Origin: Desulfobacteraceae bacterium
Lineage (GTDB): Bacteria > Desulfobacterota > Desulfobacteria > Desulfobacterales > Desulfosalsimonadaceae
NCBI GenBank assembly: GCA_021737545.1
Contig: JAIPDT010000011.1
Span: 1 to 36,185, forward strand
Reading direction: 5' to 3'
Length of the DNA: 36,185 nucleotides
Position 1 is the first letter of the stretch. Each line of letters opens with the position of its first letter. The translations under genes and the position numbers were made by a program. Positions 1 through 36,185 of the stretch are shown here, piece after piece. The notes under the pieces are model-generated. The model did no database searches. It was not told the DNA's origin and was given only the letters and a program-made list of their open reading frames with translations.

Positions 1-672
1 TTTACGAAGTATCAGCTGGAAGAACAGATAGCCTCAATTTTCGACAACCGGGTAAAACTAAAGTCAGGCGGATCCATTGTGATAGAACAGACAGAAGCCA
101 TGGTCTCCATTGATGTCAATTCCGGCAAGGCTACCCAGAAATCCTCGATTGAGGCGACCGCTTTGCAGACCAATCTGGAGGCCGCCGAAGAAGTTGCCCG
201 CCAGTTGCGCCTGCGGGATTTCGGAGGACTTATCGTAATTGATTTTATCGACATGCGCGACAGAAAACACAAGTCCAGAGTGGAACAGACTCTTAAAAAC
301 GAGCTCAAAGCAGACAAGGCCCGCACCAAGATCGGCAGGATATCGGCCTTTGGATTACTGGAGATGTCGCGTCAGCGTATTCGTCCTTCGATCCGCTACA
401 TCAGTTTTGAGCCGTGCAGGTACTGCCAGGGCAAGGGTGTCATTCAATCAGTGGAATCCCTGGCGCTGGTATTTTTGCGAAGATTAAGGCTTGAGACCGT
501 AAAAAACGGGGTGACCGGTGTAAAGGGGTATCTGCCCCCTGACGTCGCTGCTTACCTGTTAAACCGCAAGAAAAGGGAACTGCTCGAACTCGAGATCCGA
601 AGGAATATCAGCATCAGCGTTGAGCCGGATCCCAACCTGCTGTCCGGAGATATCAGGATTGAGTATGAATAG
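1..672 (+). CDS. rng: Ribonuclease G/E family protein, C-terminal part (5' end outside window)
   Basis: Frame is open from base 1. VSIDVNSGKA, GGLIVIDFIDM, RPSIRYISFEPCRYCQGKG are hallmark RNase G/E motifs. Stop at 670-672. Confidence 0.93.
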   Translation, partial: FTKYQLEEQIASIFDNRVKLKSGGSIVIEQTEAMVSIDVNSGKATQKSSIEATALQTNLEAAEEVARQLRLRDFGGLIVIDFIDMRDRKHKSRVEQTLKNELKADKARTKIGRISAFGLLEMSRQRIRPSIRYISFEPCRYCQGKGVIQSVESLALVFLRRLRLETVKNGVTGVKGYLPPDVAAYLLNRKKRELLELEIRRNISISVEPDPNLLSGDIRIEYE

Positions 673-759
673 CCTCAAGCTAAAAGCTTCAAGGTGAAAG
701 GGATAACGGATATAACTCCGACATACAAATTGCGTTTTGTATAGATGATTTTGATAGAA

Positions 760-932
760 TCGTAAAAAGTTGTTTCTGAGCGACATCTGAGCATTTTGAG
801 AATAAGCGGTTAAATTTGGCTGCGTTAAAATTTCTCATTGTTTGAGGGTGTTAGCCCGAGTTTGAGAAATTTAGCAGACAAATTTAACCGCGCTCAAAAT
901 GATCACGGAGCGAAGAAATCGACTTTTTACGA
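760..932. repeat. Long imperfect palindromic intergenic element (about 70-78 nt arms, about 25 nt loop)
   Basis: 760-837 pairs with 863-932. Matching blocks include tcgtaaaaagt/actttttacga, cattttgag/ctcaaaatg, gcggttaaatttg/caaatttaaccgc, aaatttctca/tgagaaattt. Confidence 0.85.
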
Positions 933-982
933 AACCTTCAATTTTAAAAAAGGTTAAAAATAGCTGAAAAGGAGGTGTTGTT

Positions 983-1315
983 TTGTTTAATATAGCCTAC
1001 GCCATGGGACAGGGAGGCTCAGGGGCACAGGGAGGCGGATTTGCCGCGTTTGTGCCTATTATCCTGATGTTTGTGATTTTCTATTTTCTCCTGATCCGCC
1101 CCCAGCAGAAAAAAACCAAGGCTCATCAGGAAATGATCAATAATCTCAAGAAAGGCGACAGGGTGATTACCAGTGGAGGCATTCACGGCACCGTTACTTC
1201 ACTTGACGAAAATGCCGCCACCGTTGAAATCGCCGAAAAGGTCCGCGTCAAGGTGACCAGAGGCAGTATTGCCGGTGTGAGTCAGCCTGCACAAGACGAT
1301 TCCCAGAAAAAATAA
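983..1315 (+). CDS. yajC: Preprotein translocase subunit YajC
   Basis: Single N-terminal TM, FYFLLIRPQQKKTKAHQEMINNLKKGDRVITSGGIHGTV; upstream of secD; TTG start after aaggaggt. Confidence 0.95.
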   Translation: MFNIAYAMGQGGSGAQGGGFAAFVPIILMFVIFYFLLIRPQQKKTKAHQEMINNLKKGDRVITSGGIHGTVTSLDENAATVEIAEKVRVKVTRGSIAGVSQPAQDDSQKK

Positions 1316-1380
1316 CAGGAACACTTGATTTTAAGAGTTGCCCGGTGTTATTTGAATTCTTCTAAAATTTCAGGCAAGAG

Positions 1381-2958
1381 GTGTTCACATTGAAAGGCTA
1401 TACTTGGCGCTTGGTTGTGGTGCTGGGGGTGGTGCTGGCTGCGGTGATATATGTGATCCCGACGTTTAAGCCGGGAGTCTGGCCGCATAATCAGATCAAT
1501 CTGGGCTTAGACCTTCAGGGAGGAATGCATCTGGCCCTGGAAGTCGAAAATGAAAAGGCCGTCAAGAGCACTGTTGAACGCATCCGCGGAGAACTGCGCT
1601 CGTTGTTGCGAGGGGAGCGGATCAGGCACGGTATGATTGAGCACTCCGGTGAAACCGGCCTTGAACTTCGGTTGTTAAACTCCGAAGATCTCGACAAATT
1701 CAAGAATTTGATAAAAGAAAATTACTCTGATATCGAAGTACGCTCCACTTCACAAAAGGAAGATGGATTTTATGTCGAAATCGGGATCATTGATGAAAGG
1801 GTGAAAGAGCTCCGCAAGCAGGCTGTTGAACAGGCTCTGCAGACCATCCGCAACCGTATTGACGAGTTCGGAGTAAACGAGCCGGATATCAGGGTCCAGG
1901 GAGAGCGGCGCATCCTCGTGCAGCTCCCCGGAATAGAGGATATCGGGCGTGCAAAGGAGCTGATAGGAAAAACCGCCCAGCTTGAGTTCAAGCTTATCGA
2001 CGAGGATCACAGCCTGGAAAATGCCCTGGAAGGCAACGTTGCGCCGGGAAGCGAAATTCTGCGTGGAAGCAGCGAAGCAGCCGGCGGAGAGCCCCGGGCA
2101 TACCTGGTAAAAAGACAGGCGATGTTGACCGGCGCTCACCTGGAAGACGCACGGGTGCAGATCGGTTCCCAGTTTAACGAGCCATATGTAACCATCGAGT
2201 TCGACCGTGCAGGCGCCCGCATATTCGAAAGAATCACCGGAGAAAACGTCAACAAGCGTCTGGCTGTAGTGCTTGACAACAAGGTATACTCTGCACCTGT
2301 GATTCAGGAAAAAATTCCCGGGGGTACGGCCCGAATTACCGGAAAATTTTCCATGCAGGAAGCCCATGACCTGGCGATTGTACTGCGTGCCGGTGCTTTG
2401 CCGGCCCCTGTCCATATTATCGAAGAGCGTACAGTGGGCCCTTCCCTGGGAGCTGATTCGATCCGCATGGGGCTTATTTCAATGGCCGTAGGCGGGGTTT
2501 TGGTGTTGATATTCATGGTGCTTTATTACCAAGTGGGCGGTCTTATCGCCAATCTGGCCCTTGCATTAAATATATTGCTGATCGCAGCCGGACTGGCGGC
2601 TTTCGGTGCAACTCTGACCCTGCCCGGTATTGCGGGTATTATTTTGACTATCGGCATTGCAGTTGATGCCAATGTAATCATTTTTGAACGCATACGCGAG
2701 GAGTACAGGCTTGGCAAAACACCCGGGGCCGCAATAAGTGCCGGATTTGATAGGGCGGCAGTGGCGGTTCTCGACGCCAACGTAACCACTCTGATAGCCG
2801 CGCTCGTGCTTTATCAGTTCGGTACCGGCCCGGTCAAAGGCTTTGCCGTGACACTGAGCCTGGGTGTGGTGGCCAGCCTTTTTACGGCCCTGTTTGCTTG
2901 TAGGTTGATCTTTGATTATCTGTACAGTTTACGGCGCTGGAAAACTTTGAGCATATAA
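1381..2958 (+). CDS. secD: Protein translocase subunit SecD (start may be TTG at 1390, given the agaggtg Shine-Dalgarno)
   Basis: LGLDLQGGMHLALEV, periplasmic P1 region, VGPSLGADSI, GIAVDANVIIFERIREE; followed by secF. Confidence 0.97.
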   Translation: MFTLKGYTWRLVVVLGVVLAAVIYVIPTFKPGVWPHNQINLGLDLQGGMHLALEVENEKAVKSTVERIRGELRSLLRGERIRHGMIEHSGETGLELRLLNSEDLDKFKNLIKENYSDIEVRSTSQKEDGFYVEIGIIDERVKELRKQAVEQALQTIRNRIDEFGVNEPDIRVQGERRILVQLPGIEDIGRAKELIGKTAQLEFKLIDEDHSLENALEGNVAPGSEILRGSSEAAGGEPRAYLVKRQAMLTGAHLEDARVQIGSQFNEPYVTIEFDRAGARIFERITGENVNKRLAVVLDNKVYSAPVIQEKIPGGTARITGKFSMQEAHDLAIVLRAGALPAPVHIIEERTVGPSLGADSIRMGLISMAVGGVLVLIFMVLYYQVGGLIANLALALNILLIAAGLAAFGATLTLPGIAGIILTIGIAVDANVIIFERIREEYRLGKTPGAAISAGFDRAAVAVLDANVTTLIAALVLYQFGTGPVKGFAVTLSLGVVASLFTALFACRLIFDYLYSLRRWKTLSI

Positions 2959-2968
2959 GGATGTATCC

Positions 2969-4039
2969 ATGGAACTGATCAAACCCGGGGTAAATTTCGA
3001 GTTTATCGGCAGGCGGAAATTCGGCTTCATCTTTTCGGGCGCTTTGATACTGCTGAGTATATTGACGCTGGTAATCCACGGAGGCCCTGACTACGGAATC
3101 GATTTTGTCGGCGGCACCGTGATTCAGGTAAAGTTGGATCAGAATGTAGATATTGGGGATATTAAAGCCGGCCTTGACAGGATCGGCCTGGGCGGATCTA
3201 CGGTGCAGCGATTCGGCGACCCCGGGCAGCACGAATACCTGGTGCGTACAGACAAGTCAATGGCTACGGGAGATAATTTTTCCGAGCGGATAACAAAGGC
3301 CATGTCTTCGTCTACAAACACGGATGCAGAGATTCGGAGGATTGAGATGGTCGGCCCGCAGGTGGGTCAGACACTTCGGGGAAAAGCGCTTTTCGCTCTC
3401 TTCTATGCTTTGCTTTTTATAACTATCTATATATCCGGCCGGTTTGAAATGAAGTGGATGGTAAGCGCGGTTACGGCAGGAGTGCTGATCGGAGCTGTTT
3501 ACCTTTTCTCCCTTTTCAATGTAAGCATCCCGGTTTTGATCCTGGTGGCCCTGATAGCAACCCTGGTCCTGTTCTGGCAGCTGCACCTGCGTTACGCCAT
3601 GGGCGCCATTGTGGCTCTGATCCATGACGTTATAATTACGGTAGGGGTTTTTACTCTGCTGGGCAAGGAGTTTTCGCTGCCGATAGTGGCTGCATTGCTT
3701 ACCATTATCGGATATTCGCTAAACGATACAATCGTGGTATTCGACAGGATCAGGGAGAATCTGCGGCGCTATACCCGCCGCAACCTGGAGGAAAACATCA
3801 ACCGCAGCATAAATGAAACATTGAGCCGCACTCTGCTTACATCCGTCACCACACTGGTCGTGCTGCTCTGCCTGTTTTTTCTGGGCGGTGAGATTATTCA
3901 TGATTTTGCATTCGCCCTTATTACAGGGGTCATTATCGGTACGTACTCCTCTGTGTTCGTGGCAAGCCCGACCCTTGTTCTGATGGCTGGTGAAGGAATA
4001 CAGAGGGTGGAGGGGGCATCCGCAAAATCGGCCGGTTGA
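2969..4039 (+). CDS. secF: Protein translocase subunit SecF
   Basis: YGIDFVGGTVIQVK, IGYSLNDTIVVFDRIRENLRR, NRSINETLSRTLLTS. Confidence 0.97.
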   Translation: MELIKPGVNFEFIGRRKFGFIFSGALILLSILTLVIHGGPDYGIDFVGGTVIQVKLDQNVDIGDIKAGLDRIGLGGSTVQRFGDPGQHEYLVRTDKSMATGDNFSERITKAMSSSTNTDAEIRRIEMVGPQVGQTLRGKALFALFYALLFITIYISGRFEMKWMVSAVTAGVLIGAVYLFSLFNVSIPVLILVALIATLVLFWQLHLRYAMGAIVALIHDVIITVGVFTLLGKEFSLPIVAALLTIIGYSLNDTIVVFDRIRENLRRYTRRNLEENINRSINETLSRTLLTSVTTLVVLLCLFFLGGEIIHDFAFALITGVIIGTYSSVFVASPTLVLMAGEGIQRVEGASAKSAG

Positions 4040-4077
4040 TCCGCGCAATTAATTAAAATGCGTAACACGGATTTCAG

Positions 4078-5220
4078 ATGGTTTCTTCGCCTCTTAGGCA
4101 ACGGCTTGATGCATGGATCGCCCTGCGTAAAATTCCCGGCGTCGGGCCGCTGATGTTCAAACGGCTTGTAGACCGGTTCGGATCTCCGGAAAAAGTATTT
4201 GCGGCAAACCGCCGGGAACTCTGTAAAATCGAGGGACTGTCCGGAAAAATTTTCCATGCCATACTCGGTACGGACTTTTCCGGGGCTGCGGAAAAAGAAA
4301 TCGCCTTTTGCCGGCATAACGGATGCCGGATAATTACTTTCCAGGATGAGGAATATCCTTACAGGCTCGCCCGGATACCGGATCCGCCGCCCTATGTGTA
4401 TGCATTCGGCCGGGATTTTTCAAAAGACCCGTCAGTTGCAGTGGTTGGCACCAGAAGCCCTACCCGTTACGGAATTTCCATGGCCCGCCGTTTGAGCGCG
4501 GATCTTTCCGCCATGGGGTTTGTTATTATAAGCGGCATGGCGCTGGGAATTGATTCTGCGGCACACGTGGGCGCCCTGGATGCCGGCGGGAAAACGGTTG
4601 CAGTGCTCGGCAGCGGAATTTCCGTGATTTATCCCCGGCAAAATCGCGGGCTGTATTACCGGATTGCCGAAAACGGAACCATAATATCGGAATTACCCGT
4701 GCACGAGCCGCCAAACGCATACAACTTTCCTGCCAGAAATCGGATTATTTCCGGCATGAGTCTTGGGACTGTGGTTGTGGAGGCGGCATCCAAAAGCGGC
4801 TCTTTGATTACAGCACGGCTTGCAGCCGAACAAGGCAGGGAAGTTTTTGCCGTGCCCGGCAACATTAATTCGTATAAAAGCACCGGGACACACGACCTTT
4901 TAAAGCAAGGGGCAAAACTGGTGGAGAGGGCCGAAGACGTGGTTGAAGAACTGGCCCCCCTGCTGCTTACAAGTTCTGCAGGTGCCGGAAAACCGGCCGG
5001 CTGCGGGGCGAACAGGTCAAAACAGGACTTTGACTTGACAGCCGAGGAACTCCGGGTATACGATGCGCTCGATCCGTACCCGAGCCACATAGATGAATTG
5101 AGCCGGCGGCTGGCAATGGATGCCGGATCATTGTTGGCCGTACTTTCAAACCTTGAATTAAAGGGCATGGCAATGCAGATGCCCGGCAAATATTTTTGCA
5201 GCACCGGAGCACAAGAGTGA
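4078..5220 (+). CDS. dprA: DNA-processing protein DprA
   Basis: VGTRSPTRYGISMARRLSADLSAMGFVIISGMALGIDSAAHVGAL Rossmann-like core; FAVPGNINS; N-terminal HhH-like region. Confidence 0.95.
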   Translation: MVSSPLRQRLDAWIALRKIPGVGPLMFKRLVDRFGSPEKVFAANRRELCKIEGLSGKIFHAILGTDFSGAAEKEIAFCRHNGCRIITFQDEEYPYRLARIPDPPPYVYAFGRDFSKDPSVAVVGTRSPTRYGISMARRLSADLSAMGFVIISGMALGIDSAAHVGALDAGGKTVAVLGSGISVIYPRQNRGLYYRIAENGTIISELPVHEPPNAYNFPARNRIISGMSLGTVVVEAASKSGSLITARLAAEQGREVFAVPGNINSYKSTGTHDLLKQGAKLVERAEDVVEELAPLLLTSSAGAGKPAGCGANRSKQDFDLTAEELRVYDALDPYPSHIDELSRRLAMDAGSLLAVLSNLELKGMAMQMPGKYFCSTGAQE

Positions 5221-7490
5221 GCAAACCCCTGATTGTTGTCGAATCCCCGACCAAAGTCAAAACCATCAAGAAGTATCTGGGTGACAAATATAACGTCGCA
5301 TCCACGGTGGGCCACATTAAGGACCTTCCCCAAAAGGAACTCGGCATTGAGGTGGAAAACAATTTTGCCCCGAAGTATGTAACCATCTCCGGCAAGCAGA
5401 AGGTGATCAAGGCTCTTCGGGATGCGGCGGGAGATACCGAGGATGTATACCTGGCTCCTGATCCGGACCGGGAAGGCGAGGCTATTGCCTGGCATGCAGC
5501 GGACGTGCTCAAGAAAAAGGGGCGCAATTTCCACCGGATACTTTTCCACGAGCTTACCAAGAACGGGGTCAACCAGGCCCTTGCCAAACCTGAGTCCCTG
5601 AATGAAAGCCGCTATAAGGCCCAACAGACAAGACGTATTCTGGATCGGCTGGTCGGGTATCAGATTTCTCCTATATTGTGGAAAAAGGTCAAATACGGAC
5701 TGAGCGCAGGCCGCGTCCAGTCCGTGGCAGTAAGGATGATATGCGAGCGTGAAAGGGCTATCCAGGCATTTGAACCCGAAGAGTACTGGTCGATTACCGC
5801 GCAGCTCCAGGGTGAAAATCCTCCGGCCTTTGAAGCCAGACTTGCCAAATACAAGGGGAAAAAAATTTCAATCCCGGATGAAACAACCGCCATGCAGATC
5901 CGGGATGAACTGTCCGCGGCTGATTTCATTGTTGAAAAAGTCACCAGAAAAACTGTACGCAGAAGGCCTTATCCCCCTTTTACCACCAGTAAGCTCCAGC
6001 AGGAGGCAATCCGCAAGCTGCGTTTTTCCGCCAAAAAAACCATGACTGTTGCCCAGCAGCTCTATGAGGGCGTGGACCTGGGCGGCGAGACCGTGGGGCT
6101 TATCACTTATATGCGCACCGATTCCACCAGGATTTCGGCAGAGGCGGCCCGGGAGGCAAGGGAACTGATTCTTGACCGCCACGGCAAAGACTATGCCCTG
6201 GATAAACCCCGTTTTTTTTCCAATAAAAACAGGGCCCAGGATGCCCATGAGGCGATCCGGCCCACTTCCGTACAGAATATCCCGGAAAAGATCCAGTCTT
6301 ACCTGTCAAAAGATCAGTTTGCCCTTTATCAGTTGATCTGGCAGCGCTTTGTCGCCTCCCAGATGGCAGAGGCACTTATTGATCAAAAGAACATTACCAT
6401 TTCAGCGGGTGATTACCGGCTGAGCGCATCGGGTTCCACAATAAAGTTTCCTGGATTTTTGGCCCTTTATCAGTCAGCCGATGATACTGTTGAAGCTGAA
6501 AGCAAAAAACAGGAAGGCCAATTGCCTGAAATTTTGGAAGAACAGCAATTAAAACTGCTGCAGTTAGATCCCAGGCAGCATTTTACCTCGCCGCCGCCGA
6601 GATTTTCCGAAGCAACACTCGTAAAGGAGCTTGAGGAAAACGGCATCGGACGGCCCAGCACCTATGCTACGATTCTTTCCACTATCCGGGACAAAGGATA
6701 TGTTGAACTGGCCAGGGGCTATTTCCATCCCACTGAACTCGGATTTATAATAACTGATCTGCTTGTGGAGAATTTTCCCGACATATTGAATGTGGATTTT
6801 ACCGCCAGGCTGGAAAACGATCTGGACAAGGTCGAGTCTGATGACCAGGAATCCCTTGAGCTTCTGAATCGGTTCTATGAGTTGTTTGAGCAGCGGGTTC
6901 TTGCTGCCGCGGAAAAAATGTTGAGTGTTAAAGGTCTGGGGCTGCCTACTGGTTATAAGTGTCCGGAATGCGGCAGGGAAGCCCGGATAAAGGTTGGAAA
7001 AAACGGGCCGTTTCTGGCCTGTGAGGGGTATCCGGAATGTAGCTGGTCGCGAAACTACATACGAAGTGAAAAAGGCGAGATCCAGCCGGTGGAGCCCACA
7101 GAAGAGGCGGCGGAAGGGGAGATCTGTGAAAAATGCGGCCGCTCCATGGTGGTAAAGCAGGGCCGGTATGGTGAATTTCTGGCATGTTCCGGATATCCGG
7201 AATGTAAGCACACCAAATCCATCAACGGCGGTGCCCCGGCACAATCGACAGGGGTGCCGTGTCCGCAGGAAGGCTGCAGCGGCGAAATCATGGAGCGCAA
7301 ATCCAGACGGGGCAAGGTGTTTTACGGCTGCAGCAGGTATCCGAACTGTACGTTTGCTCTGTGGGATAAGCCGGTTGACAGGAAGTGCCCTGAGTGTGAA
7401 GTCTCGTACCTGGTGGAAAAGGAGACCAAGAAAGAGGGACGGGTAGTCAAATGCGCACAAAAGGGGTGCGGATATAAAGAGAGTCAGTAG
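5217..7490 (+). CDS. topA: DNA topoisomerase I with C-terminal zinc ribbons
   Basis: KPLIVVESPTKVKTIKKYLG toprim start; LITYMRTDSTRIS active site; several CxxC zinc fingers. GTG start at 5217 overlapping the dprA stop (gtga) fits better than the ATG at 5196. Confidence 0.95.
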   Translation: MSKPLIVVESPTKVKTIKKYLGDKYNVASTVGHIKDLPQKELGIEVENNFAPKYVTISGKQKVIKALRDAAGDTEDVYLAPDPDREGEAIAWHAADVLKKKGRNFHRILFHELTKNGVNQALAKPESLNESRYKAQQTRRILDRLVGYQISPILWKKVKYGLSAGRVQSVAVRMICERERAIQAFEPEEYWSITAQLQGENPPAFEARLAKYKGKKISIPDETTAMQIRDELSAADFIVEKVTRKTVRRRPYPPFTTSKLQQEAIRKLRFSAKKTMTVAQQLYEGVDLGGETVGLITYMRTDSTRISAEAAREARELILDRHGKDYALDKPRFFSNKNRAQDAHEAIRPTSVQNIPEKIQSYLSKDQFALYQLIWQRFVASQMAEALIDQKNITISAGDYRLSASGSTIKFPGFLALYQSADDTVEAESKKQEGQLPEILEEQQLKLLQLDPRQHFTSPPPRFSEATLVKELEENGIGRPSTYATILSTIRDKGYVELARGYFHPTELGFIITDLLVENFPDILNVDFTARLENDLDKVESDDQESLELLNRFYELFEQRVLAAAEKMLSVKGLGLPTGYKCPECGREARIKVGKNGPFLACEGYPECSWSRNYIRSEKGEIQPVEPTEEAAEGEICEKCGRSMVVKQGRYGEFLACSGYPECKHTKSINGGAPAQSTGVPCPQEGCSGEIMERKSRRGKVFYGCSRYPNCTFALWDKPVDRKCPECEVSYLVEKETKKEGRVVKCAQKGCGYKESQ

Positions 7491-7503
7491 TTCGGCCGGG
7501 CGG

Positions 7504-8658
7504 TCAGGACGCCAGTCTGTCCAGGTATACAAGGTCGCGGTTCTGGGTGTTTTTGGTGCCCACTGCCATTATACAAACATAATTCGCTGTATTTTTGCTG
7601 AAATACATCCTGCCGTTATAGGAAAAAACCACCTCGAAAACCGTATTTCTGCCTTTTTTATGAAATACCTTGCGCTTTATCTGAACCTTTGAAGGATCGT
7701 CATTTAGCTGGTGGATTATCTCTTCGGCTTTAAGCGCCATGTCTTCCGGAAGATCGGCTATGCCGCGCAGGGCCTTGTCATACATTTCCACGTTTTTATA
7801 TAAAATCTTAAACCGCTTTCCCAGTCGTTCGGCTTCCTTTTCCTTGTGCCGGTCCATGTTTTCCCGAAGCTTTTCCATTTCCGATATTTCTTCTTTCAGC
7901 CGCGAGATTTCTTCCTGCTGTTTTTGTTGCCTTGAAAGATTTTCAGACAGCCGATGTTCGAGCTGCTCGATTTCATCGAACATGTCCTCTTCGTTGCGTT
8001 CAGCGTCCTTTTTCTGGGTTTCCAGGGATTTTTCCAGGTGTGTATATTCTTCACTCAGGTTTCGGCGCTCGGCATCTAACTGATCCACACGCCGGGCGTA
8101 TTCGTTTTCAAGTTCGTGCAGACGCTGGAGTTCTTCGGCTTTTTCCTGTTCTTCCCGCCTGGTTTTGCGCAATGCCACCCGATAGTATCCGTAAAGAAAG
8201 GATCCGAAGACCAGAATATAGAAAAGCAGAATTCCCCCGGAAAGAGGCGAAAGCGGTTCAATGACGGCTTCGACTTCCAGATTCAGTCCGTTTTCCAGCA
8301 TCTTAAAATTTTTCCCGGCGGTTTCCATCGCATTCTGCTGCAGATCAGAATTTTGCTCCCTCTGGAAAACCGGAGGGTAAAGAATGGTGCCCTTTTTTGT
8401 GGCAACTGTAACGTCGAGTTTGATTCCCAGGCGTATAAGCCTGTTGTCCTTTATGTAACCTGAAATGGATTCGTTTATCGCGTCCGACAGGCTTACTGTG
8501 CCGTTTAAAATAGCGTTCATCTCCGAGAGGTAGATATTGTTGACGGTTTTTTCGTAGCGGGCGGTGAAATGGTTTTCAAGTCCGGCGACAGTAGCCATAT
8601 AGAGCACGGGCGGCATCAGGATGCATATGATTATTATTTTAAAAGATAAGTGTTTCAT
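7504..8658 (-). CDS. Membrane-anchored protein: two TM segments flanking a small extracytoplasmic region, long coiled coil, RelE-like C-terminal region
   Basis: TM near residues 8-26 and near 140-160; E/K/Q-rich heptads; C-terminal DDPSKVQIKRKVFHKKGRNTVFEVVFSYNGRMYFSKN...VCIMAVGTKNTQNRDLVYLDRL. Confidence 0.7.
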   Translation of the reverse strand: MKHLSFKIIIICILMPPVLYMATVAGLENHFTARYEKTVNNIYLSEMNAILNGTVSLSDAINESISGYIKDNRLIRLGIKLDVTVATKKGTILYPPVFQREQNSDLQQNAMETAGKNFKMLENGLNLEVEAVIEPLSPLSGGILLFYILVFGSFLYGYYRVALRKTRREEQEKAEELQRLHELENEYARRVDQLDAERRNLSEEYTHLEKSLETQKKDAERNEEDMFDEIEQLEHRLSENLSRQQKQQEEISRLKEEISEMEKLRENMDRHKEKEAERLGKRFKILYKNVEMYDKALRGIADLPEDMALKAEEIIHQLNDDPSKVQIKRKVFHKKGRNTVFEVVFSYNGRMYFSKNTANYVCIMAVGTKNTQNRDLVYLDRLAS

Positions 8659-8676
8659 TGCATTTCATACACGGCA

Positions 8677-10977
8677 TCAGCCGGCTTGCACTTCCTCAAG
8701 CCCTGCCAATATTTCACGTGCTTTATCTGAGTTTTCGAAATTTTCGTCAAGCTCCAGGGCCTTTTCAAGGGCTTTTTTCGCCCTCCTCTTATCGCCTTTT
8801 TTAAGGTATGCCATGCCTATGTGGTACTGTACAGTCGGATTGCCGGGCAGTTTTTCCATGCTTGCGGAAAATTCCCGGATGGCCGAATCATAAAGTCCCA
8901 TTTTATAATATACCCACCCGAGTGTGTCAGCCACACGGGGGTCGTCGGGCATCTGGTCTTTTGCCTTTTTGGCCAGTTCCAGGGCCTTGTTTAAATCTTT
9001 GTTCTCTTCGGTCAGTGCATAGGCCAGATTATTGGCTGCTGCAACAAAATCTGGATTTATTTCAAGGGCTTTTCGATAATGGGGCATGGCCCTGTCCCGC
9101 CTGCCGGTCATGGAGTTTAAAATGCCTAGCATCATGTGCGGCATGACCTGTTCCGGCTTGTTTTCAGCAGTTTTCCCGAATTGGGCGATTGCCTCCCGTG
9201 TTTTGTTTTCCTGCATATACAGGTGTGCCAGTGAATAGTAGGTCGGCAGATAGTCTTCGTTTTCGATCAGGGCCTTTTTAAAAAGGCGTTCCGCCTCTGC
9301 AGGTTCGCCCCTGAGCATCATCACTCTGCCCTTTAGATTGTAAACAGGCGCCAGTATATGCGAGTTTTCGCTAAATTTTCTAATTCTTTCATCGCAGGAG
9401 GCGACGGCTTTTTCCAATTTGTTCTGCTCGATAAGTATTTCCACAAGGTTGACAAATGCCAGGGTGTGACGGGGATTCCGGGACAGTGCGGACTCGAATG
9501 CGGATATGGCCTTTTCATGCTCCCCCCGAAGCCGGCGGACAATCCCCAGGTTGTAATAGCCCGCAGGAGCCTGTGGAGAAATCTGAATGATTCTGTTAAA
9601 CAGCTCTTCGGCCTTTTCATAGTCCTGTTCGGTGATATTAATTTCACCGAGCATGGAAAGGGCCTGGATATTTTCGGGCGATGCTTCCAGTGCCTGTCTG
9701 CAGGCTTCTTCCGCCTGGGTGAAGTTGCGTTCCAGATAATGAATCCGGGCCATAAGGAGGCGTGCCGGAACGTACTCGGCGCTATTCTGGCCGATCTTTG
9801 CCAGGCTCGTTTTGGCCGCATTTAATTCGTCTGCCTTCATATGCGCCAATGCCTGAAGGTAGTCTATCTTTTCGGGTTCGGAAAAATTCTCCCGGATTTT
9901 CTTGTAGAGAGAAATCGCATCGCTGTAATTCTTCTCTTCCAATAGAAGTCGCGCCTTTAACAGTTGAGCGGGCAGGTAGTCAGGTTTTTTTTCCAGGGCA
10001 TGGTTTATGTATTTTGCAGCTTGCCCGAGTTGGCCGGAACCGATATAGAAATCCGACAGGGCAAGCATCAGTCCAACATTTTCCGGTTGCAATTCAAGTG
10101 CCTTGCGGTACATGGAAAGCGCCTTGTCCAGCTCTTTGATCCTTTCGTAAAACGAGGCGGTTGCCAGGTAGGACTTAATGTTGTGAGGGTTGACTTTGAT
10201 GGCTTTCCGGAATGTCTCTTCAGCCTTTTCCCGCTCTCCGCGGCCGGCGTATATACTGGCCAGCAGCAGATAAAGCTTGGGATTGTCCGGTTCTGTTTTG
10301 AGCGCTTCCTTTACTGCGGCTTCGGCTTTTTCCGGTCTGTCGGCAGCCGAATGCAGCTGGTAGATTGCCAGGTGCAGGGGCAGGGAGTCGGGGTTGTGCT
10401 TTATCCCTTTTTCCAAAATCTGTTCCGCATCCTGAAATTTTTGTTGTTGGATGGCTATATTGGCCCTGGCAGTATAAGCCCGCTCCTTGGAGGGGTCGAG
10501 GTTTATAATTTTTTCATAAAGCCGGGCTGCTTTGTTAAATTCGTGCTCCCGGGCGTATACTCCGGCCATCAGATAAAGGGCGGACAAGTTATTTTCATCT
10601 TCTTTTATGACACGGTTCAAAATGCGTTTTGCCTCCCGGAAATCCCCCTGCAAAAGGTACAGGGTGGCCAGCTTGATCTGAATTGAGCTTTTGCCGGGTT
10701 CGAGTTTAACCGCTTTTTCAAATGCTGAAAATGCGCTGTTTACATCGCCGAGTCTTAAATAGGTTTCTCCCAGGCGGGCATGTGCGGCACCAAATTCAGG
10801 GTTGATTTCGATTGCTTCCTGCAGATTGTCCCTGGCGCAAACGTAGTCTTGCTGCTCAAAGCAATTTTGGGCTTTTTCATAAAAGGCCTGTTGACGCTCC
10901 TTGTTTTTGTCCTGACACCCAAAGATGCAACACAGGCATGCAAGTGCGAAAAATAAGCTTTGCAGTCTAAGTTTCAT
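8677..10977 (-). CDS. Multi-TPR repeat lipoprotein
   Basis: MKLRLQSLFFALACLCCIFGCQDKN lipobox-like signal; many tandem TPR units (e.g. AHARLGETYLRLGDVNSAFSAFEKAVKLEPG). ATG at 10977 gives the signal peptide; the 11064 start is less likely. Confidence 0.85.
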   Translation of the reverse strand: MKLRLQSLFFALACLCCIFGCQDKNKERQQAFYEKAQNCFEQQDYVCARDNLQEAIEINPEFGAAHARLGETYLRLGDVNSAFSAFEKAVKLEPGKSSIQIKLATLYLLQGDFREAKRILNRVIKEDENNLSALYLMAGVYAREHEFNKAARLYEKIINLDPSKERAYTARANIAIQQQKFQDAEQILEKGIKHNPDSLPLHLAIYQLHSAADRPEKAEAAVKEALKTEPDNPKLYLLLASIYAGRGEREKAEETFRKAIKVNPHNIKSYLATASFYERIKELDKALSMYRKALELQPENVGLMLALSDFYIGSGQLGQAAKYINHALEKKPDYLPAQLLKARLLLEEKNYSDAISLYKKIRENFSEPEKIDYLQALAHMKADELNAAKTSLAKIGQNSAEYVPARLLMARIHYLERNFTQAEEACRQALEASPENIQALSMLGEINITEQDYEKAEELFNRIIQISPQAPAGYYNLGIVRRLRGEHEKAISAFESALSRNPRHTLAFVNLVEILIEQNKLEKAVASCDERIRKFSENSHILAPVYNLKGRVMMLRGEPAEAERLFKKALIENEDYLPTYYSLAHLYMQENKTREAIAQFGKTAENKPEQVMPHMMLGILNSMTGRRDRAMPHYRKALEINPDFVAAANNLAYALTEENKDLNKALELAKKAKDQMPDDPRVADTLGWVYYKMGLYDSAIREFSASMEKLPGNPTVQYHIGMAYLKKGDKRRAKKALEKALELDENFENSDKAREILAGLEEVQAG

Positions 10978-11033
10978 GGATTTTTCCGGATCCTGTAAGT
11001 AATATTTTTTTGCAGGGGTAAAAAAGATATACC

Positions 11034-11225
11034 CTATTTTGAAGGTTTTTGTGCGTAATGACAAGAATTTTTACCGGCTTTGTCGTTCAGGCATACGCTA
11101 CACCGGCTGTCTGCACACATTTGACAGGAAAAACAATCACGGCACGGGTGTTTTTTTAATTCAACAGGCTGAGGTTCCGGAACATAGACCTTGCCCTTGA
11201 GTCCGGATATTTTCACAAACGGCAT
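11034..11225 (-). CDS. Small Cys-rich putative metal-binding protein
   Basis: 63 aa, CRDCFSCQMCADSRCSVC cluster; lies 15 nt downstream of fdhD on the same strand. Confidence 0.6.
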   Translation of the reverse strand: MPFVKISGLKGKVYVPEPQPVELKKHPCRDCFSCQMCADSRCSVCLNDKAGKNSCHYAQKPSK

Positions 11226-11240
11226 TTTAATTTCTCCTTA

Positions 11241-12053
11241 TTAACCGTGGCTTTGCCCGGACAATATTCTCTCATCCCCGCAGAATACCATGAAACGGCT
11301 GCCTTTTGCGCAGGCCAGAGTCATGTTTACCGAATATCCCAGGTCCACAGCAAGAGTGGTGGGTCTTGATATACCGACCATCATTTCTATGCCCGCCCGC
11401 CCGGCCTTCTGCACAAGTTCGTAACTGAGCCGCGAAGACATGACGGCAAAGCAGGCTTCCTTGATTTTGCCTTCCAGAAAGATCTTGCCGATGGCCTTGT
11501 CAAGGGCGTTGTGCCTGCCTACGTCCTCTGCAGAAGCCATTTCCTCCATGTTTTTATTAAATATTGCAGCTGCATGTGCTCCTCTTGTTTTTTTATAAAG
11601 AGGCTGGCGCCAGGGCAGTGTACGAATACAGGCAAGAACCCGGTTTACATCAAATAAAGCGTTATTGGGCACGGGGGCAAGAATTTGGTTGATGTCGGCA
11701 ATAACTTCTTTGCCGCAGATTCCGCAGCTTGTCTGACCTACAAAGCCTTTGCGCTCGAGAAGTTCGGATACCAAGAGGCGTCTTTGCTCGGCCAGGGTGA
11801 CTGTGACGACATTTATTTCATCTTCTTTGCAGAAACCAATTGCAGATATTTCTCCGGGTTCGTCCACAAGTCCTTCCGCCAGGCAGAAACCGGCGGCATG
11901 TGCAATTTCATCGCCGGGCGTGCGCATTACAACAGAGTAAGGACTCCCTGCAACCCGGATTGACAGGGGCTCTTCAATGATAAGATCGCGGGTTCGCCGG
12001 TTACGTTCGCCTTTGTAATATTCGATGTGGTCGGTGGAAACAGTTTCGATCAT
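11241..12053 (-). CDS. fdhD: Formate dehydrogenase accessory sulfurtransferase FdhD
   Basis: TSCGICGKEV motif, EEPLSIRVAG, AEDVGRHNALDKAIG, VSRPTTLAVDLG. Confidence 0.95.
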   Translation of the reverse strand: MIETVSTDHIEYYKGERNRRTRDLIIEEPLSIRVAGSPYSVVMRTPGDEIAHAAGFCLAEGLVDEPGEISAIGFCKEDEINVVTVTLAEQRRLLVSELLERKGFVGQTSCGICGKEVIADINQILAPVPNNALFDVNRVLACIRTLPWRQPLYKKTRGAHAAAIFNKNMEEMASAEDVGRHNALDKAIGKIFLEGKIKEACFAVMSSRLSYELVQKAGRAGIEMMVGISRPTTLAVDLGYSVNMTLACAKGSRFMVFCGDERILSGQSHG

Positions 12054-12062
12054 GATTTTTAT

Positions 12063-12623
12063 TTATAAGCTTCCGCACGTGTAATCTTCGCATTCCTTTT
12101 GCGTTAGAACTTCCATGGCAAACAAAATGCGCTTTTCTTTTTCTCTGCGGCCCTCGTCAGGCTGATGAGATAGGGGCTGCAGTTTGTCGAGCATTCTGAT
12201 TGCCTCGGTCCTTGAAAATATGGCATCAAGACCGGAGCCTATGACTTTGCCGGAAAAAGTTTCCATTATTTCGGCATCTTCTGCGTTAGTCACAGCCGCA
12301 TATGGGATGACGGAGTTTTCAACAAGCCTGGCTACGGCAAGTGCAGTCCGCCGCCTGGATACAAGGGAACCGGGTCTGAATAATATGACCATAAACGGTC
12401 TGCCTTCAGGCTTTATGAGGAAATCCACCCCGACTTCGCCGGTTCTTCCGTCTATTTCCAGCGGCAGGCGCAGGCGGGGATGAATATCGGTTTTCTCATA
12501 GCCTTTCTGTTTTATCAGAAATTTTGCGATTTTCTGCCTCGCCCGCTCGTCATGGGTATCTGTCACGGCTCTTTCTGTAATAAAATCGGTGGTTTCTCCT
12601 AGTATGAGGTGATGTGTGCCCAT
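12063..12623 (-). CDS. HsdR N-terminal domain-like (PD-(D/E)XK-fold-like) protein
   Basis: ERARQKIAKFLIKQKGYEKTDIHPR...GEVGVDFLIKPEGRPFMVILFRPGS...ALAVARLVENSVIPYAAVTNAEDAEI resembles stand-alone HSDR_N proteins. Confidence 0.6.
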   Translation of the reverse strand: MGTHHLILGETTDFITERAVTDTHDERARQKIAKFLIKQKGYEKTDIHPRLRLPLEIDGRTGEVGVDFLIKPEGRPFMVILFRPGSLVSRRRTALAVARLVENSVIPYAAVTNAEDAEIMETFSGKVIGSGLDAIFSRTEAIRMLDKLQPLSHQPDEGRREKEKRILFAMEVLTQKECEDYTCGSL

Positions 12624-12629
12624 GGTGTT

Positions 12630-13259
12630 CTATCTTTTGCTGATCAGAAATATGCCGTAGGTGGCACGCAGGTTGGGCAGTGTTTTAACAATGCTGCCGC
12701 TTTTATCCTGTTTGTCGGTGTTGATGGCCACCTCTTCGAGTATCGAAAACCCCACCTCGGAGGCAAATTCACGAAAATCCTTTATGGACAGCACCCGAAT
12801 GTTTGGAGTTCCGTACCATGTATAAGGAAGTTGGGGGGTGACCGGCGCATGCCCTGTAAAAAGGATCTGCAGCCGTACATGCCAGTGTCCGAAATTGGGA
12901 AAGCTTACAATTACTTTTTTCCCGATACGCAGCATTGAATGGATAAGTGCCAGCGGATCATAAACCTGCTGGAGAGTCTGGCTTAAAATTACGTAGTCAA
13001 AGGTGTTGTCAGGATAATCGTGCACCTCTTCGTTGATGTCTCCCTGGATGACGGACAGGCCCTTTTCAATGCACTTGACCACCCTTTGTTCCACAATTTC
13101 AATACCGGTTTCCCTGACCTGTTTGTCTTCCTTGAGATGTGCCAGCAACTCGCCTTCTCCGCAGCCAAGCCCGATCACTTTGGATCCCGGCTTAATCCAG
13201 GAGTCAATGACCCGGAGATCGAAGCGCAAGTGATTATTCTGAGTCGTGTTGGTATACAC
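12630..13259 (-). CDS. metW: Methionine biosynthesis protein MetW
   Basis: DLRVIDSWIKPGSKVIGLGCGEGELLAHL, FDYVILSQTLQQVYDP, VIVSFPNFGHWHVRLQ; overlaps metX. Confidence 0.93.
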   Translation of the reverse strand: MYTNTTQNNHLRFDLRVIDSWIKPGSKVIGLGCGEGELLAHLKEDKQVRETGIEIVEQRVVKCIEKGLSVIQGDINEEVHDYPDNTFDYVILSQTLQQVYDPLALIHSMLRIGKKVIVSFPNFGHWHVRLQILFTGHAPVTPQLPYTWYGTPNIRVLSIKDFREFASEVGFSILEEVAINTDKQDKSGSIVKTLPNLRATYGIFLISKR

Positions 13260-14406
13260 TGTCTATAAACCCTCTGATCAGATCTGTTAATCTCTTGTTC
13301 GGCATTAAAAAGGCGTCATGGCCCCATTCGGCCTCGACCTCGCAGAAACTGACATCCAGGCCGCTTTTTTTCATAGCCTTGACCATCTCTCTTGACTGAT
13401 ATGTGGGATACAACCAGTCGGAAGTAAAGGAGACCACCATGAATCTGGCACTGGCCATAGAAAAAACACGGATTGCGGAGCTTGTATTTTTAAACCCGGT
13501 CAGGTCGAAGTAGTCTGCAGCCTTGGTTATGTATAAAAACGAATTTGCATCAAATCTTTCCACAAACTTGGCCCCCTGGTGGCGCAGGTAGCTTTCCACC
13601 TGGAAATCAACATCAAACTGGTAGGAAAAATCCTCCTTGTCCTGGAGCCGGCGGCCGAATTTTCTGCGCATGGCCTCGTCTGAAAGATATGTGATATGTC
13701 CTATCATCCGTGCAACAGACAAACCCAGATCAGGATTCTTTTTTCCGTAATAGTCTCCCTGGTTCCAGTTGGGGTCTGCCACTATGGCCTGCCTGGAGAC
13801 CTCGTTGAATGCGATGGCAAGCGCGGAATGGCGCATTGTAGTTGCAAGAGGTGTGGCCGATCTTACCATTTCCGGATATTGCACGCACCACTGAAGCACC
13901 TGCATACCTCCCATGGAGCCGCCGAGCATGGACAGGATCTTTTCAATGCCCAAATGATCCATGAGAGCCTTCTGAGCCCGTACCATGTCGCCGATGGTTA
14001 CAAACGGGAAATCCATGCCGTAGGGCTTGCCGGTGGCCGGGTTTATTGAAGATGGTCCGGTGGAGCCCATGCACCCGCCAAGTACGTTGGAGCAGACCAC
14101 GAAATATTTGTCAGTATCAACGCCTTTGCCCGGACCTATCATGTTATCCCACCAACCCGGCTTCTCGTCGCTGTCCGAGTAGTAGCCCGCGGCATGAGAG
14201 TCTCCTGTAAGTGCGTGTAGCACCAGCACCACGTTGCTTTTATCGGGATTCAGCGTGCCGTAGGTTTCATAGGCCAGGGTGATGGGGCCGAGTTTTGCTC
14301 CGCTGTCAAGCAGCATTTCATTGGGCGGCTCGGCAAAAGTGAAAAATTTTTTTTCCACTTTTCCAACAGATTTTTCGGCTGTATCATGGGTTATATATTC
14401 ACTCAT
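13234..14406 (-). CDS. metX: Homoserine O-acetyltransferase
   Basis: LDSGAKLGPITLAYETYG, VLHALTGDSHAAG, MLGGSMGGMQVLQW, WGHDAFL. Confidence 0.95.
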   Translation of the reverse strand: MSEYITHDTAEKSVGKVEKKFFTFAEPPNEMLLDSGAKLGPITLAYETYGTLNPDKSNVVLVLHALTGDSHAAGYYSDSDEKPGWWDNMIGPGKGVDTDKYFVVCSNVLGGCMGSTGPSSINPATGKPYGMDFPFVTIGDMVRAQKALMDHLGIEKILSMLGGSMGGMQVLQWCVQYPEMVRSATPLATTMRHSALAIAFNEVSRQAIVADPNWNQGDYYGKKNPDLGLSVARMIGHITYLSDEAMRRKFGRRLQDKEDFSYQFDVDFQVESYLRHQGAKFVERFDANSFLYITKAADYFDLTGFKNTSSAIRVFSMASARFMVVSFTSDWLYPTYQSREMVKAMKKSGLDVSFCEVEAEWGHDAFLMPNKRLTDLIRGFIDSVYQHDSE

Positions 14407-14426
14407 AAAACAAGTTAATCATTACC

Positions 14427-14600
14427 AAATGGTTTCGTAAACAGCGATCCGTACCGCCACGGCGGTATTTTTGCGTAAAAGGAAGCCCTGAGGTCGGGGT
14501 CAATTTCTTTGCTCAATGTCGCTTCAAAAACAAACCCCGACCTTGGGCTTCCTTGGAAGTATTCCCCCGGGTGCCGTTGGTACCGAGCCACAACAGTAAC
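14427..14600. repeat. Palindromic intergenic repeat upstream of metX
   Basis: Core arms 14479-14500 (aaggaagccctgaggtcggggt) and 14534-14554 (accccgaccttgggcttcctt); small palindrome taccgccacggcggta at 14452-14467. Part of it recurs at 22883-22935 in the opposite orientation. Confidence 0.75.
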
Positions 14601-14753
14601 TTCTTCTGAATTTAATGGCAAAGGGGGGCCGCATCCCCCCTTATACGGCAAAAACCTTATGGTTTCAAATAAATATTGAGTTCCTGCTTCAGATCACCAG
14701 CCACTTACCACATCTCTCAATATCTCATACCACTTACCACATATCACTAACTA

Positions 14754-16718
14754 TTATGCCAGATCCCTTCTTTCGGCCATGTCCACCAGTTTGCGTTCCC
14801 GGGCCTTGTCGATTCCCAGCGCTTTGCGCTTTCCATCGATGTGAGCGATCATTTTTTGGGCCATTTCATGGGGGTCTTTTGTAAATCCCCATTTGCCCAG
14901 GCCCTGTTTTTCAAGCCCTTCAAAGAGCAGTTTGTGGAAATGGGTGTTTTCAACGATCGGGAAGGTTACCCCGAATATCGTGTAGACTCCGGAAGCCACG
15001 AAATACTGGCCGATGCATATGGCCTTCTCACTCATGTACTCCGGAGCCGCTCCGGCCACCGGAAGTTCTGCAATGGTTTCGCCCAGGCCGCCGACTTTGA
15101 CCATCTCGCTTGCTGCGATCAGAATCCTGCTGTTGTCCACGCAGGCACCCATGCCGAGCACGGGCGGCATGCCCACAGCCTCGCATACCTCGCTTAGGCC
15201 CGGCCCGGCCAGATATGCGGCCTCCGGAGAGCAGAGCCCGGCCTTGGCAAGAGCGATCTGGGAACAGCCGGTCTGCAGTACCAGGACATCGTTTTTGATC
15301 AGTTCCCTGACCAGTTCCACGTGTACCCAGTCCTGTTTGACCCTGGGGTTGGTGCACCCCACAACTCCTGCTACCCCGCGGATCCTGCCGTTGATGATGT
15401 TGTCGTTTAGCGGTGTGTAGCTGCCCCGAAAGCTTCCGCCCAGCATGTAGTTAATGTATTCATAGGAAAATCCGTGAACCCCTGTGTTGCGGATGTCGGG
15501 AATCTGGACCGGGTGCTTGCGGGACTTGAAGCGAGAGATGGCCTTTATAACTATTTCATCCGTGCATTCGTTCGGGTTATGCTCGTGGAATTCCACGTGA
15601 TCAGCCCCCTCGATGTGGCACCTGGGGTTGGTGGTAAAAAGGTAGGTGCCGTAGCATTCTGCCACCCTGGCCAGGGCCTGCTGGATGCACTGGACATCTA
15701 CGGCCATGGCATCCACTGCGCCTGTGACCATGATGGCCTCGGTGGAGGTGAAATTTCCTGCGTGCGGTATGCCGTGCCGGGAAAGCATTTCAAGACCCGA
15801 GCAGCACATGCCCACAAGGTTGATTCCTTCTGCGCCGGCTTCTTTGGCGGCCTGAATCAATGCCGGAGAGTTGACAGATGCGACCATGGATTCAAAAAGA
15901 TTCGGTTCATGGCCGTGGATGATTATGTTGACCTGGTTTTCCTTGAGTACGCCCATGTTGACCTCTGCAGCCACCGGAACCGGGGTGCCGAACAGGATGT
16001 CGGAAATCTCGGTGGCAACCATGGAGCCGCCCCAGCCGTCGGAAAGCGCGGTGCGGCTGCACTGCTTGGTAATGTTTTCATAGTGCTGATCCACGCCCAT
16101 GTGCGTGCGGTGCATCATCTCCATGATTTCGCGCATGGCGCCCCGCGGCACGATTCCAAGTTTCCTCCAGGTCTCTAAGGTTTTCGGAGGTACGCGCTGA
16201 GCAAACGGGATTTCTCCCTCAACCTGCGTATAGGTTCTTTCCAGTTCCTGGTATAGAGCCTTTGCCACTTCCTCGTTGCTCTTTTCTTCCGTCTCGATTC
16301 CGATGGACTGGGCTACTTCAATCAGTTTAATCGGGTCCTTGATTGTATAATCCTTTATATTGCCGTTTACCACTTCTCTGAACAGGTCGAGCATTGCCAT
16401 GCCATGGTCTGTGTGGGCCGCTCCCCCGGCTGCAATCATGCGGCCGAAATTTCTTGCCATGATTGTGTCAATGGTGGCTCCGCAGACCCCTACCTTACTG
16501 TAAGGGTCCTTTGCATTTAACCTGCAGGGCCCCATGGAACAGTGCTTGCAGCATGCCGAATCAGCACCTATGGGGCAGGCTTTCATGGCCGCAGCCCTGT
16601 CAAAGCACAGCTCAATCCCGTCCTGCCTGGCTTTTTTCAGCATTTGTCCGGTTGTCTCGCAGCTGGTTATCTCCTTGATTTCCGGCAGTGTTTTTTCTTT
16701 GGATTTTTTCTTTTCCAT
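14754..16718 (-). CDS. cooS: Anaerobic carbon-monoxide dehydrogenase catalytic subunit
   Basis: CPIGADSACCKHCSMGPCRLN, GVCGATIDTIMARNFGRMIAAGGAAHTDHG, GHEPNLFESM, GVVGCTNPRVKQD, PPVLGMGACVDNSRI. Confidence 0.95.
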   Translation of the reverse strand: MEKKKSKEKTLPEIKEITSCETTGQMLKKARQDGIELCFDRAAAMKACPIGADSACCKHCSMGPCRLNAKDPYSKVGVCGATIDTIMARNFGRMIAAGGAAHTDHGMAMLDLFREVVNGNIKDYTIKDPIKLIEVAQSIGIETEEKSNEEVAKALYQELERTYTQVEGEIPFAQRVPPKTLETWRKLGIVPRGAMREIMEMMHRTHMGVDQHYENITKQCSRTALSDGWGGSMVATEISDILFGTPVPVAAEVNMGVLKENQVNIIIHGHEPNLFESMVASVNSPALIQAAKEAGAEGINLVGMCCSGLEMLSRHGIPHAGNFTSTEAIMVTGAVDAMAVDVQCIQQALARVAECYGTYLFTTNPRCHIEGADHVEFHEHNPNECTDEIVIKAISRFKSRKHPVQIPDIRNTGVHGFSYEYINYMLGGSFRGSYTPLNDNIINGRIRGVAGVVGCTNPRVKQDWVHVELVRELIKNDVLVLQTGCSQIALAKAGLCSPEAAYLAGPGLSEVCEAVGMPPVLGMGACVDNSRILIAASEMVKVGGLGETIAELPVAGAAPEYMSEKAICIGQYFVASGVYTIFGVTFPIVENTHFHKLLFEGLEKQGLGKWGFTKDPHEMAQKMIAHIDGKRKALGIDKARERKLVDMAERRDLA

Positions 16719-16958
16719 ACAGCCTCCGTAAGAATGTTATTTACTTTTCTCAAGTGTACCGGCCGGTTCTTCCGGCCTGTTTGAATATGTCGTATTCAAA
16801 TAATAACGTTTTAAAACCACCTTTCAAGAAATATACCGGCAATTTTTGCGCCTGCCCCGGTTTATGCAAATCTGGCAATGAAACCGGATCATGTATACAG
16901 TTGAAATGTAGAATGCAATTTTTGTCGAACACGGGAAATGGTAAGGAGAATTGGCATT

Positions 16959-17318
16959 ATGATGAATCTTGAAGAACTCAGGGAAAACCGGGAAGTGCTC
17001 AATAGAATCGACTGGGAAATGACGCCTGAGGAAGCGGTAAGACTTTATTTGGAATGGGGAAACAACTGGGTTCACAGCAAATATGTAATCAAGTCCAAAG
17101 ACGATATTTCCCATTATTTCGTTGTTTACTCCTGGGACGGCCCTCCTGTGATATACCTGATACGCCGCAATTCTGAAGAATCCAGCGAGCTGGCCAAAAT
17201 AGAGATGCCTGATTGGTTAAGGCAAAGTTTCAAAGAGGAAACAGGGGGTAACAACGGTGTTTATCCGGTCAGCGGTCAGGTCCGGCGCTGGCTTGAGGAG
17301 CAGCTTCTGAAATTTTGA
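16959..17318 (+). CDS. Small conserved protein of unknown function (possibly the DVU0772-type family)
   Basis: MMNLEELRENREVLNRIDWEMTPEEAVRLYLEWGNNW...SKDDISHYFVVYSWDGPPVIYLIRRNSEE; intact ORF, start chosen near the likely RBS. Confidence 0.6.
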   Translation: MMNLEELRENREVLNRIDWEMTPEEAVRLYLEWGNNWVHSKYVIKSKDDISHYFVVYSWDGPPVIYLIRRNSEESSELAKIEMPDWLRQSFKEETGGNNGVYPVSGQVRRWLEEQLLKF

Positions 17319-17455
17319 TGCAGCAGACATGTATTACAAATATTGAAACATGATACACTAATGAATCAGGAAATTTGATACATATTTTGTGAAGTTCCTG
17401 CTGGCAAACGCATTAATCACAATTATGTTTAATATAAAATTTCAACAAGAGGTGT

Positions 17456-19399
17456 ATGGAATTGGCAATTACTGGAACCTCGGAACAAAACCGTCTGATA
17501 AATGAAAAAAGCCCTTATTTGATACAGCATGCGGACAACCCGGTTGATTGGTATCCATGGGGGGATGAAGCATTTAAGAAAGCGGAGGATGAAAACAAGC
17601 CGATTCTGGTTTCGATCGGGTATTCCACCTGTCACTGGTGCCATGTTATGGCGGACGAATCTTTTTCTGATCCTGCAATCGCGGATATCATGAACCAAGA
17701 TTTTGTAAATATCAAGATTGACAGGGAGGAGAGACCTGATCTCGATCAAATCTATATCAGCTCGGTCTCAGCCATGAGAGGATCGGCTGGCTGGCCTTTA
17801 AATGTGTTTCTTACGCCTGATGCAAAGCCCTTTTTTGGTGGCACGTACTTTCCCGCTAAAAAGCGTTTTGGTATGCCTTCCTGGAAGGAAGTGCTGACTG
17901 CCGTGGCAAGGGAGTGGAAAAGTGACAAAGATCGAAAAAAGCTTCTTGATTCCGCCGAAGGCATTACTGATGCGCTAAAACAGTATCTAAATGGCGGGTT
18001 ACTCCATAAGGGCAGCACCATACCGGATAAAAAGGCAGTCCGCGATACGGCTAAATCTTTTTACGAATCCCATGACTCTGTTTACGGTGGATTCAGCAGC
18101 GCCCCCAAATTTCCGATGCCTGTGGTTCTTGATTTTCTCCTGTTTTATCACTGCCTTGCTCAGACCGAAGATCGGCAGGCGGATGAGAAAGTGGAAGCCC
18201 TTGATATTGCCGTACATACCATGCGTAAGATGGCAAGGGGAGGCATATTCGATCATGTGGGCGGCGGTTTTCACAGGTATTCCACGGATGAATACTGGCA
18301 TGTGCCTCATTTTGAAAAAATGCTTTATGACAATTCGCAGCTGATAACAGTTTACCTGAAAGCATATGATATAACCGGGTACGATGAATTTGCAGCAACA
18401 GCCAGACAAAGCCTGGAATACGTTTTCAGGAACATGACCCATCCTCTGGGCGGATTTTATTCCGCACAGGATGCTGATAGCCCGGAATTCGATCTTGCCG
18501 CAGGCAAGGATAATAAATCGGGCAATGGCCGAAAGGCTGAAGGGGCTTATTACGCGTGGAGAAAAACTGAAATTGATTCAGTTCTGGATAAGCATTCCGC
18601 TGCTGTAGTCTCGTATCACTATGATATACGTTCTCAGGGAAACGCTCAAAATGATGCTTTCGGAGAATTTACCGGCAAGAACATTCTGCGCGAAACCGGG
18701 AGCATTAAAGAAACAGCCCAACATTTTGGATTAAGTCGGCAAGAGGTGCGAACCACTCTTGAATCCGCCGGTCAGAAGCTGCTGGAAGCCAGAAGCATGC
18801 GGCCTGCACCTCAAACCGATGACAAAATAATAACCGAGTGGAATTCTTTGATGATCTCGGCCCTGGCTCAAGCGGGCAGGGTGCTGGGTGATGAAAGATA
18901 TCGGATTGCAGCGAAAAAGGCGGTTGATTTCATAAATGCCAGTCTTTTTTCGGGTAAAGGTGAGTTATATCGCAGGTGGCGGGGCGGGGAATGCGGAATT
19001 GCCGGCCTTGCAAGCGATTATGCTTTTTTTGTTCAGGCATTACTGGACATGTATGAGGCGTTCGAGGACCGTGAATACATGGAAAATGCAGTAGAATTGG
19101 GAGACCGGATGCTGGATCGGTTTTATGATTCCGAAAACGGAGGTTTTTTCATAACCGCCCCTGATCATGATCCCCGCCTGATATTCAGGGCCAAGGATTT
19201 TATGGACGGAGTACTGCCGGCTGCAGGTTCTGTTGCGGCCATGAACTGCATTCGCCTGTTTCGGCTCACACAAGAAAAACGTTTTTTGGAAGCGGCCCGG
19301 CGAACCTTTATTGCTGCGGAAGAACGTATAAACAGACAGCCGCAAAGCGCACCCCTGCTCATTGCTGCATTGGGAAGTTATTATAACGATCATAAATGA
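17456..19399 (+). CDS. Thioredoxin domain-containing protein (DUF255 / YyaL / SPATA20-like)
   Basis: [60 protein letters not shown]. Confidence 0.93.
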
Positions 19400-19414
19400 A
19401 AGGAGGATTCATCT

Positions 19415-19618
19415 ATGGCCAAGAAATACCTTTTAAACGCAAGATGCCCTCAGTGCGGCTGCAGCGCAGTAATGCACTTGAGCCGCGAGGAAATCCAGGA
19501 ACGCTTCGGCAATGTCCCGAACGCGGAGCTCGAATGTTCCGAATGTATGGAAAAATACGAAATCGCCATGAAGGACGCGTGTCCTGAATGGGATAAGGAA
19601 TGCCGGCTGATGAAATAG
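19415..19618 (+). CDS. Small zinc-ribbon-like protein
   Basis: 67 aa with CPQCGC...CSEC pairs; good RBS (aaaggagg) upstream. Confidence 0.6.
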   Translation: MAKKYLLNARCPQCGCSAVMHLSREEIQERFGNVPNAELECSECMEKYEIAMKDACPEWDKECRLMK

Positions 19619-19729
19619 CCGGTAAATGCACTGTCGCTTTACAATCGGCGCAGGTTTTTTGATGAAACTGGGACAATAAAATGGTAATAAGAGTTGGTCG
19701 ATGAAGCAACCGATAAAAGGAGGTACAAA

Positions 19730-19990
19730 ATGGCCGAAGAACCGGATATAAAGCTATATGCACTGAGCACCTGCGGGCATTGCAAGAACGCAAAAAAGCT
19801 GCTTGACAACTGCGAGGTAACCTATGATTCAGTGGAAGTCGATCTTCTCGAAGGCGAGCAGCGCAAGGCTATATTAGAAGAGATAAAGGCATTGAATCCC
19901 AGGTGTTCATTTCCCACAATAAAGATTGGTGATCAGGTGATCGTGGGCTACAAAGAAGACGAAATAAAGGAGGCGTTGGGTGTGTCATGA
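19730..19990 (+). CDS. Glutaredoxin family protein
   Basis: LYALSTCGHCKNAKKLLD CxxC, SFPTIKIGDQVIVGYKEDEI; ATG 19730 preceded by aaaggaggt. Confidence 0.9.
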   Translation: MAEEPDIKLYALSTCGHCKNAKKLLDNCEVTYDSVEVDLLEGEQRKAILEEIKALNPRCSFPTIKIGDQVIVGYKEDEIKEALGVS

Positions 19991-20316
19991 ATGCTGAAGA
20001 TCTCTATGAAAAATTAAAAAAGATGCAGGAGCCCAAGGGATATTATTTCAACAAGGATACTGAACTTGTCTTTGAGCTGTTAAAAGCGCTGCTTGCAAAC
20101 AAAGAGCGTTACGGATACATGACGTGCCCCTGCAGGCTTGCCGCCGGCGACAAGGAAAAGGACAAAGACATAATCTGTCCCTGCGAATACCGGGAACAGG
20201 ATGTAAAGGAATACGGAAGCTGTTTCTGTCAGCTCTATGTCTCCAAACAATGGAACGAGGGCAGTATTCCGCATGTTGCGGTCCCGGAGCGGCGTCCGCC
20301 GGAAAAGATGATATAA
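19987..20316 (+). CDS. Ferredoxin-thioredoxin reductase catalytic-subunit-like protein
   Basis: CPC-X14-CPC-X12-CFC motif series; ATGA overlap with the glutaredoxin gene. Confidence 0.88.
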   Translation: MNAEDLYEKLKKMQEPKGYYFNKDTELVFELLKALLANKERYGYMTCPCRLAAGDKEKDKDIICPCEYREQDVKEYGSCFCQLYVSKQWNEGSIPHVAVPERRPPEKMI

Positions 20317-20356
20317 ACTTCTCTCTCTGCTGATAAGCAAGTTTTTCGAGGCCTAA

Positions 20357-20926
20357 ATGGGTGGTATGATATGCGATTCGGCGGACCGGAGCATCCCTTT
20401 TAAAAACGCCTACTGGGTCAGCCGGGACCGTTTTATGGCGGGCGAATATCCGCTTTCTTTCAGTCAGGAACAGTCCCGCAAACGCCTGAAATCTATATTT
20501 TCCCACGGCATCAGGCAGATCATAGACCTTACCGAACCCGACGAAATCTGCCGAGTGGGGCCCCTGCACCCCGGCTATGCAGAAATGGTCGAAGAGATTG
20601 CTGAAAGCATGGGCATTAAGGCTGAGTATACTTTCATGCCCGTGCGTGATTTTGACGCTCCGCAAAGAAAGACCATGGCCCGGATCCTTGACATGATCGA
20701 TGACTCCATAGTTTCCGGGCGTCCTGTCTATGCCCACTGCTGGGCGGGTATAGGCAGGACCGGAGCCGTGGTGGGCGCCTGGTTGGTCAGACACGGCCAT
20801 GCTGCGGACTATACTCTGCTAGAGACAATACAGAAGATGCGCATGCATACTGATACAGCCTTAATGGAATCTCCCCAAAGCAGAGAACAGCGCGAATTAA
20901 TTTTTTCCTGGGTCAGATACGAATAA
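20357..20926 (+). CDS. Dual-specificity/tyrosine phosphatase family protein
   Basis: HCWAGIGRTGAVVGAWLVRHG matches the HCxxGxxR(S/T) signature; upstream Asp loop VRDFDAPQ. Confidence 0.85.
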   Translation: MGGMICDSADRSIPFKNAYWVSRDRFMAGEYPLSFSQEQSRKRLKSIFSHGIRQIIDLTEPDEICRVGPLHPGYAEMVEEIAESMGIKAEYTFMPVRDFDAPQRKTMARILDMIDDSIVSGRPVYAHCWAGIGRTGAVVGAWLVRHGHAADYTLLETIQKMRMHTDTALMESPQSREQRELIFSWVRYE

Positions 20927-21060
20927 TCTTTCCTTGCAGGAAAATCCGCAGAAAATCCCCTTGCATCAGATTCTACAAGTTTTCTATAGTGTGGTTTTTC
21001 AAACTTATGCTCAATTCGGATTTTAAATAAATTTACGGTCAAGCAGAACAAGGGGGTATT

Positions 21061-22767
21061 ATGAGTCAGCGAGCGGTTATAATCGGTGCGGTTGCAGCAG
21101 GTTCCAAGGCTGCATGCAGGTATAAGCGCCTGTGCCAGAACGCGGAAGTTATACTTATTGATCAGGATAAATACATATCCTACGGCGGCTGCGGCATACC
21201 ATATTATGTTTCAGGCGATGTAAGCGATGAGAAAGAGCTTCGGTCCACCAGTTTTCATATGGTGCGTGACGAGAAGTTTTTCAGACATGACAAGGGAGTG
21301 GAAGCCATGACCGGCACACGGGCGTTTGCTATAGACCGGGAAAAAAAGACCGTGCGCATAGAAAAGCCGGACGGCACGCAGGCGGATCTTTCCTATGACA
21401 GGCTCATGCTCGCCACCGGATCCAGAGCCAAAAAATTAAATATTCCGGGCATGGAACTTGAAAACGTCTTCAGCGTGGCAAACCTTGAGCAGGCCATGGC
21501 AATCAAGGAGCAAATCACGACCGGGCGGATCGAAAATGCTGTTGTTATCGGCGCCGGATTCATCGGTCTTGAAATGGCGGAAGCCCTTTCTGACATGTGG
21601 GAGATCGAAACCTCGGTGGTTGAATATTGCGACCAGATTATGCCGGGGTTTGTGAGCAAAAATCTCTCTCAGATGGGGCAGCACAAAATGGAGCAAAACG
21701 GTGTGACCTTCTATCTGGGCGAGTCAGTGGAGGAGATCCAGGGACAAGACGGACGGGTCAGTGCTGTCAAAACAGAGAAACGCACACTTGAGGCCCAGCT
21801 TGTGATTTCAGCTGTTGGCATAGAGCCAAACAGCGACCTTGCACGTGATGCCGGTCTGGAAGCGGCGCCCGGCGGATTTATAGTGGTAAACGACCGGATG
21901 CAGACTTCTGATCCGGATATATATGCAGGCGGCGACTGTGTCCAGGTGGCAAACCTGGTGACAGGCAAGCCCTGCTACTATCCCCTGGGTTCAATTGCAA
22001 ACCGCCAGGGAAGGGTTGTCGGAACCAACATGGCGGGCGGAGACGCGCGTTTTAAGGGCGCGGTGGGCAGTTTTGCCGTCAAGCTGTTTGACGGGGCCCT
22101 TGCAGGGGCGGGCCTGACACCGGAGACCGCAGCCCGAGAGGGATATGACGCAGTGGGCATCCAGGTTGGCCAGTTTGACAGGGCACATTTTTATCCGGAA
22201 AAGGAAATTATATTTCTTGAGCTGGTGGTGGACACTAAAACCCGCCGGGTGCTTGGTATCCAGGGATTCGGCGGAGAGGCAAGCGGCATGTATGCCCGCG
22301 TCAATGCAATTGCTCCTCTGCTTCAGTATCATCCCTCGGTGGCCGATATCAGCAACCTGGAGCTTGCCTATTCCCCGCCTTTTGCGTCTGCCATGGATAT
22401 TGTAAATGCTGTTGCGAATGCCGCGGAAAATCATCTGGACGGCTATTACGCCCCGGCTCATATGGAGGATTTCGTCCAGTGCTGGAACAATCGGGACTGC
22501 GGTAAATATTTTTTCCTGGACTGCCGGGCTGAAGCGGATGCAAAATCGTTTGAGGAAAAATATCCTGACATCTGGAAAAGCATTCCCCATGAGCAGCTCC
22601 ATGCCAGGATAAACGAGGTGCCGCGCGACAAAACCCTGGTGCTGGTCTGCAACACCGGGGTCCGCTCCTATGAAGCACAAGTAAACCTGGCCGCCCACGG
22701 CATAACTGATGCCGTGAGCGTGGGAACGGGAATCGCGGGCATGAAGGAATGCGGCATGCGGTTTTAA
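21061..22767 (+). CDS. FAD-dependent CoA-disulfide reductase-like oxidoreductase with C-terminal rhodanese domain
   Basis: SYGGCGIPYYVSGDV, MLATGSRAKKLNIPG, VIGAGFIGLEMAEAL, DIYAGGDCVQV; C-terminal FFLDCRAEAD and LVCNTGVRSYEA rhodanese loop. Confidence 0.92.
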   Translation: MSQRAVIIGAVAAGSKAACRYKRLCQNAEVILIDQDKYISYGGCGIPYYVSGDVSDEKELRSTSFHMVRDEKFFRHDKGVEAMTGTRAFAIDREKKTVRIEKPDGTQADLSYDRLMLATGSRAKKLNIPGMELENVFSVANLEQAMAIKEQITTGRIENAVVIGAGFIGLEMAEALSDMWEIETSVVEYCDQIMPGFVSKNLSQMGQHKMEQNGVTFYLGESVEEIQGQDGRVSAVKTEKRTLEAQLVISAVGIEPNSDLARDAGLEAAPGGFIVVNDRMQTSDPDIYAGGDCVQVANLVTGKPCYYPLGSIANRQGRVVGTNMAGGDARFKGAVGSFAVKLFDGALAGAGLTPETAAREGYDAVGIQVGQFDRAHFYPEKEIIFLELVVDTKTRRVLGIQGFGGEASGMYARVNAIAPLLQYHPSVADISNLELAYSPPFASAMDIVNAVANAAENHLDGYYAPAHMEDFVQCWNNRDCGKYFFLDCRAEADAKSFEEKYPDIWKSIPHEQLHARINEVPRDKTLVLVCNTGVRSYEAQVNLAAHGITDAVSVGTGIAGMKECGMRF

Positions 22768-22882
22768 TCCCGTTTTTTGACAGGACAGGCTCCGGGAATA
22801 ATTATTTATAAATATAAAGCTGATGAGTCTTTTCCGAAAACGGTCAGGAGCAAAAAAATTGACCACGACCGCAGGAGTTAAT

Positions 22883-22935
22883 TTTACGCAAAAATACCGT
22901 CGCGACGGTATAGATTGCTTTTTACGGAAGCATCA
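22883..22935 (+). repeat. Partial copy of the metX-upstream repeat, with perfect palindrome ATACCGTCGCGACGGTAT (22894-22911)
   Basis: ttttacgcaaaaataccg is identical to the reverse complement of the 14.46 kb site; similarity continues through gat(c/t)gct..tttacg.aa.cat. Confidence 0.75.
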
Positions 22936-22968
22936 AAGCTGCTTAACTGTAAATTTGAGAGGGTAGAC

Positions 22969-25900
22969 ATGGAAACCGGATCAAGAGTCGGCGCATTTGC
23001 CTTTGACCATCCCAGGCTTATTGCAGCGGCAATAGTCGGGGTCACAATTATTCTGGCCGTGCTTGCAGGGCTTCCCAGCCTCTGGCCTCACAGGTTCGCC
23101 CCTCTCAACTCCCTGACCATTGACACGGACCCGGAAAACATGCTGCCCGAAGACGAGAAGGTCCGGGTTTTCCATGACAGGATGAAAGAGGTCATGTCAT
23201 TAAACGACATGATCGTGCTCGGAGTTGTAAACGAGAAAAATGAAGAACACGGTGTTTTTAACCCCGAATCTCTTGAAAAAGTATATGCTTTGACAGAATT
23301 CGCCAGGGGCCTGCGATGGCGGGACCCGGATGATCCGGCCCGCAGGCAGGGGGTGGTGGAAGCAGACATGATCGCACCCTCCATGGTTGATAACGTGGAG
23401 TCAGACGGTGCGGGTGCGGTGCGTTTTGAATGGCTCATGCAGCGCCCTCCCCGGACACAGCAGGAGGCGCTTGAGGTCAGGCGCAAAGCTCTGGCGATTC
23501 CGTTTTTAAAAGGCACTCTGGTTTCTGAGGACGGCAGAGCTGTTGCCCTGTATCTGCCTATTACTGACAAGGACGTAAGCCACCGCATATCCACTGCAAT
23601 CAAGGAAAAAATAAAAAATCCCTCCCGTCTGTTTTCCTCTGAGGTGGGAAACTTCAATGAAACTTTAAAACGCCTGGTTGATGCCGCAGACGGGCATGGT
23701 GATCCCCTGGTGGAAATGCTGTGGCAGGAGCTTTCTTCCAAAACCAGACAGCAGTTGATCGAAACCCACAAAAAGTCGAATAAGTGGGACTCGGTTCTTT
23801 CGGAATACGAATCAGTTGCAAAAAGCAACGGGGCTTCGGCTGATCTCAGGCAGCAGGCAAGATTACTGTTAAAGGAGCGAAACAGTGCACTGAATGCCTT
23901 TGTATCAGATATAAACAATTGGATTAACAAAGAGCTCTCCGGAAACTGGCTTAATCCTGATCCGGAGATCAAGCAGCGCCTGGGAGAAGAAGGAAGGGAC
24001 CTGGTTGACCGGGGGAAGGCCCTTTCACCCGTTGAGCAGCAGCGTTTAAAACGTCTGTGGGCAGAGGCTGCCTTTGCCGGCAATATAAGCAAGAGCATAC
24101 GTGCCTCGCTGCAGGGGGACGAAGAGTATTATATCACCGGCCTTCCTGTGGCTGAAGACACTTTCGGTGTCCAGATGTTTAAGCAGATGGCCATTTCCGC
24201 GCCACTGGCCATGCTGATCATATTTTTGCTCATGTGGTTTTTCTTCCGCTCAATCGCAATTGTTCTGCCGGCAATGTTTCTGGCCTTGATTTCGAGCGCC
24301 GCGACCATGTCTTTGCTGGTGGTCACCGGAAACACCGTGCACATAATGAGTTCAATGATACCGATTTTTATTGTTCCTATTGCGGTGTTAGATGACGTGC
24401 ACGTGACCTCTGAGTTTTTTGACCGCTACCGGCAAAGCGGAGACCGGAGAAAAACCGTCAAGGACGTGATGAACGCCCTTTTTACGCCCATGTTTTATAC
24501 CACTCTTACCACATCGGTCGGATTTGCATCCCTGGCTCTGGCGCCCATTCCGCCGGTACAGGTGTTCGGACTGTTTGTGGCCTTCGGCGTCATAGTTGCC
24601 TGGATCTGCACGATTCTGCTGGTACCCGCCTATATCGCAGTGCTGCCGGATAAAGTGCTAAAAGATTTCGGTGCCCGTCATGTGTCCGCTGATCATGAAA
24701 GCGGGCATTCCACACTTCTGGGACGGGTGCTTCTTTCCACCGGTAAAGGGACGGTACGCTGGGCAAAGCCGATTATTGCAGCAGCCATAATCGCACTGGT
24801 GATAGCGGGCTGGGGTATTAGCAAGATCAGGGTAAACGACAACCCCACCAACTGGTTTGAACCAAATCACCCCATCAGGATAGCTGACAGGGTGTTAAAC
24901 GATCATTTCGGCGGAACCTACATGGCGTATCTGGCATTCCGGCCTCATGACGCTCCCGACATTCCGGCAGGTGAGACCGCGGAGCAGGTCCGGGCCATGC
25001 AGGATCAAGCAGGACAGGGCGCAGACCAGGGCGGCGCCGGACCCGCTCTTCCCGGAGGCATGGGAAAAAGCCCTGAAAACAGCCGAAACGGGCCGGCACT
25101 GCCCTCCGGCATGGAGAATGATTCAGGTCAGAGCGGAGCAAGCAGCCCTTCGCTTCCGGCAGGCATGGGCGAGAAATCCGCGGCCCCTGCGGATAAAACA
25201 GAATCGTCTCGGGCCGCCCGGGCGGAGGATACGGAAGAAGCCGAGCCGATTTTCAAGGATCCTGCAACTATTCGCTGGATCGGGGCCCTGCAGGATTACA
25301 TGCGCCGGGAACTCGGAGACCTGGTGGGCAAGTCAAATTCGGTGACAGATATAGTTGAAACGGTTCATCGCGAGTTGCTGGTGGGAGTGGAAAGAGACGG
25401 CCGAGCAATTACCCGTGAAGAGGCCATGCGGGTGCCTGATACCCGCGGAGCCGTGGCACAGACCCTTCTCCAGTTTCAGAACAGCCACAGGCCTCAGGAT
25501 TTGTGGCATTTTATCTCCCCGGATCATCGCACCGCAGTAGTGTGGCTGCAGCTTACCAGCGGAGACAACCGGGATATGAGCGCGGTTGTAGAGCGAGTAA
25601 ACGACTGGCTGAAGTTCTGGGCCGCTGGTGAAAAACAGGCAGAAACCATGGTCAGCCGGAATCCGGAACGATTCACGCCCGTGCTCAACTCGGTTACACG
25701 ATACATTGAAAAATCAGGGGGCGATGCGGGAAATCTCAGGGAGATGATCGCTGACTCGCCTGCAGAAGCGGTTTCGCCCTTAAAGGCGCAAATGAACGAT
25801 CTGGCCCCTAAATACCAGCTCAAACATGACTGGTTCGGCCTGACCCATATAAACGTGACATGGCAGGAAAAGATGGTAACAGGAATGCTAAGGGCGCTTC

Positions 25901-26589
25901 TGGGAAGCTTTCTCGCCGTCTTTTTGATGATGACCCTGCTGTACCGGTCCGCCCTGTGGGGTATTTTGTGCATGGCGCCTTTAACCGTGACAATTGCCGG
26001 TATATACGGTCTTATAGGATTTATAGGCAAGGACTATGATATGCCCGTGGCAGTGCTTTCCGCGCTAAGCCTGGGGCTTGCGGTTGATTATGCCATACAT
26101 TTTCTGACCCGCAGTCGTATGATGTACCCGGATTTCGGGTCGTGGAAAAAAACCGCCGGTCCGGTGTTCGGGGAGCCGGCCAGGGCGATTACCAGAAACG
26201 CAATAGTTGTTGGTGTCGGTTTTCTGCCGCTTCTGTTTGCACCGCTGGTGCCGTACCAGACAGTTGGAATCTTTATTGCGGCTATACTTTTTCTGGCAGG
26301 GGTAAGCAGCTTGCTCATCCTGCCGGCCGCCTTGACCGTCGGCGAGGGCAAGCTTTTTCCAAGAACGCTACGGGAATGCACAATGTGCAACAGGGGTACC
26401 TGCATAATAGTAATCATAACAGGCGCCGTGCTGGTTTATATAAACGTGCAGCAGTATATCCGGATGGAATGGACCACTTTTTCGTGGATCGCCCTGCCGG
26501 TTATGGCTGTTCTGGCCGGCCTGTGCGCGTGGCATTCGCGCGGTGAAAAGGCCGTAACCGAGAGTTTTTGCGAGATTGATCAATCATAA
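22969..26589 (+). CDS. MMPL/RND-superfamily transporter with Pro/Gly-rich insertion in the second periplasmic loop
   Basis: Two repeated RND-like halves with TM clusters (SIAIVLPAMFLALISSAATMSLLV; GLAVDYAIHFLTRSR; DDVHVTSEFFDRY); start at ATG 22969. Confidence 0.9.
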   Translation: METGSRVGAFAFDHPRLIAAAIVGVTIILAVLAGLPSLWPHRFAPLNSLTIDTDPENMLPEDEKVRVFHDRMKEVMSLNDMIVLGVVNEKNEEHGVFNPESLEKVYALTEFARGLRWRDPDDPARRQGVVEADMIAPSMVDNVESDGAGAVRFEWLMQRPPRTQQEALEVRRKALAIPFLKGTLVSEDGRAVALYLPITDKDVSHRISTAIKEKIKNPSRLFSSEVGNFNETLKRLVDAADGHGDPLVEMLWQELSSKTRQQLIETHKKSNKWDSVLSEYESVAKSNGASADLRQQARLLLKERNSALNAFVSDINNWINKELSGNWLNPDPEIKQRLGEEGRDLVDRGKALSPVEQQRLKRLWAEAAFAGNISKSIRASLQGDEEYYITGLPVAEDTFGVQMFKQMAISAPLAMLIIFLLMWFFFRSIAIVLPAMFLALISSAATMSLLVVTGNTVHIMSSMIPIFIVPIAVLDDVHVTSEFFDRYRQSGDRRKTVKDVMNALFTPMFYTTLTTSVGFASLALAPIPPVQVFGLFVAFGVIVAWICTILLVPAYIAVLPDKVLKDFGARHVSADHESGHSTLLGRVLLSTGKGTVRWAKPIIAAAIIALVIAGWGISKIRVNDNPTNWFEPNHPIRIADRVLNDHFGGTYMAYLAFRPHDAPDIPAGETAEQVRAMQDQAGQGADQGGAGPALPGGMGKSPENSRNGPALPSGMENDSGQSGASSPSLPAGMGEKSAAPADKTESSRAARAEDTEEAEPIFKDPATIRWIGALQDYMRRELGDLVGKSNSVTDIVETVHRELLVGVERDGRAITREEAMRVPDTRGAVAQTLLQFQNSHRPQDLWHFISPDHRTAVVWLQLTSGDNRDMSAVVERVNDWLKFWAAGEKQAETMVSRNPERFTPVLNSVTRYIEKSGGDAGNLREMIADSPAEAVSPLKAQMNDLAPKYQLKHDWFGLTHINVTWQEKMVTGMLRALLGSFLAVFLMMTLLYRSALWGILCMAPLTVTIAGIYGLIGFIGKDYDMPVAVLSALSLGLAVDYAIHFLTRSRMMYPDFGSWKKTAGPVFGEPARAITRNAIVVGVGFLPLLFAPLVPYQTVGIFIAAILFLAGVSSLLILPAALTVGEGKLFPRTLRECTMCNRGTCIIVIITGAVLVYINVQQYIRMEWTTFSWIALPVMAVLAGLCAWHSRGEKAVTESFCEIDQS

Positions 26590-26604
26590 AAGGAGTAATC
26601 GATT

Positions 26605-27471
26605 ATGAAACGATATCTTTTGAGAGTCGGAATACTGGCTTCGGTTCTGGCTTTTGCGTTTGTGTTTCAACCTGCTGCCCTGGCGCAGGACGGGGGCGAA
26701 GACATTCCTTCCGTGGAAGAAATTGTGGAACGGGCAAATCGCGTGGCCTACTATCAGGGAAAAGACGGCCGTGCGGATGTGCAGATGCGTATCGTTGACT
26801 CCCAGGGCAGGGAACGCAGCAGGCGGTTTACCATCCTGCGAAGGGATAAAGCTCCGCCGGAGCAAAGGGCCGAAGAGGCCGGCGCGGACCGGTATACCGG
26901 AGATCAGAAGTTCTACGTTTATTTCAAGGGCCCGGCTGACGTACGCAATACCGTATTCATGGTCTGGAAGCACGTGGACGAGGATACGGACGACGATCGG
27001 TGGCTTTATTTGCCGGCCCTGGATCTGGTAAAGCGCATTGCCGCCTCTGACAAGCGTTCAAGCTTTGTTGGGTCGCATTTTTTCTATGAAGACGTATCAG
27101 GCAGAAATCCGGAGCTTGATGAGCACGAGCTTGCAGACGTCACGGAGAACTATTTCATTCTCAACAACACCCCGAAGAAACCCGGGCAGGTGGAATTTTC
27201 CCGCTACAGGATGTGGATTCACCGGGATACTTACCTGCCGGTCCAGACCGAGTACTATGACGATCAGGGCGAGGCTTACAGGCGCTATACAGTGGAAAAT
27301 GTTTCCAGGCTCCAGGATTATCTTACGGTGATGAGATCCAGGATGGAGGATTTGAGAAGCGGGGGGCATACCATAATAGAATACAGTGATGTTGAATATG
27401 ATGTAGGGATTCCGGAAGACATTTTTACGGAAAGATACCTGCGGAATCCGCCCATGAATTATATCGAGTAA
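26605..27471 (+). CDS. Outer membrane lipoprotein-sorting (LolA-like) protein
   Basis: Signal peptide; RRFTILRRDK...DQKFYVYFKGPADVRNTVFMVWKH...DDRWLYLPALDLVKRIAASDKRSSFVGSHFFYEDVSGR, typical of RND-associated LolA-like proteins. Confidence 0.88.
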   Translation: MKRYLLRVGILASVLAFAFVFQPAALAQDGGEDIPSVEEIVERANRVAYYQGKDGRADVQMRIVDSQGRERSRRFTILRRDKAPPEQRAEEAGADRYTGDQKFYVYFKGPADVRNTVFMVWKHVDEDTDDDRWLYLPALDLVKRIAASDKRSSFVGSHFFYEDVSGRNPELDEHELADVTENYFILNNTPKKPGQVEFSRYRMWIHRDTYLPVQTEYYDDQGEAYRRYTVENVSRLQDYLTVMRSRMEDLRSGGHTIIEYSDVEYDVGIPEDIFTERYLRNPPMNYIE

Positions 27472-27489
27472 AAAAGCGGGGGAAAAGCC

Positions 27490-29010
27490 GTGTTCAAGAC
27501 ACTAAGGAAGCAGCAGCACCGAGCAGCGGCAGCCGCGATATTTTTTATAATCCTTTTTGCCTCGTCAATGGCCGCGGCACAAGGTCCGGCCCTGCCCGAT
27601 GGACTCGGGGAGAAAAAGCAGCAGGACCAGGAGACTGGGCCGGCCCTGCCTTCGGGGATAGACAGCGGAGGTGAAAAGCAGGAGTCTTCCGGGCCCGGCC
27701 TGCCTTCAGGCCTTGGAGAGGATCAGGGCGTCCCGGAGCCGGGAGATGACGATAGCCTGGCGGGGGTTCGGGAGCCCATGAAATGGCGTATGCCGAAAAG
27801 CGTCAAAGGATATGCAGAGATCCGCGGAGGGATGCGCATACATGATGACCCTGTTCATGACGATGCATCTTTGGCTGAGGCCAGGCTTCAGCTTTCCTGG
27901 GACAAAAGAATCGCTGAATATCTGCCGAGGGGGCGTTTTAAAGCCACCGGTGATTTGATTTTCGATGCCACTGTAAGCGACCATGATGACGCCGACATAG
28001 AAGAGGGGACAGGGCTTTTCGATCTGCGCGAGTTCAGTGTATCTTTTACCCCGCTTGATTTTGTCGACATCAGGGCGGGACGCCAGATCCTGACATGGGG
28101 TACCGGTAACCTTGTTTTTTTAAACGACATGTTTCCAAAGGATTATCAGTCGTTTTTCCTGGGTCGGGATCTTGAGTATTTAAAGGCGCCTTCTGATGCA
28201 ATAAGGGCGTCTTTTTATACGGATATCGTAAACCTGGAAATCATTTATACCCCGCGTTTTGATTCTGATCGCTTTGTTGACGGCTCCCGCCTGTCTTTTT
28301 ATGATCCCGCCTCCCAAACCATGCGCGGCGAGGATAACCCCATGGATGTAAGGCTGCCGGATGACTGGTTCGGAGATGATGAAATCGCGATGCGCGTCTA
28401 TCGCAATATGGAAGGCTATGAACTGGCCGCATATGGTTACCAGGGCTTCTGGAAAAGTCCGGCCGGGAGCGATTCTGTCACCGGAGAGCGCATTTTCCCG
28501 GAACTGTCTGTATTGGGAGCAAGCATCCGGGGAACCCTGGGGGAAGGCATCGCCAATGCAGAGTTTGCCTGGTATGACAGCAGGGATGACAGGGAAGGCG
28601 ACGATCCGTTTGTGGAAAACAGCCAGTGGCGGTTTCTGGCAGGGTATGAACAGGAGCTTGTAACGAATTTTACTATGGGGGTGCAGTATTACGTGGAATA
28701 CATGATAGATCACGATGCCTACAAAGACAACCTCCCTGCCGGGTTTCCAGCCAGAGACAGGGCAAGGCAGTGGCTGACCCTGGATCTGACTCAGACCTTA
28801 ATGGCCCAGGATCAACTGGTGCTCAGCCTGTTTACCTTTTATTCGCTGGATGAAAATGATTTTTATCTCCGGCCCGGAGTTGATTATGAATTTACAGACG
28901 AGTGGAAGTTCCGGGCCGGGGCAAACATATTCACAGGCAACCGCACCGATTTTTTCGGCAGATTCGAAGAAAGCAGCAATGTGTATGCAGCGGTGCGATA
29001 CAGTTTTTAA
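27490..29010 (+). CDS. Outer-membrane beta-barrel protein (DUF1302/porin-like)
   Basis: Signal peptide ending ...ASSMAAAQ; alternating amphipathic strands; C-terminal aromatic VRYSF; adjacent to MMPL and LolA-like genes. Confidence 0.75.
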   Translation: MFKTLRKQQHRAAAAAIFFIILFASSMAAAQGPALPDGLGEKKQQDQETGPALPSGIDSGGEKQESSGPGLPSGLGEDQGVPEPGDDDSLAGVREPMKWRMPKSVKGYAEIRGGMRIHDDPVHDDASLAEARLQLSWDKRIAEYLPRGRFKATGDLIFDATVSDHDDADIEEGTGLFDLREFSVSFTPLDFVDIRAGRQILTWGTGNLVFLNDMFPKDYQSFFLGRDLEYLKAPSDAIRASFYTDIVNLEIIYTPRFDSDRFVDGSRLSFYDPASQTMRGEDNPMDVRLPDDWFGDDEIAMRVYRNMEGYELAAYGYQGFWKSPAGSDSVTGERIFPELSVLGASIRGTLGEGIANAEFAWYDSRDDREGDDPFVENSQWRFLAGYEQELVTNFTMGVQYYVEYMIDHDAYKDNLPAGFPARDRARQWLTLDLTQTLMAQDQLVLSLFTFYSLDENDFYLRPGVDYEFTDEWKFRAGANIFTGNRTDFFGRFEESSNVYAAVRYSF

Positions 29011-29014
29011 GATT

Positions 29015-29139
29015 GATGGCAAAGTAAAAAGTCCAATATCTGCGTTGCGCTGCATACCTTCGGAATTTCACGTACAATTAAGTACGCTGCATTCCTCGGT
29101 ATTTGCGCGCCTTGATTTTGAACTTTTTACTTTGCCATC
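29015..29139. repeat. Palindromic intergenic element between convergent genes (possible bidirectional terminator)
   Basis: gatggcaaagtaaaaagt (29015) pairs with actttttactttgccatc (to 29139); central cgtac-aattaa-gtacg; about 58 nt arms. Confidence 0.85.
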
Positions 29140-29176
29140 CCGAAATTGACTTCCCTGGAATATGTTCTTTAGTTGC

Positions 29177-30304
29177 TTAGCCAAGTATCGCCAGGAAAAC
29201 CCCGGCTGCCACCGCCGAACCGATCACTCCGGCCACATTGGGCCCCATAGCGGGCATTAGCGGATTTACCTTCCCCTTGGTTCGTTTGGATACGTAATCC
29301 TGCACAACCCTTGCGGCCATGGGTACGGCAGAAACACCTGCAGCGCCGATGCATGGATTGATCCTGCGTTTTTCGGACAAAAACAGGTTGATTATCTTGG
29401 CAAAAAGTATCCCTCCTGCCGTACTGATCGAAAAGGCCACTCCGCCCATGACAAGAATGCTGATCGTGTCAGTAGTAAGAAAATGTGCTGCATCCATGGT
29501 TCCGCCGACCGCCAGCCCAAGGAAAATCGTTACTATATCGACCAGTGCGCCCCCCGCCGTTTTCCTGAGACGCTCGGTTACCCCGGATTCTCTGATAAGA
29601 TTTCCAAACATTAGCATGCCCATCAAGGGTGCGCTCGACGGAATGGCCAGAGATGCCAGAGATCCTGTGATAATAGGAAACAAAATTACCGCCCGCTGGC
29701 TTACGGGACGGGCCTGGGGCATATCAATAGCCTGCTCCTTTTTGGTGGTAAGTATCCGTAGAATGGGCGGCTGGATTATGGGAACCAGGGACATATAGCT
29801 GTAGGCGGCCACTGCAATGGGCCCCAGCAAATGAGGGGCCAGTTTGCTGGCAAGAAAAATGGAGGTAGGGCCGTCAGCGCCTCCTACAATGCCGATTGCA
29901 GCCGCTTCGTTAATGCTGAAGCCGAAGATAAAAGCCGATCCCAGGGCGGCTGTAAAAATGCCAAGCTGGGCCGCGGCGCCCAGCATAAATGTCAGGGGCC
30001 GGCTCAATAAGGGTCTGAAGTCGGTTAGCACCCCCACTCCCATAAAAATAATAGGAGGCAGCAATTCGGTCTTAATCCCGGACCTGTAGATGACATTCAT
30101 CACACCATCCGCATATGATCCCATCTCGCCGAAGGGGAGATTCGCCAGTATGGTTCCGAATCCGATCGGGATAAGCAAAAGAGGTTCATAGCCCTTTCTG
30201 ATGGCCAGAAATATGAGAATCCCGGCTATGAGGAACATTCCGAGATTTCCGATCGTCAGGTTGGCAAAACCGGAGTTGGATATGAGATGACCGAATGTTT
30301 CCAT
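29177..30304 (-). CDS. oadB: Na+-translocating decarboxylase beta subunit (oxaloacetate decarboxylase-type)
   Basis: GFGTILANLPFGEMG, GVGVLTDFRPLLSRP, GIVGGADGPTSIFLASKLAPHLLGPIAVAAYSYMSLVPIIQPPI, GPNVAGVIGSAVAAG. Confidence 0.95.
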   Translation of the reverse strand: METFGHLISNSGFANLTIGNLGMFLIAGILIFLAIRKGYEPLLLIPIGFGTILANLPFGEMGSYADGVMNVIYRSGIKTELLPPIIFMGVGVLTDFRPLLSRPLTFMLGAAAQLGIFTAALGSAFIFGFSINEAAAIGIVGGADGPTSIFLASKLAPHLLGPIAVAAYSYMSLVPIIQPPILRILTTKKEQAIDMPQARPVSQRAVILFPIITGSLASLAIPSSAPLMGMLMFGNLIRESGVTERLRKTAGGALVDIVTIFLGLAVGGTMDAAHFLTTDTISILVMGGVAFSISTAGGILFAKIINLFLSEKRRINPCIGAAGVSAVPMAARVVQDYVSKRTKGKVNPLMPAMGPNVAGVIGSAVAAGVFLAILG

Positions 30305-30308
30305 TTGA

Positions 30309-32195
30309 TCACCCCTTTTTTGTGATGGTTATAATGGGTTTTGAAGAATTGACCTCGTCTCCGATATTTGCGTTTACTGCCGAGACAACACCCGAGACCG
30401 GAGAAATTATGTCGTGGGTGGCCTTCATGGCTTCAACCTGGGCCACTGTCTGGCCCTCTTCAACCGTATCTCCCTGTTTTACAAGAATGTCTGTCAGGTC
30501 GACTGAACCCGTAAAGTTGCAGTAGACAGGGACTTCCTCGCCTGACGTCCCGGGTTGGGAAGCCGGCTGCTCGACGTTTGCCTCGGCAGTTGCCTGGCCG
30601 GAGATCGGCTCCACTGTAACCTCGAAGGTGCGGGTTTTGCCCCCTTCTGCAACTTTGCATTTTGTTTTAATCGGCCCTGAAAGGCATTGAGGTGCTGCCG
30701 CAGAAGGAGCGGCAGAGGAGGCGGGCTTTTCTTCTGCCTTTTCTTCCCCGGAGGCTTCTTTTTTCTTGAGCGGGATGTCAATCTTTCCCTTGCCTGTGAG
30801 CAGTCGAAGGCCTTCATTTAAAGCCATTTTCTTTCCCGGAAGCATTGAGCTTACAACCAAAAAGATATTTTCTTCGGTTTGGGGCAGATTGTTTTCTTCC
30901 AGGGCTTTTTTGGCCTCCGGGATCAGATCCGGCACGGCGGCGAAAGGATCGTCACCCTCGAAAGGCGGGAGATCCAGTTGTTCGCTTGCTTTTTTCACTA
31001 CCTCCGGGTCCGGCGGGAGCGGAGGCTTCCCGTAGTAGCCAAGAACAGCGCGGCCATATCCGGCTTCAATTTTTTCCCATCTGCCGTATAATATATTGTT
31101 AAATGCCTGCACCCAGTATTGCTGACTCCCCGGAGTTACACTGGTCCATGCACCCCCAGCTTTTACCACCACCGGAAATTCGGCCAATACGTCGCTGTAA
31201 CGATCCATAAGCCCGGCTTTTACCATCATATGCACGTTGGGACCGATTGCGCCGCCCGGCATGGGGAATCCCACCACCCTTGGATCCGCGGTGGTGGTTA
31301 CCGGGCTGAATTCATAATCGCTCAAGAGGTTATTTAGCATTTCTTGGAGGGTATGCATGTTGTCCACATCAATATCCAGGCTGTATCCGGTATTTTTCAA
31401 AGCATGGGCCATGGAGCGGACATCGGGCTGGCAGGTGCCGCTGGCCAGAGGGGCTACAGACAGGTCAATGCAGTCAACACCGCCCTCTATGCCGGCCATA
31501 TACTGGCTTACGGCCATGCTGGCGGTATCGTGGGTGTGAAGCCAAAGCTCCATTTCAGGAGGCATTAATTTTCTAATGAGCCTTGCGGTCTCGTAGCAGG
31601 TCTTGGGATCGGTCGTTCCGCTGGCGTCTTTCATGCAGATACTGTCGACCCTTACATCGGATTCGAGCATCTTCCTGGCGATATCTGCATAAAACTCGGG
31701 AGTGTGTACCTTGTCGTCGTGGAAGGGCAGACCCATCATGGCCACGCATACCTGGTGGTGCATACCGGCATTCACTATTGGACGGCCGGTCTTTATCAGG
31801 TTGTCTACGTCGTTCATGTAATCAAAGTTTCGGTCGTAAGTGGTGCCGTATTTAGCCATCAGGCGGGCTTGCATGTTCAGTGTTTCAAGTGTCTGGGTGG
31901 TAAGCGTAACACCCGATATGGAGCGTGTCAGTATCTGAAGATCGGTTTCCGGGCCCACGGCATCGCGCATAGCCTGCATGGTTTCAAAAGGATTTTCATT
32001 CAGGTAAAAGAACGGAGCCTGATATCGGGCGCCGCCGCCGAATTCGAGATGGCGGATCCCCAGGTCATTTGCCGCGGTCTTCATTGCCGGGAGGTAATCG
32101 TTGAGCCGGACTTTGCCTCCAAATGCACTTTGAAGCCCATCTCTGAAGGGCATGAACTGAACTTTGATTTTTTTCTGGGTTTTTGTATAGAGCAT
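30309..32195 (-). CDS. oadA: Biotin-dependent carboxyltransferase (oxaloacetate decarboxylase alpha / pyruvate carboxylase subunit B-like) with C-terminal biotinyl domain
   Basis: FRDGLQS, FGGGARYQ, CMKDASGTTDP, LHTHDTASMAVSQY, SGTCQPDVRSM; C-terminal VAQVEAMKATHDIISPVSGVV biotinyl motif. Confidence 0.9.
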   Translation of the reverse strand: MLYTKTQKKIKVQFMPFRDGLQSAFGGKVRLNDYLPAMKTAANDLGIRHLEFGGGARYQAPFFYLNENPFETMQAMRDAVGPETDLQILTRSISGVTLTTQTLETLNMQARLMAKYGTTYDRNFDYMNDVDNLIKTGRPIVNAGMHHQVCVAMMGLPFHDDKVHTPEFYADIARKMLESDVRVDSICMKDASGTTDPKTCYETARLIRKLMPPEMELWLHTHDTASMAVSQYMAGIEGGVDCIDLSVAPLASGTCQPDVRSMAHALKNTGYSLDIDVDNMHTLQEMLNNLLSDYEFSPVTTTADPRVVGFPMPGGAIGPNVHMMVKAGLMDRYSDVLAEFPVVVKAGGAWTSVTPGSQQYWVQAFNNILYGRWEKIEAGYGRAVLGYYGKPPLPPDPEVVKKASEQLDLPPFEGDDPFAAVPDLIPEAKKALEENNLPQTEENIFLVVSSMLPGKKMALNEGLRLLTGKGKIDIPLKKKEASGEEKAEEKPASSAAPSAAAPQCLSGPIKTKCKVAEGGKTRTFEVTVEPISGQATAEANVEQPASQPGTSGEEVPVYCNFTGSVDLTDILVKQGDTVEEGQTVAQVEAMKATHDIISPVSGVVSAVNANIGDEVNSSKPIITITKKG

Positions 32196-32203
32196 TTTGC
32201 TTC

Positions 32204-32422
32204 CTACCTCCTCTCGACTTCCTCAATCTTGGTTATTTTGGCGCCCGGATAGATGGTTGCATAGGCTGAGTGAATGGCCGCAAAGAGTGCCGGGTCCGTC
32301 TCTTCTTCCCTGTAAGGAAAACAGAGTATCAGGAGCCGCATGACTACGGCCAGAAAGATCAGCACGCAGAATACCGCCGCAAAGGACGAGATACATAGCA
32401 TCAGCAGGTCTATCTGTTCCAT
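32204..32422 (-). CDS. OadG-like gamma subunit of the decarboxylase
   Basis: 72 aa, one TM (SSFAAVFCVLIFLAVVMRLLI), AIHSAYATIYPGAKITKIEEV; upstream of oadA on the same strand. Confidence 0.75.
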   Translation of the reverse strand: MEQIDLLMLCISSFAAVFCVLIFLAVVMRLLILCFPYREEETDPALFAAIHSAYATIYPGAKITKIEEVERR

Positions 32423-32650
32423 TTTGACACCTCATCATTCAGTTTTTTCCGGGGGATTTTTTTAATCCGGCGGGTTATTATTTTGTCACAAGTTCCATTC
32501 ACTTTACGCCTGCTCGCCTCCACCTTCTATGAATGGTTTCATTGTTATGATCAGAAGAAACCTATTTATATGAGAGACTCGATCAATGTCAAGGAAGTTA
32601 TCGCTCTTTTCTTTTCCGGAGTTTGTAACTTTACGATCTCCCTGATCTTG

Positions 32651-32780
32651 TTTAAAGAAAATAAGAGATGTGGTAAATATATCAGCCTCCTGACACGGAG
32701 GCCGAAAATGGGCGGAAAAGAAGAGACCCTGTTTTTTCCCAGGCAGCATAAAAAAGAGATTGAACAACGGCTTTCCGTAA
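32651..32780. repeat. Left copy of 130-bp direct repeat
   Basis: Ungapped match to 35708-35837 with 14 mismatches counted by eye (116/130). Confidence 0.92.
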
Positions 32781-32894
32781 TGCGGATCGGTCTTTTCGCC
32801 TCCGTCGTCCAGGGAGCGGACCACGGGGGCAGCGAGGTGGTCTATGCATAGAGATTTTCGTCTTGACTTTGGCAGCCAAGAATTTTATTTGTAT

Positions 32895-32913
32895 ACACAT
32901 AAGGAAAATGTGT
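32895..32913. promoter_or_regulatory. Inverted repeat ACACAT-N7-ATGTGT upstream of vapB, candidate operator
   Basis: Arms 32895-32900 and 32908-32913, 14 nt before the vapB ATG at 32928. Confidence 0.45.
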
Positions 32914-32927
32914 GTAAAGGAGATATA

Positions 32928-33167
32928 ATGAATATCACGCTTTCCGCAGACGAAGAGCTTGTAAAAAAAGCACGGGAATATGCAGCCCGGCAGGGAACCA
33001 GTCTGAACCGTATGATCCGGGAGTATATGGAACAGCTCGCCAGCATATCGGCTGCTGATGAAATCGCGGAGGAATTTGCCATGCTGGCAAGACAAGAGGG
33101 GGGAGCCAGCCCGGATGGCTTTGTTTTTGACCGTGAAGCGGCGCATAAACGAAAGACGATCGCGTAA
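32928..33167 (+). CDS. VapB-type antitoxin (ribbon-helix-helix-like)
   Basis: MNITLSADEELVKKAREYAARQGTSLNRMIREYMEQLA; RBS aaaggag; TAATG overlap with the PIN-domain gene. Shorter start than the ORF track. Confidence 0.85.
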   Translation: MNITLSADEELVKKAREYAARQGTSLNRMIREYMEQLASISAADEIAEEFAMLARQEGGASPDGFVFDREAAHKRKTIA

Positions 33168-33607
33168 TGAAACGGTATTTTATTGATTCCAATGTTGTAA
33201 TCTATGCCAATGACCGGAATGCAGGCGAAAAGCAGGCCAGGGCGATAGAAGTGATTCAGAGGTGTATGAGGGCTAAAAACGGTGTGCTCTCCATTCAGGT
33301 GTTCCAGGAGTATGCCAATATCGCACTGACAAAACTGATGCAGGATGCCTCTGTTGTGCTCAGGCAGCTCAAACTTCTCGATGTATTCAAAATCATTACG
33401 CCATCGCCTGCCATGGTACGCCGAGGGGTTGAAATCCGCAATTCATACCGGATTTCCTTCTGGGACGCCAGTATCGTCGCTGCGGCCGAAATCGCCGAGT
33501 GTGATTATATCCTATCTGAAGATCTGAATACGGGGCAGTATTATGCAGGCGTGAAAGTGACAGACCCTTTTGCCCCTGGTTTCGATCCGGCTGAACTGGG
33601 TAAATAG
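33167..33607 (+). CDS. VapC-type PIN-domain toxin
   Basis: YFIDSNVVIYAND, LSIQVFQEYANI, SFWDASIVAAAEIAECDYILSEDLNTGQ: conserved PIN acidic residues. Confidence 0.9.
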   Translation: MKRYFIDSNVVIYANDRNAGEKQARAIEVIQRCMRAKNGVLSIQVFQEYANIALTKLMQDASVVLRQLKLLDVFKIITPSPAMVRRGVEIRNSYRISFWDASIVAAAEIAECDYILSEDLNTGQYYAGVKVTDPFAPGFDPAELGK

Positions 33608-33640
33608 CGCCCGTACGAAGGATTCCGTCTGCGCACATAT

Positions 33641-33754
33641 TTTCGTCTGATTTTTCCTGCCGCGCTGATCGGAAACTGTGAAATCCTGTATTCCGAGGAT
33701 ATGCACGACGGCCTGGTCGTCGAGAAAAATCTGCGTATCCAGAATTCTTTCAGG
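33641..33754 (+). pseudogene. C-terminal remnant of a second PIN-domain VapC
   Basis: In-frame FRLIFPAALIGNCEILYSEDMHDGLVVEKNLRIQNSF resembles PIN C-termini (AGCEILYSEDLQ.G..I..L.I.NPF); no N-terminal half is present. Confidence 0.65.
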
Positions 33755-33919
33755 GTTCTGGGAAATTCTTCCCGGTCCAGCTATCACATATATGGTAAAA
33801 AACCCGGAAACGGCTATAAGACGATAGAATATGAAATCAAACAGAGCGTATTATGGTATTATGCATTGCATTCCGGTTGACATAAGAATTTTGATTCTTG
33901 ACCCCCGTGGAGTTTTTAA

Positions 33920-35695
33920 ATGCTGGATTGGATAAAGCTGCTTAATGAACAGCCCCGGTGGTTTGCAAGTCGTCGTTTTCGAAGCCAGGTAATTATTTTC
34001 GCGGCAGGGGCGTTATTGCAGGCTGCACCTTTTTCCGGAGCGGGATGGGCCGGATTCGCATTGTTGATTATTTCAGGCGGGGCGCTTTTAAGGGCGACCC
34101 GGTTATTGCCGCACGAAAAGCGCAAAATCAAGCGGGCAAAAGAGTGTCTGGAACGTCTGGAGGTTGAAAAAGCAAGAAAGTTTTTAAAAAAAAGAGCATT
34201 AATAAATGGAATACCATTTGAGGTGGAGCGCGGTCTCCTGCTGTCTAAATGCTGTTTTCATGAAAATGACTGGGTTGGCGCGTATTTATCACTAAATGAT
34301 ATCAGCAGGTATTATCTTCTTCCGCGGGAAACGGTAAAACACAGGCAGCAAAAAAGCTTTTTATATTTCTATGTTGGCAATTGCCGTGATTTTATGTCCC
34401 TTTTCGGGGAAAATGTTGAAAATTTAACGAATCATGACGATTTAGCCGGAACAGCCCTTTTAAAAAGCTATTGGCGGGAGTTTCAGGAGGATTTCCCCGG
34501 TGCCAAGTCAGAGCTGGAGACGGCCATGATTGATCTTCAAGACGTACGCAATCAGATTTTACTCTACAATAACCTGGGGCGTCTTGAAGGACTGTCTGGC
34601 AATTTCCATGAACAGATTTCTTATCTGTCCAAGGCTGCTGTGCTTTTAAAAGACAACCCCATTGCGCTGTGTTTCCCCCTTGCCTATCACAACCTTTGTA
34701 TCAATCTGGCCCGTGAGGGTCGCAGATCAGAGGCAATACAGGTACTTCACGATTATTATGAGGCGACTGATCGTGACAATATTCTGCAATACCTGAATTA
34801 CACCAATGATTATCTGTTACTGGCACGGGAATTAAACGACCAGGAGATGATCAGACAGGCACACGGCCATATTGATGCATTATTGGCAAAAGCATTGACT
34901 GAAAGTCAGCGGATATCTTTACGTGTAAGTCAGCTTCGAATGAGGAGAAATGACCAAGAGCCTGTTTCAGATTATATGGAAGTTGTTAAAGCGCTAGTAC
35001 AGGATGCGGAACAACTGGGCGATAAGGAGCAGATAGCCGTCCTGTTGGAAATTGTTTATGACCTGGCCTTTGAACTTGAAGATTCCCAAGCAGGCAGAAG
35101 CATTACGGACCTGAATTTACTAAAAGAATTTTATGATGTCGTTGTGAGACGGCTGCTCAGGTTCCAAAGTGTCGTAGATAATGAACTGCAGGAGATACCT
35201 CCGGTCCTGCCCGCAGTTCGGGAACAATGGATACAGTATCGACATACCATGCTGAAGCTGGAAATGGGCCTTCAGGGCGGATTTTCACAGGCCAATTTTC
35301 GGAAAATGTTTGACAATCTCGAAGAAATGGCCCGGCTGTGGCGGGATAAATCGTATGATCGGGCAGAGATTGAAGCCCATCTTATGATTTGCGACGAATT
35401 TGTGGCCTATAGGCGCGGTCTGGACAATCAGTTTCATCAGGACTTCGTTCATCGGGCGTTAAAGGCTTATAAAGGAGCCGAAAGTTTGCTTCTAAAAAGA
35501 CTTGAAAAACCGGAGTTTCAGAGTCAGATGATCGGGATGGCCTATTATGCGTTACACCTTGGCATGGGAAAAGATGCCGTGGCCTTCTGGGTCACCCACG
35601 CTTCCTTGCGGGGTGTTCAGCTACGGCATTATGCCGCATGGCTCCGAAGACAATATCAGGAAGTAAGGTCCTTTCTATTCCCTGATAAATCTTAG
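33920..35695 (+). CDS. Membrane-anchored TPR-like protein of unknown function
   Basis: 591 aa; N-terminal hydrophobic hairpin (VIIFAAGALLQAAPFSGAGWAGFALLIISGGALL); helical repeats ILLYNNLGRLEGLSGNFHEQISYLSKAAVLLKD... Confidence 0.75.
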   Translation: MLDWIKLLNEQPRWFASRRFRSQVIIFAAGALLQAAPFSGAGWAGFALLIISGGALLRATRLLPHEKRKIKRAKECLERLEVEKARKFLKKRALINGIPFEVERGLLLSKCCFHENDWVGAYLSLNDISRYYLLPRETVKHRQQKSFLYFYVGNCRDFMSLFGENVENLTNHDDLAGTALLKSYWREFQEDFPGAKSELETAMIDLQDVRNQILLYNNLGRLEGLSGNFHEQISYLSKAAVLLKDNPIALCFPLAYHNLCINLAREGRRSEAIQVLHDYYEATDRDNILQYLNYTNDYLLLARELNDQEMIRQAHGHIDALLAKALTESQRISLRVSQLRMRRNDQEPVSDYMEVVKALVQDAEQLGDKEQIAVLLEIVYDLAFELEDSQAGRSITDLNLLKEFYDVVVRRLLRFQSVVDNELQEIPPVLPAVREQWIQYRHTMLKLEMGLQGGFSQANFRKMFDNLEEMARLWRDKSYDRAEIEAHLMICDEFVAYRRGLDNQFHQDFVHRALKAYKGAESLLLKRLEKPEFQSQMIGMAYYALHLGMGKDAVAFWVTHASLRGVQLRHYAAWLRRQYQEVRSFLFPDKS

Positions 35696-35707
35696 GCCCT
35701 TTTGTGG

Positions 35708-35837
35708 TTTAAAGAAAATCAGGGATGTGGTAAATACAGCGGTATCCATACACGGAGTCCGAAAATGGGCGGAAAATAAGAAATCCTGTTTTTTCTCAGG
35801 CAGCATAAAAAAGAGATTGAACAACGGCTTTCCGTAA
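35708..35837. repeat. Right copy of 130-bp direct repeat
   Basis: Ungapped match to 32651-32780. Confidence 0.92.
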
Positions 35838-35869
35838 GTCTGAAACAGCAGCAAATCCCGGGATGACTT

Positions 35870-36185
35870 ATGACTTCACAGACGGCTTTTTCCCAGCTCC
35901 AGGCGTTTTTAAAGGAGATGTTCCAGTTTGACGACCATGATCTGGATTTCGGGATATACCGGATCATCCGGCTCAAACAGCATTTTATCAGCGCCTTTAT
36001 TGACGGTGAAGGAAAAGATTCCCTTCAGGCGGTGGTAAGAGACGCCCTGGCAGGCGTGCAGCAGACCTCGGCTGAGACGGCCCGCAACTGGCTTTCCGCC
36101 TTTGCCGCGCAATTCGGCAAGCAGGGGGAAAAGCTGTGGCAGCCCCTGGCAGAACACCCCAATGACGCGGCCGCCCGGCAGGGGT
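35870..36185 (+). CDS. N-terminus of probable Type III-like restriction-modification DNA methyltransferase (truncated by window end)
   Basis: Open to the window end: MTSQTAFSQLQAFLKEMFQFDDHDLDFGIYRIIRLKHQFISAFI. The FQFD..DLDFGIYRI N-terminus is typical of Type III Mod-like methyltransferases. Not in the supplied ORF track because no stop is reached. Confidence 0.7.
   Translation, partial: MTSQTAFSQLQAFLKEMFQFDDHDLDFGIYRIIRLKQHFISAFIDGEGKDSLQAVVRDALAGVQQTSAETARNWLSAFAAQFGKQGEKLWQPLAEHPNDAAARQG

Follow-up and report, generated by a model that had tools for sequence, protein, structure and literature searches.

The window, the 36,185-nucleotide stretch of DNA analyzed here, carries on its + strand a compact set of three genes encoding an MMPL/RND pump, a LolA_like carrier, and an outer membrane (OM) beta-barrel, with intergenic gaps of 15 bases (pump to LolA_like) and 18 bases (LolA_like to barrel). 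The features of this set are as follows, with the basis for each call in parentheses.

22969 to 26589, + strand: MMPL/RND transporter with two periplasmic domains and an MmpL4/5- and HpnN-like fold (ORF, Pfam, AF2)
24982 to 25239, + strand: disordered insertion in the second periplasmic domain (PD2) of the pump, holding three motif copies (AF2, alignment)
25039 to 25065, + strand: pump motif copy 1, GPALPGGMG (translation)
25090 to 25116, + strand: pump motif copy 2, GPALPSGME (translation)
25144 to 25170, + strand: pump motif copy 3, SPSLPAGMG (translation)
26377 to 26586, + strand: C-terminal Cys-rich (C-x4-C) tail of the pump with two extra transmembrane helices (subfamily comparison)
26605 to 27471, + strand: LolA_like periplasmic carrier with signal peptide, PF17131 (Pfam, E = 5.7e-58)
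27490 to 29010, + strand: OM beta-barrel, a remote DUF1302 relative (AF2 barrel strands; porin, AlgE, and MOMP fold matches)
27490 to 27579, + strand: predicted signal peptide of the OM protein (inferred from sequence, with a site between MAAA and Q)
27580 to 27795, + strand: disordered N-terminal tail of the mature OM protein, with three motif copies (sequence, pLDDT below 50)
27583 to 27609, + strand: OM motif copy 1, GPALPDGLG (translation)
27637 to 27663, + strand: OM motif copy 2, GPALPSGID (translation)
27691 to 27717, + strand: OM motif copy 3, GPGLPSGLG (translation)

The open frame of the pump begins at TTG 22915, and its start codon is probably ATG 22969 instead. Pfam placed the protein in MMPL over two stretches (69.7 bits against a cutoff of 20.5, E = 2.8e-19), and an AF2 model of residues 25 to 1224 (pLDDT 77.9) had MmpL5, MmpL4, and HpnN as its top PDB folds. 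Profile, AF2 topology, and the MmpL5/HpnN fold matches together place it in the MMPL/RND superfamily, which is defined by two MMPL/SSD-like repeats and by large periplasmic loops following TM1 and TM7. It was not the HpnN hopanoid transporter by NCBIfam, scoring 52.1 and 23 bits against cutoffs of 751.85 and 1100. The first periplasmic domain has its own large helical insertion, longer than that of most relatives (23620 to 24105, residues ~236 to 397), in which AF2 placed helices at 223 to 363.

The carrier scored 196 bits against PF17131 (cutoff 30), and its closest solved folds were Porphyromonas gingivalis LolA3 (9tp6) and a DUF1329 protein (4z48), at TMt 0.84 to 0.87 and 28 to 29% identity. 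Assignment of the OM barrel was less direct, with no Pfam match above threshold and no family covering its N-terminal array. The window protein matched DUF1302 (PF06980) at E = 0.0026 and 17.3 bits, under the gathering score of 23.2. Five of six OM proteins scanned gave weak barrel matches to DUF1302, the best at 21.6 bits (L096), and none of the six passed that score, so the barrel is described here as a remote relative of DUF1302 rather than a member.

A repeated motif in the pump and OM proteins

Translation confirmed the initial annotation, positions included, in placing a short motif in triplicate in both the MMPL protein and the OM protein, with a LolA-like gene between them. The repeats were real, but the consensus was P-x-[LM]-P-x-G-[LMI] rather than the GPALPxG[M/L] first proposed. 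In the pump, the insert has the sequence ...GGAGPALPGGMGKSPENSRNGPALPSGMENDSGQSGASSPSLPAGMGEKS..., and the OM protein, once mature, begins QGPALPDGLGEKKQQDQETGPALPSGIDSGGEKQESSGPGLPSGLGED..., so that its array starts 1 to 2 residues past the predicted signal peptidase site (MAAA followed by QGPALP), also as first described. Predicted locations on both proteins support the proposal that both segments are periplasmic. In the AF2 model of the pump, its array lies after the first PD2 strand and ahead of the next helices, in a loop with pLDDT below 50 over model residues 660 to 751 and values of 25 to 27 at the motifs.

Such arrays are not expected from composition. Shuffling each segment 200,000 times with its composition preserved never produced three motif matches. 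At the DNA level, the loose pattern P-x-L-P-x-G-[LMI] had 83 matches in the 2.6-Mb genome, and the only same-strand cluster was formed by these six copies. The strict pattern had seven matches, five of them at this locus; of the other two, one fell out of frame within a regulator gene, and one was antisense to smpB. A BLAST search with the OM protein as query picked up the MMPL insert in the same genome (E = 4e-7), and no third protein with clustered motifs was found in that genome (G000). Across 431,434 ORF residues of fetched loci, at least two copies within 40 residues occurred only in the studied OM and MMPL proteins, and in a second genome (G591), the sole motif cluster among the matches listed was its OM gene. 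The concern that the motif might recur at random in unrelated Pro/Gly-rich linkers therefore received no support in the form of clusters elsewhere in the genome.

To compare rates of change, pN was calculated among the window and three loci of the same genus (L048, L051, and L053), with ranges taken from the more distant pairs. Motif codons had pN values of 0.09 to 0.19 in the OM array and 0.07 to 0.23 in the pump array, compared with 0.40 to 0.57 for linkers between motifs in both arrays and 0.12 to 0.19 for the remaining protein. Linkers changed approximately three times faster than motif codons, which were about as constrained as the folded domains, and synonymous change was high in all three classes. 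This contrast argues that the motif is selected and is not a neutral low-complexity stretch. A random Pro/Gly linker was ruled out by this selection together with genome uniqueness, and recent gene conversion or DNA duplication between the pump and OM genes was ruled out because synonymous codons differ among the six copies. Short linear motif arrays are recognized by conserved residues repeated in a disordered, fast-evolving context. The pN contrast, the predicted disorder, and the 58 units described below support classing the repeats as a selected short linear motif, putatively a docking tag as a class.

Distribution of the motif and markers of its subfamily

The search covered overlapping samples at the level of the class (291 genomes), the order (390), and the phylum (395); a LolA query against genome contigs had returned 3 loci only, and the wider locus set came from this genome-sample search. 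The MMPL, LolA_like, and OM barrel set was conserved, as the initial annotation had suggested, and the OM family was present in many families of the samples. Beyond the window, 18 OM homologs, spread over about ten families in the phylum, carried the motif (outside the window's genus: f40, three genera of f50, f60, f74, f76, f106, f107, f111, and f138). Each had 1 to 5 copies, with the array starting a few residues past the predicted cleavage site in most. Among 58 OM units, P1, P4, and G6 were invariant, L3 was Leu in 53 (91%), and L7 was Leu in 50 (86%). Spacing between units was 11 to 21 residues, mostly 12 or 16 to 20, and linkers were free in sequence, for the most part acidic, and poor in hydrophobic residues.

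On a tree of 66 barrels built with the tail removed, motif presence required 2 changes, versus 15.2 with shuffled labels, indicating that the motif belongs to one subfamily. Most OM homologs outside this subfamily lacked it, and their barrels began soon after the signal peptide. Second OM copies without the motif were present in the same genomes as motif-bearing copies (L060 in G241 and L082 in G269), which argues against a general envelope role. One OM protein (L098) had an acidic N-terminal tail with no motif.

The pump array had a much narrower range. Copies were confined to the window's genus, with three in L048, three in L051, and two in L053. The corresponding loop of other relatives, bounded by ...TYMAYL and IFKxPxxLxYI, was occupied by another kind of segment that looked mostly helical; in L070 it was almost empty. 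The pump array is thus a later gain in a loop tolerant of change. The expectation that the motif would be present in orthologous pump and OM pairs therefore held only in part: 18 OM homologs carried it, and pumps outside the genus did not.

Two further features tracked with the motif. A C-terminal tail, made of a C-x4-C segment followed by two extra transmembrane helices, was present in 13 of 13 pumps beside motif-bearing OM proteins versus 1 of 40 motif-less systems, a count that leaves out L050, L120, and L129 and falls within a single clade. Beyond the window, the tail was seen in L048, L049, L050, L051, L053, L056, L091 to L094, L096, L097, L099, L105, L143, and L144, often with one or two additional Cys and often with a late Cys. 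The exception among the motif-less systems was L105, where a Cys-tail pump accompanied an OM protein lacking the N-terminal tail. By comparison of sequences, the two-helix Cys-rich tail appears diagnostic of the motif-bearing subfamily and undescribed, and we know of no function for it.

The carrier also differed between systems. LolA H206 and Y228 were found in 17 of 17 motif-bearing systems and 0 of 48 motif-less systems, M247 in 17 of 17 versus 7 of 48, and Y260 in 16 of 17 versus 6 of 48; because these residues, the pump tail, and the motif all fall within one clade, the counts represent an association that is phylogenetically nonindependent. If the predicted strands are registered by hand, Y228 and M247 would come out as cross-strand neighbors, and they could mark a peptide site or an altered cargo groove. 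Where the operon was split, in G241 (L057/L143) and G167 (L058/L144), the LolA gene stayed beside the motif-bearing OM gene, and the stand-alone pumps located elsewhere in those genomes also carried the Cys tail. In G321, a genome 53% complete, no LolA gene lay beside the motif-bearing OM gene.

Candidate partners of the OM tail

A conserved repeated peptide specific to one pump, carrier, and barrel set offers a direct and cheap handle on which parts touch, and so bears on how MMPL/RND pumps, MmpL5 included, pass lipid-like cargo across the periplasm to the OM. Our tentative reading, held with a little less than even confidence, is that the repeats are a multivalent docking tail whose likeliest partner is the LolA-like carrier. 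The OM tail would project from the mature N terminus of the barrel into the periplasm and capture a soluble partner of its own transport system, most likely the adjacent carrier, so that a putatively hydrophobic cargo could pass among pump, carrier, and barrel, in a direction that is likewise presumptive.

Several observations favor the carrier as partner: it must visit both membranes, G241 and G167 keep its gene next to that of the OM protein, its sequence covaries with the motif (H206 and Y228), and a pump with a LolA-like carrier is already a known unit (TOL_3187, described below). AF2 modeling of a LolA-OM fusion, made by reading through the TAA stop, left the OM array at pLDDT ~30 with no docking, although this is a weak proxy, run in monomer mode with a small alignment. 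Within the window's genus, PD2 of the pump has given up its usual helical segment and bears the same tag, and both membranes would then offer the carrier a docking site of one kind. The more specific proposal that identical P-x-L-P-x-G-L tags, ancestral on the barrel and newly gained on the pump, steer a LolA-like shuttle between two stations is possible but doubtful.

The initial annotation had suggested either a docking tag or a tether joining the two membranes through the shared motif. The docking tag survives as a class, being selected and genome unique, but a paired inner and outer membrane tag is not general, since pumps outside the window's genus lack it. For the same reason, the ancestral function cannot have been a tether built from one motif shared by the two membranes; outside the genus, the motif is on the OM protein only. 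A different kind of conduit, in which the OM tail docks on the periplasmic domains of the pump and the pump array of this genus acts as a pseudo-ligand or regulator of that site, is unlikely. Motif-bearing OM proteins and Cys-tail pumps do co-occur (the 13 of 13 versus 1 of 40 above), even with the genes apart in two genomes, and MmpL5 has a 196-residue PD2 insertion needed for efflux and thought to reach toward an outer membrane factor (PMC12501195). However, AF2 left the array unpacked on the pump itself, and a pump that was the receptor while carrying the ligand would bind itself. The same tag on the pump is better explained by a shared soluble ligand than by binding of one array to the other.

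We consider it improbable that the tail acts on its own barrel, by plugging or gating the lumen or by signaling folding or insertion. Its position a few residues from the signal peptide cleavage site does resemble that of a barrel plug segment, and OmpU structures with and without the N terminus were among the fold matches. Against this, the AF2 barrel model left the tail disordered, a plug needs no variable set of 1 to 5 copies, the same motif on the pump would be left unexplained, and a general insertion signal would also be expected on the second OM copies of G241 and G269, which lack the motif.

There is also a slim chance that the tail binds a partner outside the system, such as peptidoglycan, a redox partner, or another periplasmic protein. 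Redox or sulfur genes neighbor some motif-bearing loci: a CoA-disulfide-reductase-like flavoprotein (flavin reductase) with a rhodanese domain lies upstream of the set in the window's genus (window positions 21061 to 22767), and thioredoxin and DUF302 (L056, 1049 to 1913), DUF302 (L057, 6272 to 6778), and a YeeE-type Sulf_transp protein (L097, 5487 to 6908) lie upstream at others. At other motif-bearing loci, the neighbors are RmuC, T2SSE, or a hydrolase, and this mixture indicated no consistent substrate. The lack of a third clustered-motif protein, in the window's own genome and among the matches listed for G591, also weighs against an outside partner, although a receptor need not carry the motif. 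Finally, a neutral low-complexity Pro/Gly linker copied between adjacent genes would fit the variable copy number (1 to 5 in OM proteins, 2 to 3 in pumps) and the motif-less tail of L098, but is highly improbable given motif codons constrained relative to linkers, a P-P-G invariant across ten families, and no clusters elsewhere.

Relation to known pump and carrier systems

Canonical LolA and LolB handle lipoproteins received from LolCDE and are marked by a conserved Arg in LolA and a protruding Leu in LolB. The carrier of the window resembles them at the level of fold alone. Its structural match, P. gingivalis LolA3, bound the LolB of that species only very weakly and has neither the conserved Arg of LolA nor the protruding Leu of LolB (PMC13103446).

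The gene set itself is of a known kind. According to the available excerpts of two reports, Thalassolituus oleivorans TOL_3187 is a single protein that combines an MMPL with a LolA-like domain and shows 42-fold induction on the n-C28 alkane (PMC6304351), and Porphyromonas and Prevotella have iron-regulated MMPL/lipoprotein-sorting operons (PMC10434189). All share with the window an MMPL pump and a PF17131-type carrier as a functional or genetic unit, to which the window set adds a DUF1302-like barrel as a third gene. In those excerpts, substrates differ or lack assignment, and, unlike in the window, no motif array is reported for TOL_3187 (PMC6304351) or the Porphyromonas/Prevotella operons (PMC10434189). 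Searches with the motif string matched only unrelated papers, and nothing in the literature they covered described the array. The invariant P-P-G, in 1 to 5 copies, provides a sequence signature for recognizing the subfamily.

Mycobacterial MmpL4/MmpL5, Burkholderia HpnN, and the window pump share the RND fold with two periplasmic domains. Like the window pump, MmpL5 has a long PD2 insertion, in its case required for function (PMC12501195). That insertion is a coiled coil, whereas PD2 of the window pump carries a disordered motif array, seen in one genus, and its relatives have a mostly helical stretch.

Two minor observations extend beyond the phylum samples. A search of a plasmid collection returned two remote matches, in Ilyobacter (41% identity) and Prevotella (24% identity). 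A contig labeled as a Lentisphaeria MAG (L050) encodes a Cys-tail pump and a LolA 56% identical to that of the window, stopping before the OM gene; its presence in a record assigned to another phylum reflects either transfer or a binning error.
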